Source: Candidatus Accumulibacter phosphatis | Lineage (GTDB): Bacteria > Pseudomonadota > Gammaproteobacteria > Burkholderiales > Rhodocyclaceae | Length of the DNA: 64,000 bases | Direction of reading: 5' to 3' | Assembly: GCF_012939955.1 (NCBI RefSeq) | Contig: NZ_SPMY01000005.1 | Location: 56,377 to 120,376, forward strand | Part shown: in pieces, positions 1 to 64,000 of the stretch | Numbering within the stretch: the first letter of the stretch is position 1 | Layout of the letters: every line of letters starts with the position of its first letter | The notes under the pieces: model-generated | Database searches by the model: none | Seen by the model: only the letters and a program-made list of their open reading frames with translations | What the model was told of the DNA's origin: nothing | Program-made: the position numbers and the translations under genes

Positions 1-1166
1 TTGTTGAAGACGCGCTTATTGGGTACCACCCACTGACGAGCCAGGATGTTTGCGGCGAAAGGCGCATAGCGGGCCAGGGTGGCTTCGTCAGTGCCTTTTG
101 CCGCCCCTTCGCCGGTGAGCATCGACAAGGTCGCTTGTACGGTATCGCGGTAATCCTCGGGCAGGGCGCGAGCATCGGTCCGTGGGTAGGTCAATACCTT
201 GTGCTTTTCGTAGAGCGCTTGCGCCAGGCCAAGCGTTGCTTTCGCGGAGAAGCCGAAGCGGCCGTTAGCTTCGCGTTGCAGGCTGGTCAGATCGTAGAGC
301 AGCGGCGACAGCTGCGTCGAGGGTTTGGCCTCTTCGCTGACTTCGCCGTCCTTGCCGGCGCATTTCTGCTGCAGGGCGATGGCACGCGCTTCGTCCCACA
401 AGCGGTCCGCGCGCGCGTGCTCGTCGTGGTCCTTGCCCTTGTACTTCTCATCGAACCACTTGCCGCGGTAGTCGCCGGCGGCACAAACGAAGAGCCCCTC
501 GACTTCCCAGTAGGCGCGCGGTTTGAACTTGCGAATGCGGTCTTCGCGGTCGACCATCAGCGCCAGCGTTGGCGTCTGGACGCGGCCGACGGTGGTCAGG
601 TGGAAGCCACCCGTTTTCGAGTTGAAGGCAGTCATCGCGCGCGTACCATTGATGCCGACCAACCAGTCCGACTCCGAGCGGCAGACGGCAGCGTCACCAA
701 GGCCGTGCATATCGGTGCCGTTGCGCAGGCGCGAGAAGCCGTCTCTGATCGCCTGTTGGGTCATCGACTGCAGCCATAGGCGTTCGACCGGTTTCGTATT
801 CTTGGCGTGCTGAACGATGTAGTTGAAAATCAGCTCACCCTCGCGGCCGGCGTCGCAGGCGTTGACCAGGCTGACGACATCCTTGCGTTTGAGCAGACGG
901 ACCAGCAATTTGAGGCGCGACTCGGTTTTCAGAATCGGCTGCAGCGCGAAGTGCGGCGGTATTACCGGCAGGTGGGCGAAAGACCACTTGCCGCGCTTGA
1001 CCTCGTACTCCTCTGGACAGGCCAGTTCAAGCAAATGTCCGACGGCTGAGGAGAGGACGTAGTCGTCACTCTCGAAATAGTCCTCGTGCCGAACGAAGCC
1101 GCCGAGCGCGCGTGCAAGGTCAGCGGCTACGGAGGGTTTCTCGGCGATGATCAGTTTCTTGCTCAT
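1..1166 (-). CDS. topB: DNA topoisomerase III, type IA (3' end outside window)
   Basis: Only the first 388 codons are in the window; the gene runs off the left edge. Translating the minus strand from the ATG at 1166-1164 gives a start MSKKLIIAEKPSVAADLARA, the TOPRIM strand of type IA topoisomerases, followed by the acidic metal-binding motif NACDAGREGELIF. The catalytic tyrosine lies in KVLTYPRTDARALPEDY; its codon is at 188-186, which makes it Tyr327. The enzyme makes a transient 5'-phosphotyrosyl break in single-stranded DNA and decatenates or relaxes negatively supercoiled DNA. The IAEKPS opening is the TopB form rather than the VESPAKA form of TopA, so I call topoisomerase III. The zinc-finger tail cannot be judged. 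It is transcribed away from smg-dprA, on the same strand and downstream of them. Confidence 0.93.
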   Translation of the reverse strand, partial: MSKKLIIAEKPSVAADLARALGGFVRHEDYFESDDYVLSSAVGHLLELACPEEYEVKRGKWSFAHLPVIPPHFALQPILKTESRLKLLVRLLKRKDVVSLVNACDAGREGELIFNYIVQHAKNTKPVERLWLQSMTQQAIRDGFSRLRNGTDMHGLGDAAVCRSESDWLVGINGTRAMTAFNSKTGGFHLTTVGRVQTPTLALMVDREDRIRKFKPRAYWEVEGLFVCAAGDYRGKWFDEKYKGKDHDEHARADRLWDEARAIALQQKCAGKDGEVSEEAKPSTQLSPLLYDLTSLQREANGRFGFSAKATLGLAQALYEKHKVLTYPRTDARALPEDYRDTVQATLSMLTGEGAAKGTDEATLARYAPFAANILARQWVVPNKRVFN

Positions 1167-1376
1167 GGGGTCTTCATCAGTCCGGGAAAATGGTCACAAT
1201 AGTGCTGGCGGGATGGCGCAAGCTTACAGGCTTGGGCGGGCCATGATAAGAGTACTCTGCCGCGCTTGGCAAGCAAGGCGGGCAGCAGGATTGCTTTCGC
1301 AAAGTCGCCGAAAGGGTTGCCTGACCTGCTGTAGCCGGAGTCCCGGCAGCCTCATGACAGCGAAGGGGATCGATAC

Positions 1377-1826
1377 TCAGTGCAGCAGTCGATGGTCGCC
1401 GTCGTCGAGGAGTTCCTCGACGATCAGGGGCTCAAGTGCCTGATCGCGACTCCAGAGAATCATCAAGACGATGATCTTGAACTTGGCCAGAGGCACCGGG
1501 TTGTCAGCGAGCAGCATCGCACCTTCGACGACCAGTTCGCGCAAAGCGGGTGCCAACATGTCAGCCGCCTCAAGAAAGGCGATGAAAGCGAGGCACTCGA
1601 AGCCCAGCTTGCGCTGTTCTTCCGGCAGGTAGATGCGCAGCGCACGTTGATCGCAGGGATGCTCGATCACGGGCGTTGCTTTCAGACCGTCGAGCCAGCG
1701 CAGGGCGGTACTGATCGCCTCTTGCTCGAAGCCGACGGCGCTCAAGCGCCGCTTGAGCGTCTTGGTCTTGGGGCGGGCGCTGAAGTCGTGATAGTTCTCG
1801 AAAAGGTAGACCAGAATGTCGATCAT
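1377..1826 (-). CDS. smg: Smg family protein (DUF494)
   Basis: A 149-residue acidic protein starting MIDILVYLFENYHDFSARP, with the family's N-terminal signature and all-helical character, at the normal family length (about 150-160 aa). Smg is conserved next to dprA in beta- and gammaproteobacteria, and its biochemical role is not established. Here it begins 12 bp after dprA ends on the same strand, so the two are almost certainly co-transcribed, with topB downstream after a 210-bp gap. That gap contains a short inverted repeat, CAAGC-N6-GCTTG near 1220-1235, but no clear terminator. Identification rests on the N-terminal motif plus the dprA neighbourhood. Confidence 0.9.
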   Translation of the reverse strand: MIDILVYLFENYHDFSARPKTKTLKRRLSAVGFEQEAISTALRWLDGLKATPVIEHPCDQRALRIYLPEEQRKLGFECLAFIAFLEAADMLAPALRELVVEGAMLLADNPVPLAKFKIIVLMILWSRDQALEPLIVEELLDDGDHRLLH

Positions 1827-1838
1827 CAGAAAGGGCTC

Positions 1839-2939
1839 TCAGGCTTGGGAAATTCGTTGATAGCGACCGCCCGGCAAAGTGGCGACCTGACCATCCAATT
1901 CCAAGTGGAGGAGCATCACCGAAACGACGTCAGCCGTCAAGCCGCTCCGCTGCACGAGCTCGTCCAGGCTGCAGGGATCGAATCCCATAGCCGGCAGTAG
2001 TCCGTTGTCTTGCGGACGGGCGTCACCGGGTTGCGCCGGCGTCGCAGCCGAAAGTAGTGGCCGCAGTGGGCAGGAGAGTTCGTCGAGGACATCCTGAACC
2101 GTTTCTACCAGCTTGGCACCGTCTTTGATCAACTTGTGGCAGCCGCGCGAATGCGGCGAATGAATCGATCCGGGAATGGCGAAAACCTCGCGTCCCTGTT
2201 CGGCGGCGAGGCGCGCGGTAATCAGCGAACCGCTATCGACGCTGGCCTCGACGACCAGGGTGCCGTGCGAGAAACCCGAGATCAGGCGGTTGCGGCGCGG
2301 GAAGTTGGCGGCGGCGGGCGGTACGCCAAGGGGAAACTCCGAAACGATTGCCCCTCTGGCGCTTATATCCAGGGCCAGCTGTTGGTTGGCAGCCGGGTAG
2401 AGGCGATCGATCCCGGTGCCGATGAAAGCCACGGTGTTTGACGAAGTTCGCAAGGCGCCGCGATGGGCGGCGGCGTCGATGCCCAGGGCCAGGCCGCTGG
2501 CGATGGTCAGTCCAGCCTCAGCCAGGGCGGCGGCGAAGCGCTCGGCGTTGTTGAGTCCTTGCGGAGTCGGGTTGCGACTGCCAACGACAGCCAGCGCTGG
2601 TTCATTGAGCAGGTCGAGGCGACCGCGGACGTAGAGCAGGGTCGGCGGATCGGCAATTTGCAGCAGCGCCTGCGGGTACTCCGCGTCGGCGAGAGTGAGC
2701 AGCTGTTGGCCTGGGGCTGCAGACCAGGCCAGGGCCCTTGCAATGACTGCGCGATTGTCGGTATCGAGCAGCAGGTTTGCCGCCTGGCTGCCGATGACGC
2801 CGGCGATGGTGGCGCGACCAGCTGCGAAGATGGCCTCTGGAGGTCCGAAGGCCTCAAGGAGTTTACGTTGGGTCTTGCCGCCAATCCCTGGAATCAGCGT
2901 CAGTCGTAGCCAGGCAGCCAGCGACTCCGCTGCGCCCAT
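1839..2939 (-). CDS. dprA: DNA-processing protein DprA (Smf)
   Basis: A 366-residue single-stranded DNA-binding protein that loads RecA on incoming DNA during natural transformation. The Rossmann-like core is visible: VVGSRNPTPQGLNNAERF, then GLTIASGLALGIDAAAHRGA, GTGIDRLYPAAN, the NFPRRNRLISG loop, and SGSLITARLAAEQGREVFAI. An N-terminal helix-hairpin-like segment (residues about 1-70) and a C-terminal winged-helix segment (residues about 300-366, DELVQRSGLTADVVSVMLL) complete the usual three-part layout. Length is typical. The gene starts 2 bp from the stop of the LysM gene upstream on the same strand, giving an operon LysM-dprA-smg. This trio also occurs near def-fmt in many proteobacteria. 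Confidence 0.96.
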   Translation of the reverse strand: MGAAESLAAWLRLTLIPGIGGKTQRKLLEAFGPPEAIFAAGRATIAGVIGSQAANLLLDTDNRAVIARALAWSAAPGQQLLTLADAEYPQALLQIADPPTLLYVRGRLDLLNEPALAVVGSRNPTPQGLNNAERFAAALAEAGLTIASGLALGIDAAAHRGALRTSSNTVAFIGTGIDRLYPAANQQLALDISARGAIVSEFPLGVPPAAANFPRRNRLISGFSHGTLVVEASVDSGSLITARLAAEQGREVFAIPGSIHSPHSRGCHKLIKDGAKLVETVQDVLDELSCPLRPLLSAATPAQPGDARPQDNGLLPAMGFDPCSLDELVQRSGLTADVVSVMLLHLELDGQVATLPGGRYQRISQA

Positions 2940-2941
2940 CT

Positions 2942-3958
2942 CTAGGGTGTACGGACGAAGTCGTTGACGTCTACGGTGCCTTCGGACTGCACGACCAAGC
3001 CGTAGGAAATCCGATCGAAGGTACGAAAGACGAAGAGTAGGCCGATGCGCGAGGGCGGAATGTCGATCACCGCCTTGTGGCCCTGCTCGTCGCGTTCATG
3101 AATGACGCGATTGCGCTCGAGGGCCAGGACGTGTCCGATCTCGATCCCGTCGGCTGTGCCGCGGTTGATCGAGATGATCGAGCCGCGGCCGGCCGCGTCG
3201 ACGCCGCCATAAACCGAAACCACGCGCCCATCGACGTCAAAGTCCGGTTTGTGGGGAACGTAGGCGATCAGCGGGGGCGGGTTGGCGGGCAGCAGGCGGT
3301 CGCCAAAGCCGACTTCCTGCGTGGCTGTGAGCACCTCGAAGGTGGCCGGATTGCCCGCTTCGACCTGCTTCGCAGTGCCCAGGTAGAAGGCTTCATAGCC
3401 GAGGATGTCGTCGCTTTGGGGGTCCCGCAAGGGCTTGCCGTTGCGATAGATATGCCAGTCACGAGGCGCGGGATCGGCATTGGCAACGTAGGCCAGGTCG
3501 CCGTTGCCGAGGAACACCCGATCGAGCTGGGTGGCGACGATGCGCGCCACGTTGTCGAGCGCATTCGCGTCCACGACCAACGGGTCGGAGAGGAAAGGCC
3601 GGATGACGTTGGGTGGAATCGCGGGGATAGCCTGTTCGTTCATTTCGGAATGAATCTGTGGGTTGAGTCGGCCGCGCTGCAGACGCAGCATGGCGTTGCC
3701 TTGCGCGTCGCGATCGAGGACGATTACGTCACCCGGATAGATCCAGTGTGGGTTCCTGATTTCCTGCCGATTCATCCGCCAGATTTCCGGCCAGCGCCAG
3801 GGTTCCTTGAGGAAGGTTCCGGAGATTCTCCAGAGCGTGTCACCGGGCACGACCACGTGCTGTGTGGGGGCGCTATCCGCCAGTTGGAGAGCTTGCCCGG
3901 CAGCGAAACTGAGCGCGCTGACCATGGCCAGAATGAACGCGGATATAATGCGGATCAT
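2942..3958 (-). CDS. Secreted LysM-domain protein
   Basis: A 338-residue exported protein with one LysM module near the mature N terminus (HVVVPGDTLWRISGTFLKEP ... WRMNRQEIRNPHWIYPGDVI), expected to bind peptidoglycan. I place the start at the ATG at 3958-3956: it gives a clean signal peptide (MIRIISAFILAMVSALSFA|AG) and is preceded by GAGG about 8 bp upstream. A longer in-frame reading back to 4138 would add a cysteine-rich, non-signal-like stretch. The C-terminal two thirds has no catalytic motif I recognise. LysM proteins of this kind commonly precede dprA in betaproteobacteria. It is divergent from def across 207 bp that must hold both promoters. Confidence 0.9.
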   Translation of the reverse strand: MIRIISAFILAMVSALSFAAGQALQLADSAPTQHVVVPGDTLWRISGTFLKEPWRWPEIWRMNRQEIRNPHWIYPGDVIVLDRDAQGNAMLRLQRGRLNPQIHSEMNEQAIPAIPPNVIRPFLSDPLVVDANALDNVARIVATQLDRVFLGNGDLAYVANADPAPRDWHIYRNGKPLRDPQSDDILGYEAFYLGTAKQVEAGNPATFEVLTATQEVGFGDRLLPANPPPLIAYVPHKPDFDVDGRVVSVYGGVDAAGRGSIISINRGTADGIEIGHVLALERNRVIHERDEQGHKAVIDIPPSRIGLLFVFRTFDRISYGLVVQSEGTVDVNDFVRTP

Positions 3959-4165
3959 CGTGTTATCCTCGTACGAGCCTTCGTACATGGCGGTGGGGCG
4001 GGATAGCGGCGTCGCCGCATCACGTTTCGGCTGCGGGGTTCGCCCTGTTTCGCTGTTTAAGTCGCGTATGGCCGAAGTCATCCTGCGCCCGGCGCAACAA
4101 GCGTCGGAATACCCGAGACAGTACATTAGATTCTGCACGTAGTTATTTCTTCGATCAAGCCTTTT

Positions 4166-4669
4166 ATGCCTCTACTACCGATACTCCGCTTTCCCGATCC
4201 TCGTCTGAAGCAGGTCGCCGCGCGCGTCGAATGCATCGATGACAAGCTTCGCCGGTTGGCGCGCGACATGGCCGAGACGATGTACGAAGCGCCGGGAATC
4301 GGTCTCGCCGCGACCCAGGTGGACATCCACCAGCAGTTGATCGTCATTGATGCCTCGGAAACGAGAGATCAACTGCTGACGTTGATCAACCCGGTGATCC
4401 TCGAGCAGAACGGTCTGCAGGTTTGCGAAGAAGGTTGCTTGTCGGTGCCCGGGATTTACGACAAGGTTGCGCGCGCCGAACACGTCGTGGTCCGCTATCT
4501 TGACCTTGCTGGCGAGGAGCAGACTGTCGAAGCCGTGGGTTTGCTGGCCGTTTGTCTGCAGCACGAAATTGATCATCTGCAGGGGCAGGTCTTTGTCGAG
4601 CACCTTTCGCCGCTCAAACAGTTGCGGATCAGGAACAAGCTCGCCAAGCAGGCGAAAATCACCGCGTGA
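4166..4669 (+). CDS. def: Peptide deformylase
   Basis: A 167-residue Fe(II)/Zn metalloenzyme that removes the N-formyl group from nascent proteins. All three family motifs are present: GIGLAATQ (residues 44-51), EGCLSVP (89-95, with the metal-binding Cys91) and HEIDH (133-137, with the two metal-ligand histidines and the catalytic Glu134). Length is standard for a class I deformylase. The start ATG at 4166 has no obvious Shine-Dalgarno, but the N terminus PLLPILRFPDPRL is the family consensus. The stop overlaps the GTG start of fmt by 4 bp, so the two genes that add and remove formyl groups are translationally coupled. Confidence 0.98.
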   Translation: MPLLPILRFPDPRLKQVAARVECIDDKLRRLARDMAETMYEAPGIGLAATQVDIHQQLIVIDASETRDQLLTLINPVILEQNGLQVCEEGCLSVPGIYDKVARAEHVVVRYLDLAGEEQTVEAVGLLAVCLQHEIDHLQGQVFVEHLSPLKQLRIRNKLAKQAKITA

Positions 4670-5592
4670 AGCTGATTTTCGCCGGTACCCCCGACTTCGC
4701 ACGCCTTGCCTTGCAGTCGATCATCGCGGCCGGTCATGAGGTGGCTGTGGTCCTGACGCAGCCCGACCGTGCATCGGGGCGCGGCATGGCGCAGCGAGCT
4801 TCGCCCGTCAAACAGCTGGCCCTGGCGTCCGGGATCGAGGTCCTGCAGCCATCGAGCTTGAGGGCCCTTGCCACGCAGGAACAGCTACGCGCGTTTGCTG
4901 CCGAAGCAATGGTTGTCGCCGCCTATGGGCTGATTCTTCCGCAGGCGGTGCTGGATATCCCCGCTTTTGGCTGCATCAACATCCATGCGTCGCTTTTGCC
5001 GCGCTGGCGCGGTGCGGCACCCGTGCAGCGGGCGATTCTCGCTGGCGATGCGGAGAGCGGGGTGTGCATCATGCAGATGGAGGCCGGGCTGGATAGCGGC
5101 CCGGTGCTGCTTTGCGAGCGTTTGCCGATCAATGGCGACGATACGGCAGCGGCGCTCACCGACCGCCTCGCCTTGCTCGGTGCTCGCTTGATCGTCGATG
5201 CTCTGGCTCGTCTGCCGCTGCCCCCGCAAGCGCAAGCCGAGACGGGCGCCACTTACGCGGCCAAGATCGACAAGGCCGAAGCGCCCCTCGACTGGCGTCT
5301 GCCGGCCGCGCAGCTGGCCCGCCGTGTCAGAGCCTTTAACCCTTTTCCTGGAGCTTCTTGCGTGGTCGACGGCACTCTGCTCAAGGTTTGGCGCGCCAGG
5401 GCGATCGCCGGCAATGGCTGGCCTGGCGAGATCCTCGTTGCCGACCGCGATGTTGTCGTCGTTGCTTGTGGGGACGGCGCTCTGCAGCTCGAGGAGCTTC
5501 AGAAAGCCGGCGGCAAGCGTCTGCCGGCGGCTCAGTTCCTGTTGGGAACACCTGTTGTCGCGGGTTCGCGGTGTGCTTTGCCCGCCACCTGA
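4666..5592 (+). CDS. fmt: Methionyl-tRNA formyltransferase
   Basis: Transfers formyl from 10-formyltetrahydrofolate to Met-tRNAfMet. The 308-residue product starts at a GTG inside the def stop (GTGA overlap) with MKLIFAGTPDFA. The active-site loop INIHASLLPRWRG (residues 104-116) carries the catalytic Asn105 and His107, and Asp143 lies in EAGLDSGPVL. The C-terminal tRNA-binding OB-like domain (about residues 205-308) is complete. It is slightly short at the C terminus compared with the roughly 315 residues of E. coli, which is unremarkable. Confidence 0.98.
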   Translation: MKLIFAGTPDFARLALQSIIAAGHEVAVVLTQPDRASGRGMAQRASPVKQLALASGIEVLQPSSLRALATQEQLRAFAAEAMVVAAYGLILPQAVLDIPAFGCINIHASLLPRWRGAAPVQRAILAGDAESGVCIMQMEAGLDSGPVLLCERLPINGDDTAAALTDRLALLGARLIVDALARLPLPPQAQAETGATYAAKIDKAEAPLDWRLPAAQLARRVRAFNPFPGASCVVDGTLLKVWRARAIAGNGWPGEILVADRDVVVVACGDGALQLEELQKAGGKRLPAAQFLLGTPVVAGSRCALPAT

Positions 5593-5653
5593 GTGCCCGC
5601 AGTCCGAGACTGGATCAAGGGCGACAGCCCGCGCGCGTGCGCGGTGTGGCGTG

Positions 5654-5682
5654 CTTGAAATTTGCGCTGCTCGGCACCACCT
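5654..5682 (+). promoter_or_regulatory. Candidate sigma-32 (heat-shock) promoter for htpX
   Basis: CTTGAAA at 5654-5660 matches the sigma-32 -35 element exactly. After 14 bp, CACCACCT at 5675-5682 agrees with CCCCATNT at five of the seven specified positions. The pair lies about 55 bp upstream of the htpX start, and htpX is a heat-shock gene in E. coli. Assigned by eye only. Confidence 0.45.
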
Positions 5683-5735
5683 GAGTTGCCCTACCAACTG
5701 CTTGGTGCACTGCTGTTTTCTCGGAGGTTTCTGCA

Positions 5736-6581
5736 ATGTTCGGTAATTGGGTAAAAACTTCGCTTCTGATGGCTGCCATTGTGGCGCTGTTTGGCGCCAT
5801 TGGGGCGATGGTCGGTGGCCAGACGGGGATGTTGCTGGCGCTGCTTTTTGGCGGCGCGATGAATGTCTTCGCCTACTGGTACTCGGACAAGATGGTGCTC
5901 AAGATGTATCAGGCGCGCGAGGTTGACGAGGCGTCGGCGCCGCAGTTCTACGGCATGGTTCGCGAGCTCGCGCAACGGGCCGAGTTACCAATGCCGAAGG
6001 TGTATCTGATCGATGAAGCGCAGCCGAATGCCTTTGCCACCGGTCGCAATCCGGACAATGCTGCGGTTGCGGCGACAACCGGGATTCTGCAGTTGTTGTC
6101 GGCACGCGAAATCCGGGGCGTGATGGCGCACGAACTGGCGCATGTCCGGCACCGCGACATTCTCATTTCGACGATCTCGGCGACCATGGCCGGAGCAATC
6201 TCCGCACTCGCCAACTTCGCGATGTTCTTTGGTGGGCGTGATTCGGAGGGCCGCTCAAATCCTGTGGCGGGCATCCTGGTCGCCCTGCTTGCGCCGTTGG
6301 CCGCCTCCCTGATTCAGATGGCCATTTCGCGGGCACGCGAGTTCGAGGCTGATCGTGGTGGTGCGGAGATTTCCGGCGACGCGAATGCCTTGGCCGATGC
6401 ACTGACCAAAATCGATGCTTACGCGCGCGGCATTCACCTGGCGCCAGCCGACGCGCATCCTGAAACGGCACAGATGATGATCATCAATCCCCTCTCGGGC
6501 GGTGGTATCAAGGGCCTGTTCAGCACGCATCCGGCGACCGAGGAACGCGTCGCGCGTCTGCGCGCCTTGGCGCGCACTTGA
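5736..6581 (+). CDS. htpX: Zinc metalloprotease HtpX (M48B)
   Basis: An inner-membrane protease that degrades misfolded membrane proteins alongside FtsH. The 281-residue product has two N-terminal hydrophobic segments (residues about 5-25 and 30-50), the zinc-binding HELAH at 132-136, two further hydrophobic stretches around 145-200, and the downstream ligand glutamate in [13 protein letters not shown]. Length matches the family (about 285-295). The start is fixed by CGGAGG about 9 bp upstream. A sigma-32-like promoter (5654-5682) sits in the 143-bp leader after fmt, consistent with heat-shock control. Confidence 0.97.
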
Positions 6582-6632
6582 GCGGCTCTGCGGCTGATTC
6601 CATGGACTAGTGCGGGGCTGGTTCGGCGGCAA

Positions 6633-6648
6633 TGTTTCACGTGGAACA
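6633..6648. promoter_or_regulatory. parS centromere-like site (ParB binding)
   Basis: The 16-mer TGTTTCACGTGGAACA reads TGTTCCACGTGAAACA on the other strand. That is the canonical chromosomal parS sequence bound by ParB/Spo0J. It lies at the convergent end of htpX and the nuclease gene and overlaps the last codons and stop of the latter. Searching by eye for other CACGTG cores in the window found none with matching flanks. Chromosomal parS sites cluster near oriC. Confidence 0.85.
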
Positions 6649-7626
6649 CTGCCGTGCTCCTGCTTTTCCAAACAGGCGCCGCAGTTGCTCAGCCAGGCGA
6701 TAGCCGGCTTCGACAAGGCGGCGGCCGGCAATCTCCAGCGCGCTGGCGTGGAACTGGGCACTGATCGTGAGTACGGCGTCGTTGCCCGGTGGGTAGGCTG
6801 CCCGCTGTGCGAGCTGCCAGCTTTCCTCGAGCCATTGCGCGGGTTCTCCCGCTGGCGCCGCTTCTGGGTAGAGACTTGTCAGTGCCTTGACGGTGCTCTC
6901 CAGGCGCTTGTCGCGTAGCCATGGCTTGCCCGGGAGATCGTCCCAATAGTTGTGCAGGTTTGTGAACTGATGCTTCGGCTGGAAAGGGTTGATAATCCGC
7001 TGCGCGTTGCCACCGCTATCATCTTTGCCGTTCGGGCGATTGCGGCTGGCCGCGTGCAGTGGCTGATGCGCGTCGCCGACCAGATGGATCAGCCAGGGCA
7101 GCGCATAAGCGCGCTCAGTGTCGCTGCGTCTCGCGTCGCACAGGACCGTCGCTAGCGCAGTCAATTGGCGGTCCAGCGTTCCTGGCGATGAGCGCGACGA
7201 CCTGCGCTTGGGATGCAAAGGGCGATCGACATAGTGCCAGCCGAGTCGACGTTCCATGTCCGGAAAGCCTTTCAGCGTTGGCGTTGGCTGCGCACGTCCG
7301 GCGGTGTAGAAGCGCCGGTCGCGGCGAATGTCGTCCGGCCAGGTCGAGGCTTCGAGAAACGCTGCGCGGTCCGCATCAGGGTCTTTGGAGCGTTCCTGCC
7401 AGCGTTCGAAGTCGGGGTGCTTGCGCAGCAAGGCAGACAGCGCAGATTTGCTGCGCTGATCTAGTTTTTCCCAGGCGATCAAGGCGGTGATGCGATGGCC
7501 AGCGGCGTTCCAGGCGGACGCCGGTGACGGGACAAGCAGTAGCAGCAGGAGTAGGGCTGTGGCCACAAACCCTGGCCGAAGCAGCAAGCCTCGTCGCGCA
7601 GACGCGGCACCTGGCCTAGCGGTCAA
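6637..7626 (-). CDS. S1/P1-family nuclease, secreted
   Basis: A 329-residue zinc-dependent nuclease/3'-nucleotidase of the fungal S1/P1 family. A leader with a long hydrophobic core ends at PASA, and the predicted mature protein starts WNAAGH; in P1 nuclease the N-terminal Trp and the following His are themselves zinc ligands. The other ligand motifs are present: STWPDD, GWHYVD, IHLVGDAHQPLH and NLHNYWDD. All nine metal-binding positions therefore appear intact and activity is likely. The protein should act in the periplasm or outside the cell, salvaging phosphate and nucleosides. Its 5' end overlaps the CDF gene by 11 bp, so the two are co-transcribed. The stop codon lies within the parS site. 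Confidence 0.9.
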   Translation of the reverse strand: MTARPGAASARRGLLLRPGFVATALLLLLLLVPSPASAWNAAGHRITALIAWEKLDQRSKSALSALLRKHPDFERWQERSKDPDADRAAFLEASTWPDDIRRDRRFYTAGRAQPTPTLKGFPDMERRLGWHYVDRPLHPKRRSSRSSPGTLDRQLTALATVLCDARRSDTERAYALPWLIHLVGDAHQPLHAASRNRPNGKDDSGGNAQRIINPFQPKHQFTNLHNYWDDLPGKPWLRDKRLESTVKALTSLYPEAAPAGEPAQWLEESWQLAQRAAYPPGNDAVLTISAQFHASALEIAGRRLVEAGYRLAEQLRRLFGKAGARQCST

Positions 7627-8527
7627 GGCCGAGGTCCTGATGCGAGGCCGGGTCTTCGAGCGGCTCGATGTGGATGAACACGCTGGCGTGCGGCAGTTCC
7701 CGGCGCAGCTCGCTTTCGAGCTCTTCGACGAGTTGATGCGCTCGCATTACGGTCCACGCGCCCGGGACGAGAACATGTAGCGAAATGAAGCTGCGGGCAC
7801 CCGCCTCGCGGCTGCGCAAGGCATGGAAGTCGATCCCCTGGCGGCGATAACTCTTGAGGACCTCGAGAATCTGAGCCTGTTGTTCGGGCGGCAGGCTAGC
7901 ATCCATCAGCCCATTGGCTGAGCGGCGCAGCAGCCGCCAGCCGGTCCAGACGATGTTGCTGGCGACCAGCAGGGCCAGGATCGGGTCCAGCCATAGCCAG
8001 CCGGTCAGCGCGACGGCGCCGACGCCAATAATGACCCCGAGCGAGGTCCACACATCGGTCAGCAGATGATGGGCATCCGCTTCCAGGGTGATCGAGCGCT
8101 GTCGTCGCCCGGTGAGCAGCAGGACCCGTCCGACGAGTAGATTGATCAGCGCGGCGACTGCCGACACCGCGAGGCCGGCGCCAACGGCCTCTAATGGCTG
8201 TGGGTTGAGCAGGCGTTCGCCGGCAGCCATGGCCATGGCGATAGCGGCGAAAAGGATCAGCAGACCTTCGAAGCCGCTCGAGAAGTACTCGGCCTTGCCG
8301 TGTCCAAAGCCATGCCCCGCGTCCTCCGGTCGTTCGGCAATCGAGAGCATGGCCAGCGCCATGCAGGCGCCGGCCAGATTGACCAGCGATTCGAGCGCAT
8401 CGGAGAGCAGACCGACCGAGCCGGTGAGCAGCCAGGCAAGTGCTTTGAGAGCAATTGTCACCAGTGCTGCGGCGATGGAAAGCCAGATGTAGGGTTTTAA
8501 GGAGGGCGACGGCGAGGGCGAGGGCAT
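7616..8527 (-). CDS. Cation diffusion facilitator (CDF) metal transporter
   Basis: A roughly 303-residue inner-membrane divalent-metal/proton antiporter. Six hydrophobic segments occupy residues about 10-205. The metal-site aspartates are in GLLSDALESLVNL (TM2) and in the HHLLTDVWTSLGVIIG segment (TM5), with the HGFGHGKAEYFS loop between TM2 and TM3. The C-terminal cytoplasmic domain (about 210-303) ends with the conserved HVLVPGAWTV ... HVFIHIEP-like pattern (here HASVFIHIEP). I start at the ATG at 8527-8525 (MPSPSPSPSLKPYIW) because it places TM1 correctly; upstream in-frame codons add a non-conserved tail. The metal (Zn, Fe or Mn) cannot be told from sequence alone. Confidence 0.92.
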   Translation of the reverse strand: MPSPSPSPSLKPYIWLSIAAALVTIALKALAWLLTGSVGLLSDALESLVNLAGACMALAMLSIAERPEDAGHGFGHGKAEYFSSGFEGLLILFAAIAMAMAAGERLLNPQPLEAVGAGLAVSAVAALINLLVGRVLLLTGRRQRSITLEADAHHLLTDVWTSLGVIIGVGAVALTGWLWLDPILALLVASNIVWTGWRLLRRSANGLMDASLPPEQQAQILEVLKSYRRQGIDFHALRSREAGARSFISLHVLVPGAWTVMRAHQLVEELESELRRELPHASVFIHIEPLEDPASHQDLGLDR

Positions 8528-8617
8528 GTGGCTATTATCGCCCCCCGGCGACCAGGCCGCCATCGCCAGGCATCGTGCTAAACTCGGCACACACCCTAAA
8601 GAAAAGCATCCGTCGTC

Positions 8618-9988
8618 GTGTCCACTTCACCTCCCTCCCCATCGCCGTCCGCGCGTACGGTGCGCATACGCAAGCCCGCCAAAGAGCAGCAGGCGGCGGT
8701 CGGGCGCGCTAGCGCGTCGGCCGCTTCGGCGTTGGCGGCCGATTCGCTGGCACTTAGCCTCTTGCTGGCGGCGCGGGTAATCGCTGCGGTTCGCGGCGGG
8801 CAAAGCCTGACGCAGGTACTGAGCACGCTCAGCAGCGAACATTCGGAAGCGCGCGCTGCTGCTCAGGACGTCGCCTACGGCAGCCTGCGTCGCTACGCTT
8901 GTGGCGAGTTTCTCCTCGGGCGCTTGCTGACGCGCGCCTTGCCGCATCCCGAAATTGAAGCGCTGCTGCTGGGCGCCCTATACCGTTTGCAGACCCGCCC
9001 TGATTCGGCGTACATGGTCGTCGACCAGGCCGTCGCGGCGGCTGCCGAGCTCGCGGGCGGGGCCTTCAAGGGCTTGGTGAATGGCGTACTGCGCAACTAC
9101 CAGCGGCAGAGTCATGCCTTGCATGCGGCCATGGCCGACGACGACGAAGCGACGCAGCAGCACCCGCGCTGGTGGTTGGCCCGCCTGCGTCGTGCTTATC
9201 CGGATCGCTGGCCGGCAATCGTCGCTGCCGGCAACGCGCAGCCGCCGATGACTCTGCGCGTCAATCAGCGCCGGATCACTGTCGCTGACTACCTTGCCCG
9301 CCTGCAGGCGGCGGGCTTGTCCGCGCGCCCGCTTGGCGGTCAGGCCTTGCTCCTCGACAAACCCATGCCGGTCGATGGCTTGCCGGGCTTTGCCGACGGA
9401 CTGGTATCGATTCAGGACGCTGGCGCCCAGCGTGCTGCCGAGCTGCTGGCGTCGACTGCGGGCCAGCGCGTGCTCGACGCCTGCGCGGCGCCTGGCGGCA
9501 AGACCGCGCACCTGCTTGAAGCGGCCGACCTCGATCTGCTGGCCATCGATATCGATGCCAGTCGTACGCGTCGCGTCGAGGACAACCTGCGCCGACTGGG
9601 TCTGACGGCGACGGTCAAGCCTGCTGACTGCCGAGCTCCCGAGCGATGGTGGGATGGCCAGTTGTTCGATGCGATTCTGGCCGACGTGCCCTGCTCCGCG
9701 TCCGGCGTCGTTCGTCGCCATCCGGATATCAAGTACTTGCGCCGGGAGAGTGACATCAGAGGCTTTGTTCGCGTTCAGGCGGAAATTCTGGACCGCCTCT
9801 GGCCGCTATTAAGACCGGGCGGCAGGCTGCTCTATGCCACCTGTTCCGTTTTTCCGGAAGAGAACCGTGCGCAGATCGATGCCTTCGTCTTTCGCCAGCC
9901 CGAGGCTCGGCGCCTGGCCGAAGAAGAACTCCTGCCGCAGCCTGAACATGACGGGTTCTTTTATGCCTTGTTGCAGAAAGCGGCTTAG
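8618..9988 (+). CDS. rsmB: 16S rRNA m5C967 methyltransferase
   Basis: A 456-residue SAM-dependent RNA cytosine-C5 methyltransferase. Residues about 45-180 form the NusB-like RNA-binding domain. The catalytic domain has motif I DACAAPGGKTAHLLE (about residue 287) and DVPCSASGVVRRHPD with Cys359. The second conserved cysteine, Cys409, is in YATCSVFPEENRAQ; both cysteines are needed for methyl transfer and product release. The start is a GTG at 8618, giving MSTSPPSPSPS. This N-terminal extension of about 40 residues is low-complexity and the true start could be a little downstream. The 3' end overlaps the DUF4390 gene by 26 bp. Confidence 0.95.
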   Translation: MSTSPPSPSPSARTVRIRKPAKEQQAAVGRASASAASALAADSLALSLLLAARVIAAVRGGQSLTQVLSTLSSEHSEARAAAQDVAYGSLRRYACGEFLLGRLLTRALPHPEIEALLLGALYRLQTRPDSAYMVVDQAVAAAAELAGGAFKGLVNGVLRNYQRQSHALHAAMADDDEATQQHPRWWLARLRRAYPDRWPAIVAAGNAQPPMTLRVNQRRITVADYLARLQAAGLSARPLGGQALLLDKPMPVDGLPGFADGLVSIQDAGAQRAAELLASTAGQRVLDACAAPGGKTAHLLEAADLDLLAIDIDASRTRRVEDNLRRLGLTATVKPADCRAPERWWDGQLFDAILADVPCSASGVVRRHPDIKYLRRESDIRGFVRVQAEILDRLWPLLRPGGRLLYATCSVFPEENRAQIDAFVFRQPEARRLAEEELLPQPEHDGFFYALLQKAA

Positions 9989-10619
9989 CGCGGCTTTTTT
10001 CTTGCTGTGGCTGCTGTTCGCCTCAGCCGGCGTGCAGGCAACAGACATCAGCGCCCGCAATCCCTTGCTCGCGCTCGCTGATGAAGGTTATGTCCTGTCT
10101 GCCGACTTCAGCGTCAGTCTGAATGCGCGCCTCGAAGATGCCGTTGCCAGGGGCGTCGGGCTGTACTTCGTCATCGATTTCGAGCTCAGCCGCTCGCGCT
10201 GGTACTGGCTCGACGAACAACTTGCCAGCCGCAGCCAGTCGCTACAGCTTTCCTATCATGCCCTGACCCGCCAGTATCGTTTGTCCAGCGGCACATTGCA
10301 TCAGAGCTTTGCCTCGCTCGAAGAGGCCTTGCGCATCTTGTCGCGCCTGCGCAACTGGCTAGTCTTCGACGCCAGCGTCGTGGAAGCGGATCAAACCTAT
10401 CTTGCCGCGGTGCGCATGCGCCTCGACCTGAGCCAGATGCCGAAGACCTTGCAGGTCAACGCCTTGGCCAACCGGGACTGGAACCTCTCGTCGGACTGGG
10501 CTCGGTGGACCTTTACGCCGGGCGACGCCGTGCAGCCGGGGGGAACGGGCACGCAGGTCGTGCCGGTGGCGCCACCCGCGCACCTGCCGGCGGCGCCATC
10601 GAGTGGTGATGGCAAATGA
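9963..10619 (+). CDS. DUF4390 exported protein
   Basis: A roughly 218-residue exported protein of unknown function, always seen between rsmB and the ntrY-like kinase in Rhodocyclales and relatives. The chosen ATG at 9963 yields MPCCRKRLSAAFFLLWLLFASAGVQA, a good signal peptide; an in-frame ATG at 9948 is an alternative. The body is predicted to be beta-rich (DFSVSLNARLEDAVARGV, YFVIDFELSRSRWYW, YRLSSGTLHQSF). The C terminus is Pro/Ala rich. The stop overlaps the ntrY start (ATGA), so expression is coupled to the sensor kinase; a role in periplasmic signalling to NtrY is an inference from that coupling only. Confidence 0.85.
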   Translation: MPCCRKRLSAAFFLLWLLFASAGVQATDISARNPLLALADEGYVLSADFSVSLNARLEDAVARGVGLYFVIDFELSRSRWYWLDEQLASRSQSLQLSYHALTRQYRLSSGTLHQSFASLEEALRILSRLRNWLVFDASVVEADQTYLAAVRMRLDLSQMPKTLQVNALANRDWNLSSDWARWTFTPGDAVQPGGTGTQVVPVAPPAHLPAAPSSGDGK

Positions 10620-12772
10620 AGATTCTGATCGTCGCCGCCGCATCGTTTGGCGCCATCCTGCTTTTCTTGTTGGCCTCGGCGAGCGCCAATACCGCGCTCT
10701 TTGCCAGCAACTACGCGTGGCTGCTGGCATTGAACGTCATCGTTGCCTTGTCGCTTCTGGCGCTGATCAGCTGGCAGTTGCGCTCGCTGTGGGCGGAGCA
10801 TCAGGCCAAGGTCTTCGGTTCCCGCCTGAAGCTGCGCCTGATGTTGATGTTCGGCCTGATGGCCGTGCTGCCGGGCGTCTTGATCTACGCCGTGTCGGTA
10901 CAGTTCGTCACCAAGAGCATCGAAACCTGGTTCGACGTCCGCGTCGAGAAGGCGCTGGAGGCAGGGCTGAACCTTGGCCGTAGCGCACTCGATTCCCTGC
11001 TTGAAGATCTAGCAGCCAAGGCGCAGACGATGGCCATGGAGCTCAGCGAACGTTCCGAAACGCAGCGTCGCCTAGAGCTCAATCGCTTGCGCGAGCAGTA
11101 CGGCTTGCAATCGGCGGCGCTGTTTGCGACCAACGGCGAATTGCTGGCGACAGCCACCGGTGAACTGGCGACGCTGCTGCCGAAAAAGCCGGCAGGCGAC
11201 GAGTTACGCAGAGTACTTAGCGAGCGCCGCTTGGCGCTTCTCGAAAGCCACGGCGAAAAAGACCTGTCCTTGCGGGTTCTTGTCGCCGTGACGCCGCCGG
11301 GCCTCGGCGGCGAGACGCGCATCCTGCAGTTGAGCGACCCGGTGCCGGCCGCCCTGGCGCTTAACGCCGATAGCGTACAGACCGTCTATGCGGACTATCA
11401 AGAGCTGTCGCTGGGTCGCGAGGGACTGACGCGGATCTACGCCATGACGCTGACACTGACCGTGCTCCTGGCGTTGTTCACGGCGATCGCGCTGGCTTTC
11501 GTGCTTGCCCGTCGCTTGTCGGCGCCGCTGTCAATTCTCGCCGAGGGGACGCAGGCGGTCACTGCTGGCGATTACACGCCTCGCCAGGAGGTCTACAGCG
11601 GCGACGAGCTGGGCGTGCTGACGCGCTCCTTCAAGCAGATGACCAGCCAACTCAACGACGCTCGTCGTGATAACGAGCGCCAACGCGCCGAGCTGGAAGC
11701 GGCGCGCGCTTATCTGGAATCGATTCTCGCCAACCTCTCCGCCGGGGTGCTGGTTTTCGATGCACGCTTCGTCTTGCGCACCGTCAACGAAGGTGCGCTG
11801 ACCATTCTGGCCGATGACTTCAGTGTGCTGCTCGGCGTCGCGGCAGCCGATTGGCCGCGCCAGCAGGCGCTCGGCGAGGCCATTCTCGATGCCTTTGCCG
11901 AACACGACAGCAGCGAATGGCAGGAACAGATCGAGCTCGCTGCGCTGGGCAGCTTGCCGCAGCAGATCCTGCTGCTGCGCGGCACCAAATTGCCGGGTGA
12001 ATCCTTGGGTGGCTACGTGGTGGTGTTCGACGACGTGACGCGGCTGATTGCCGCTCAGCGCAGTGCCGCCTGGGGCGAAGTCGCACGCCGATTGGCACAC
12101 GAAATCAAGAATCCGCTGACGCCGATCCAGCTCTCGGCCGAGCGCTTGCAGATGAAGCTGGCTGACCGGCTCTTCGGCACCGACGCCGACATGCTCGCTC
12201 GCTCGACACAAACCATCATCAGACAGGTCGAGGCGATGAAGCGGATGGTCAATGATTTCAGCGACTACGCGCGCCTGCCGGCTCCCGAGCTCGCCGCCCT
12301 GGACCTCAACGCGCTGATTCGCGAAGTGCTTGGCCTCTACGAGACTTCGCGAGCGGCGATCAAGCTCAAGCTCGCGGGCGACTTGCCGCCCGTCTGGGGT
12401 GACGCCACGCAGCTGCGGCAAGTCATCCACAATCTCTTGCGCAACGCCGAGGATGCGCAGGAAATGGTCGATTCGCCGCGTATCACGATCAGCACCCTGC
12501 CCCTAGATAACATGGCCGAGATGGTGGTCAGCGACCGCGGGCCGGGCTTCCCGCCTGAAGTCATGGCGCGTGTCCTGGAGCCCTACGTGACCACCAAGGC
12601 GCGTGGCACCGGCCTCGGTCTGGCGATCGTCAAGAAGATCGTCGACGAACACCAGGGCCGCATCAAGGTCAACAACCGCCAGGCGGTCGGCGCAATGGTC
12701 AGCATTACCCTGCCGCTGGCAGCGCTGCCGACTAGCGGACATCGCTCGCACAAACTTTCCTCCGAGGCCTGA
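10616..12772 (+). CDS. ntrY: NtrY-like membrane sensor histidine kinase
   Basis: A 718-residue kinase. Two hydrophobic segments (residues about 5-60) and a third near 80-100 precede a periplasmic region (about 105-265). These are followed by a TM segment (about 268-295), a HAMP domain (about 295-350, LSAPLSILAEGTQAVTAGDY) and a PAS-like domain (about 365-475). The phosphoacceptor motif is RRLAHEIKNPLTPIQLSAER. The ATP-binding lobe carries the N box HNLLRNAEDAQE, the G1 box DRGPGFP and the G2 box GTGLGLAIVKKI. Kinase motifs are intact. NtrY homologues respond to nitrogen or redox status in other proteobacteria; the ligand here is unknown. It is co-transcribed with its partner regulator 1 bp downstream. 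Confidence 0.93.
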   Translation: MKILIVAAASFGAILLFLLASASANTALFASNYAWLLALNVIVALSLLALISWQLRSLWAEHQAKVFGSRLKLRLMLMFGLMAVLPGVLIYAVSVQFVTKSIETWFDVRVEKALEAGLNLGRSALDSLLEDLAAKAQTMAMELSERSETQRRLELNRLREQYGLQSAALFATNGELLATATGELATLLPKKPAGDELRRVLSERRLALLESHGEKDLSLRVLVAVTPPGLGGETRILQLSDPVPAALALNADSVQTVYADYQELSLGREGLTRIYAMTLTLTVLLALFTAIALAFVLARRLSAPLSILAEGTQAVTAGDYTPRQEVYSGDELGVLTRSFKQMTSQLNDARRDNERQRAELEAARAYLESILANLSAGVLVFDARFVLRTVNEGALTILADDFSVLLGVAAADWPRQQALGEAILDAFAEHDSSEWQEQIELAALGSLPQQILLLRGTKLPGESLGGYVVVFDDVTRLIAAQRSAAWGEVARRLAHEIKNPLTPIQLSAERLQMKLADRLFGTDADMLARSTQTIIRQVEAMKRMVNDFSDYARLPAPELAALDLNALIREVLGLYETSRAAIKLKLAGDLPPVWGDATQLRQVIHNLLRNAEDAQEMVDSPRITISTLPLDNMAEMVVSDRGPGFPPEVMARVLEPYVTTKARGTGLGLAIVKKIVDEHQGRIKVNNRQAVGAMVSITLPLAALPTSGHRSHKLSSEA

Positions 12773-12773
12773 C

Positions 12774-14030
12774 ATGGCGCAAATACTGATCGTCGATGAC
12801 GAAATGGGCATTCGCGAGCTGCTTTCCGAAATTCTTGCCGACGAAGGACATTCGATCACGCTCGCCGAAAATGCCGCCGCGGCGCGCAAGGTACGCGCCG
12901 ATATGCGCCCCGATCTAGTCCTCCTGGACATCTGGATGCCCGATACGGATGGTATATCGCTGCTCAAGGAGTGGGCGGCGAGCGGCCTGCTGACCATGCC
13001 GGTGGTGATGATGTCCGGACATGGAACGATCGATTCGGCGGTCGAAGCCACGCGCATCGGCGCCTCCGACTTCCTCGAGAAGCCGATCGCTCTGCAGAAG
13101 CTGCTGGCCACGGTAAAGAAAGCGCTCAAGCACGAAACGGTGTTGCAGAAGAAGCCGCTGACGCTCGACGCCTTTGCACGCTCGCCACTGCTCAAGGACC
13201 TCAAGAGACGTCTCGAACAGGCCGCAGCCAAGACCTCGGTGCTGCTGCTGAAAAGTGCCTCGGGCAGCATCGCGGAAATTTGCGCGCGTACCCTGCAGAC
13301 GCACCGCACGCCGTGGCTGGATCTGTCGACGGCGAGTACGCCCCTGACCCAGGAGATGCTGCACAACGCCAGCGGCGGCCTGGTCTTCATCGCCGACCTG
13401 GCGCAGCTCGGCAAGCTGCAGCAGATGAATCTTGTTTTCGCGCTCGAACGTCTCGAGCGACACAATCTGCAAATGGTCGCCGCTTCCAGTCGCTTGCTGC
13501 CGGCTTTGGTCGACGCGGGCTGGGATCCTCTGCTGGTCAATCGGCTCGGCGAAGTCTGGGTCGCGCTGCCGCAGATTTCCGGGCACGCCGACGACGTTCC
13601 CGAGATTGCCTCCTTGCTGCTCGCCCATCTTGCCGAGCGCGGTGAAGTGCCCCTGCGCGTGTTTTCGAGCGGTGCGCGTAATGCCCTGCGGCTGCATCAT
13701 TGGCAGGGCGAATGGGCGGAACTGCTGGCCGCTGTAAAGAATCTCGCGCTCTCGGCGCTTGACGAAGAAATCGCCGCTGACGACGTCGAACGCCTCTTGC
13801 GGAGCGAGTCTGGCAGCGCGACCTCGCCGCTGCCGGCGCTCTTTCTCGATCAACCGCTGCGTGAAGCCAGAGAAGCCTTCGAGCGAATGTATTTCGAATA
13901 TCATCTGGCTGGCGAACGCGGTAATATGACGCGTTTGGCCGAGAAAACGGGCCTCGAACGCACCCACCTGTATCGAAAGTTGAGGCAGCTTGGTCTCAAT
14001 ATCGGCCGGCGCGGCGACGAGCGCGAGTAA
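12774..14030 (+). CDS. NtrX-like response regulator with degenerate AAA+ domain
   Basis: A 418-residue regulator paired with the ntrY-like kinase. The receiver domain (residues 1-120) is canonical: ILIVDDEMG acidic pocket, VLLDIWMPDTDG phospho-acceptor, MMSGHGTID and the lysine in FLEKPIAL. The central domain (about 145-350) aligns in position with sigma-54 AAA+ activators but lacks their working parts. Walker A is replaced by LLLKSASGSIAE, GAFTGA is absent, and the Walker B segment reads GGLVFIADL. The C-terminal Fis-type helix-turn-helix (RGNMTRLAEKTGLERTHLYR) is intact. It should bind DNA under phosphorylation control without ATP-driven sigma-54 activation. Start: ATG at 12774, 1 bp after the ntrY stop. 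Confidence 0.88.
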   Translation: MAQILIVDDEMGIRELLSEILADEGHSITLAENAAAARKVRADMRPDLVLLDIWMPDTDGISLLKEWAASGLLTMPVVMMSGHGTIDSAVEATRIGASDFLEKPIALQKLLATVKKALKHETVLQKKPLTLDAFARSPLLKDLKRRLEQAAAKTSVLLLKSASGSIAEICARTLQTHRTPWLDLSTASTPLTQEMLHNASGGLVFIADLAQLGKLQQMNLVFALERLERHNLQMVAASSRLLPALVDAGWDPLLVNRLGEVWVALPQISGHADDVPEIASLLLAHLAERGEVPLRVFSSGARNALRLHHWQGEWAELLAAVKNLALSALDEEIAADDVERLLRSESGSATSPLPALFLDQPLREAREAFERMYFEYHLAGERGNMTRLAEKTGLERTHLYRKLRQLGLNIGRRGDERE

Positions 14031-14066
14031 ACTCTCGCCGCATGCTGCTGAGGGAGGGAAAAGTAA

Positions 14067-15497
14067 ATGAGGATCGTCATTCTGGGCGCCGGCCAGGTCG
14101 GTGCCAGCGTTGCGGAAAGTCTCGTCTCCGAGAATAACGATATCACCGTTGTCGACAGCGATCACGAGCGCCTGGCGTTCCTGCAGGATCGCCTCGACCT
14201 GCGGACCGTGATCGGTAATGCCTCCTACCCCTCCGTACTGGCCAATGCAGGCCTCGAAGATGCCGACCTGCTGATCGCCGTAACGCAGAGTGACGAAACC
14301 AATCTCGTCGCCTGCAAGGTGGCGCACAGCGTCTTCAACGTCCCCGCCCGCATTGCCAGGTTGCGCGCGCGTGATTTCCTGGACAGCGAAACACTGCTCT
14401 TGCCCGAAAATTTCGCCGTCGATTACGCCTTGTGCCCGGAACAGGTGATCACCGAGTACATCGCGCGACTGATCGACTTTCCTGAAGCGCTGCAAGTACT
14501 CAGTTTTGCTCGCGGACGCCTGGCACTGGTCGGCCTGCGCGCTTACGCCGGTGGTTTGCTGGTCGGTAGCCCGATTTCCGAGATGCGCAACCACCTGCCA
14601 CCCGAGATCGACGGGCGCATCGCTGCCATTTATCGCCATGGCGGAGCAATCACGCCGACCGGCGAGACGATCATCGCCGACGGCGACGAGGTCTTCGTTC
14701 TCGCTGCCGACGAACACATCCGCATCGTGATGCGCGAACTGCGCCGCTCGATGGAGCCGGTGCGGCGCGTGATGATTGCCGGCGGCGGCAACATTGGCCA
14801 CCGTGTTGCACAGGCTCTGGAGGGCAAGTGCGAGGTCAAACTGATCGAGGTCGATCGCCGCCGGGCCGAGTTCGTTGCCAACTCGCTGAAATCGGTGCTG
14901 GTGCTCAATGGTGACGCCACCGACGAGGAGTTGCTGCAACAGGAGGGCATTGAAGAGATGGAACTCTTCCTTGCCCTGAGCAACGACGACGAAGACAACA
15001 TCATGGGCGCGTCGCTGGCCAAGCGCATGGGTTGTAAGCGCGTGGTGGCCTTGATCAACCGGCGCGCCTACGCTGAACTGGTACAGGGCGGGCCCATCGA
15101 CATCGCCATTTCGCCGGCACAGGTGTCGATCGGCACCTTGCTGACCTACGTTCGCCATGGTGACGTGGTGCAGGTACACAGCCTGCGTCGCGGCGCTGCC
15201 GAAGCACTCGAGATCGTCGCCCATGGCGACAAGAAAAATTCACGTGCTGTCGGCCGCCGCGTCGGCGAATTGCCGGTCATTCACGGCGCCTTCATCGCCG
15301 CCATCGTGCGCGACCTCGGCGAAACTGAAGACTTCAACTTCTTCCGCCTGGGAGCGAAGAAGCAGACCGGGCAGGTGCTCATCGCCCACAAGGACGTCGT
15401 CATCGAGACTGGTGACCACGTGATCATCTTCTGCATCGACAAGAAGGTCGTCAAGCAGGTTGAGAAACTATTCGCGGTTGGCTTCCACTTCTTTTGA
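14067..15497 (+). CDS. trkA: Trk potassium uptake regulator TrkA
   Basis: A 476-residue peripheral membrane protein that gates the TrkH potassium channel. It has the duplicated RCK layout of proteobacterial TrkA. The first NAD-binding domain starts MRIVILGAGQVGASVAESL and the second, at about residue 233, reads VMIAGGGNIGHRVAQALEG; each is followed by a TrkA_C domain. The second nucleotide-binding strand ends with the acidic residue in KLIEVDRRRAEF. The start is preceded by GGAGGG about 10 bp upstream. TrkH begins 9 bp downstream, so the pair is one operon. It follows ntrX by 36 bp, implying co-transcription with the NtrYX-like system. Confidence 0.97.
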   Translation: MRIVILGAGQVGASVAESLVSENNDITVVDSDHERLAFLQDRLDLRTVIGNASYPSVLANAGLEDADLLIAVTQSDETNLVACKVAHSVFNVPARIARLRARDFLDSETLLLPENFAVDYALCPEQVITEYIARLIDFPEALQVLSFARGRLALVGLRAYAGGLLVGSPISEMRNHLPPEIDGRIAAIYRHGGAITPTGETIIADGDEVFVLAADEHIRIVMRELRRSMEPVRRVMIAGGGNIGHRVAQALEGKCEVKLIEVDRRRAEFVANSLKSVLVLNGDATDEELLQQEGIEEMELFLALSNDDEDNIMGASLAKRMGCKRVVALINRRAYAELVQGGPIDIAISPAQVSIGTLLTYVRHGDVVQVHSLRRGAAEALEIVAHGDKKNSRAVGRRVGELPVIHGAFIAAIVRDLGETEDFNFFRLGAKKQTGQVLIAHKDVVIETGDHVIIFCIDKKVVKQVEKLFAVGFHFF

Positions 15498-15506
15498 TCT
15501 GCAGGC

Positions 15507-16961
15507 ATGAAACGCTTCTACCCCGTGGTCCGGGTGCTCTCGCTGGTGATCCTGATGTTCGGGTTGACCATGCTCTTTCCCTTGTCAGTTTCGTGGTTTC
15601 TCGACGACGGTGCTTTGGCGTCCTTTGACGAAGCGTTTGTGCTTACCGTCGCTACTGGCGCCGGCCTGTGGTACGTCACCCGCAAGGAAACCCGCGATCT
15701 GACGATTCGTGACGGTTTTCTGATGGTTGCGCTGGTGTGGACCCTGCTGCCGATCTACGCGGCCTTGCCGCTGGTCCTCGAACTTAAGCTCAGTTTTACC
15801 GACGCCTATTTCGAAGCCGTGTCCGGGCTGACGACCACTGGCGCGACCGTTCTCACCGGCCTCGACCAGCTACCGGTGTCGATCAACGTCTGGCGAACGC
15901 AGATGGTCTGGCTTGGCGGCATGGGCCTGATCGTTCTCGCGGTGGCCATTCTGCCCTTGCTGGGGATCGGCGGCCGACAGATGTTCAAGGCCGAGACGCC
16001 GGGGCCGATGAAGGACACCAAGATGACGCCACGCATCGCCGAAACGGCGAAGGGCCTGTGGACCGTCTATTCGCTGGCCTCCATCTGCTGCGCACTGGCC
16101 TATTATTGGGCAGGAATGAGTGGGCTGGATGCGCTCATGCACATGTTCGCCACCATGGGACTCGGCGGTTTTTCGAGTCACGACGCGAGCTTTGCCTATT
16201 TCGCCTCACCGACCATCGAAGTGGTGGCTATCGTTTTCATGCTCTTCGCCGGGATGAACTTCGCGACCCACTTCGTTGTTCTCTCCGGGCGTTCGCTGCG
16301 TCCCTACGTCTCCGACCCGGAAGCCGGCTGGTTTTTGCTGGTGACTCTCGGCAGTGTCGTTGGCATCGCCGCCTTTCTCGTCTTCCACGATGTCTATGCA
16401 AGTTTCCACGAAGCCCTGCGCGATGCCGCCTTCAACGTTGTCTCCATTGCCACGACGACCGGCTTCGCGAGCACCGATTATGCGCTGTGGCCGTTCTTCG
16501 CGCCGCTGTGGATGTTGTTTCTGTGCAGTTTTGCGACCAGCGCCGGCTCGACCGGTGGCGGCATCAAGATGATTCGCGCGCTGGTACTCTACAAGCAGGT
16601 GTATCGCGAACTGACCCGTGCCATGCACCCCAGCGCCGTTCATCCGGTAAAAGTCGGCGGTGACATCGTGCAATCCAACATTCTCTTCGCCGTGCTCGCT
16701 TTCGGCTTTGTGTACATGGTCTGCATCGCCGGCATGACCCTGCTTCTTTCCTTGTCCGGGTTGGAGATCATCACCGCCTTTTCGGCAGTCGTCGCCAGCA
16801 TCAACAACACCGGGCCGGGATTGGGCCAGGTCGGGCCGGCCAGCAATTACGCCGGACTGAGCGACTTTCAGATCTGGGTGTGCACCTTCGCCATGCTCCT
16901 CGGCCGCCTCGAGATTTTCACCCTGCTGGTCGTGATGACACCGGCTTTCTGGCGGAAGTAG
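15507..16961 (+). CDS. trkH: Trk potassium channel subunit TrkH
   Basis: A 484-residue integral membrane K+ transporter of the TrkH/KtrB superfamily, with about ten hydrophobic segments in four M1-P-M2 repeats. Pore-loop glycines are visible in SGLTTTGATVLTGLD, TMGLGGFSSHDASF, ATTTGFASTDY and INNTGPGLGQVGP, one per repeat, each forming part of the selectivity filter. The length matches E. coli TrkH (483 aa). The gene is 9 bp after trkA. Potassium uptake is the first phase of the response to hyperosmotic shock; trehalose accumulation, encoded later in this window, is the second. Confidence 0.97.
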   Translation: MKRFYPVVRVLSLVILMFGLTMLFPLSVSWFLDDGALASFDEAFVLTVATGAGLWYVTRKETRDLTIRDGFLMVALVWTLLPIYAALPLVLELKLSFTDAYFEAVSGLTTTGATVLTGLDQLPVSINVWRTQMVWLGGMGLIVLAVAILPLLGIGGRQMFKAETPGPMKDTKMTPRIAETAKGLWTVYSLASICCALAYYWAGMSGLDALMHMFATMGLGGFSSHDASFAYFASPTIEVVAIVFMLFAGMNFATHFVVLSGRSLRPYVSDPEAGWFLLVTLGSVVGIAAFLVFHDVYASFHEALRDAAFNVVSIATTTGFASTDYALWPFFAPLWMLFLCSFATSAGSTGGGIKMIRALVLYKQVYRELTRAMHPSAVHPVKVGGDIVQSNILFAVLAFGFVYMVCIAGMTLLLSLSGLEIITAFSAVVASINNTGPGLGQVGPASNYAGLSDFQIWVCTFAMLLGRLEIFTLLVVMTPAFWRK

Positions 16962-17019
16962 CGTGGAAAGGGGATAATCGCGCTTTCCGAGCACCTTTCG
17001 CTCGCCGCCGGAGTTTGCC

Positions 17020-18096
17020 GTGACCCGCCCATCCAACGATACTTTTCTGCGCGCGCTGCTCAAGGAGCCGACCACGCACACGCCGGTCTGGTTGATGCGT
17101 CAGGCTGGTCGCTACCTGCCCGAGTATCGTGAAACGCGTGCCCGCGCGGGCAGCTTCATGCAGTTGTGTACCAACCCTGGCCTGGCTTGCGAGGTGACTC
17201 TGCAGCCCCTGGCGCGCTTCGATCTCGACGCCGCGATTCTCTTCTCGGACATCCTGACCATCCCCGACGCGATGGGCCTCGGACTGTATTTCACCGACGG
17301 CGAAGGGCCGCGCTTCGAACGTCCCCTGCGCGAAGAATGGGCGATTCGCGACCTCAGCGCCCCCGATCCCTGGGATCACCTGCGTTATGTGATGGATGCG
17401 GTGGTGGAAATCCGGCGCGCACTGAACAACTCGGTGCCGCTGATCGGCTTTTCCGGGAGTCCTTACACCCTCGCCTGCTACATGGTCGAAGGCGCCTCGA
17501 GCACCGATTACCGCCGCGTCAAGGGCATGCTCTACGACCGACCGGACCTCTTGCATCGCATTCTTTCCGTCACTGCCGACGCCGTGGTTGCCTACCTCAA
17601 CGCGCAGATTGAATCCGGTGCCCAGGCGGTGATGATCTTTGATTCCTGGGGCGGCTCCCTGTCGCCCGCAGCGTATCGCGAGTTCTCCCTTGCGTACATG
17701 CAGCGAATCGTTGCCCAATTGATCAAGAACAAGGACGGCGAGCGCGTGCCATCGATCGTGTTTACAAAAGGTGGTGGCCTGTGGCTGGAAGCGATCGCCG
17801 AGATCGGCTGTGACGCGGTCGGCCTGGACTGGACGATCGACATCGGCGAAGCCCGCCGACGCGTCGGTGACAAGGTTTCCTTGCAGGGCAATATCGACCC
17901 GGCGGTACTCTTTGCCGCACCCGAAACGATTGCCAGCGAGGCCAGGAAAGTGCTCGACGCCTACGGCCCGGGGGACACCGGGCACGTTTTCAACCTTGGC
18001 CACGGCATCTCGCAGTTCACGCCGCCGGACAATGTCAAAGCGCTGCTTGATGCGGTGCACCAGCACAGTCGGATTCTGCGCCAAAAAGCGTGTTGA
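17020..18096 (+). CDS. hemE: Uroporphyrinogen decarboxylase
   Basis: Converts uroporphyrinogen III to coproporphyrinogen III in heme biosynthesis. The 358-residue product starts at a GTG at 17020 with GGAG about 9 bp upstream. Family hallmarks are the N-terminal [16 protein letters not shown], which carries the substrate-binding arginines, and [15 protein letters not shown] with the conserved aspartate. [27 protein letters not shown] and [13 protein letters not shown] follow. Length is standard. It sits between trkH (58 bp upstream) and priA, an order common in betaproteobacteria. Confidence 0.98.
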
Positions 18097-18434
18097 GTCT
18101 GCGATTAGTGCTTGACTTGTTCACAGAACAGACTTCCGAGTTTCTGGCACGGTGGAAACTTCCTTGTAAATCAGACTTGTAGTTATAAGTTGCTGATTTA
18201 TAAAACGTTTTTTAGTAGCCTGTTTTTCCGGCAACGGCTCTGAAACCCTGTCAGGACGGGCTCTTGCGGGGTTTCTCAGCGCCCTCATCCACAGAGTTAT
18301 CCACAGAAACTGTGAATGAGCTAGAAACCTTAAATAACAGAAGATCTTATGCCGTACTACGAGAAGTGGCGCGAGCTTCCGCTGCTAACTAGCGATCGTT
18401 TTCTCCTCCCGACTGTCAATGGCTCTCCGACCTG
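18097..18434. other. Intergenic region hemE-priA, AT-rich with DnaA boxes
   Basis: This 338-bp gap is noticeably more AT-rich than its surroundings between about 18160 and 18235, including a palindrome AAAACGTTTT at 18203-18212. A sigma-70-like pair TTGTAG (18178-18183), 16 bp, TATAAA (18200-18205) could drive priA. An inverted repeat GAAACCC (18242-18248) and GGGTTTC (18269-18275) could form a hairpin without a T-run. DnaA-box-like sequences follow at 18285-18305. No open reading frame of interest was seen. Confidence 0.6.
18285..18305 (+). promoter_or_regulatory. Tandem DnaA boxes
   Basis: TTATCCACA at 18297-18305 is the exact consensus DnaA box. TCATCCACA at 18285-18293, one mismatch away, is repeated in the same orientation at a 12-bp interval. 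A weaker inverted copy (TGTGAATGA) follows at about 18311. They lie downstream of an AT-rich stretch, 130 bp before priA. Confidence 0.6.
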
Positions 18435-20450
18435 ATGTCCTTGCCGCAGATTGCCCGCGTCGCCCTTGATGTTCCGCTGCGCCGCCTCTTCGACTACCGC
18501 GTCGCCGATGGCGAGTCGCTGTCGGCGGGCGATATCGGCTACCGCGTACGTGTGCCCTTCGGTCGCAACGAAAAAATCGGCATTCTGGTCGAGCTGCCGG
18601 CGGCAAGCGATCTTCCGCTGGAGCAACTCAAAGTCCTTGGCGAGGTCTTTCGCGACTTGCCGCCTTTGCCCGCAGACTGGTTTCGCCTTAGCGAGTTCTG
18701 TGCTGCCTACTATCACGTAGCGCTCGGCCAGGTGATGCTGTCGACCTTGCCGGCCGGCTTGCGCGCCCTCAAGCCCGTCAAGCCCAGAGCGCCGCGGCAG
18801 GCTTCGCCAGGCGCGGCCGTGGCGGCGCCAGAACTGACTGGCGAGCAGCAGGCGGCGCTAGACTCCATCGCCGAGCTTGGCGCCGGCTTCCACGCCTACC
18901 TTTTGCACGGCGTGACCGGCAGTGGCAAGACCGAAATCTATCTCCGGCTCATTGAGCGGGCCCTGGCCGATGGACAGCAGTCGCTGCTGCTGGTCCCGGA
19001 AATCAATCTGACCCCACAGCTTGAAGCTCGCGTCGCAGCGCGTTTTCCCGCCGCCGGGCTGGTCAGTCTGCACAGCGAGCTCGGCGAGGCCGCGCGTAGC
19101 CGCAACTGGTGCGCCGCCTTGACCGGCGAAGCGCGCATCGTGCTCGGCACCCGCCTGGCGATCTTCACTCCGCTGCCCGAGCTTGGCTTGATCATCGTCG
19201 ACGAGGAGCACGACCCCTCCTTCAAACAGCAGGACGGCATCCGCTATTCGGCGCGCGACCTGGCTGTCTTCCGTGCCCGCCAGCGCGCCATAAAAATCAT
19301 CCTCGGTTCGGCGACGCCTTCGCTCGAAAGCTGGGCCAACGCCACCGCCGAGGCTGGTCGCGGTCGCTATCACCTGCTGCGGCTGAGTGAGCGGGCGGTT
19401 GAAGGTGCTCGACTGCCGAGCGTGCAGCGTATCGACACCCGCCTCGACAAGCCCCGGGACGGGCTTAGTCGTGTCTTGTTACGCGCCGTCGAGGAGCGCC
19501 TGGCGCGCGGCGAGCAAAGCCTGCTCTTCCTCAATCGCCGGGGCTACGCACCGGTGCTGGCCTGTGCCGCTTGCGGCTGGACCTCGCACTGCCATCGCTG
19601 CGCCGCCAATCTGGTGCTGCATCTGGTCGACCGCCGCCTGCGCTGCCATCACTGCGGCTTCGAAACGCGCTTGCCGACAGGCTGCCCGACCTGTGGCAAC
19701 CAGGACCTGAGCGCCTTCGGGCGCGGCACGCAACGCCTGGAAGCGGTGCTCGCCGAGCACTTTCCCGAGGCTCGCGTGCTGCGCGTCGATCGTGATGTGG
19801 CGCGCAGCCGCAAGCAGTGGGAAGTGCTGGTGGCGAGGATTTACAGCGGCGACGCCGACATTCTGGTCGGCACCCAGATGCTCGCCAAAGGGCACGATTT
19901 CCCCAAGCTCACCCTGGTCGGCGCCATTGCTCCCGATGCCGCCTTGTTTGCCGCCGACTGGCGCGCGCCCGAGCGTCTCTTCGCGCAGTTGATGCAGGTC
20001 GCCGGCCGCGCCGGTCGCGCCGAACGTCCAGGTGAGTTTCTGATTCAGACGCAGTTCCCCGAGCATCCGCTCTACGCCGCGCTCGTCCACCATGATTTTC
20101 CCGCCTTCGCCGCCGAACAGCTCAGCGAGCGGCAACAGGCCGGCTTCCCTCCCTATGCGCACCAGGCCATGCTGCGTGCCGAAGCGCCGCTGATGGCCGA
20201 CGCCCTCGGTTTTCTGAAAAGTGCGCGTACTTGCCCGGCCGTGGGCAGCGAACATTCGGTGACCTTCTACGACCCGGTGCCGATGCGCCTGGCCCGCCGC
20301 GCCAGTTTCGAACGTGGCCAGTTGCTCGTCGAGTCGCCCGCACGGCGAGTGCTGCAGCGCTTTCTTGCCGACTGGCTGCCGCAGCTGGAAGCAATCAAAG
20401 CGCCATCACGGCTGCGCTGGCACCTGGAAGTCGATCCGCTGGAGTTCTGA
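18435..20450 (+). CDS. priA: Primosomal protein N' (replication restart helicase PriA)
   Basis: A 671-residue 3'-5' helicase that reloads the replisome at stalled forks. The N-terminal DNA-binding region opens QIARVALDVPLRRLFDYRV. The helicase core has Walker A GVTGSGKT (residues 159-166), IVDEEHDPSFKQQ (motif II), GSATPSLES (motif III) and a C-terminal lobe with VGTQMLAKGHDFP and QVAGRAGRAERPGEF. The zinc-binding region (about residues 375-425) carries paired cysteines CAACGW, CHRC, CHHCG and CPTCG. The product is somewhat shorter than the 732 aa of E. coli but contains every domain. The start is the ATG at 18435. Confidence 0.97.
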   Translation: MSLPQIARVALDVPLRRLFDYRVADGESLSAGDIGYRVRVPFGRNEKIGILVELPAASDLPLEQLKVLGEVFRDLPPLPADWFRLSEFCAAYYHVALGQVMLSTLPAGLRALKPVKPRAPRQASPGAAVAAPELTGEQQAALDSIAELGAGFHAYLLHGVTGSGKTEIYLRLIERALADGQQSLLLVPEINLTPQLEARVAARFPAAGLVSLHSELGEAARSRNWCAALTGEARIVLGTRLAIFTPLPELGLIIVDEEHDPSFKQQDGIRYSARDLAVFRARQRAIKIILGSATPSLESWANATAEAGRGRYHLLRLSERAVEGARLPSVQRIDTRLDKPRDGLSRVLLRAVEERLARGEQSLLFLNRRGYAPVLACAACGWTSHCHRCAANLVLHLVDRRLRCHHCGFETRLPTGCPTCGNQDLSAFGRGTQRLEAVLAEHFPEARVLRVDRDVARSRKQWEVLVARIYSGDADILVGTQMLAKGHDFPKLTLVGAIAPDAALFAADWRAPERLFAQLMQVAGRAGRAERPGEFLIQTQFPEHPLYAALVHHDFPAFAAEQLSERQQAGFPPYAHQAMLRAEAPLMADALGFLKSARTCPAVGSEHSVTFYDPVPMRLARRASFERGQLLVESPARRVLQRFLADWLPQLEAIKAPSRLRWHLEVDPLEF

Positions 20451-20985
20451 TGCGGGGGATGGGCTATGGCTTGCCGGGATTTGTCACGCGCCGCTCTTGC
20501 GGAGATGAAATGGCTGGCCAAGGCCCTGCTCCCCTCCACCCTTGTGGGGAGAGGGGGGTTGCACTCGCTGCAAGCGGCGCGGCGCAGTGATGACCGCCGC
20601 GGTGATTGATTGACGACGACCACAGTGGCAGGGATACTCTGCCTGCATGCCGGTTAGCGGTCCTGTGGCGTGATTCATGTCACGCCGGTCAGCGAGCACA
20701 TCGGCTATCTTTCCGTTTGCCGGGGAATGAGTTGCGCGCTGTCATCCACTGCGCCTGCCGCCAGCTGGCGGGGCAGTCAAAGTCAGCCGGAGCCCGTTTC
20801 CCGGCGCCAAGCGCTGCCGTGTGCCCGCCCCCGTCGAACATGATGAATATGATGAATATGATGAATGCGATGAAAACGACGAACAAGGTGCTGGGCGTGA
20901 CGGGCTGCCAGCGGAAAGCAGACACAGCGCGCAGCGGACTACCCCGTCGGCGCTTTTTTTCCCAGTAGCGGCAAGGAGTCCTGAC
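20451..20985. other. Intergenic region priA-ppx
   Basis: A 535-bp gap without a convincing gene. It holds a GC-rich imperfect hairpin (CCCCTCCAC near 20537 with GTGGGGAG downstream), a 14-bp perfect palindrome CCGCCAGCTGGCGG at 20758-20771, a tandem repeat at 20840-20866, and a T7 run at 20954-20960 after a weak GC stem. A CTGTCAT half-site at 20739-20745 resembles half a Pho box, but no second half follows at the right spacing. The ppx promoter must lie here. Confidence 0.6.
20840..20866 (+). repeat. Tandem 9-bp repeat (3 copies of ATGATGAAT)
   Basis: Three perfect head-to-tail copies of ATGATGAAT upstream of ppx. The reading frame continues as a 42-codon ORF (20840-20968) rich in Met and Asn at its start, ending 17 bp before ppx. 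No Shine-Dalgarno precedes it. A slippage-prone leader sequence is the simplest description. Confidence 0.8.
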
Positions 20986-22527
20986 ATGCCTTCCGAATTC
21001 GTAGCGGCGATTGACCTCGGGTCTAACAGCTTCCATATGATCGTCGCCCGCCTGGTCAATGGGCAGGTGCAGGTTCATGACCGTTTGCGCGAGATGGTCC
21101 AGTTGGCGGGCGGTCTCGATGCGCGCAACCGCCTGTCGCAGGAATCGCAAAAACGCGCCCTCGAATGCCTCGCACGCTTTGGCCAACGGCTGCGTGACAT
21201 TCCGCCCGAGCAGTTGCGCATTGTCGGTACCAATACCCTGCGCCAGGCACGCAACAGTGCCGAGTTCGTGGCGCGCGCAGAACAGGTTCTCGGCCACAAA
21301 GTGGAGATCGTCCGCGGCCAGGAAGAAGCACGCCTGATCTACCTGGGCGTGGCGCACAGTGTCGGCGATGTCTCCGGGCAGCGCCTGGTGATCGATATTG
21401 GCGGCGGCAGCACCGAGCTGATCATCGGAGAAAAATTCGATCCCCTGCACCTGGCCAGCTTGAAGATGGGTTGCGTCAGCTTGAGCCGTGCCTGCTTTGG
21501 CGATGGGCGCTTGACCGCGAGCCGCCTGCGCGAGGCCGAACTTCTGGTGCAACTGACCCTGGAGCCGGTGCGCCAGGAATATCTGGCGCGTGGCTGGGGC
21601 GTGGTCACCGGCGCGTCGGGCTCGATCAAGGCGATCCAGGACGTGCTCATCAGCGAAGGCTGGAGCCGCGAGGGAATCACTTGCGAAGCCTTGCGCCGGC
21701 TGCGTGCCGAGCTGCTTGAAATGCGCGACACGGCGGCGATTGCCGGCCGCTGGCAACTCGACCCGGCGCGGGCGCGGGTCTTTGTCGGCGGCTTCGTTGT
21801 CCTGCACGGGCTCTGCGAGGCGCTCGCCATCGAGGAACTCGAGGTCTCCGAAGGTGCCCTGCGCGAAGGCCTGATCTATGACCTGCTGGGCCGTATCCGC
21901 CACGAGGACGTGCGCGACCGAACCATCGCCGAAGTCATCAGCCGCTTCAACCTGGACGAAGGCCAGGCGGGCCGCGTCTGTGCGACCGCACAGGCTCTGC
22001 TGCGGCAGGTCAGCAGCAAATGGCGGCTCGCCGACGAAGCGGCGGCGCCGGTGCTCGAACGCGCCGCTCGCCTGCATGAAACGGGTCTCCTGCTGACCCA
22101 CGACCAGCACCACAAACACGGCGCTTACGTGCTTGAACATGCCGATTTGCCCGGCTATTCGCGCGACGATCAACTGCTGTTGTCGGCGCTGGTCAGGCGC
22201 CACCGCCGCTCTTTCCCGAGCAAGGCCTTCGCGCATTTGCCGAGCGACTGGGCGCGCATGGCGCCGCGCCTGTGCGTCCTCCTGCGCCTGGCGGTGGTGC
22301 TGCACCGTAGCCGCAGCAGCGTGCCCTTGCCGGCCATTGGGCTACGCGTCGACCGGGGACAGCTTGAGCTGCGCTTCCCGCCTGCCTGGCTTGAAGAGCA
22401 TCCGCTGACCCGCGCCGACCTGCAAAACGAAGCGCGCCTGCTGCGCAAGGCGGGTTTCGCCTTGCGGCTGGGTAGCCCCGACAGCAAGCTGACGCCAGCG
22501 ACCTCGGCCACGCCGGCCGCGCCATGA
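20986..22527 (+). CDS. ppx: Exopolyphosphatase (Ppx/GppA family)
   Basis: A 513-residue enzyme that releases phosphate from polyphosphate chain ends, or hydrolyses pppGpp. The ASKHA phosphate-binding loops are VAAIDLGSNSFHMIV at the N terminus and VIDIGGGSTELII around residue 140. A glycine-rich GASGSIKAI and a C-terminal HD-like domain (about residues 310-500) complete the fold. The start is fixed by AAGGAG at 20973-20978, 7 bp before the ATG. A longer in-frame reading to 20821 would add an acidic D-E-Y repeat encoded by the tandem repeat and is rejected. Length matches E. coli Ppx (513 aa). No ppk is adjacent. Confidence 0.95.
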   Translation: MPSEFVAAIDLGSNSFHMIVARLVNGQVQVHDRLREMVQLAGGLDARNRLSQESQKRALECLARFGQRLRDIPPEQLRIVGTNTLRQARNSAEFVARAEQVLGHKVEIVRGQEEARLIYLGVAHSVGDVSGQRLVIDIGGGSTELIIGEKFDPLHLASLKMGCVSLSRACFGDGRLTASRLREAELLVQLTLEPVRQEYLARGWGVVTGASGSIKAIQDVLISEGWSREGITCEALRRLRAELLEMRDTAAIAGRWQLDPARARVFVGGFVVLHGLCEALAIEELEVSEGALREGLIYDLLGRIRHEDVRDRTIAEVISRFNLDEGQAGRVCATAQALLRQVSSKWRLADEAAAPVLERAARLHETGLLLTHDQHHKHGAYVLEHADLPGYSRDDQLLLSALVRRHRRSFPSKAFAHLPSDWARMAPRLCVLLRLAVVLHRSRSSVPLPAIGLRVDRGQLELRFPPAWLEEHPLTRADLQNEARLLRKAGFALRLGSPDSKLTPATSATPAAP

Positions 22528-22630
22528 ACAGCCAGCCGGGCCGTAGCGCTGCGCCGCGGCAGCTTGCTGCCGGGGTGTTGCCGGCGCAGGGGCCTTGTGC
22601 TGGCCGCCCGACGATCCGTGCGCCGCGCCG

Positions 22631-23869
22631 GTGATACGCATCTTCCTGCTCCTGCCGCTGCTCGCCGCCGCAGTCCTTTTTCTGGCCGGCCTCGAGACGG
22701 CGCCGCTGGTCAGCCGCAGCGCAAGCATTTCTCCCGCGTCGGTCGCCGAAGCTCGTGGGCTTTTGCTCAGCAACGACCCGCGCCGACTGCACCGTGGCGA
22801 ACAACGAACGGCGCAGATTCCGGTGGCGCTGATCGACGAGGCCTTCAACCATCTGGCCACCCGCAGCCTGCACGGACGCGGCGCATTTGCCCTGGTCGAC
22901 GAGACGGGTGAGTTCCGCTTTTGCGTTCCCGTCCAGCTTCCCGGTCTAAGCGGCGCTCGCTATCTGAATCTGCGCGCCGTTTTTCACGCCGGAGGTGGGC
23001 GTGGGCAAGCGCAGCTGGCATCCGCGTCGCTGGGATCGCTGTCGATACCACCGCGCCTGTTCGAGTGGCTGAGCGTTTCGGTGATCGAGATTGCCGGTCT
23101 TGGCGAGCAGTGGCAGCTGTTGCGGAAAGCTTTTCGTCGCCTCGACTTCGTGCCAGCGCGCAGCGCGGTCGCTTTTACCTACGTCTGGGAGCCGGGCCTG
23201 CTCGATCGTGCCCGCGCCCTCGCCTTTACTCCGGGCGATAACCAGCGTGTCGAGGCCGCGCAGCGCGCGCTGGCCAGCCTGCTCATGAACTACCCGGTCA
23301 ACGCCCGCGTGCCCCTGAGCGAGGTTCTGCCTCCCTTGCTGGCCGGTCCTGAGGGTGAAGAAACGCTGCAGAAACGACGCGCGGCGCTGCTCGTCCTGGC
23401 CGCCTATGAGTCGGGAAAAAGCCTCGACGCTCTTTTTCCACAAGCCAGCGACTGGCCGCGTCCACGGCGCCTGAAGCTCGAGTTGCTGGGGCGCTACGAC
23501 AGCGCGCAGCATTTCGCCATTTCGGCCGCTCTGGCGGTCTGGGCCGGCGAACCGGCGGCCAACGCCATAGGCGTGTACAAGGAAATCGACGACTCTCGCC
23601 GCGGCAGCGGATTCTCGTTTGCCGACCTGGCCGCCGATCGCGCCGGGACCCGCTTCGGGGAATTGCTGCTGGACGACCCAGCGCGCGTCAACGCCGCCCT
23701 GCGCGGGTCTCTGCGCGACAGCGATCTGGCACCGCCGCTGGGCGGGCTCCCCGAGTATCTGTCGGCAGCCCAGTTCGAGCGCCGCTACGGTGGCCAGGAT
23801 AGCCCTGCCTATCGGCAAGTGAGCGCCGACATCGAGGCGCGGGTGGCCGCACTACCCCTGTATCGCTGA
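22631..23869 (+). CDS. Uncharacterised membrane-anchored protein
   Basis: I do not recognise a named family. The product (about 412 residues from a GTG at 22631) begins VIRIFLLLPLLAAAVLFLAG, a single N-terminal anchor or uncleaved signal, so the rest should be periplasmic. An in-frame ATG at 22595 is possible but places hydrophilic residues before the anchor. The C-terminal third contains FSFADLAADRAGTRFGELLL, which looks like a conserved core. An acidic/basic alpha-plus-beta body and no cysteine pairs or catalytic triad are apparent. It lies 103 bp after ppx on the same strand and may be co-transcribed. Codon use resembles the neighbours, so it is a native gene rather than a recent arrival. 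Confidence 0.75.
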   Translation: MIRIFLLLPLLAAAVLFLAGLETAPLVSRSASISPASVAEARGLLLSNDPRRLHRGEQRTAQIPVALIDEAFNHLATRSLHGRGAFALVDETGEFRFCVPVQLPGLSGARYLNLRAVFHAGGGRGQAQLASASLGSLSIPPRLFEWLSVSVIEIAGLGEQWQLLRKAFRRLDFVPARSAVAFTYVWEPGLLDRARALAFTPGDNQRVEAAQRALASLLMNYPVNARVPLSEVLPPLLAGPEGEETLQKRRAALLVLAAYESGKSLDALFPQASDWPRPRRLKLELLGRYDSAQHFAISAALAVWAGEPAANAIGVYKEIDDSRRGSGFSFADLAADRAGTRFGELLLDDPARVNAALRGSLRDSDLAPPLGGLPEYLSAAQFERRYGGQDSPAYRQVSADIEARVAALPLYR

Positions 23870-23928
23870 GCACTGGCCCGGCCAGAACAGCCGGGAAGCT
23901 GCGGCAATGCTTCTCTCTGTGACTCGCT

Positions 23929-24627
23929 TCAGCCTTGGCGGGGATGGAACAGCGTCCGTGCGACTTCCGGCGTGCCACTGTTGGCGCGTAGCCAGTTCAG
24001 GCGGTCTTGCAGCTTCTTCTGCCAGCTGGGCGTCAAGCCGGGCGCTGCTGACAAACGTTCCAGGATCGCCGGATCGGGTCGGTGTTCGCGCCAGATTTGC
24101 CATAGCTCGGCAAGAGAAACTGCGCCCGGCAGACGCTCGATCAATTCGAGCCGGTCGCCGCTGCTGATCGTCGCTCCTTCGAGCACACGGTAGTACCAGC
24201 CAGTCAGACCGGTCTCGGCGATCAGCCGTGCGACGCCATCGTGAGCGTAGCGATGGTCGATCTTCCAGCACGGGCTGCGCGGCTGGCTGACCTGAACCCG
24301 GGCGCGCCCGAGGCTGAAGATGTCGCCGATGAAGACCGTCCTTTCGTCGACCGCGGCGGCCGAAATGTTCTCGCCGATACTGCCGACGAGCAGTTGCGCG
24401 GCAATCGCCGGTAACTGCTCGGCCAGACGCCGATAGCTGTCCACGGCGTACTGATGCAGGGCTTTCTCTGGCCCGCCGTGGACCCGCCGGTCGGCCTGGA
24501 TGTCTCCGGCCAGACCTGCAAGGCTCAGCTCCACCGGGCCAATGACCGGTTTCTTGTAGATCCCGGTCGACTGTCCGTGTTCCTCGATCCTCGTCAAGCC
24601 GCCGCTGAACAGCACGATTTCCGTCAT
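23929..24627 (-). CDS. MOSC-domain protein (YiiM-like)
   Basis: About 232 residues with the MOSC beta-barrel signature: GDIQADRRVHGGPEKALHQY near residues 41-60 and the conserved cysteine in SQPRSPCWKI at about residue 120. MOSC proteins bind a sulfur-ligated molybdenum cofactor; stand-alone members detoxify N-hydroxylated base analogues in E. coli (YiiM, YcbX). I place the start at 24627, where the ATG overlaps the stop of the ROK kinase gene (ATGA); a start 12 bp upstream is also possible. A C-terminal helical segment (about 175-232) matches the YiiM 3-alpha extension. The two genes form an operon, with no obvious metabolic link between them. Confidence 0.88.
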   Translation of the reverse strand: MTEIVLFSGGLTRIEEHGQSTGIYKKPVIGPVELSLAGLAGDIQADRRVHGGPEKALHQYAVDSYRRLAEQLPAIAAQLLVGSIGENISAAAVDERTVFIGDIFSLGRARVQVSQPRSPCWKIDHRYAHDGVARLIAETGLTGWYYRVLEGATISSGDRLELIERLPGAVSLAELWQIWREHRPDPAILERLSAAPGLTPSWQKKLQDRLNWLRANSGTPEVARTLFHPRQG

Positions 24628-25526
24628 CTCTCGTTCCATAGCCAGGCGGCGCCGCGAACGCCGGAAGAGTCGCCATGCACGTTACGCAACAGCCGCGTGC
24701 GAATGACATCGGAAAAGACGTGCCTGGCCCACAGGCGCGGCACGGCGTCATATAGACGCTGGATATTCGAAAGGCCGCCGCCGAGCACGATGACCTGTGG
24801 ATCGAGGATGTTGACCACCTGCGCCAGCGCCTTGGCCAGGCGGCGCTCGTAGCGCGCCAGGGTCTGTTCGCAGTTCAGGTCACCGGTTGCGGCAGCGGCG
24901 CAGATCTGCTCGGCAGCGAGCGCTTCGCCACCATGTCGCAGGTGGTCGGCACAAAGCGCCGGCCCCGACAACCAGGTTTCGACGCAGCCGAAGCGCCCGC
25001 AGTAGCAACACGGTGGCGGCAGGCTCTCTTCTTGCGGTCTCGGTAAGGGGTTATGCCCCCATTCGCCGGCAATGCTGTTGGCTCCGTTCAGCACGCCTTG
25101 ATTGACGACGATGCCGCCGCCGACGCCGGTGCCGAGAATCACCCCGAAAACGACTTCCGCGCCTTCGCCGGCGCCGTCGATGGCTTCCGAAAGAGCAAAG
25201 CAGTTGGCGTCGTTGGCCAGGCGTATTTCACGCCGTAAGAGCACCTGCAGGTCTTCGCGCAGCGCTTCGCCGATCAGGCAGGTCGAGTTGGCGTTTTTTA
25301 TGCGGCCATCAACGGTCGATTCCGCGCCAGGCACGCCGATGCCGACGCTGCCGGACTCGCCAAGCTCGCTTTCCGCAGCTTCGATCAGCCCGCTGACCGT
25401 CCTGAGCGTGCCCCGGTAATCGCCCTGCGGCGTCGGACAGCGCCGCCGCAGCAAGACGCGGCCGGCGTCGTCGAGCGCGATGAGCTCGATCTTGCTGCCG
25501 CCAAGGTCTATGCCAATACGTAACAC
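24624..25526 (-). CDS. ROK-family sugar kinase
   Basis: A 300-residue ATP-dependent hexose or N-acetylhexosamine kinase. The phosphate loop is in IGIDLGGSKIEL (residues 4-15), the catalytic base Asp106 in LANDANCF, and the adenosine loop in GTGVGGGIV (132-140). The ROK zinc site is His158 (GEWGH) plus Cys174, Cys176 and Cys181 in CYCGRFGCVETW. The pattern fits fructokinase (Mak) or NagK-type enzymes; the sugar cannot be assigned. It starts with GTG at 25526 and overlaps the MOSC gene. No transcriptional-repressor helix-turn-helix precedes the kinase domain, so it is an enzyme rather than a NagC-like regulator. Confidence 0.9.
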   Translation of the reverse strand: MLRIGIDLGGSKIELIALDDAGRVLLRRRCPTPQGDYRGTLRTVSGLIEAAESELGESGSVGIGVPGAESTVDGRIKNANSTCLIGEALREDLQVLLRREIRLANDANCFALSEAIDGAGEGAEVVFGVILGTGVGGGIVVNQGVLNGANSIAGEWGHNPLPRPQEESLPPPCCYCGRFGCVETWLSGPALCADHLRHGGEALAAEQICAAAATGDLNCEQTLARYERRLAKALAQVVNILDPQVIVLGGGLSNIQRLYDAVPRLWARHVFSDVIRTRLLRNVHGDSSGVRGAAWLWNER

Positions 25527-25658
25527 AATCGATGCGCCTTGCCTGAAATCCCGCGGACTGGTGCGGGCTGTGCTGCGGGCTACCCGCGGCTGGCCGCTGG
25601 TCGGAAAAAGGAAACCGAAACAAAAACAGGCCAGGCTCGTTTTCGCCCGATGTTGTCC

Positions 25659-26012
25659 CTATCTGGCGTTCACCTTGTCCAGTGCCTGCTCCCGAATCAG
25701 CAGCGCGGTCAGAAGGGCGTGCAGGACGACCGCGGGCCACAGCAGGATGCCCGTCGAAATGCCGGTGAAGCCAAGATAGGCGAGGTACAGCGTGACCGCT
25801 GCGCCGTAGACCAACATGCCGAGCCGCGGCGGGCCGGGCCAGCAGGCGAGCCCAAGGGCGATCAGGGCAATGCCGGCGACGCGGGCGACGGGTATGGCGA
25901 TGCCCGTCAGCTCCTCGCCCAATAACAGGCGCCCAACGAGCGATGGGAGGATCAGCAAGGCCAGGCCGGTGGCGATTTCTCCCGCCGCGGCGAAAACCAG
26001 GGCCGATCTCAT
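25659..26012 (-). CDS. Small four-TM membrane protein
   Basis: A 117-residue hydrophobic protein with four predicted transmembrane helices (about residues 3-24, 42-60, 66-86 and 90-110) joined by very short loops. No catalytic or ligand motif is visible. It lies 63 bp downstream of the arylsulfatase gene on the same strand and could be co-transcribed with it. Similar small proteins of unknown function often accompany sulfatases or NnrS genes, and the function here is unknown. Confidence 0.7.
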   Translation of the reverse strand: MRSALVFAAAGEIATGLALLILPSLVGRLLLGEELTGIAIPVARVAGIALIALGLACWPGPPRLGMLVYGAAVTLYLAYLGFTGISTGILLWPAVVLHALLTALLIREQALDKVNAR

Positions 26013-26075
26013 GGCCCGGCCTGGCCCTGGCTGCGCAGCTCGCTCACGCGACTCGTTTTGCGTAAGCGCCGATCC

Positions 26076-28643
26076 TTAGCGCTTCTGCGCATCGCTGGCC
26101 GGTGCGGCCGCTGCTGCCGCCGCCGGCGCGACCGCGGCAGGCGCGGCTTGAGCAGCCGCGCTGGGCTTTGCGCTCTCTTCCGGCGGGAAAGGTTCGAGCT
26201 TGACGGTCAGCTTGTCGATCGTGCCGGTGAACTTGAACGGCGTGTCGTAGCGATACTCGATGAGGGCCAGCGGCGTGCGCGTGTCCTCGCCGACGTCGAA
26301 GGTTTCGTCCTCCGGGAAGGTGATCGGGACGGTGTGTTCCATGGAATTCCTGGCCACTTCCTTGCCGTCCACCGAGAGAACACCCGTGCCGCCCTTGGCC
26401 AGGCCCGGACCATCCGACTTGAAGTCGAAGACGATGGTGTGCTTGCCGGCAGCCAGCTCGGGTCCTTCCCAGGTCGTGCGCTTGAGATCGAGCAGGTTGT
26501 AGAGGAATACCACCTTGCCCCGGCCGACGCCGAAGTCACCCTTGCTCAGGAACAGGCCATAGCCGCCGAAGCGGCCGCCCTGGGTGACGATCATGCCTTC
26601 CGCGCCGCCCTCGGGAATGGTGACTTCGGCGGTGATGGTGTAGGACTTGTCAATGATGCTCGGCGCAGTGCTGGCCGGCACGCCGGTCAGGCCGCCCGCA
26701 TAGCTGAACTCAGTGCGCCCTGCCTTCAGGCTCGGCCGCGGCGTATTCCAGCGCGTCAGCGTCGTGTTGTCGAGCGGCAGCACGTTGTACTTCGCCGCCT
26801 CGACGTAGAAGATGCCCTGCATCTGCTTGAGCTTATCGGGCATCGTCGCCGCCAGGTCGTTGTTCTGCGTCGGATCCTCGATGACGTTGTACAGCTCCCA
26901 GCGGTAGCCGGTGATCACATCCGGCGGTTTCGCGCTGCTCAGCTCCCAGGGGCGCGTCGCCGGGGTGGTGGCCGCAACCCAGCCATCATGATAGATGGCG
27001 CGATTGCCGAGCATCTCGAAGTACTGCGTTGTGTGCCGGGTGGGCACGCCGGCATTGGCCTGGTTCCAGGTGTAGGCCATGCTCGTGCCTTCAATCGGCA
27101 ACTGCTTGATGCCCTTGATCGTCTCGGGTGCCGGAATGCCGGTCGCCTCGAGGATCGTCGGAACGATGTCGATGACGTGGTGGAACTGGCGACGGATGCC
27201 GCCCGGATCGCCGATATGGCCGGGCCAGGACATGGCCACGCCCTGGGCCGTGCCGCCGAAATGCGACGGTACCTCTTTCATCCACTTGAACGGCGTGCCA
27301 AGCGCCCACGCCCAGGCCGCCGAGTAGTGCGGAAAAGTCCGCTCGGAGCCCCAGAACTCGTACCACAGGAACTGGTCCTTGATCGGTACCTCGATGCCGT
27401 TGAAGGTGGTGAACTCGTTCGGCGTGCCGTTGACCATGCCTTCGGCGCTGGCGCCGTTGTCGCCGCTGATGTAGATGATCAGCGTGTTGTCGAGCTCGCC
27501 CAGGTCCTCGACCGCCTGGATGACGCGGCCGATCTGATGATCGGTGTAGGCCTGATAGGCGCCATAGACGTCGGCCTGCTTGATGAACAGTTTCTTCTCC
27601 TCGAAGCTCAGCGAGTCCCACCGCGGCAGCTTGGCGCCGCCGTAGATCTCCTGTCCGTCCGGCCAGGGCGTCAGTTGCGCGTTCTCGGGCATGATGCCCA
27701 GCCGCTTCTGGTTGGCGAAGATCGTCTCGCGCAGCTTTTCCCAGCCGTCATCGAACAGATGCATGGCGCTGATCTTGTCGATCCATTCCTTCGTCGGGTG
27801 GTGCGGGGCGTGCGTGCCGCCCGGCACGTAGTAGACGAAGAACGGCTTCTCGGGCGCCAGCTCCTTGAGCTGCTTCATGTACTGGATGGCCTCGTCGGCC
27901 ATCGCCGTGGTCAGGTTCCAGCCCGGATTGCCCTGAAAAGGATAGATCGGCGTGGTATTGCGAAACAGGTTTGGTTGCCACTGGCTGGTGTCTCCACCCA
28001 CAAAGCCGTAGAAATACTCGAAGCCCATGCCGTTCGGCCACTGCTCGAACGGTCCGGCCTGGCTGTTGGCGAAGAAGGGCGTGTTGTGGTCCTTGCCGAA
28101 CCACGAGGTGGCGTAGCCGTTGTCTTTCAGGATGGTGCCGATGGTGCCCTTCTCGATCGGGATGATCGAGTCGTAGCCAGGGTAGCCGGTGGCGATTTCG
28201 CCAACCACCCCGAAGCCCACCGAGTGATGATTGCGGCCGGTGATCAGCGCCGCCCGCGTCGGCGAGCACAGCGAGGTGGAGTGGAAGTTCGTATAGCGCA
28301 GACCACTCGTTGCGATGCGGTCCAGCGCCGGCGTCGGGATGACGCCGCCGAAGGTCGACGGTGCGCCGAAGCCGTCGTCGTCGCTCATGATCAGCAACAC
28401 GTTCGGCGCAGCTTTCGGCGGCACGACGCGCGGCGGCCACCAGGGGGTCGACTCCGAGGCCTTTTCCTTGATCACTCCGCCGAATTTCGGATCAGGGGGC
28501 GGCAGCTGCTTCCCGCCAAGGGTGGTGGTGGCGCTCGGCGAGCCAAGGACTCCGGTGACCTGCTGCGCCTTTGCTGCGCCGACGACCGAAAGGGCTGCGA
28601 AGAAGAAAAACAGCAGCGCCGCTATGCAGCGATTCCTGGACAT
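26076..28643 (-). CDS. Periplasmic arylsulfatase (type I, formylglycine-dependent)
   Basis: An 855-residue sulfatase hydrolysing sulfate esters in the periplasm. The signal peptide ends near VVGAAKA|QQ. The N-terminal metal ligands are in LLIMSDDDGFG (Asp88-90). The modification motif is SLCSPTRAALITGR, with Cys126 converted to formylglycine and Arg130 supporting it. HAPHHPTKEW and ISGDNGASAEG carry further active-site residues. Residues about 650-820 form a separate beta-rich module (SYTITAEVTIPEGG ... DKLTVKLEP) seen in long arylsulfatases. The C terminus is an Ala/Pro-rich tail. A paralogue lies at 38162-40177. GGGGGAG precedes the start. No formylglycine-generating enzyme gene is in the window. 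Confidence 0.95.
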   Translation of the reverse strand: MSRNRCIAALLFFFFAALSVVGAAKAQQVTGVLGSPSATTTLGGKQLPPPDPKFGGVIKEKASESTPWWPPRVVPPKAAPNVLLIMSDDDGFGAPSTFGGVIPTPALDRIATSGLRYTNFHSTSLCSPTRAALITGRNHHSVGFGVVGEIATGYPGYDSIIPIEKGTIGTILKDNGYATSWFGKDHNTPFFANSQAGPFEQWPNGMGFEYFYGFVGGDTSQWQPNLFRNTTPIYPFQGNPGWNLTTAMADEAIQYMKQLKELAPEKPFFVYYVPGGTHAPHHPTKEWIDKISAMHLFDDGWEKLRETIFANQKRLGIMPENAQLTPWPDGQEIYGGAKLPRWDSLSFEEKKLFIKQADVYGAYQAYTDHQIGRVIQAVEDLGELDNTLIIYISGDNGASAEGMVNGTPNEFTTFNGIEVPIKDQFLWYEFWGSERTFPHYSAAWAWALGTPFKWMKEVPSHFGGTAQGVAMSWPGHIGDPGGIRRQFHHVIDIVPTILEATGIPAPETIKGIKQLPIEGTSMAYTWNQANAGVPTRHTTQYFEMLGNRAIYHDGWVAATTPATRPWELSSAKPPDVITGYRWELYNVIEDPTQNNDLAATMPDKLKQMQGIFYVEAAKYNVLPLDNTTLTRWNTPRPSLKAGRTEFSYAGGLTGVPASTAPSIIDKSYTITAEVTIPEGGAEGMIVTQGGRFGGYGLFLSKGDFGVGRGKVVFLYNLLDLKRTTWEGPELAAGKHTIVFDFKSDGPGLAKGGTGVLSVDGKEVARNSMEHTVPITFPEDETFDVGEDTRTPLALIEYRYDTPFKFTGTIDKLTVKLEPFPPEESAKPSAAAQAAPAAVAPAAAAAAAPASDAQKR

Positions 28644-28697
28644 GGACCGACTCCCCCGGGGTGAATATGGTTCGCATTATGCCAATAATGGCCGCCG

Positions 28698-29543
28698 TCA
28701 GGTACTGATAGTCGGAACCCTGCGGCTAGCGCGTACCCCGATACTTCCGATGGTCAACAAGGCGAAGATCACCGCCGCGAGCAAAAGCCCCGGCACAGTC
28801 CGCCAGTCCACGACCGGGTAGCGCAGGGCCGTCAGCAGCTGCAGCAGTGCAAACACCAGGTAGGCGAAGTTTGCGACCCGGATGCGGGCGCAATTGTTTT
28901 CGTGCGCCGCGGCAAAGAGGCTGACGCCGATGGCGAGATAGAAGCTGCCGACCATGCGTGCCGTGAGCGGGCTCAGGGACCATGGCCAGAGTTGTTCCGC
29001 ACTCCCTGGGGCCAGGAACAGGGCCGCCCCCATCAACACCATCATGCCGCCCAACAAGCGCTGACCGAGGCGCAGGCCGGCGGCTAGCGCCATGCCGGAC
29101 GGTGGCCTCGTCGCCGCTTGACGCCACTGCGTCCAGAGGGCGGCGAACAGGCCCGGCACCAGTGCGACATAGAGGACGAGCCAGCTCCAGGCCCAAACCC
29201 TGGCGGTCCACAGCGGGCTATGGAGATGGAACTTGTCGAGGTGCAGGAGAGTGGCGATGAGAATCGAAATGAGTCCCGTGGCCACTACCCAGATGCCCAC
29301 TCGCACCGCCCGCCAGTCCGATTCGCGCAATCCCTGCCCCAGCGCCGTGGCCACCGCGAGGTAGCCGCAGCCGAGGAATGAAGCCGTGATGGGCGGCTTG
29401 ATGGTCCACGCGAAGTAGGCACTCGTCTGCTCGCTGAGCAGAAACAGCGAAACTCCCGCCGCGGTGACGAAAACGAAGGCTGCCCGCATAAAAAGGCGTG
29501 CAGCCTTCGTGAACGGGGTGGCAGCGGGCGGGCTGGTAGGCAT
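28698..29543 (-). CDS. Eight-TM membrane protein of unknown function
   Basis: I do not recognise a family. The product (about 281 residues) has eight predicted transmembrane helices spread through its length and no soluble domain. The start is the ATG at 29543, with GAGGA about 8 bp upstream; a longer reading to 29579 lacks a ribosome-binding site. It lies 54 bp from the arylsulfatase start and 46 bp after nnrS ends, all on the minus strand, suggesting a unit nnrS, this gene, arylsulfatase and the small membrane protein. Its two halves share a loose resemblance (helix, AFVF or ALFL, then GxxYLA), hinting at an internal duplication. Confidence 0.75.
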   Translation of the reverse strand: MPTSPPAATPFTKAARLFMRAAFVFVTAAGVSLFLLSEQTSAYFAWTIKPPITASFLGCGYLAVATALGQGLRESDWRAVRVGIWVVATGLISILIATLLHLDKFHLHSPLWTARVWAWSWLVLYVALVPGLFAALWTQWRQAATRPPSGMALAAGLRLGQRLLGGMMVLMGAALFLAPGSAEQLWPWSLSPLTARMVGSFYLAIGVSLFAAAHENNCARIRVANFAYLVFALLQLLTALRYPVVDWRTVPGLLLAAVIFALLTIGSIGVRASRRVPTIST

Positions 29544-29589
29544 GGTAACAATCCTCACACAGGTTGGCGTTTTCGTCACTGCCTGCTGG

Positions 29590-30801
29590 CTAGCCTGGTT
29601 TGCCGTCGAGCCGCGCGCGTGACAGCACTGGCCAGTAGCGAATCGCGTACAAGGTGAAGGCCAGCGACCAGCAAATCCCCGAGCCGATGAGCGTGCCCAG
29701 GTAGGCGTCGGGGAAGATCATCCCGCCGAAGACGCGGATCAGCGCGGCGCACAGGACCAGCACGAAAGCGGCGATCTCGTAGCGGTCGGCGACCAGGGGA
29801 CGGCCGGTATGGCCGCGCGCCGTACGGGTCATCATGCCCAGGGTCATGCCGCCGATGGCGCCGATGGTCAGTGCATGCAGCGCCAGCGCCTCGGCGACCA
29901 GGCCGAGCGCCGCCGAGGCGCGCAGTACGAGGTACACGACGATCCAGGCGTAGGCCGCATGCAGCACCCACACCAGCGGTGTGCGCAGGGTTCGCCAGGG
30001 TTGCCAGAGGTAGAGCCGGGCTGCGTGGGCCAGGGCGGCGGTCAGCGCGATGATCGTGATCAGCGCCGCGGGAGCGGGTAGAACGTCCGCCACCAGCAAG
30101 AGCAGAACGCTCCCCAGGGCGAGCTTTTCAATGAGCGGATGGCGGGTCGCCAGTGTTCCGGGGATGCCGTTGTTGGTGAACATCGGGATCACGCGCCCAC
30201 CCATCACCGCGATGATGAACAGAACCATGTCGAGCCCGACCAGCAAGCTGGCTCGTTCGGGCCAGGCCAGCAAGCCGAGCCAGGAAAGATGCATCGCCAG
30301 CACCGCTGCGCCAAGCAGCATCAGCAAGGGGACGAAGAAATAGTTGCGCTGGTTACGGCTCTTCCACAGCGGAATGGCTAGCGCGATGGCGGCCGCCACC
30401 GGCAAGGCGGCGTTGGCGATCGCTGCCGCCATCGCGTAGGGCGTCAGCATCAGGACCCGCCCGGCGACCCACAGTAGCGCGAAAGCGAGCAGGGCGGCGC
30501 CGCTCGGTGTTGGCTGTCCGGTCCAGTTACGGCTGGCTGTGAACAGAAAGCCGACGATCACTGCCAGCGTGTACCCGAAGAGCATCTCGTGACCGTGCCA
30601 GGCCGGGCTGTGTGCCAAAGCGGCCGGCAGATAGCCGGCGTATTGGGCGATCCAGAGCGGAATCGACAGCGCGGCGAAGATGCTGGCGAGCAGGTAGAAC
30701 GGACGAAAGCCCAGCGCCCAGAGGGCGAATTTCGCCGCCGGCACGCCGCTTGGCGCTTGCCGTTCGTCGATAGTGCTCGGTTTGGACATGGCGATAGTCA
30801 T
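29590..30801 (-). CDS. nnrS: NnrS family heme-copper membrane protein
   Basis: A 403-residue polytopic protein, about 12 hydrophobic segments, beginning with the family signature LWALGFRPFYLLASIFAAL. Conserved pieces include SPAWHGHEMLFGYTLAVIVGFLFTASRNWTG, MGGRVIPMFTNNGIPG and LHALTIGAIGGMTLGMMTRTARGH, whose histidines probably ligate heme and copper. NnrS protects against nitric-oxide stress in denitrifiers, and no denitrification genes lie nearby. The start at 30801 (MTIAM) or at the ATG four codons later at 30789 are both possible. Confidence 0.93.
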   Translation of the reverse strand: MTIAMSKPSTIDERQAPSGVPAAKFALWALGFRPFYLLASIFAALSIPLWIAQYAGYLPAALAHSPAWHGHEMLFGYTLAVIVGFLFTASRNWTGQPTPSGAALLAFALLWVAGRVLMLTPYAMAAAIANAALPVAAAIALAIPLWKSRNQRNYFFVPLLMLLGAAVLAMHLSWLGLLAWPERASLLVGLDMVLFIIAVMGGRVIPMFTNNGIPGTLATRHPLIEKLALGSVLLLLVADVLPAPAALITIIALTAALAHAARLYLWQPWRTLRTPLVWVLHAAYAWIVVYLVLRASAALGLVAEALALHALTIGAIGGMTLGMMTRTARGHTGRPLVADRYEIAAFVLVLCAALIRVFGGMIFPDAYLGTLIGSGICWSLAFTLYAIRYWPVLSRARLDGKPG

Positions 30802-30939
30802 CCGGGGAAAGTTGGTTTGGGTGCCGGCGGCGCGCGCAGAGACGGTGATTGCGCCCAGCTTCCGATCGAGATTTGGCTACTGAACTCTATCCGCGCGCCA
30901 GGGTTGTTTCCAAGGACGCGAGTCCTGGGCGCTTGCCCT

Positions 30940-32502
30940 CTATGCGTAGTAACTCGCCACGTAGTCCTCAAAGGGCCCCTGCGGCAGCGATTCCAATCGC
31001 TGTTGCTCGGCCAGCGAGGCTTGCACGCTGGCCTCGAACCTGGCCAAGGTAGCCGCGTCCAGCGACTGGGCCAGCAAGCTCTCGTGGTGCTGCTGGGACT
31101 GCTGCATGGCGAATTTGAAGTAGCCTTTGTTTTCCCTGGCGGCAAGCAGCACCTGGGCCGACGGCGTCGTCTCCGGGTGATCAATTCGCGTGCGCAAGCT
31201 GGCCAGCGTGCGGCTGTAGTTATCGCCACCGTAAGCCACATCCAGCATCTGCGCAAAAGGCTGCATGTCGTCAAACAGGGCGTGTGCAATGGGCCGGAAA
31301 GCTTGTTCGCGGTTGTACACCAGCAGGGTCAGGTCAGGCTGGCGGCCCTGGTTGACGATACGGGTCTGGTTTTCGTCGTTCTCCCCCTGCTCGCGAGCCG
31401 AAATGGGCGGACTCTGATGAAAAAGGCACATCAGCAACAGGATGTCGGCAAAGGTACTTTGCGCGGGGACAATGCCGATGTCTACGAACGGGTTCAGGTC
31501 AAACAGGCGCACTTCCAGGTATTCGACACCGTATTTCTTCAAGGCCAGCGCCGGGCGCTCGCCGGCCTTGGCGACGCGCTTGGGCCGGATGCCGGCATAA
31601 AATTCGTTCTCAATCTGCAGCAGGTTCGCGTTGAGTTGCTTCCAGCGCTCGCCTTCGCGCACGCCCAGCTTTTCGTAGAACGGATCAGGGGTGCGAATCG
31701 CCGTCTCCAGTGCCCGGGTGTACTCGGCCAGCGAATTGAAACTGACGTGCAGTTGATCTTGCGCCCGGTTCTGATAGCCCAGGTCGCTCATGCGCAGGCT
31801 GGTCGCGTAGGGGCGGAACAGGGTGCCTGGAACGAGCTCCTGGAGGCCTGAGCGGCGGCCTTGCAGGAATGACTGACAGATTGCGGGCGAGGCACCAAAC
31901 AGGTAGGGAATCAACCAGCCAAAACGCATAAAATTGCGAATCAATCCGAAATAGCGCTCGCTGACAAAGTCCTGCAGGCTGCCTGTTCCGGAGCAGCAGC
32001 CTTTCAAGATCACCCAGAACTCCTCAGGCAGCGACCAGTTGTAGTGCGAGCCGGCAATCGTCTGCATGTGCCGCCCATAGCGAAGGCCCAGGCCTTCGCG
32101 ATAAACAGACTTCATTTTGGCGGAGTTGGAGCTGCCGTAGTTGGCGATGGCGATGGTCTTGTCGTCGCCGACGACGCAGGGCATGGAACCTGCCCACATG
32201 ATTTCTCCCCGCATCTGCCGGGCCGTGAAGCGGTGGATGTCGCGCAGGAAATCCAGGGGAAAGGCCGGGTCTTGTGATGGAGGGGTGATGAACTCCAGCA
32301 GCGCTTCGGCGTAGTCGGTGGTAATCCAGGGGTGGGTGAGTTTGGAGCCCAGCGTCAGGGGGTGAGGGGTTTGCGCTAGATAGGCGCTGGCGTCTACGCG
32401 CAAGCATTCGCGCTCGTAGCCGCGCGTGATAGCGCGCAAAACCTGCGCGTGATCTGGCGAGAAGAACTGCCGCATCTCATCGCAACATGTGAACTTCAAC
32501 AT
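30940..32502 (-). CDS. gshA: Glutamate-cysteine ligase, E. coli type
   Basis: Catalyses ATP-dependent gamma-glutamylcysteine formation, the first step of glutathione synthesis. The 520-residue length and the sequence (GYERECLRVDASAYLAQTPHP, LTHPWITTDYAEALLEFITP, DIHRFTARQMRGEIMWAGSMPC, YGVEYLEVRLFDLNPFVDIG) match the group 1 enzyme of gammaproteobacteria (518 aa in E. coli). Many betaproteobacteria instead carry a different GshA lineage, so acquisition by transfer is plausible. No gshB is adjacent. It has its own 138-bp upstream spacing from the RND block and shares the minus strand with it. Confidence 0.95.
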   Translation of the reverse strand: MLKFTCCDEMRQFFSPDHAQVLRAITRGYERECLRVDASAYLAQTPHPLTLGSKLTHPWITTDYAEALLEFITPPSQDPAFPLDFLRDIHRFTARQMRGEIMWAGSMPCVVGDDKTIAIANYGSSNSAKMKSVYREGLGLRYGRHMQTIAGSHYNWSLPEEFWVILKGCCSGTGSLQDFVSERYFGLIRNFMRFGWLIPYLFGASPAICQSFLQGRRSGLQELVPGTLFRPYATSLRMSDLGYQNRAQDQLHVSFNSLAEYTRALETAIRTPDPFYEKLGVREGERWKQLNANLLQIENEFYAGIRPKRVAKAGERPALALKKYGVEYLEVRLFDLNPFVDIGIVPAQSTFADILLLMCLFHQSPPISAREQGENDENQTRIVNQGRQPDLTLLVYNREQAFRPIAHALFDDMQPFAQMLDVAYGGDNYSRTLASLRTRIDHPETTPSAQVLLAARENKGYFKFAMQQSQQHHESLLAQSLDAATLARFEASVQASLAEQQRLESLPQGPFEDYVASYYA

Positions 32503-32595
32503 TAGCCGTCCTTCTTTGCGTAAATCGGGGTTGCGTCCGCCGCTCTCCAGCCGCCTGTCGGATGTTCCCGGGGCGATGAGCCGTGCCTCAGAGAA

Positions 32596-35500
32596 TCATG
32601 GATTTTCACGCAAGCGAGTCTTTTCATGGGCAGCTTTGTTGTCGCTGCCCGCCAGGCTTTCCATTCCACGTGCCTGCTCATCGCTGGCCGCCAGTTCCAT
32701 TTCCAGCTGCCGGTGGACGCGATTTGGCGAGCCGGTATGCCTGGCCAGCAGGTCGTAGGCGACGGGCACCACAAAGAGGGTGAACAAGGTGGCCGAGAGG
32801 ATGCCGCAGAGCACTACCGTGCCGATGACCGTGCGTGTTTCCGTGCCGGCACCGGCTGACAGGAGCAGCGGAACGGCACCGGCGGCGGTAGTGATGCCGG
32901 TCATGACGATCGGGCGCAGGCGGATTTCGGCGGCCTCGATGAGGGCGGCGCGGAAAGGTCTGCCGGCGTCGCGCAGCTGGTTGGCAAATTCGACGATCAG
33001 AATGCCGTTCTTGGCGGCAAGGCCGACGAGCATGATCAGGCCGATCTGGCTGTAGAGGTTGAGTGTCTGGCCGGAAAAATAAAGGCCGAGGAGTGCCCCG
33101 GCCATCGCCAGCGGCACGGTGAGCATGATCACGAAGGGATGGATCCAGCTCTCGAACTGCGCGGCCAGCACCAGGAAAACGATGACCACGCCAAGCACGA
33201 AGGCAAAGAGGATGGTGCCGCCGGTCGACTTGAAGTCCTCCGACTGGCCCTTGTAGTCGATGATCACTTCGCTGGGCAGGTGTTCCCGGGTCAATTTCTC
33301 GAGGCTGCGCAGAGCGTCGCCCAACGCAACGCCTTCGGCGAGATTGGCTTCCAGGGTGATCGCACGCACCCGGTTGTAACGGTTGAGCTGAAGCGAATCG
33401 GCAAACTCCTCGAGCCGCACCAGGTTGCCAAGTGGTATCAGTGCCTGCGTGCGCGCCGAGCGGACGTGGATGTTCTCCAGACTGGCCGGGGTGCGCTGCG
33501 TGCCGCGCTCGCCTTTCAGGATCACGTCGTATTCTTCGCCGGCATCAATATAGGTGGTGACTTTCCGCGCGCCGAGCACCGTTTCCAGCGTCCGCCCGAT
33601 GTCGCCGATGCTGACCCCGAGTTCGGCGGCGCGGTCGTAGTCGATCACCACGCGCAGTTGCGGCTTGGTCTCCTTGTAGTCCCAGTCCAGTCCGACCAGG
33701 CCAGGGTTGTTGGCGTTGATCTGCTCGACCAAAGTGTCGCGCCATTGCGCGAGTTGTTCATAGGTGCCGCCGCCGATGACGAACTGCACCGGTTTCTGGA
33801 TGCGCGAGCCGAAACCCTGGCGCATGACCGGGAAAGCGCGCACGCCGGGCAGATCCTTGAGACGTTGGTTGACATCGGCCATGATTTCCCAGGCCGAGCG
33901 TCGCTGCGACCAGTCGCTGAGGACGTTGATGACGATACCGGTATTGAAGATCTCGAAATTGCCGAAGGCGCGCGGTGCGCGCACCAGCATGCGTGCGATC
34001 TCGCCGCTTTCCACCAGCGGCATCAGGCGCTGCTCGATCTCGGTCATGTAGGCCGCGATGTAGGGGTATGAACTTCCTTCCGGGCCACTGACCATCACGT
34101 AAAAGACGCCCCGGTCTTCGCGCGGCGCGTACTCATCGGGGATGTTCCGGTACAGCCATATCGAGCTGGCAAGCAGGGCGAGAAAGAGCAGGATAATGAT
34201 CCAGCTGTGCCGCAGGGAGCCTTGCAGCAGGGTGTGATAGCTCTTGCGCACCCTGCCGAACAAGCGATCGACAAGCCCCGAAAGGCGCGCGTGCTCGGCA
34301 TCCTGGCGCAGGATCTTCGAGGCCAGCATCGGCGACAGAGACAGGGCAACAAAACTCGAGAAACACACGGCAGCCGCCATGGTCAGCGAAAACTCGGCAA
34401 ACAGGCGGCCGATATTGCCCTGCAGGAAGGCAATCGGCACGAACACCGCAACCAGCACGACGGTGGTGGCGATGACGGCGAAACCCACCTGGCGGGTGCC
34501 GCGGTAGGCGGCCACGAGACGCGTTTCGCCGTACTCCTGCATGCGTCGGTGAATGTTCTCGATAACCACGATGGCATCGTCGACGACCAGGCCAATGGCC
34601 AGGACCAGCGCCAGCAGGGTGAGGATGTTGAGCGAGAAATCGAGCGCCAGCAGGACCATGAAAGTGGCCACCAGCGAGACCGGCACGGTCACCGCCGGTA
34701 CCAGCATGGCGCGCAGACTGCCGAGGAAGAGAAAAATCACGCCGACGACCATGGCGATGGCGAGGAAGAGCGTCTTGTAGACTTCGTGGATCGCGCCCTC
34801 GACGAAGACCGAGCTGTCATAGCTCTGCTTGATCGCCATGCCCGCCGGCAGAGTGCTGTTGATGCGCTCCATCGCTGCCTTCGCCGCCTTGGCGACGGCC
34901 AGAGTATTGGCCGTGGACTGCTTGGTGATGCCGATGCCGACCATCGGCACGCCGTTGCCGCGGAAGAAGAGGCGGTCTTCGGTGGTGCCGCGCACGACGC
35001 GCGCGACGTCGGCGAGGCGTACCAGGTAGCCGTCGTCACCGCGTGCCAGCACCAGCTGCGCAAAGTCCTGCGCGGTCAGGAAACTGCGCTGCGTGCGCAC
35101 CGTGAACTGACGGTTTTCGGAGTCGATACTGCCGGCTGGCAGCTCCAGGTTTTCGGCGCGCAGTGCGCCCTCGACGTCGGCGACCGTGAGTTTGCGCGCC
35201 GCCAGTTCGCGGCGGTCCAGCCAGATGCGCATGGCGTATTCCTGGCCGCCGCCGACGCGCACTCGAGCGACGCCGTCGAGCACCGAAAAGCGGTCCATCA
35301 GGTAGCGCCGGGCGTAGTCGGTCAGTTCCGGGATGCTCATGCCGTCGCCAGCCAGGTTGAGCCACATGATCACGTCTTCATTGCTGTCCTGCTTCTGGAT
35401 GTCCGGTGGCTCGGCTTCCTCGGGCAGGTCATCGACGATCGCCGAGACGCGGTCGCGAATGTCGTTGGCGGCGGCATCGATGTCGCGACCAACGGCGAAT

Positions 35501-35781
35501 TCGAGCGTGATTCGCGAGCGCCCATCTTCGCTGCTCGAGGCAATGAAGCGAATTCCCTCGATACCCGAAATACGCTCTTCGATCAACTTGGTGACGCGGT
35601 TCTCGACGACGTTGGCGGCCGCGCCCGGGTAGCCGGTCTCGACGGTAACGATCGGCGGATCGATGTCCGGGTACTCGCGCAGCGGCAGGCGCTCGAAGGA
35701 GAGCAGGCCGAAGGCGATGAGCAGCAGGGACATCACCGAGGCGAACACCGGCCGGGTGACCGATACGTCGGAGAGAATCAT
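32596..35781 (-). CDS. RND multidrug efflux permease (HAE-1 type)
   Basis: A 1061-residue inner-membrane proton-driven exporter. It shows the tandem RND repeat: TM1 near residues 10-30, a large periplasmic loop (about 35-335), TM2-6, TM7 near 525-545, a second loop and TM8-12. Conserved motifs are GYPGAAANVVENRVTKLIEE, the TM4 proton-relay LVLAIGLVVDDAIVVIENI with paired aspartates, and the second-repeat LIMLVGLAAKNGILIVEFAN. Length is typical of AcrB/MexF. It overlaps the adaptor gene by 4 bp. No outer-membrane factor gene is next to it, so a TolC-like protein elsewhere must be used. Substrates cannot be inferred. Confidence 0.96.
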   Translation of the reverse strand: MILSDVSVTRPVFASVMSLLLIAFGLLSFERLPLREYPDIDPPIVTVETGYPGAAANVVENRVTKLIEERISGIEGIRFIASSSEDGRSRITLEFAVGRDIDAAANDIRDRVSAIVDDLPEEAEPPDIQKQDSNEDVIMWLNLAGDGMSIPELTDYARRYLMDRFSVLDGVARVRVGGGQEYAMRIWLDRRELAARKLTVADVEGALRAENLELPAGSIDSENRQFTVRTQRSFLTAQDFAQLVLARGDDGYLVRLADVARVVRGTTEDRLFFRGNGVPMVGIGITKQSTANTLAVAKAAKAAMERINSTLPAGMAIKQSYDSSVFVEGAIHEVYKTLFLAIAMVVGVIFLFLGSLRAMLVPAVTVPVSLVATFMVLLALDFSLNILTLLALVLAIGLVVDDAIVVIENIHRRMQEYGETRLVAAYRGTRQVGFAVIATTVVLVAVFVPIAFLQGNIGRLFAEFSLTMAAAVCFSSFVALSLSPMLASKILRQDAEHARLSGLVDRLFGRVRKSYHTLLQGSLRHSWIIILLFLALLASSIWLYRNIPDEYAPREDRGVFYVMVSGPEGSSYPYIAAYMTEIEQRLMPLVESGEIARMLVRAPRAFGNFEIFNTGIVINVLSDWSQRRSAWEIMADVNQRLKDLPGVRAFPVMRQGFGSRIQKPVQFVIGGGTYEQLAQWRDTLVEQINANNPGLVGLDWDYKETKPQLRVVIDYDRAAELGVSIGDIGRTLETVLGARKVTTYIDAGEEYDVILKGERGTQRTPASLENIHVRSARTQALIPLGNLVRLEEFADSLQLNRYNRVRAITLEANLAEGVALGDALRSLEKLTREHLPSEVIIDYKGQSEDFKSTGGTILFAFVLGVVIVFLVLAAQFESWIHPFVIMLTVPLAMAGALLGLYFSGQTLNLYSQIGLIMLVGLAAKNGILIVEFANQLRDAGRPFRAALIEAAEIRLRPIVMTGITTAAGAVPLLLSAGAGTETRTVIGTVVLCGILSATLFTLFVVPVAYDLLARHTGSPNRVHRQLEMELAASDEQARGMESLAGSDNKAAHEKTRLRENP

Positions 35782-36860
35782 GGGGTAGCGACGCCGCCGG
35801 GCAGCGAGCGCAGCAGTTCGGCCAGGTTGCGGCTGCCATCGTCAATAGCAATGATATGGACCGCCTGCCCGGGGTGCAGCTGCATGTGGCCGTGGGTGAT
35901 GACCTGTTCGTCCACCGCGACGCCCTTGACGACTTCGACCAGCCCGGGGCGACGTCCACCGATCTGCAATTCACGCTTGTCGACCTTGCCGTCCGCGTTG
36001 ACCACGAAGACGAACTGTTGCTCACCGAGCGGCAGCAGCGATTCCTCCGGGATGAGCAGTGTCGTGCGCGGCTCCTGCTGTACAAGGACGTTCATCAGCA
36101 GGCCGGGCCTGAGCAGGTGCTCGGGGTTCGGCAGCGTCGCGCGCACGCGAATCGAACGGGTGACCGGATCGATACGGCTATTCACCGCCTTGATCGTGCC
36201 GTGAAAGCGGCGTCCAGGAAAGGCGCGGCTGCTGGCGCTTACCTCCAGGCCGGGGCGCAGCACCTCGAGGTAAGTAGCGGCGACCGGAAACTCGAGTTTG
36301 ACGGCGCTGTCGTCGTCGACCGTGGTGATCAGGTCGCCGGGCTCGACCAGTGCCCCGACGCTCAGGTCGCGCAGGCCGACAACGCCGGCGAATGGCGCCT
36401 TGATCAGTCGGTCCGCCAGGCGCGACTCGATGGCCGCCAGTCGGGCGCGCGCCGTTTCCCAGTCACGCTGGCGTTCGTCGAGAAGCGATTTGGCTGCGGT
36501 GCCCTTGGCGGCCAGCGACTGGAAACGCTGATACTGACGCAGCGCTTCGCTGACCGTGGCGCGCGCTTCCTCGAGCTGGGCGTGCTCCTCGCGGCTGCTC
36601 AATTCGGCGAGTAGCTGGCCCTTTTCGACCCGGTCGCCGTCGTCGAAGTGGAGGGCGCTGACGGTTTCCGTGACCGTTGCCGTCAAGGCGACCGATTCCC
36701 TGGCGGCGACCGTGCCCAGCGCTTCGATGCTGTCGGCGAACTGGATCTGGCGGGCCGGAGCGACGATCACGCTCGCTGGCGGCGGGTCCGCTGCCAGGGC
36801 CGGGCCGCAGAGCAGGGCCAGGCTGGCAAGCAGCAGGTGCAGGTGGGTGTTGCTGCGCAT
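35778..36860 (-). CDS. RND efflux periplasmic adaptor (membrane fusion protein)
   Basis: A 360-residue exported adaptor with a signal peptide (LLLASLALLCGPALA|ADPP) and the HlyD/AcrA layout. The first half of the lipoyl-like fold is in FDDGDRVEKGQLLAELSSRE, followed by a coiled-coil hairpin (about residues 108-150, EEARATVSEALRQYQRFQSL). The second half-motif is IKAPFAGVVGLRDLSVGALV. The beta-barrel and membrane-proximal domains (about 195-350) end in VVKGVAVDEQVITHGHMQLHPG. The absence of a lipobox suggests a soluble or uncleaved anchor. Overlap with the permease gene means the pair is translated together. Confidence 0.94.
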   Translation of the reverse strand: MRSNTHLHLLLASLALLCGPALAADPPPASVIVAPARQIQFADSIEALGTVAARESVALTATVTETVSALHFDDGDRVEKGQLLAELSSREEHAQLEEARATVSEALRQYQRFQSLAAKGTAAKSLLDERQRDWETARARLAAIESRLADRLIKAPFAGVVGLRDLSVGALVEPGDLITTVDDDSAVKLEFPVAATYLEVLRPGLEVSASSRAFPGRRFHGTIKAVNSRIDPVTRSIRVRATLPNPEHLLRPGLLMNVLVQQEPRTTLLIPEESLLPLGEQQFVFVVNADGKVDKRELQIGGRRPGLVEVVKGVAVDEQVITHGHMQLHPGQAVHIIAIDDGSRNLAELLRSLPGGVATP

Positions 36861-36979
36861 GGGTCTCCCATCGGTTTGCGCGCTATCTATTCAGTGTGGA
36901 TACGCGTTCGCATAGTAGCAGCTAGGCCAACTGACCGCAGCGGTCGGGCGAAGTTCGGGCGTGGCGCGAGCAGGCGCGG

Positions 36980-37996
36980 TCAATGCTGCGCACGCCACTT
37001 GCTGGGACTGCAGTTCGCCCAGCTACGAAACGCTCGCGAGAAGGCATTCGGATCGTCGTAGCGCAGCGCAGCGCCAATCGCCGACACGGACAGGGCGGTA
37101 TTCTGGAGGAACTGCTGCGCAAGCTCGAAGCGCGTTTGATTGATCAGTTGCTGGAGGTTCGTTCCTTCTTCCTCCAGTCGCCGCCGCAGCGTTCGTTCGT
37201 GGACGGCAAACAGGCCCGCGACCGCCTTGGCCGAAGCCATGCCGCTGAGCAGCATTTGCGGCAGCATGCTTTGCACGCGCTCGGAAAAGCCCATCGGCCC
37301 CCTGGCTTCCGCATCCCGGATCGCTGTGCTGACCCGCTCAAGGCGATTCGCGTCGGCGCCTTCGATTTCCTTTCCCAGCCAGGACGGAGCGAATATCATT
37401 CCCGACACTTCGGCCTCGAAGGCAACATTGGCGCCGAACAGCCGGTGATACGCGGCGGTACTGGCGGGCGGCGCGTGCAAGAACTGTGCGCGCAGCGCCT
37501 TCCAGGAAGATCCGCACAGCTCGGCAAGGATGCGGTAGCCGATCATGATCGCCGCATCCTGAATTTGCGTGAGTGCTGGCAAGCCGTGGTGGAAAACCGA
37601 ATACCCGAGAACGACACGGGAAGGGTCGGGAGTGAGCAGTAGCGGCGCTGCGCCTCGGTCGTGGACGTGGAAATACCGTAGCAGGGCACGAATCGCCTCG
37701 CCGAGCGGACCGAGGCTCTGCAACTCGAAGCGCTCACCGACCAGCAGTCCGAAATGAAGGCAGCCGGTGAGCGCCACGGAGGTTTCAAAAAGAACGCCCA
37801 GGGCCTCGATCGCGATCCTGTTGTCGGCATTGTCGAATAGCCGCTGATCGATTCTGGCCAGGGCAAACACGTCCTGCGGGCTGACTCCCAGTTCGCTGAG
37901 GACGAGCGGGATTGCGAGAATCGGGCCGACGCAAATCTCCCCTCGTCTGCTGGTCGTCAGTGAATCCAACGACGGCCCTTGCGCTTGGTGTTTCAT
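36980..37996 (-). CDS. AraC-family transcriptional regulator
   Basis: About 338 residues. The N-terminal ligand domain (residues about 20-215) resembles the OruR/ArgR-like AraC_N class (arabinose-binding-type fold). The C-terminal AraC helix-turn-helix pair spans about 240-338: LFAVHERTLRRRLEEEGTNLQ is the first motif and LRYDDPNAFSRAFRSWANCSPSKWR the second. I choose the ATG at 37996 (MKHQAQGPSLDSL); a longer reading to 38074 is possible. It is divergent from the second arylsulfatase with 165 bp between them and upstream of the RND pair on the same strand, so either or both may be targets. Confidence 0.9.
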   Translation of the reverse strand: MKHQAQGPSLDSLTTSRRGEICVGPILAIPLVLSELGVSPQDVFALARIDQRLFDNADNRIAIEALGVLFETSVALTGCLHFGLLVGERFELQSLGPLGEAIRALLRYFHVHDRGAAPLLLTPDPSRVVLGYSVFHHGLPALTQIQDAAIMIGYRILAELCGSSWKALRAQFLHAPPASTAAYHRLFGANVAFEAEVSGMIFAPSWLGKEIEGADANRLERVSTAIRDAEARGPMGFSERVQSMLPQMLLSGMASAKAVAGLFAVHERTLRRRLEEEGTNLQQLINQTRFELAQQFLQNTALSVSAIGAALRYDDPNAFSRAFRSWANCSPSKWRAQH

Positions 37997-38161
37997 GACC
38001 ACGGGTCTGCTCCCTGGGTGTAGTAAGTCCGTGCGTTTTGTGCGGCCCGGGCACTTCAGCTCGGCGATCAACACGGCAAAAGAGAATCTGTCCGGAACTG
38101 CAAGGCATCATATGCCCCAAAGTTGCAATATTTAACAGGCATGACTATTCGGGAGGAAACC
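37997..38161. promoter_or_regulatory. Divergent control region araC / arylsulfatase
   Basis: This 165-bp spacer between two diverging genes must hold both promoters. It contains an inverted repeat GGCAT-CAT-ATGCC at 38104-38116, 46 bp before the arylsulfatase start, which could be part of an operator. An AT-rich stretch follows (TTGCAATATTTAA, 38124-38136), and GGAGG lies just before the arylsulfatase ATG. No single promoter stands out. Confidence 0.45.
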
Positions 38162-40177
38162 ATGTCCAGGATTCGCAGTTTCACCACCACCCTATGCCTG
38201 CTCCTCACTGCCCTGCTGGTGGCCAGCCCGGCCACGGCGCAGCAGGTCACCGGCACCCTGGGGTCACCCAGTGCTACCACCAGCATCAGCGCTAAACAAC
38301 TTCCGGCGCCCGATCCGGCGTTCGGCGGGGTCATCAAGGACGACGCGCTGCAGTCGACGCCCTGGTGGGCGCCGCGCATCGTGCCGCCGAAGGGTGCGCC
38401 GAACGTGTTGCTGATCATCACCGACGACGCCGGCTTCGGCGTCCCCAGCACTTTTGGCGGTGTCATTCCGACGCCAACGATGGACCGTATTGCCAACGAA
38501 GGCTTGCGCTACAACCGTGTGTTCTCGACCGCCCTGTGCTCGCCGACGCGCGCGGCGCTGATTACCGGGCGCAATCACCACTCGGCCGGTTTTGGCGTGA
38601 TTTCCGAGCAGTCCACCGGCTTCCCCGGCTACAACAGCATTATCGGCAAGGACAAGGCAACGATCGGTCGCATTCTGCTCGACAACGGCTATTCCACAGC
38701 CTGGTTTGGCAAGGACCACAACACGCCGGCCTTTGCCGCCAGCCAGGTCGGGCCTTTCGATCAGTGGCCGACCGGCATGGGCTTCGAGTACTTCTACGGT
38801 TTCGTCGGCGGCGACGCCAACCAGTGGCAGCCGAACCTGTTCCGCAATACCACGCAAATCTATCCCTTCGAGGGCAAGCCGGGCTGGAACCTCATCACCG
38901 GGATGGCTGATGATGCCATCGACTACATGACGCGCATTCATCAGACTGACCCCAGCAAGCCGATCTTCATCAAATACGCGCCCGGCGCCACGCACGCACC
39001 GCATCATCCGACGAGAGAGTGGGTGGAGAAGATCAGGGCGATGCACCTTTTCGACGATGGCTACAACAAGCTGCGCGAGACCATCTTCGAGAACCAGAAG
39101 AAGCTCGGCGTGATCGCCAAGGATGCGAAGCTGACGCCCTGGCCCAATGAGCTTCTGAAGCCCTGGGATCAACTCGGCGCGGAGGAGAAGAAATTGTTCA
39201 TCCGCCAGGTCGAGATCTTCGCCGCCTATGCCGCCTACAACGACCACGAGATCGGCCGCGTGATCCAGTCCTTCGCGGACCTGGGCAGGCTCGACAACAC
39301 GCTGATCATCTACATCAACGGCGACAACGGCACCAGCGCCGAGGGTGGCCCGCTGGGTACCCCCAACGAGGTGGCGTTCTTCAACGGCCTCAACGAGATT
39401 CCGGTCGACGTGCAGATGAAGTTCTACGACGTCTGGGGCACCGAGCTCACCTACAACCACATGTCGGCCGGCTGGTCATGGGCCTTTGACACGCCGTTCG
39501 ACTGGTTCAAGCAGAACGCCTCCCGGCTCGGCGGCATCAACCAGAACATGGTCGTGTATACCAAACCGATGGTCGGCTTGCCGCAGGGTGATTCGCCGTT
39601 CCTGCTGGATGCGTCGTACACGATTACGGCGGAAATCACCGTCCCCGAAGGCGGTGCCGAAGGCATGATCCTGACCTCGGGTGGGCGCTTTGCCGGCTAC
39701 GGCTTCTACCTGCTCAAGGGCAAGCCGGTGTTCCTGTGGAACCTGGTCGATCTGATGCGCATCAAGTGGGAGGGGCCAGAAGCTCTCGCTGCAGGTAAGC
39801 ACACGCTGGAGTTCGACTTTACGTACGACGGTCTCGGCCTCGGCACGCTCGCTTTCAACAACATGAGCGGGCTCGGCCGTCCCGGCACCGGCACCCTCAA
39901 GGTGGACGGCAAGGACGTGCAGACCATCAACATGAAACGTACCTTGCCGATGATCCTGCAGTGGGACGAGAGTTTCGACATCGGTTCCGACACCCTGACC
40001 GGGGTGAACGACACCGACTACAAGCCGCCATTCCCGCTGACAGCCAAGCTCAACAAGCTCACGATCAAGGTCGATCGGCCGGAGCTTACGCCGGAGGACA
40101 TCAAGAAGCTCGATGGTGCGCAGGCCGAGGCGCTCGACGGCAAACCGCTGACTCGCGTGCAACCCGCGCCCATGTAG
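38162..40177 (+). CDS. Periplasmic arylsulfatase with shortened sulfatase domain
   Basis: A 671-residue paralogue of the enzyme at 26076-28643. The start ATG at 38162 follows GGGAGG and gives a signal peptide ending TALLVASPATA|QQ. The formylglycine motif ALCSPTRAALITGR (Cys126, Arg130), the metal aspartates in LLIITDDAGFG and the NGDNGTSAEG motif are intact. After the segment SRLGGINQNMVV about 26 residues lead straight into the C-terminal beta module SYTITAEITVPEGGAEG, where the paralogue has about 202. So about 176 residues of the sulfatase C-terminal subdomain are missing without a frameshift. Activity is uncertain. It is probably controlled by the divergent AraC-type gene. Confidence 0.92.
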   Translation: MSRIRSFTTTLCLLLTALLVASPATAQQVTGTLGSPSATTSISAKQLPAPDPAFGGVIKDDALQSTPWWAPRIVPPKGAPNVLLIITDDAGFGVPSTFGGVIPTPTMDRIANEGLRYNRVFSTALCSPTRAALITGRNHHSAGFGVISEQSTGFPGYNSIIGKDKATIGRILLDNGYSTAWFGKDHNTPAFAASQVGPFDQWPTGMGFEYFYGFVGGDANQWQPNLFRNTTQIYPFEGKPGWNLITGMADDAIDYMTRIHQTDPSKPIFIKYAPGATHAPHHPTREWVEKIRAMHLFDDGYNKLRETIFENQKKLGVIAKDAKLTPWPNELLKPWDQLGAEEKKLFIRQVEIFAAYAAYNDHEIGRVIQSFADLGRLDNTLIIYINGDNGTSAEGGPLGTPNEVAFFNGLNEIPVDVQMKFYDVWGTELTYNHMSAGWSWAFDTPFDWFKQNASRLGGINQNMVVYTKPMVGLPQGDSPFLLDASYTITAEITVPEGGAEGMILTSGGRFAGYGFYLLKGKPVFLWNLVDLMRIKWEGPEALAAGKHTLEFDFTYDGLGLGTLAFNNMSGLGRPGTGTLKVDGKDVQTINMKRTLPMILQWDESFDIGSDTLTGVNDTDYKPPFPLTAKLNKLTIKVDRPELTPEDIKKLDGAQAEALDGKPLTRVQPAPM

Positions 40178-40351
40178 TCGGCAAGCGGGCGGCGTACAGC
40201 GCGAGCGCAGGAGCGTGCGTCGCGGGATCTTCGGGCAGGCGGGGCGTTGCGCATGGAATGTCCCGCCTTTTCGGTGCTGACCGTGCAGGGCTCACGATTC
40301 CTGTCTCTCTGCGGCACTACTTTGAAACCAGCAAACCAAGCGGAGAAACGC

Positions 40352-41774
40352 ATGAGACCTGAGCTTTCGAAATGCCTCCTGGCGGCACTGCTGGCGTGCT
40401 GCCTGGTCGGGGTGACTTCCTCCTATGCAGCCAAGCCGCAGCAGATGAGCACGCCCATCGCTCCCGGGGTGATGGTGCCGGATACGGTGAGTACGTCAAT
40501 CGGCACTCTGAAACTCGACTACGGCTATCCAGATGACGCGACGACACAGACGGTCTATGACAATCTTGATGCCTCGAGAGCACTGCAGGCCTACCTGCTT
40601 GCCATTCCAATCGTGAATCAGGTGAGTATGCGTAGCACGCTGCGCGAGTTCGGACCGGTAAACCAAACGGACGTGATCTGGGAAGACCTCGTTGATTCGA
40701 AAACCGTTGAACTCACAGCCAACGACAACACCATCTACAGCTTCATTTGGCTGAATACGAAGAAGGGGCCGCTGGTGGTTGAGGTTCCCCCCATGGTCCT
40801 GGGGCTCATTGACTGACTTCTGGTACAAATGGGTGGCTGACATCGGCATCACCGGTCCCGACAAGGGCAAGGGCGGCAAGTATCTGATACTGCCACCAGG
40901 CTACGCCGGCAAAGTGCCTGAAGGATATTTCGTTGTCCGTCCGAGCATCTATGGCAACTGGATGCCCTTCCGCTCCTTTCTGGTCGATGGATCGACCAGG
41001 CCCGGCGTCGAGTCGGCCAAGAAACATCTCAAGATCTATCAGCTCTCCGATGCGGCCAATCCGCCCGAGATGAAGTTCGTCAATGCCTCCGGACTTCCTT
41101 CGAACTTCGTTCCTCCCGGCGACTACAGCTTCTGGAGTCTCCTGAACGAAGCCATTCAGGAAGAACCCAGCGCCGGAAGCGACCCGACAACCCTTGGCCT
41201 GTTTGCCTCGATCGGCATCGAGAAGGGCAAGCCCTTCGATCCCGATGCGCGGATGAAAAAGATTCTGACCGACGCCGCCAATATCGGCACCGTGACCGCG
41301 CGGGCGATTGCCTTCAGAATGCGCGAAGAAGACGCCTTCTTCTACTACTTCGCCACGGGCGTCACCCCGGCCATGGCCGAAAAAATGGTCGGCAAGGGCT
41401 CGCAGTATCCTTGGTCCGCACAGGACGCCGACGGCAAACCCTTTGAAGGCGGGAAAAACTACAAGCTGCATCTTCCGCCGAATATTCCGGTCGCGGACTT
41501 CTGGTCGGTCGTCGTCTATGACAACCAGACGCGCTCGATGGTCCAGACCGATCAGCAGTTCCCCAGCGTCAGCAGCCAGAACAAGGATATGGTGGTCAAC
41601 AAGGATGGCTCTGTCGATGTCTATTTTGGCCCCAAAGCTCCGGCTGGAAAGGAAGGCAATTGGGTGCAGACGATTCCCGGAAAAGGTTGGTTCATGATCC
41701 TGCGTCTGTATGGACCACTTGAGCCGTGGTTCGACAAGAGCTGGCGACCGGGCGAGATCGAGTTGCAGCCCTAG
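40352..41774 (+). pseudogene. DUF1254/DUF1214 exported protein, frameshifted
   Basis: One gene in two frames. Frame one (40352-40816) starts after GGAG with a signal peptide (MRPELSKCLLAALLACCLVG ... SSYA) and encodes the DUF1254 N terminus up to VLGLID, then hits TGA at 40814-40816. The other frame continues from GAC at 40815 with DFWYKWVADIGITGPDKGKG and runs through the DUF1214 half to 41774. Removing one T at 40814 (GACTGAC to GACGAC) restores a single reading frame GLIDDFWYKW of about 473 codons. DUF1254 proteins are periplasmic, of unknown role. It lies 174 bp after the arylsulfatase on the same strand. Either a recent inactivating insertion or an assembly error explains the break. Confidence 0.88.
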
Positions 41775-42146
41775 CCTGAGTGTGGCGACCGACGCCGGGC
41801 ACAACGCGCCCCGCGGGGCGCTGGCCATTTCGATCTTCGAATTGTGTTGTCAAAGGCTGCGTAGCCGGCTGGCCAGTGCAGTGCTGCATTCTTGATGAGA
41901 CGTTCGGCAACCCTCTCCTACCCACCGTCATTGCGAGGAGGCGCAGCCGACGTGGCAATGACGTGCGGGCGGGTGGTGTAGCGCCGAACTTCCAATAAGG
42001 CTTTCAGCAAGCCGGACAGCGGCGCGAAGCCAACGTGGTAGCCGGAATCTATAGAGGTTCCATACTGCGTGCAACACTACACTGGCAGCCGCCGCCGGTG
42101 GCCAGCCGGAACTTGGGAAAGCACATGGCCGGGCGGCTGCTCCGGC
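41775..42146. other. Intergenic region with REP-like element
   Basis: A 372-bp stretch between the frameshifted DUF1254 gene and a convergent small gene. I find no credible ORF here on either strand. Its only clear structure is the inverted repeat at 41926-41963. Confidence 0.6.
41926..41963. repeat. REP-like inverted repeat
   Basis: Perfect 9-bp arms CGTCATTGC (41926-41934) and GCAATGACG (41955-41963) flank a 20-bp spacer rich in G and C. The CGTCATTGCGAG core is characteristic of interspersed palindromic repeats found between genes in many proteobacteria. Only one copy was noticed in this window. Confidence 0.7.
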
Positions 42147-42422
42147 TTAGTTGTTGTTCATTTCCGCAGCCGCTTGCCGCATCGTTCTTCTCGGAACGGT
42201 GAAATCTATCGCCGGGCAAGGTGCCTGCGAACCGATCAAGATCACCATATGCCCTTTGGGCACTTTCTTCTGTACTTCGGCGTCGATATAAAGGGTATTC
42301 ATGGCTACTGGCGGGCTGCTCCCCTGCCATATCACCTCCTTCGATCGCGTATAGATGATGTAGCACGCGGAGGAGGCCACCGTCGAAAAAGAAAATGCCA
42401 GCAAAGCGAAAATAGCTCTCAT
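42147..42422 (-). CDS. Small secreted protein, unknown function
   Basis: About 91 residues from the ATG at 42422. A signal peptide (MRAIFALLAFSFSTVASSA) is followed directly by CYIIYTRSKEVIWQGSSPPV, the start of a short family of exported proteins in betaproteobacteria with a CY-I-Y...PPV pattern. The cysteine at position 20 could be lipidated, though the preceding SSA is a poor lipobox. A second cysteine in QAPCPAIDF could pair with it. The C terminus is polar and Asn-rich. Isolated on the minus strand, 130 bp after the next gene ends. Confidence 0.65.
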   Translation of the reverse strand: MRAIFALLAFSFSTVASSACYIIYTRSKEVIWQGSSPPVAMNTLYIDAEVQKKVPKGHMVILIGSQAPCPAIDFTVPRRTMRQAAAEMNNN

Positions 42423-42551
42423 GTCAGACCTCTCGATAGTCCTGCAACGACAATGCCTCGCGCTCGGCGCCAATTCTAGCGCCGATCAAGGTGTTCTCGG
42501 CGGAATGAGTTTCCCCCGAAATTTTTCCTTCCAAGGGTAAACCAAACCACC

Positions 42552-42950
42552 CTAACGGGGAGGGATGCTTGACGCCTGGTCGGCGAGAGCGCTATCCAGC
42601 AGCCGCTCACATTCCACCATCAGCGTGCGTCCAATCTCGGACTCGTAGCGGGCATCGAGCGCTTCCATCATTTCGTGCGCCGTGTGCAGTCCGGCTTCCC
42701 GCGACAGGGTGTCGGCAACCTGCCGTGCCAGTTGTTCGCTCAAGGCAGACAGCTGCCGTCGCTCGGCGAGGGGCAGTCGGCGTTGCGAGCGCGCCAACCA
42801 GTCGGCGGCGAGAGTGGCACCCTGGCCTTCTTTCAGCCACTGATCATGGCTGTAGTAGACCGACAAGCGCTCGGCAGCGAGGGCAAAGATCAAGGCGATG
42901 CTTAGCCCGCGATCAGTCGCTGGCGAAAGCAAGGCGTTTTCCCTGCTCAT
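42552..42950 (-). CDS. Helical protein of unknown function downstream of clcA
   Basis: I do not recognise it. The likely product (132 residues from the ATG at 42950, MSRENALLSPATDRGLSIAL) is mostly helical. It has an N-terminal amphipathic stretch with a YYSHDQWLKEGQG loop, then a long region of heptad-like Leu/Ala spacing (SALSEQLARQVADTLSREAG). A longer in-frame reading to 43232 would overlap clcA and is Arg/Pro-rich shadow sequence. It follows clcA by about 110 bp on the same strand and could share its transcript. Confidence 0.6.
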   Translation of the reverse strand: MSRENALLSPATDRGLSIALIFALAAERLSVYYSHDQWLKEGQGATLAADWLARSQRRLPLAERRQLSALSEQLARQVADTLSREAGLHTAHEMMEALDARYESEIGRTLMVECERLLDSALADQASSIPPR

Positions 42951-43062
42951 CTGCGCCCCGACCACCGGCAAGGGGGCAAACGCCGCTCGTGCCTGGTGAT
43001 TCGCCTGAGCATTCCGGCCCGCACTCCATTGCGCGGCGTGGACATGGCCATCCAATAAGCAG

Positions 43063-44490
43063 TCACTGCCTGTTCGCTTCCTTGCGGGGGGGCTGATCCG
43101 GTCCCGGTTCCGGCCCGGACTGAGCCTCTGGCGCCGGCACCGGTTCGGCTGCAAGCTTCGCCGCTGCAGTTTGCGCGCGCTGTTGGGCAATGAAGCCCAG
43201 AGCCAGCTGCTGATAGAGTTCCGGACTGACACGTCCGCTTACTGCCTTGGCGATCAGCGTGACCGCCATCAGGCTGATGACCATCTCGTGACCGTCGAGC
43301 ATTTCCATGACGATGATCGCCGCCGTGATCGGCGATTGGGTGACCGCGGCCAGGAAGGCAGCCATGCACAGCGCTGTCACCGGTACTGCTTCGGCACCGA
43401 AACCGAGAATGGCGCTGGTACTGGCGCCAATGGCTGCGCCGACGGCCAGGCAGGGGGCGAAAATACCGCCGGGAATGCCCGAATAATAGGTGATGACCGT
43501 GGCTACGAAGCGGGTGACCGGAGCGTGCCACGGGGCCGACAAGGCGTCGCTGGAAAGGAGCGACGAGCTGACCGCGTAGCCGCTTCCGAAAGACAAGCCG
43601 CCACCAAGCCAGCCGACCAGGGCAATGAGCAGCCCGCAGCCGCCGGCAAACAGCACCGGTCGCGCGCTGCGCCAGCGCCAGAGGATGAAGTTGGGCTGTT
43701 GTTGTGGCCACAGCAGCAGACGGCTGAAGACACCGCCGAGCACCCCGCAGGCCATGCCATAGAACAGCACCGGGCCAACGATCTCGGTGAATTGCGAGAT
43801 CTTCATGCGCCCGAAGTGGTAATAATTACCCTCCAGCGCGATGGCCACCAGGCCCGACAGGATGATCGTGCCGACCAGGATTCCGGTCGTCTTGGCTTCG
43901 AGGCGTTTGCCCAATTCCTCGACGGCGAAGACGATACCGGCGAGTGGTGTGTTGAAGGCGGCAGCGATTCCTGCCGCGCCGCCGGCGAGAATCAAATCCG
44001 CCGGGGCAATCGCCCGTGCGTGCGGCAGAAAGCGGTGCGAGAAGTGCAGAATCGACGCCGCAACCTGCACCGACGGTCCTTCGCGACCGGCGGAAAAGCC
44101 GCCCAGCAGGGCCATCGATCCGACGACGATCTTGCCGCAGGCGATGCGTAGCGAAACCAGACCGCTGACCGATTCCCCGCGCGCGGCAAGATGCGTCGCC
44201 GCGATGACCTGCGGGATACCGCTGCCCTGTCCGCCCGGGAAAAATTTCCGCGTCAGCCAGACAGCCAGCATCCCGGCCAGCGGCGCAGTGACAAACGGCA
44301 TCCAGGGGAAGGGCAAGCCGGGATGGAAGTTGTAGAGGTCGAAAAAAGTCTTCAGCGCGAGGTCAGTGAGTCTCGTGAAGGCGACCACGGCCAGGCCCGC
44401 GCAAGCCGCGGCCCCCCACAAGGTCAAACGCGTACGCCACCTGAAGGTGCTGAGTCTGCCGCGAAGAGGATTCAGATTTTTCATTGGCAT
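43063..44490 (-). CDS. clcA: ClC-family chloride/proton antiporter
   Basis: A 475-residue membrane protein with the ClC filter motifs GSGIP (residues 89-93), GREGPSVQ (135-142) with the gating Glu137, and GGIFAPCLAVGA. The internal proton glutamate of exchanger-type ClCs (E. coli Glu203) corresponds to the Glu pair 191-192 in IVFAVEELGKR, and a tyrosine near the C terminus (SPELYQQL) may be the inner-gate residue. These features predict a 2 Cl-/1 H+ exchanger rather than a channel. There is no CBS domain. The last 40 residues are Pro/Ala/Glu-rich. E. coli ClcA supports extreme acid resistance; the role here is unknown. Confidence 0.94.
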   Translation of the reverse strand: MPMKNLNPLRGRLSTFRWRTRLTLWGAAACAGLAVVAFTRLTDLALKTFFDLYNFHPGLPFPWMPFVTAPLAGMLAVWLTRKFFPGGQGSGIPQVIAATHLAARGESVSGLVSLRIACGKIVVGSMALLGGFSAGREGPSVQVAASILHFSHRFLPHARAIAPADLILAGGAAGIAAAFNTPLAGIVFAVEELGKRLEAKTTGILVGTIILSGLVAIALEGNYYHFGRMKISQFTEIVGPVLFYGMACGVLGGVFSRLLLWPQQQPNFILWRWRSARPVLFAGGCGLLIALVGWLGGGLSFGSGYAVSSSLLSSDALSAPWHAPVTRFVATVITYYSGIPGGIFAPCLAVGAAIGASTSAILGFGAEAVPVTALCMAAFLAAVTQSPITAAIIVMEMLDGHEMVISLMAVTLIAKAVSGRVSPELYQQLALGFIAQQRAQTAAAKLAAEPVPAPEAQSGPEPGPDQPPRKEANRQ

Positions 44491-44762
44491 CCTGTCGGTG
44501 TAGTTGATGGCTGGCGCGACGCGCGGGACTGGTCAGAATGCGGCAAGCGGCGGGAGGAGGGTGCGCCGCGGTGGCAGGCTGCGCCGACGGAAAATTGCAA
44601 GTTCGGGCAGCGGACAAGCGCGCAGTCTAGCATCCGCGGCGGCAACTGTGAGCAGACCGGCAAGTGGCGCGCAAATCGCTGCCGGGTGGTCGACCGCCGC
44701 GACATGATGAGCGCCGGTATGCTAGGCTCAGACGTCGCAGTTTGACACTTCAAGGAGGTCCC

Positions 44763-45546
44763 ATGAGCCGGCGCCCATTACGTATTGGCCTTTCGGCGCG
44801 CATTTATCATCCGCAGGCCGGCGCAACGGCCCTGCTCTCCAAATCGCTGCACTACCTCGAACAGTCGGTGGCGCATTGGGTGATGGCGCGCGATGTGATG
44901 GTGTTCATGATTCCGGCGGTGAGCGGTGACGGCATCGTCAATCGCAGCAGTATCCGCCTCTCGGACTACGCGGAGTACCTCGACGGCCTGCTCCTGCAAG
45001 GCGGCGCCGACGTCAGCCCGCAAAGCTATGGCGAGGAGGCGCTGCATCCGGATTGGGGGGGGGGATATCGTGCGTGATGCCTACGAAATGGAACTGCTGC
45101 ACGAATTCATCGAAGCCGGCAAGGCGGTTTTGGGCATCTGTCGCGGTGCGCAGGTGATCAACGTGGCCCGCGGCGGAACGCTCTATCAGGACATTGCGAC
45201 GCAGATCGAGGCTGCGGGAGCGCATGTCCATGACGATTATGACCGCCACAGCCATGCCATTGCCTGGGAGGAGGATGCGGGCCTGGCCAGGCTCTATCCC
45301 GGTGCCAGCGGTGGCAAGGTGATCTCGATTCATCACCAGTCGATCAAAGCGCTTGGCCGCGGCCTGACCGTTGAGGCTCGTGGCGCGAGCGACGGAGTGA
45401 TCGAAGCGGTACGCCTGCAAGGCAAACCCTATGTGCTGGGTTTGCAGTGGCATCCCGAGTTTCATCCGCCGGGAAGTCCGGACTTGCTGGACAGTACGCC
45501 AATTCTCGACGAGTTTCTCAACGCCGCGCGTGGCCATCGCTGGTGA
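44763..45546 (+). pseudogene. Class I glutamine-amidotransferase-like hydrolase (PuuD/C26 type), frameshifted
   Basis: Frame one starts at the ATG at 44763 after AAGGAGG and reads IGLSARIYHPQAG through DGLLLQGGADVSPQSYGEEA. It leaves frame at the ten-G run 45055-45064 and stops at 45077. The second frame carries VRDAYEMELLHEFIEAGKAV, the nucleophile elbow GICRGAQVIN (Cys codon 45139-45141), HHQSIKALG and the His/Glu pair LQWHPEFHP, ending at 45546. Nine G would keep a single 260-codon frame with PDWGGDIVRDAYEM. Members hydrolyse gamma-glutamyl amides such as gamma-glutamyl-GABA. All catalytic residues survive, so a slippage event or sequencing error in the G-tract is the only defect. Confidence 0.9.
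45055..45064 (+). repeat. Poly-G tract (10 G) inside a coding region
   Basis: Ten consecutive G shift the reading frame of the amidotransferase-like gene. Such tracts are prone to replication slippage and to sequencing indels. Confidence 0.9.
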
Positions 45547-45605
45547 AGCGGTACGCTGGCGGCGAAGGGTGGCTAGCGGTCAGCTGGCCGCCCTTCGCCG
45601 CTGCC

Positions 45606-48600
45606 TCAAAGCTCGCCTTCCACGGCCAGTAGCGCGACCGGGAAGCTGGCCAGGATCTCGCCGATCGGCAATTGCGCGCTTGCCGAATGACTCTCGCCGC
45701 TGAGCAGATTGCGCCAGCCAGCGGCGGCTAGCCCGTCGGGCAGTTCGAGCATGGTATCGGTCCACACCTCATTGCCCAGCGGCAGCACCCGGTTATCGCC
45801 GAGCAGGCGCACCGGCAGCAGCGGCACAACGACGACAATGGCGCGCTCGCCGTGGCGGCGGGCGTAGGCGCAGACGTGCGCCGCGTGTTCGCCGCTGACT
45901 TTCAGGGGCAGGTAGTCACCCTGCTCGAGAACCTCCGGCCAGCGCGCGCGCAGCGCCAGACTCTGCCACAGCGTGTACAGCTTGATGCGCCCGTCGGTCA
46001 TGTCGGCGACCAGCGGTCGCAGGCGGTCGGGCCACTGTTCCGACGGCCCGTCGACCAGCGCCTGCACCTGCGCCAGCAGCTCGCGGCGCAGCGCAAAGTC
46101 TACCGGCCGGCGGTTGTCCGGGTCGACCAGGTTGAACTGCCATAGCTCGCAGCCCTGGTAGATGTCCGGCACGCCCGGTGAGGTGACCTTGATCAGCGCC
46201 TGGGCCAGGGCATTGATCAGGCCGTGGTGGCTGATCGTCTGCAGCATGAGTGCGAAGTCGGCGAGGAACAGGTTCTTGTCGCCGGGTGCCAGCAGGGCGT
46301 GGACAAAGTCGCTGACCGCGCCTTCGTACGCGCTGTTGACCTGCACCCAGCTGCTGTGCTCCTTGCCTTCACGCAGGGCCTTGATCATATAGGCATCGAT
46401 ACGCGTCCGGTACTCGGCCAGTTCATCGTCGTTCGGCGGGGTCAGCGGCCAGGTGCCGAGCAGTGTCTGGTAGAGCAGATACTCGTCGTTACGCGACGGG
46501 GCTTCAACGCCATCGACCAGATGTTTGCGGCCGCGATTGAGACGCCGCCAGCGCTTGAGCATCAGTTTCCACGCCGCCGGGATCTCGGAGAGCACGTTGA
46601 TGCGCGCGCGCGCGTCCTCGGAACGCTTGCTGTCGTGTGTCGAGGTGGCGAGCATGTTGTGCGGCCAGCGGACGGCACGGGCACGCGTGGCGGCATGGAA
46701 GGCGGCCACCGAAATGCCGAAGCGGCGCGGCTCGCCGCCGACGTCGTTGAGCGAGCTCAGGCGATGGTAACGGTAGAAGGCAGTGTCTTCGACACCCTTG
46801 GCCATCACCGGTGACGACACCTGCTGAAACTTCATGGCGAAGGCTTCGAGCGGCTCGCGGTAGGAGGCGCTGCGGCCGCGGGCGAGATCGGTGGTCAGCA
46901 CGCCCTCGAGGAAGTCGTAGATGCCGGTATCGAACAGCGGGCTGCGTTTTTTTGCCACCGCCACTGCCCAGGCGATGTGGCGGCGGTCGTCGGCCGACAG
47001 TTCGCCATAGGCAACGTAGCTGCGATAGACGGGGAAACAGGCCACGACTTCGATCAAGGCTTCGCGAAGACCGTTGAGGGTGAAGTCGCAGGTGTCCCGG
47101 TCGGCGGCAGCGATACGCGCCAGGCGGTTGGCGAGGACGCTGAACTCGCTCGCCAGCGCGGTGTGCATGATCAGCTTCTTGGCGTCGTAGGCGAGTTCTT
47201 CGAAGTCGCTGTCGACACCCGTGAAATCGCGGTAGATACGCGTCATGCGTCGCTCTGAGGCGGTATCGACGAAGAGGTTGTTGACCAGGTTGGAAAAGCG
47301 ATAGCCGGTGGCGCCATGGATCGGCCAGTCATCCGGCAGGCGCTCGTGCTCGGCGAGGATTTTTTCGATGACCAGATAGATGGGCAGTGCTTCGCCGGGT
47401 GCCAGCGGCTTGCCGCCTGCCGCCTGTTGCAGCTGGCGGAAATACGCACCAGGGTCGAACATTCCGTCCGGATGGTCGATACGCAGCCCTTCAACCTTGC
47501 CCTGGGCGACGAGATCGAGAATCAGATGATGGGTGGCGTCGAACACCGCCGGGTCTTCCATGCGCAAGGCGGCGAGGTCGTTGATATCGAAAAAGCGGCG
47601 ATAGTTGATTTCGTCGCAGGCCACCCGCCAGTAGGCGAGACGGTAGCCCTGTACCTGGATCAGCTCGTGCAGCAGGTCGAAGCTGGCCGGATGCCCGGGG
47701 CGGCCGTTGAACTCGGCGAGATTGTCGGCGATGTGGTGGGCGATGTCGGCATGTGCTTCGGTGAACGCCGCCAGGTGGCGCTTATGCACTTCCTTGTCGC
47801 GTTGCCGCTCGGCCATTTTCGGCGCTTTGCTGTTGGTCCGTGCCGGCAGGTGCCCGAAGGCGGTGAGCAGGGTTTCCAGTTCGCCGTAGCGCTCGTGCCC
47901 TTCGCCCAGGGTGGTCGCCAGGCGTTCGCGGCGATGCCCGACGATACGCGGGTAGCTGGCCGGGTCCACCGGCAGCCGGTGCTGGTAGTAGAAGATGCTG
48001 AACTCGCCGCGCACGGCGTCGTAGTCCAGGCGCAGTTCGCCGGCGTTGAGCACCTGCCCGTAGTGCGCGCCCAGCAGCGGCAACAGGACCTTGCCTTTGA
48101 GCTCGCGGTTGAGCGGGTCCCAGTCGATATCGAAGAACGCGCCCCAGGCCGAGGCCGGACCGTTTTCCAGGACGTCCAGCCACCAGGCGTTGTCCGAGCC
48201 CATGATTCCCATATGGTTGGGAACCACGTCGATGACCTGTGACAGACCGTTTTCCTTGAGGGCGGCGGCGAAGTCCTCGAATTCCTGAGGGGTGCCGATT
48301 TCCGGATTGAGTTCGGCGTGTCCGACGATGTCGTAACCGTGCGTGCTGCCGGGTCGCGCCCGCAGATAAGGCGAGGCGTAGCAGTGGCTGATTCCCAGCG
48401 CCGCCAGATAGGACGATAGCGCTCCGGCCTGGGCAAAGGTGAAGTCGCGGTTGAACTGCATCCGGTACGTCGCGCGCGGGATGATCGTTGCCCGCGAAGG
48501 CATCGTCATTTCCTCGGGCGGTACGACCGCCGTGCCGCGCTCGTTGATCAGCTGTTCGCCAACGGCGCCGAAACGTCCGTCTTGCGGCCAGTCTTCGAGA

Positions 48601-50744
48601 TCCAGCGGCAGCCGGCGCCGCCAGTTGGGATGCTGGTCGTCACGGCTGCCGGGCAGATTGGCCTGCTCGATAGTGCCGAGAATGTCCTCGGGCTGGACGA
48701 CCAGCAGCTGGGCCGGCGTTCGCGCCAGGAAAGCGTGGATGGCGACCACGAAGTCCTGTGTGATCTCGGGGACCGAAAAAGGGTGCACGCTGGCGCCCTC
48801 GGGCAGCAAGTCGGCGTGCTTCAGCGCCATCAGGAAGCGCGCGCGATCCTGGGCGCGGTCGACGACCATGTGCTCGAACTGCGCTTCGTCGGGGAAAAGC
48901 TGCAGCGCCGCGCGGGTGTCGATATCGTGGCCTTTCCAGAAGCCCTTCAAGGTCGGTAGATCGTGGGTACTGACGGCGACCAGCGCCTGCCGCGGATACT
49001 CGCCAGGTGGCTTGAAGTTGCCGTCCTTGCTGCGCTCGAAAAGGAAGGGGCGGTAGGAGAGCACGCCGGCGCTCGCCAAACGCGGCCGGAAGCCGTCCGG
49101 AACGGTGCCCAGGTCTTCGCCGATGACCATGCAGCGATTGCGCTGGCTTTCCAGCGCGACGATGGCCAGCAGGTCGGCGAGCCGATAGTTGACGTAGGCG
49201 CCTTCCGTCGCCGGTCGGCCAACGGGAACCCAGAACAGACGCGCCAGGCCCATCACATGGTCGATGCGCAGCGCGCCACAGTGGCGCATGTTGGCGCGCA
49301 GCATGGCGATGAAGGGTGCGTAGGCGGCTTCGCGCAGGCGGTGCGGCACTAGCGGCGGTAGCCCCCAGTCCTGACCGACGGGGTTGAACTCGTCGGGTGG
49401 CGCGCCGACGTAAGCGGCGCCGGCAAAGGCGTTTTGCCACGCCCAGGCTTCCGAGCCGCCGGGATTAACGCCGACCGCCAAATCCTGATAGAGGCCGACG
49501 CCAAGGCCGCGACGCCACGATTGCTGGCCCAGTGCCGTCAGTTGTTCGTCGGCGAGCCACTGCAGCCAGGCCGAGTATTCGACGGCTTCGGCATGTTCAT
49601 CGGCGAAGGCGGCTACCGCGACTGCCTGTGGGTCACGGTATTCCGTGGGCCACGCGGGCCAGCCCCAGATGGCGGGGTTCTCCTGCTGGAAGTGCGCCTG
49701 CAAGGCCTCGAAACGGGCGTGCAACTCGAGTGTCTGGCCGCCTTGCGTGCGAAACAGGCGGAAAGCGCGTGCCCGGGCGCTGTCATTGCCCAGATGCTGG
49801 TCCCGGAAATGGCGGTAAAGTGCGCTCAGAATTTCGCGCTTGGCGGCCGAGACTTCCTGGTAGTCGACCTCGTCGGCGACGCGCAGGCGCCGCAGCCGGC
49901 CCTGGAAGCGCTCGGAGGCGACCAGCTGGCGGGCCGCCTCGCATTCGCTGAACTCGGGGACGGCTTCGACGTCGATGTACAGCACATTGACGAAGCAGCG
50001 GCTGGACGGGCTGTAGGGGCTGATCCGCGCCGGGTCGTCCGGGAACAGGGCGTGGAGTGGATTGACGCCGATTACCCCGCCACCGGCGTCCGCTGACAGA
50101 TCGATCAGGGTGCGCAGGTCGCCGAAGTCACCGATGCCCCAGTTGCGCCGCGAGCGGACGCCGTAGAGTTGCACCGTCGGACCCCAGACGCGACCGTCTC
50201 CCTGCACGGCGTCGGGCAGGTAACAGCTAGCCGGGGCGACCACCAGGGTCATCGCCACCTGCGCCAGGCCGCCGCTGCCCGGTTGTTCGACTTCCAGGCG
50301 GTAGTAACCGGCTTCACTCGGTGGCGGCAGTTGCAGTTCCCCGCGCAGGAAGTCGACCCCGTCCACGCGCTGCTCGGCGAGTCTTGGCAGCTTGCCGGGC
50401 TCGAATTCGCCGCTGCTCGCGGTGCCGTTCTCGGCGCTCAGGATCCAGCGGTGTGGCTGGCCGGCACGCGCCACCGGCAGTGAGACGGCCAGTGTTGGCG
50501 TTTCGCCGAGTGCAACCACCTTGACCGGCGGCAGTGGCCGTCGCCACTCATCTTGCTGCAGGCCTTGCAGCAGTGTTGCCGGGTCGGCATCGGCCGGGAA
50601 GTGCATCGCCGCCAGCAGGGCGCGCAAAGTCTTTTCGGAGGTGGCGTGCGGTTTTCCCCAGACGTCGTCATAGCCGGCACTGATGCCGCAATGCTCGGCA
50701 AGTTGTGCCAGGGCGTCGTGGCGCTTTTCGTCAGCGGCGCTCAT
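45606..50744 (-). CDS. Fused 4-alpha-glucanotransferase / maltooligosyltrehalose synthase
   Basis: A single 1712-residue frame joins two enzymes. Residues about 1-735 are MalQ (GH77): NPLHALFPDDPARISPYSPS, nucleophile Asp495 in LRIDHVMGLARLFW, acid/base in VIGEDLGTVP and the third carboxylate in STHDLPTLKGFW. Residues about 746-1712 are TreY (GH13): RATYRMQFNRDFTFAQA, Asp1090 in GLRIDHPDGMFDP, VIEKILAEHERLP and STHDSKRSEDARARI. MalQ disproportionates maltodextrins; TreY turns the reducing end of a glucan into a trehalosyl unit for TreZ. Both sets of catalytic residues are intact and no stop or frameshift lies in the linker. The start at 50744 overlaps the treZ stop (ATGA). It is the last gene of the operon. 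Confidence 0.95.
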   Translation of the reverse strand: MSAADEKRHDALAQLAEHCGISAGYDDVWGKPHATSEKTLRALLAAMHFPADADPATLLQGLQQDEWRRPLPPVKVVALGETPTLAVSLPVARAGQPHRWILSAENGTASSGEFEPGKLPRLAEQRVDGVDFLRGELQLPPPSEAGYYRLEVEQPGSGGLAQVAMTLVVAPASCYLPDAVQGDGRVWGPTVQLYGVRSRRNWGIGDFGDLRTLIDLSADAGGGVIGVNPLHALFPDDPARISPYSPSSRCFVNVLYIDVEAVPEFSECEAARQLVASERFQGRLRRLRVADEVDYQEVSAAKREILSALYRHFRDQHLGNDSARARAFRLFRTQGGQTLELHARFEALQAHFQQENPAIWGWPAWPTEYRDPQAVAVAAFADEHAEAVEYSAWLQWLADEQLTALGQQSWRRGLGVGLYQDLAVGVNPGGSEAWAWQNAFAGAAYVGAPPDEFNPVGQDWGLPPLVPHRLREAAYAPFIAMLRANMRHCGALRIDHVMGLARLFWVPVGRPATEGAYVNYRLADLLAIVALESQRNRCMVIGEDLGTVPDGFRPRLASAGVLSYRPFLFERSKDGNFKPPGEYPRQALVAVSTHDLPTLKGFWKGHDIDTRAALQLFPDEAQFEHMVVDRAQDRARFLMALKHADLLPEGASVHPFSVPEITQDFVVAIHAFLARTPAQLLVVQPEDILGTIEQANLPGSRDDQHPNWRRRLPLDLEDWPQDGRFGAVGEQLINERGTAVVPPEEMTMPSRATIIPRATYRMQFNRDFTFAQAGALSSYLAALGISHCYASPYLRARPGSTHGYDIVGHAELNPEIGTPQEFEDFAAALKENGLSQVIDVVPNHMGIMGSDNAWWLDVLENGPASAWGAFFDIDWDPLNRELKGKVLLPLLGAHYGQVLNAGELRLDYDAVRGEFSIFYYQHRLPVDPASYPRIVGHRRERLATTLGEGHERYGELETLLTAFGHLPARTNSKAPKMAERQRDKEVHKRHLAAFTEAHADIAHHIADNLAEFNGRPGHPASFDLLHELIQVQGYRLAYWRVACDEINYRRFFDINDLAALRMEDPAVFDATHHLILDLVAQGKVEGLRIDHPDGMFDPGAYFRQLQQAAGGKPLAPGEALPIYLVIEKILAEHERLPDDWPIHGATGYRFSNLVNNLFVDTASERRMTRIYRDFTGVDSDFEELAYDAKKLIMHTALASEFSVLANRLARIAAADRDTCDFTLNGLREALIEVVACFPVYRSYVAYGELSADDRRHIAWAVAVAKKRSPLFDTGIYDFLEGVLTTDLARGRSASYREPLEAFAMKFQQVSSPVMAKGVEDTAFYRYHRLSSLNDVGGEPRRFGISVAAFHAATRARAVRWPHNMLATSTHDSKRSEDARARINVLSEIPAAWKLMLKRWRRLNRGRKHLVDGVEAPSRNDEYLLYQTLLGTWPLTPPNDDELAEYRTRIDAYMIKALREGKEHSSWVQVNSAYEGAVSDFVHALLAPGDKNLFLADFALMLQTISHHGLINALAQALIKVTSPGVPDIYQGCELWQFNLVDPDNRRPVDFALRRELLAQVQALVDGPSEQWPDRLRPLVADMTDGRIKLYTLWQSLALRARWPEVLEQGDYLPLKVSGEHAAHVCAYARRHGERAIVVVVPLLPVRLLGDNRVLPLGNEVWTDTMLELPDGLAAAGWRNLLSGESHSASAQLPIGEILASFPVALLAVEGEL

Positions 50745-52572
50745 GGGCGGTCTCCGATGTGCAGATGCCAGGCCACCGACCATGCCGGCAGTTGGCCGCT
50801 GGCGAGTGCGCCAGCGTCAAGATTGGCGGTCGCGAAGAGCAGCTGGCCGCTGGCCGGTGTGGCGACCAGCTGATCGTCACCAAGATTGGCAAGCAGGGTC
50901 AGCAGGCTGCGGTCGCCGAGAGTCCAGTTGATCGACAAGCAACGTGGCGACAACAGCTTCAGCTGCGGATCACCATTGCCCATGCCGGCCAGACGCGGCG
51001 CAATCCACTGGTGACGTAGCGAGAGCAGTTGCCGGTGCAGTTCCAGGGTGGCGCGGTGTGGCTCACGGTCGATTGCGCTCCAGTCGAGAACGCCGGCTGC
51101 GAAGGTCTCCAGCGCGTTCGGATCGGGGATGCTGGCGCGCACTTCTGGATCGGCAAAGCGCGCGAAGCGTCCGAATTCGCGGCGGCGGCCTTCGGTCACC
51201 AGGCGCGCCAGTTCGGGGCCGAAGTCGCAGAAGAACTGGAAGGGCTGGGTGGTCGCAAACTCCTCGCCCATGAACAGCAGCGGCGGCTGCGGCGCGAGCA
51301 GCAGGATGCTGGTGACGGCCTCCATCGCCGCCGGCGGAGCGAGGTGAGCGAGACGCTCGCCGAAAGCGCGGTTGCCGATCTGGTCGTGGTTCTGCAGGAA
51401 ATTGATGAACGCTGCCGGCGGCAGGTGGGCGCTCGCTTCGCCACGCCGTTCGCCATGCGCGAAAGTCGAGGCTTCACCCTGATAGGCGAAGCCCTCGCTG
51501 AGGCAGCGACCGAGACGGCGCACCGGTTCGGCCGCGTAGTCGCTGTAGTAGCCGTCGGTTTCGCCCGTGGCCACGACGTGAAAGCAGTGGTGGATGTCGT
51601 CGTTCCACTGTGCGGTGCCATGCACCAGACGGCCGGACTCGTTGCGGGCGAGATAGCGCGCCTGATTGCGCTCGTTCTCGAGCACCATGTGCACGTGCCG
51701 CGCGCGTCCCGGCACCGCCTTGAAGGCGGCGGCAAGCTCCTCGATGATGTCCGGCGAGCTGTCGTCGCAGATGGCGTGGATGGCATCGAGGCGCAGGCCG
51801 TCGAGATGGAACTCCTCCAGCCAGTAGAGGACGTTGTGCACGAAGAAATCGCGTACCGCGCGGCTGCCTTCGCCATCGAAGTTGATCGCCGCACCCCAGG
51901 GGGTTTCGTGGCGCGGGTTGAAGAAGTCGGGGGCGTAGGCGTGCAGATAGTTGCCTTCCGGACCAAAGTGGTTGTACACCACGTCGAGCAGGACCATCAG
52001 GCCGCGCTCGTGGGCGGCGGCGATCAGGCGCTTGAAGTCTTCCGGTCGGCCGTAGGCGGCGTCGGGTGCGAACGGCAGGACGCCGTCGTAGCCCCAGTTG
52101 CGCTGCCCCGGGAAGTCCGAGACGGGCATGATTTCGAGCGCGGTGACGCCGAGTTCGACGAGATAGTCGAGGCGCTCGATGGCGCCAGCGAAGTCGCCGG
52201 CCTTGGTGAAGCTGCCGATATGCAACTCGTAGATTACGGCTTCCTCCCACGGCCGACCGCGCCATTCGCTGTCGGGCCAGTCGAAGGCGGCAGGGGCAAC
52301 GATTTCGGAAGCCCCATGCACGTCGTCAGGGTTGTAGCGCGATGCCGGATCGGGAACCAGCAAACCATCCGGCAGCTTGAACAGATAGCGACCGCCGGCT
52401 TGTGCTTCGGCGACGGTGAGTTCGAACCAGCCGCCCGCGGCAGCGGTCATCGGCAGTTCGGGGGCACCGTCGAGCTGCAGGCCGACAGCGTCTACGCCGG
52501 GCGCCCAGAGGCGAAAACGGACGCCGCCTTCGGCGAGGACTTCGGCACCGAAAGGCATGTTGTGCTGGCGTT

Positions 52573-52576
<4 letters not shown>
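50741..52576 (-). CDS. treZ: Malto-oligosyltrehalose trehalohydrolase
   Basis: Cleaves trehalose from the maltooligosyl-trehalose made by TreY. The 611-residue GH13 enzyme has an N-terminal beta-sandwich (residues 1-100, GGVRFRLWAPGVDAV). The catalytic barrel carries VIYELHIGSFTKAGDF, the Asp264 nucleophile in [13 protein letters not shown], the acidic VLENERNQ segment and the NHDQIGNRAFGERL transition-state Asp. A C-terminal sheet domain ends the protein. Length is normal (about 600). It overlaps glgX upstream and malQ-treY downstream by 4 bp each, so the three are translationally coupled. Confidence 0.96.
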
Positions 52577-54705
<2,129 letters not shown>

Positions 54706-54715
54706 GGTGGACCTC

Positions 54716-55939
54716 CTAAATTTGGTAGCGGGTTACGTCAGGGACATCCAGACCTTTGGCCAAAACCACTACGCCGCCGTTGCTGACCGTATAGCGGGCG
54801 CGGTCGGCGGCGGCATCGAAGCCGATGCGTGAGTTTGGCTCGACGACGTTGTAGCGGTCGACAATGACCCGCTTGAGACGCGAGCCACGGCGGATGACGG
54901 TGTAGTCCATGATCAGGCAGTCGTCGATCTCGACGTCTTCCTCGACGACGACTTCACGACGCAGCATCGAGTTGCTGATGCGCGCGTTCTTGATCAGCGA
55001 GCCGGCGGCGATGGTGCTGTTGCTGATGTTGCCGGAGATCAGTGGTGATGGTCCCTGGTAGGAACTCGAGTTGATGAACCATTTCGGATTGAAGAGGTTG
55101 AAGCGCGGTTTGGCGCCGAGGACGTCGTAGTGGGCTTCGTAATAGGCGTCGATGTCGCCGACGTCGCGCCAGTAGGACTGTTCCTCATAATCCGCGACAC
55201 CCGGAACGTGGTTGTCAGCGAAGTTGTAGGCCAGGACCTGGTGCGTCTTGATCAGCCGCGGCAGGATGTGGTGGCCGAAATCGTGCTCGTCGTTCTCATT
55301 GGCCTCGCGCAGCGCTTTCAACAGGACGTCGGTGTTGAACAGGTAGTTGCCCATCGAGCCGTAGGCGCGCGTCGGGTCGCTGAGCATCGCCGGTGGATTC
55401 GCCGGTTTCTCGAGGAAGCTGCGGATGCGGTGTCGCTTGTCGGCGTCGATGATGCCGAAGGCCGAGGCAGCGGCCAGGGGTACCGGAATCGCCGCCACCG
55501 ACACATGCGCCGAATTCCGGCGGTGGAAATCGATCATCTGGCGCACATCCATGCGGTAGATGTGATCGGCGCCGAAGACGGCAACCATGTCCGGCGAGTG
55601 GCGCTCGATGAGGTTGATGTTCTGGAAGACGGCGTCGGAGGTCCCCTGGAACCACTCCGCACCACCGCCGCGCATTTGCGGCGGCACGACGGTGACGAAC
55701 TGGCCGGTGTAGGCGTTGGAGTTTCCCCAGGCCTTGGCGACGTGCTCGATCAGCGACTGCGACTTGTACTGAACCATCAGGTAGATGCCGCGGATCTCCG
55801 AGTTCACCAGGTTACTGAGCACGAAGTCGGCGATCCGGTAGCGGCCGCCGAAAGGCACCGCCGGCTTGGAGCGTTGTGCAGTCAGAGGATGCAGCCGGGA
55901 ACCCTGGCCGCCAGCCAGGACCATCGCAAGTACTTTCAT
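54716..55939 (-). CDS. glgC: Glucose-1-phosphate adenylyltransferase (ADP-glucose pyrophosphorylase)
   Basis: Makes ADP-glucose, the committed and allosterically controlled step of bacterial glycogen synthesis. The 407-residue protein has the nucleotidyltransferase signature LAGGQGSRLHPLTAQRSKPA, then FGGRYRIADFVLSN, the metal-binding Asp in VFGADHIYRMD and FLEKPANPP. A C-terminal left-handed beta-helix (about 290-400) ends it. AAGGAG precedes the start. The gene is 26 bp after treS-mak and 10 bp before glgX. Its user enzyme, glycogen synthase GlgA, is not in the window. Confidence 0.97.
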   Translation of the reverse strand: MKVLAMVLAGGQGSRLHPLTAQRSKPAVPFGGRYRIADFVLSNLVNSEIRGIYLMVQYKSQSLIEHVAKAWGNSNAYTGQFVTVVPPQMRGGGAEWFQGTSDAVFQNINLIERHSPDMVAVFGADHIYRMDVRQMIDFHRRNSAHVSVAAIPVPLAAASAFGIIDADKRHRIRSFLEKPANPPAMLSDPTRAYGSMGNYLFNTDVLLKALREANENDEHDFGHHILPRLIKTHQVLAYNFADNHVPGVADYEEQSYWRDVGDIDAYYEAHYDVLGAKPRFNLFNPKWFINSSSYQGPSPLISGNISNSTIAAGSLIKNARISNSMLRREVVVEEDVEIDDCLIMDYTVIRRGSRLKRVIVDRYNVVEPNSRIGFDAAADRARYTVSNGGVVVLAKGLDVPDVTRYQI

Positions 55940-55965
55940 GGTGTTCTCTCCTTAACGGGTAAAAA

Positions 55966-59313
<3,348 letters not shown>

Positions 59314-59626
59314 CAATCATTTCCTCCACTCAAGGGAAGTCGTCAAAGTTAGGCTTCTGGTCGCAACGAGAAAGCCGTTGTCAGCAAGTGTCTCTACCGC
59401 CTGGCGAGGCGAACCGGCTGCAAGCCGGTACGGCCAGGGGCTGCTCTATCCGGCCGGGCCGACCGTTTTGCAGGATCAGGCGGGCGACGGTTGGCAGGGC
59501 GCCATTGGTGATCACACCATGTAGCAGCCAAGCATGACGGGATTGTCGAGCGCAGGCAAGAGGGATGCACGACCGCAGCTCTGGCCCGGATTCCTCCTGG
59601 CGTGTACAGGGCGAAAACGTCATCGC
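59314..59626. other. Intergenic region glgB / treS
   Basis: A 313-bp gap between two minus-strand genes. It contains a perfect 7-bp stem, 3-nt loop hairpin ACCGGCT-GCA-AGCCGGT at 59413-59429 that has no T-run on either side, and GC-rich palindromic sequence near 59447-59462. A separate promoter for treS-mak to malQ-treY may lie here, but I could not identify -35/-10 elements with confidence. Confidence 0.55.
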
Positions 59627-61561
59627 TCATGAAAGGGATTGGTTCTCGGGGATCGGCTTGAAGACCAGCACTGCCAGCGGCGGCACGGTCAGCGACAGGG
59701 AATGGCAATAGCCGTGCGCGGCCTGCGGAGAGGCCTCGACCTGACCAAGATTACCCATGCCACTGCCACCATAGAGGGGGGCGTCGCTGTTCAGCACCTC
59801 CCGCCACTGGCCGCCGCGCGGCGCGCCGACGACGTAGTCGTGGCGCGGTACCGGTGTAAAGTTACAGACCACCAGCATGGTGTCGTCGCGGTGCTTGCCG
59901 TAGCGCAGGAAGCTGATGACGCTTTCCTCCCAGTTCTGGGCATCGATCCAGGCGAAGCCGTCGCTGTTGAAATCCCGCTCATGCAGCGCTTTTTCCTGGC
60001 GATAGACACGATTGAGGTCTTTGACCCAGGACTGCACGCCTGCGTGCAGCGGGTATTGCAGGATGTGCCATTCGAGGCTTTCCTCATGCTGCCACTCGCG
60101 TCGCTGGCCGATTTCGCCGCCCATGAACAGCAGCTTCTTGCCGGGATGGGTCCACATCAGGCCATAGAGCAAGCGCAGATTGGCGAACTGCTGCCACTCG
60201 TCGCCCGGCATCTTGCCGATCAGCGCGCCCTTGCCGTGCACCACTTCGTCGTGCGACAGGGGCAGGACGAAATTTTCGGTGAACGCGTACCAGATCGTGA
60301 ACGTCAGCTTGTCGTGCTGGTATTTGCGGAACAGCGGCTGCAGCTGGAAATACTTCAGGGTGTCGTTCATCCAGCCCATGTTCCATTTCATGCCAAAACC
60401 CAGGCCACCCATATAGGTCGGGCGCGAAACCAGCGGCCAGGCGGTGGACTCTTCGGCCATCGTCTGCACGTCCGGATGGTCGCGATAGACGGCTTCGTTG
60501 AGGCTGCGCAGAAAACTCATCGACTCGAGGTTTTCGCGGCCGCCGTGTTCGTTCGGGATCCATTCGCCTTCCTCGCGCCCGTAGTCGAGGTAAAGCATCG
60601 AGGCGACGGCATCGACGCGCAAGCCGTCGATATGGTACTTGTCGAGCCAGAAGAGCGCGCTGGACATCAGGAAGCCGCGCACTTCATTGCGCCCGAGGTT
60701 GAAGATCGAACTTTTCCAGTCCGGGTGGAAGCCCTGCCGCGGGTCCTCGTGCTCGTACAGGCAGGTGCCGTCGAAGTTGGCCAGCCCATGGCCATCGGCG
60801 GGAAAGTGCGAGGGCACCCAGTCGAGGATGACGCCGATCCCGGCCTGATGCAGGGTGTCGATCAGCAACATCAGATCTTCCGGTGTCCCGTAGCGGGCTG
60901 TCGGCGCGAAATAGCCAGTCGTCTGATAGCCCCATGAGCCATAGAAGGGATGCTCCATCACCGGCATCAGCTCGACGTGGGTGAAGCCCATTTCCTGGAC
61001 GTAGGCGGTCAACTGATGAGCCATTTCACGGTAGCTCAGCGAGCGGTTGCCGTCCTCGGGAATGCGCCGCCAGGAACCGAGATGCACTTCGTAGATCGAC
61101 AGCGGCGCATCGAGGGCATTGATCGCCCGGCGCTTGGCCATCCATTCGCTGTCGCTCCAGTTGTAGTCGAGGGTGCACAGGCGCGAAGCGCTGCGCGGCG
61201 GCTCCTCGGATTGACGGGCAAAGGGATCGGCTTTCTCCTGCGTACCGTGCCGGCTGCTGATCTGGAACTTGTAGCTGTCGCCCAGCGCCGGTCCGGCGAT
61301 GAAACCCTCCCAGATGCCCGAGTGATCGGGGCGACTAAGAAGGTAGTGACTGCCGGCCTGAAAATTGTTGAAGTCGCCGACCACCGACACTTTCTCGGCA
61401 TTGGGCGCCCAGACGCTGAACTGGAAGCCGCGTTGGCCCCCCTTTTCCGTGGCGTGCGCGCCGAAGCGGTCGTAGAGCCGGGTGTGCTTGCCCTCGCGAA
61501 AGAGGTAAATGTCCTGTTCGCTGAACAGGCTGTGTGCAACGACGGATTTTGTGACTTTCAT
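59627..61561 (-). CDS. glgB: 1,4-alpha-glucan branching enzyme
   Basis: Introduces alpha-1,6 branches into glycogen. The 644-residue GH13_9 product has a single CBM48 module (residues about 45-140, FQFSVWAPNAEKVSVVGDFN). The barrel carries SIYEVHLGSWRRIPED, VELMPVMEHPFYGSWGYQ, nucleophile Asp317 in DGLRVDAVASMLYLDY, MAEESTAWPLVSRP and the third Asp in PLSHDEVVHGKGALIGKM. It is shorter than the 728 aa of E. coli because the extra N-terminal N1 module is absent. GGAGG precedes the ATG at 61561. The start overlaps the mscS stop (ATGA). Confidence 0.97.
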   Translation of the reverse strand: MKVTKSVVAHSLFSEQDIYLFREGKHTRLYDRFGAHATEKGGQRGFQFSVWAPNAEKVSVVGDFNNFQAGSHYLLSRPDHSGIWEGFIAGPALGDSYKFQISSRHGTQEKADPFARQSEEPPRSASRLCTLDYNWSDSEWMAKRRAINALDAPLSIYEVHLGSWRRIPEDGNRSLSYREMAHQLTAYVQEMGFTHVELMPVMEHPFYGSWGYQTTGYFAPTARYGTPEDLMLLIDTLHQAGIGVILDWVPSHFPADGHGLANFDGTCLYEHEDPRQGFHPDWKSSIFNLGRNEVRGFLMSSALFWLDKYHIDGLRVDAVASMLYLDYGREEGEWIPNEHGGRENLESMSFLRSLNEAVYRDHPDVQTMAEESTAWPLVSRPTYMGGLGFGMKWNMGWMNDTLKYFQLQPLFRKYQHDKLTFTIWYAFTENFVLPLSHDEVVHGKGALIGKMPGDEWQQFANLRLLYGLMWTHPGKKLLFMGGEIGQRREWQHEESLEWHILQYPLHAGVQSWVKDLNRVYRQEKALHERDFNSDGFAWIDAQNWEESVISFLRYGKHRDDTMLVVCNFTPVPRHDYVVGAPRGGQWREVLNSDAPLYGGSGMGNLGQVEASPQAAHGYCHSLSLTVPPLAVLVFKPIPENQSLS

Positions 61562-62484
61562 TGCGTACCTCCGGGGTGTTGCGTGGCACCGTCCATCGAC
61601 AGATACAGGGGTGGGCCTGAGCCGTCCTTGGCCTGTCCGGGATAGACGGTGAGATGCGGATAGGGAATCTCGATGGCGGCAGCATCGAAAGCGTCTTTGA
61701 GGCGGCGCAGATATTCGCGGCGAACGGTCCACTGTTCGATGGCCACGACCTTGAAGCGGCAGCGCAGGATCACCGCCGAATCGCCCCAGGACTCGACGCC
61801 GACGATCTCGATGTCGTCAAGGATCTTGGTCGCGAAAGCAGGGTCTGCGCGCAACTCGGTGCCGACGCTACGCATCACCGCGAGCGCCTGATCGACGCTT
61901 TCGCGATAGGCGACGCCGACGTCGACCACCGCCTGCGCGAAGCCGCGGGTCATGCTGGTAACGGTGCTGATGCTGCCGTTCGGAACGAAGTGCACGTGGC
62001 CATCGTAGTTGCGCATGCGCACATAGCGCAAAGTAATTTCCTCGACCATGCCGCTCTTGCCGCCCGCTTCGACGACATCGCCCAGGCGGATCTGGTTCTC
62101 GAGCAGCAGGAAGAAGCCCGAAAAGTAATCCTTGACCAGACTCTGCGCGCCAAAACCGACGGCGACGCCGACAACACCGGCAGCGCCGAGGATCGGGGCA
62201 ACGGAAACACCCAGTTCGGCCAGCACCAGGACGCTGGCGACCAGCGAAATGATCACCGACACGGCGTAGCGGAAGACGCGGCCCAGGGTCTCCGCTCGCT
62301 GTACCTCTTCGCTATCGCGAATGCTGCGGCTGATGTAGATACGGAAGGTTCGGATCAGCTTGTGTGAAAAAGCCATCGCCAGCCAGGCGAGCACGAAGAT
62401 CAGGCTGATGCGCAAGGTCGAGGTTATCGTCGGCGAGAGTTGCTGGCCGACGGAAAGAATTTGTTCGAGGATTGCTTTGTCCAT
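61558..62484 (-). CDS. Small-conductance mechanosensitive channel (MscS family)
   Basis: An approximately 308-residue channel that opens when membrane tension rises on hypo-osmotic shock, releasing solutes. Three hydrophobic segments occupy residues about 25-110. TM3 and the following helix read APILGAAGVVGVAVGFGAQ, the Gly/Ala-packed pore lining, followed by SLVKDYFSGFFLLLENQIRLGD, the MscS signature. The beta domain (VEEITLRYVRMRNYDGHVHFVPNG) and C-terminal cage domain follow. The ATG at 62484 has GGAG upstream. Its last bases overlap glgB, so channel and glycogen/trehalose enzymes are made from one message. The divergent MarR-type gene is 107 bp away. Confidence 0.94.
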   Translation of the reverse strand: MDKAILEQILSVGQQLSPTITSTLRISLIFVLAWLAMAFSHKLIRTFRIYISRSIRDSEEVQRAETLGRVFRYAVSVIISLVASVLVLAELGVSVAPILGAAGVVGVAVGFGAQSLVKDYFSGFFLLLENQIRLGDVVEAGGKSGMVEEITLRYVRMRNYDGHVHFVPNGSISTVTSMTRGFAQAVVDVGVAYRESVDQALAVMRSVGTELRADPAFATKILDDIEIVGVESWGDSAVILRCRFKVVAIEQWTVRREYLRRLKDAFDAAAIEIPYPHLTVYPGQAKDGSGPPLYLSMDGATQHPGGTQ

Positions 62485-62591
62485 GTAGCTCCGGGTTGAC
62501 AAGCGTCAGGGGAAAATTTCGCTTGTACAAATAGTGTGAGCAGAATAGTATTGCACAAAATCAATTCTCTGGCAACGCAAGGGTTCGCACA
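62485..62591. promoter_or_regulatory. Divergent mscS / marR control region with paired palindromic sites
   Basis: In 107 bp there are two similar sites, the palindrome TTGTACAA at 62523-62530 and the near-palindrome TTGCACAA at 62551-62558, spaced 28 bp apart. They bracket a possible marR promoter, TTGTAC (62523-62528), 17 bp, TAGTAT (62546-62551). This arrangement fits autoregulation by a MarR dimer and control of the opposing mscS-glgB operon. Read by eye only. Confidence 0.5.
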
Positions 62592-63122
62592 ATGACTCAC
62601 ACAAGCAAGGATGGTTCGCCGGAGCAGGCCGCAGATCGGCAGGCCCCGGACGGGGCCGCTACGATCCGCGAGGGCGCGGACGACACCTTCGGCAAGCTGT
62701 TGGAACTGGTGCGCTCGGTTCAGAATGGCATGCAGAACATCGACGACCGGCACGGCCTGAGTGGTTCGCAGCTGTGGGCACTGTGGCAAATTTCGGCCCG
62801 CCCCGGCTTGCGTGTCTCGCAGCTCGCCAGCGCGCTGCATATCAAGCCTTCTACCGCCAGCAACCTGCTCGACAAGCTCGAACTGCGCCAGTTGGTCCGC
62901 CGCGAAAGGCGCGATACCGACAACCGCGTCGTCCGTCTGCATCTCACGGATGCCGGCGTCGACGTCGTCAAGGATATTCCTGGCCCGATGCAGGGCCGGC
63001 TGCGCGGTGCTCTGGGAAAAATGCCGCAACCCGGGCTCGGGAATCTGCGGCAGGGGATTTCGTCGCTGCTGGAGCTGATGGACGAGTCAACGCGTCACGG
63101 CGCGGTGCAGCCGAAAGCATGA
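62592..63122 (+). CDS. MarR-family transcriptional regulator
   Basis: A 176-residue winged-helix regulator. An N-terminal polar tail (about 25 residues) precedes the dimerisation helix. The helix-turn-helix is in LRVSQLASALHIKPSTASNL, followed by LDKLELRQLVRRERRDTDNR and the wing VVRLHLTDAGVDVV. Family length is about 140-160, so it has a slight N-terminal extension. It is divergent from mscS-glgB and its intergenic region carries two TTGYACAA sites. I infer control of itself and of the glycogen/trehalose operon. The ligand is unknown. Confidence 0.92.
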   Translation: MTHTSKDGSPEQAADRQAPDGAATIREGADDTFGKLLELVRSVQNGMQNIDDRHGLSGSQLWALWQISARPGLRVSQLASALHIKPSTASNLLDKLELRQLVRRERRDTDNRVVRLHLTDAGVDVVKDIPGPMQGRLRGALGKMPQPGLGNLRQGISSLLELMDESTRHGAVQPKA

Positions 63123-63199
63123 ACGATTGAATGTTGGCATGCGGCCGGCACTTCTTTTTGGCCGGCGGCGGCACTATCGGTGTTGTTTCTTCTGCGCAG
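63123..63199. terminator. Possible hairpin between convergent genes
   Basis: GCCGGC at 63144-63149 and again at 63161-63166 can pair around an 11-nt T-rich loop between marR and the phosphatase gene. There is no T-run after the stem, so terminator function is uncertain. Confidence 0.35.
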
Positions 63200-63838
63200 C
63201 TACGGTAATTCGTCAAGCCCGACCATCGCCAGATGGTCGGTCACGCCCCACGCTTCCATGCGCCAGCTGTCGCCCGTGGCGCTTACCCAGTTGATACCGG
63301 CGTTGGGAATCAGGAAATCGCGCGGCTGGCGCAAGGAAGTGCCGCGCACCAGGCGGTTGACGATGTCCAGCACGCCGCCGTGCGTCACCACCGCGATCGT
63401 CTGGCCACGGTGCTCGTCGACCAGGCGCCGTAAACCGGTGCTGACCCGCAGGTGCAGTTGCTGCAGACTCTCGCCGCCGTACGGAATCACGAAATCCGGC
63501 ACCCGCTCTTCGAACAGGGAATACACGTCCGGGTAGCGGCTTCGCGACTGCTCGTAGGTCAGCCCTTCGAAAAGCCCGTAGCGTCGCTCGCGAAATTCCG
63601 GCCGCAGGATCGGCGCCAGCTTCAGGACGCCCGCCAGGCCTTGCGCCGTTTGCCGCGCCCGCTGCAAGTCGCTGCTGTAGAGCGCCTCGATGGCCAGCGG
63701 CGACAGCCACCGCGCAGCGGCCTCCGCCTGCGCCAGCCCCGCCTCATTCAGGCCAACGTCGATATTCCCCTGAATTCGCTTTTCCGCGTTCCAGGATGTT
63801 TCGCCATGACGGACAAGGCAGATGCGGGTCGCTTCCAT
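63200..63838 (-). CDS. Histidine phosphatase (phosphoglycerate-mutase-like)
   Basis: A 212-residue member of the branch 1 histidine phosphatases. The catalytic loop is CLVRHGETSWN with phospho-histidine His11. Other active-site residues are in YSSDLQRARQTA, FRERRYGLFEGLTYEQ (proton-donor Glu region) and VVTHGGVLDIV. The GpmB/CobC/phosphoserine-phosphatase type cannot be separated by motif alone. I use the ATG at 63838; an in-frame ATG at 63853 is as likely since neither has a strong Shine-Dalgarno. Confidence 0.9.
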   Translation of the reverse strand: MEATRICLVRHGETSWNAEKRIQGNIDVGLNEAGLAQAEAAARWLSPLAIEALYSSDLQRARQTAQGLAGVLKLAPILRPEFRERRYGLFEGLTYEQSRSRYPDVYSLFEERVPDFVIPYGGESLQQLHLRVSTGLRRLVDEHRGQTIAVVTHGGVLDIVNRLVRGTSLRQPRDFLIPNAGINWVSATGDSWRMEAWGVTDHLAMVGLDELP

Positions 63839-63980
63839 AAGATATTCATTCACGAGCAGAGTTGGCGACCGCCATCGGCCGAGGGACGATCCGGCCGTCG
63901 CCAGCGTGCAGCCTCGCTCAGCCAGATTCGCAAGAAGCAGATTCTAAGCCATTTGCAAGGACCGCTCCGCACCTCGCTAG

Positions 63981-64000
63981 AAATCAAAAAGCCCCCCGCC
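63981..64000 (-). terminator. Half of a probable rho-independent terminator at the window edge
   Basis: On the minus strand the last bases read GGCGGGGGGC followed by TTTTTGATTT, the descending arm and T-run of a terminator. The other arm would lie beyond the right edge, ending a gene that comes from that side. Confidence 0.45.

Follow-up and report, generated by a model that had tools for sequence, protein, structure and literature searches.

A predicted parS site at the htpX/nuclease junction of Candidatus Accumulibacter phosphatis and an apparent repositioning of parS across the origin

The closest described counterparts of the locus reported here are chromosomal ParABS systems. The parS consensus of the Bacillus subtilis system is given as TGTTNCACGTGAAACA in a table of PMC7022226, and the same source places two parS sites on chromosome I of Burkholderia cenocepacia, both of them in the ori domain. 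In Pseudomonas aeruginosa, parS1-4 are described as origin-proximal, some lying within and some between genes (PMC5521831), and half-parS sites are also described from this species (PMC10419367). ParB spreads from parS in a CTP-dependent manner (PMC7053999) and is moved by ParA (PMC7333895); the extent of spreading is stated to reach 20 kb in some bacteria (PMC5521831) and, for Caulobacter ParB in E. coli, to go no further than about 2 kb around a single site (PMC5815017).

We analyzed a 64,000-nucleotide stretch of Ca. Accumulibacter phosphatis DNA (hereafter the window, C54:56377-120376), which belongs to an assembly of 5.04 Mb in 149 contigs that is 97% complete, so that more parS sites could be missing from it. 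Compared with B. subtilis, the Accumulibacter site is letter-for-letter the same on its minus strand, lies near the origin and is accompanied by a ParB of the same family; it differs in site number (10 in B. subtilis versus two per Accumulibacter genome) and in the occasional inverted-repeat arms of its flanks. B. cenocepacia chromosome I is likened here by site count and domain: it too belongs to a betaproteobacterium, has two sites in the origin region and shares the consensus. P. aeruginosa also has origin-proximal sites; unlike that species, Accumulibacter has both parS sites at convergent 3' ends, with the start codons of the two genes flanking the window site about 0.9-1.0 kb away. A literature search found no report joining parS, ParB and Accumulibacter and, at the level of titles and abstracts, none of a parS layout of the Accumulibacter type. 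Accumulibacter is known mainly from enrichment cultures, and the sites described below offer a testable centromere map for it.

The 16-mer at 6633-6648 and its genomic setting

The forward strand of the window at 6633-6648 reads TGTTTCACGTGGAACA, and its reverse complement, TGTTCCACGTGAAACA, is an exact match to the classical 16-bp palindromic consensus (Table 1). Apart from this site, the window holds no parS match at up to three mismatches, and dinucleotide shuffles of the window give a mean of 0.23 such matches. Under a first-order Markov model, exact TGTTYCACGTGRAACA is expected 2.6e-5 times per 64 kb and 0.0020 times per 5.04 Mb. A preliminary description of this DNA had called the 16-mer a canonical chromosomal ParB-binding sequence whose occurrence by chance in 64 kb was very unlikely; with both strands checked, the two statements agree with these figures. 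Judged from its motif, context and conservation, the site is predicted to be a real and ordinary parS.

Table 1. Coordinates of the parS site and neighboring features in the window.
Feature	Position	Strand	Basis
parS	6633..6648	+	exact motif; copy with at most one mismatch at the same junction in 28/28 genus genomes
Left inverted-repeat arm CGGCA, pairs with 6650-6654	6627..6631	+	sequence; arm length 5
Right inverted-repeat arm TGCCG	6650..6654	+	sequence; arm length 5
htpX, zinc metalloprotease; 3' end toward parS	5736..6581	+	NF002826, 492.9 bits (cut-off 369); PF01435
S1/P1 nuclease gene; stop codon within parS	6637..7626	-	PF02265, 148.7 bits; ORF
CDF cation-efflux gene, upstream of the nuclease gene on the same strand	7616..8590	-	PF01545 and PF16916
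topA (presumed), 5' part in the window; gene continues to C54:54966	1..1166	-	ORF C54:54966-57542

A scan of the whole genome at up to two mismatches returned two parS sites, namely the window site (C54:63009) and a second one, TGTTTCACGTGAAACA, at C54:54910-54925, which precedes the start of the window by 1467 bases; the reversed control pattern gave one match. The two sites are 8.1 kb apart on the same contig, and the 3' end of the gene that we presume to be topA (a name assigned from gene order and length, not from a family search) faces the second one. dnaA is located at C54:34743-36123, 20 and 28 kb from the sites, which lie on its gyrB side, and a ParB gene with an adjacent ParA-type gene (PF13614) is found at C54:20199-21035, 34 and 42 kb from them. 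The cumulative GC skew of the contig reaches its minimum at about 25-27.5 kb, and an SMC gene is encoded on another contig (1042.8 bits versus a cut-off of 567.35). Two features by which a chromosomal parS is recognized are therefore present, parA and parB on the chromosome, here as adjacent genes of C54, and few copies clustered near the origin, here two copies near dnaA. Clustering of parS around oriC, raised in the preliminary description as something to be checked by a genome scan against GC skew and dnaA, was indeed found, as the sole other copy in the assembly is 8.1 kb away and dnaA is on the same contig. The same description had placed the window close to the origin on account of parS together with a DnaA box. 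The placement stands through the two sites, which share the dnaA contig at 20-28 kb; the box adds little, and we set it aside as weak origin evidence, since it is a single perfect 9-mer (TTATCCACA, window 18297-18305, about 130 bp before priA at 18435-20450) with 0.07 occurrences expected by chance in the window.

Further genes of C54, which we take to be dnaN, gyrB, mnmE, mnmG and atp genes (names partly assumed), lie beside topA-htpX. An H+-pyrophosphatase gene (PF03030) and a gene for a 748-amino acid phosphofructokinase (PF00365) occupy C54:42113-47657 (L005:2113-7657), between gyrB and the thiC-side genes of the window genome (G000); in G011, G015 and G027, the next conserved gene comes immediately after gyrB. 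The dnaA match of G000 is split over two frames (loci L007 and L009; model residues 1-90 and 76-436) and is in one frame in all 27 other genomes of the genus, so the split is probably a sequencing or assembly slip.

The ParB encoded on C54 has N-terminal, helix-turn-helix and C-terminal ParB domains (matches to PF02195, PF17762 and PF23552) and a GERRWRA stretch. In Caulobacter numbering, it keeps G170, S172, R173, N178, G201 and R204, with R in place of K171, L at 179 and Q at 184, and the parS-contacting Q162 of Caulobacter ParB aligns with H as read from the alignment. R173 and G201 are stated to be conserved in all ParB proteins and altered in Noc (PMC7383237). A Noc-binding site would be recognized by a genome-encoded Noc with Q173/R201-type residues; the C54 protein has R173 and G201, the parS-type recognition residues, and its score against the Noc model TIGR04285, obtained for this protein only, is 220.1, below the cut-off of 315. 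On these sequence features, the protein is classed as a ParB and not as a Noc, and it is predicted to bind parS.

Taken together with the comparisons below, we consider it very likely that 6633-6648 is a parS site, one of two found in the assembly, which would load the chromosomal ParB for origin separation by ParA and SMC, which appears to have been repositioned once and whose overlap with a stop codon is incidental. In studied ParABS systems, ParB is a loader of SMC. By analogy with other bacteria, the 16-mer would be bound by dimers of ParB, which would close as CTP-dependent clamps and slide onto the htpX and nuclease DNA, ParA would pull ParB, ParB would recruit SMC, and ParA and SMC would together separate newly copied origins. 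Spreading over the published ranges would take ParB across both htpX and the nuclease gene. With regard to expression, PMC5521831 states that in P. aeruginosa the promoters and genes next to the intergenic parS3 and parS4 are repressed by ParB, that at native level it does not repress genes beside the intragenic parS1 and parS2, and that the B. subtilis transcriptome without ParB shows no significant change. Since each flanking gene has its 3' end at parS and its start codon at the distance given above, an effect of ParB spreading on expression, which the preliminary description had raised for htpX and the nuclease/CDF operon, is possible, although a strong one would not be expected.

Placement of parS in Accumulibacter and related genera

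To examine conservation, 28 Accumulibacter genomes were scanned in full at up to one mismatch, which gave 50 parS sites against nine matches of the reversed control; 22 genomes have two sites and six have one, two being the maximum. At zero mismatches, across 101 genomes, the true pattern was present in 77 genomes and the reversed control in none. The sites fall at two junctions, both convergent, with the flanking genes pointing toward parS. At the junction of the nuclease gene with htpX or fmt, parS is present in all 28 genomes (22 exact, six with one mismatch), and at the junction of a LysR-type gene with topA it is present in 22 (19 exact, three with one mismatch). As for the remaining six, the topA junction carries a two-mismatch copy in G006, G008 and G015 and no copy in G020, and the contig stops before this junction in G012 and G024. 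Both expected neighbors flank 49 of the 50 sites; the fiftieth, in G023, leaves its contig beside the LysR gene and was assigned to the topA junction. In 11 of the 28 genomes htpX is absent at the locus (for example, L053 and L077), and parS is kept there at a fmt/nuclease junction. The bases flanking the 16-mer are barely alignable, close relatives excepted, and a distance of 6.4-8.4 kb separates the two sites in the 19 genomes in which they share a contig. These fixed, genus-wide parS positions at two convergent junctions are a new point.

In three loci (L058, L066 and L076), a half-matching parS copy, CTGTTTCACGTGGCC, is located about 20 bp past the topA-junction site and resembles the half-parS sites of P. 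aeruginosa.

The nuclease gene had been described as ending within parS, and its ORF does terminate inside the 16-mer, which covers the last codons TGT TCC ACG TGA (Cys-Ser-Thr-stop). This overlap lies outside the S1-P1 Pfam match, which stops at residue 319 of 329. Among 27 Accumulibacter genomes compared (the nuclease junction of G002 was fetched later and left out of this count), the stop codon lies inside parS in six, the frame continues through parS in eight and it stops 1-77 bp short in 13. We therefore dropped the overlap as a meaningful feature; it is incidental. Homologues of the nuclease were found at 22 loci of named genomes, 16 of them in Accumulibacter, with the best identity (91%) in Ca. 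Accumulibacter meliphilus.

The distances between parS, dnaA and parB vary within the genus. dnaA and parS share a contig in 16 of the 28 genomes and lie on separate contigs in the other 12; in the 16, the nearer site is 11.6-119.5 kb from dnaA, and in 12 of them it is less than 22 kb away. The distance between parB and dnaA is 13.7-18.7 kb in G000, G009, G011, G016 and G018. In the single-contig genome G010, parB is at 1.434, dnaA at 1.727 and the parS sites at 1.846 and 1.854 Mb, which separates dnaA from the parS pair by 119-127 kb and, on the opposite side, from parB by 292 kb. In G015, also a single contig, parB is at 4.847, dnaA at 0.420 and parS at 0.438 Mb, with 611 kb between parB and dnaA if the molecule is circular. 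These positions indicate that parS stayed with the topA-htpX block and that parB can be distant. Close proximity of parS to dnaA is thus not universal in the genus, as G010 demonstrates, and the loose link between parB and parS in Accumulibacter is a further new point. A ParB match was obtained in 27 of the 28 genomes; G021, listed as 100% complete and carrying both parS sites, gave none at 1e-40, perhaps because of an assembly gap.

For comparison across the family, one genome was taken from each of 33 other genera, all except G043 entering the one-mismatch scan. In total, 34 of the 35 family genomes scanned (three being Accumulibacter) have one to three parS sites at up to one mismatch, and G030 has none at this threshold. 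The other genera share the parS motif of Accumulibacter. Their sites lie beside mnmE, mnmG or an intervening TauE-type gene in 26 of 31 genera, and in six of these 26 the further neighbor is an rsmB-ntrYX block instead of mnmG. Spacing also differs: at least two sites are present in 22 other genera, and 18 of these have them at intervals of about 25 bp to 1.1 kb, as against the several kilobases seen in Accumulibacter. Five genera are exceptions in placement: G046 has both sites at the htpX/nuclease junction; G051 has one there and the other 15 kb on; G047 has its sites around a LysR-type gene adjoining gyrB; G039 has parS between dnaN and gyrB; and G057 has one site inside a 1283-amino acid ORF, presumably related to metH, and the other 11.5 kb on.

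In a midpoint-rooted tree of MnmE and YidC from 35 genomes, G046, G047, G051, G057 and four Accumulibacter genomes form one clade with support of 100, which G039 joins with support of only 41. An earlier FastTree analysis that did not contain G031, G041, G047, G051 and G057 had grouped G039, G046 and Accumulibacter with support of 1.0. The simplest reading of these sequence comparisons is that, in an ancestor of Accumulibacter and its closest genera, parS left mnmE/mnmG in a single move that took it across dnaA to the opposite side, and the Accumulibacter clade thus appears to have repositioned its centromere across the origin. This would apparently be a natural example of a bacterial centromere that changed its place, in which motif, ParB family and site number are the same and the side of the origin differs, and it includes two single-contig genomes in which parB and dnaA are 0.3 and 0.6 Mb apart. 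It allows one to ask whether parS position tracks the origin, the parAB genes or safe gene junctions. The repositioning, together with the hairpin discussed below, is a modest novelty of a site that is in itself an ordinary parS.

Inverted-repeat arms and competing readings

In the window genome, both sites are framed by inverted repeats, the second one by CGCTGC/GCAGCG. The z scores for RNA folding of 60-base stretches on the two strands are -2.38 and -1.85 at the window site and -3.91 and -3.94 at the other. At 6633-6648, neither a T-run nor a terminator call was found on either strand; an intrinsic (Rho-independent) terminator, which combines a G+C-rich hairpin with a T-run, was therefore rejected: the hairpin folds, but the T-run is missing.

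Arms were then compared with controls carrying cross-genome flanks. The mean longest arm is 3.89 versus 3.16 at the nuclease junction (0 of 2000 shuffles), 2.93 versus 2.58 in other genera (16 of 2000, slightly above controls) and 3.04 versus 2.89 at the topA junction (551 of 2000, not above controls); arms also exceed controls at order level. Folding energies are below those of cross-genome controls in four groups, with 1, 7, 2 and 0 of 150 controls as low. Of 150 site entries, 12 have perfect arms of at least five bases, where about 0.9 would be expected, and four of the 12 come from closely related genomes at the topA junction. The 150 entries represent 149 distinct sites, as a G057 site was entered twice, under "other" and under "order", and the arm statistics can be distorted by paired sites less than 30 bases apart, whose flanks hold another parS, and by the non-independence of related genomes. 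Covariation of the arms was also scored. At the window junction (six rows, picked by stop-codon overlap), it is weak: two arm pairs have double changes, and of 500 shuffles, 17 reach the score and 73 reach this number of double-changed pairs. In the topA set, four rows picked for visible arms and hence biased, each of the two measures is reached by 10 of 500 shuffles.

We regard the higher frequency of arms relative to controls as a weak hint of a hairpin role. Palindromes can acquire such arms by template-switch copying, and this process, a function in transcript termination or some other cause could account for the arms. One site of G037 (L086, 6001-6016, minus strand) has 8-bp arms followed by seven T and thus resembles a full intrinsic terminator with parS as its core.

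A broader version of the repositioning would have the parS pair jump across the origin to convergent gene ends, where the covarying arms would form an RNA hairpin that halts converging polymerases and shields ParB from being swept off, a single element thus acting as centromere and as transcription barrier. If the arms are real, they would link centromere placement to transcription conflict; given the data above, we think this broader version unlikely. Considerably less likely still is that the main task of the element is to end the convergent htpX and nuclease transcripts as a hairpin whose stem is the palindrome of parS, any binding of ParB being secondary or shared. Such a hairpin could draw on the long arms at the nuclease junction, on the excess of perfect arms among the site entries and on the two double-changed pairs, yet it would have to do so with no T-run or terminator call at the site, with 138 of the 150 entries lacking arms and a third of the rest coming from close relatives at one junction, with topA-junction arms of chance length, and with a count of double-changed pairs that some shuffles also reach. 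Moreover, the core letters of parS are kept far more strictly than pairing requires.

That the 16-mer is a chance match or a functionless leftover is scarcely credible. The decayed topA-junction copies of G006, G008 and G015 and the lost one of G020 indicate that single sites are losable, yet a sequence expected 0.002 times per genome is kept at the nuclease junction throughout the genus, even where its flanks are barely alignable and htpX is missing. An origin in a plasmid, phage or other mobile element has a negligible chance of being right, even though G000 encodes a second ParB over the cut-off on contig C125, since that contig lacks a canonical parS at up to two mismatches and C54 carries, beside parS, dnaA and ParB over their family cut-offs, the adjacent ParA-type gene and the chromosomal gene order given above. 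Both origins were rejected on chance expectation, genus conservation and chromosomal gene context. The ParB-family protein of C125 (C125:8748-9281, L013), which lies in an open frame of 592 amino acids, perhaps marks a plasmid or an integrated element.
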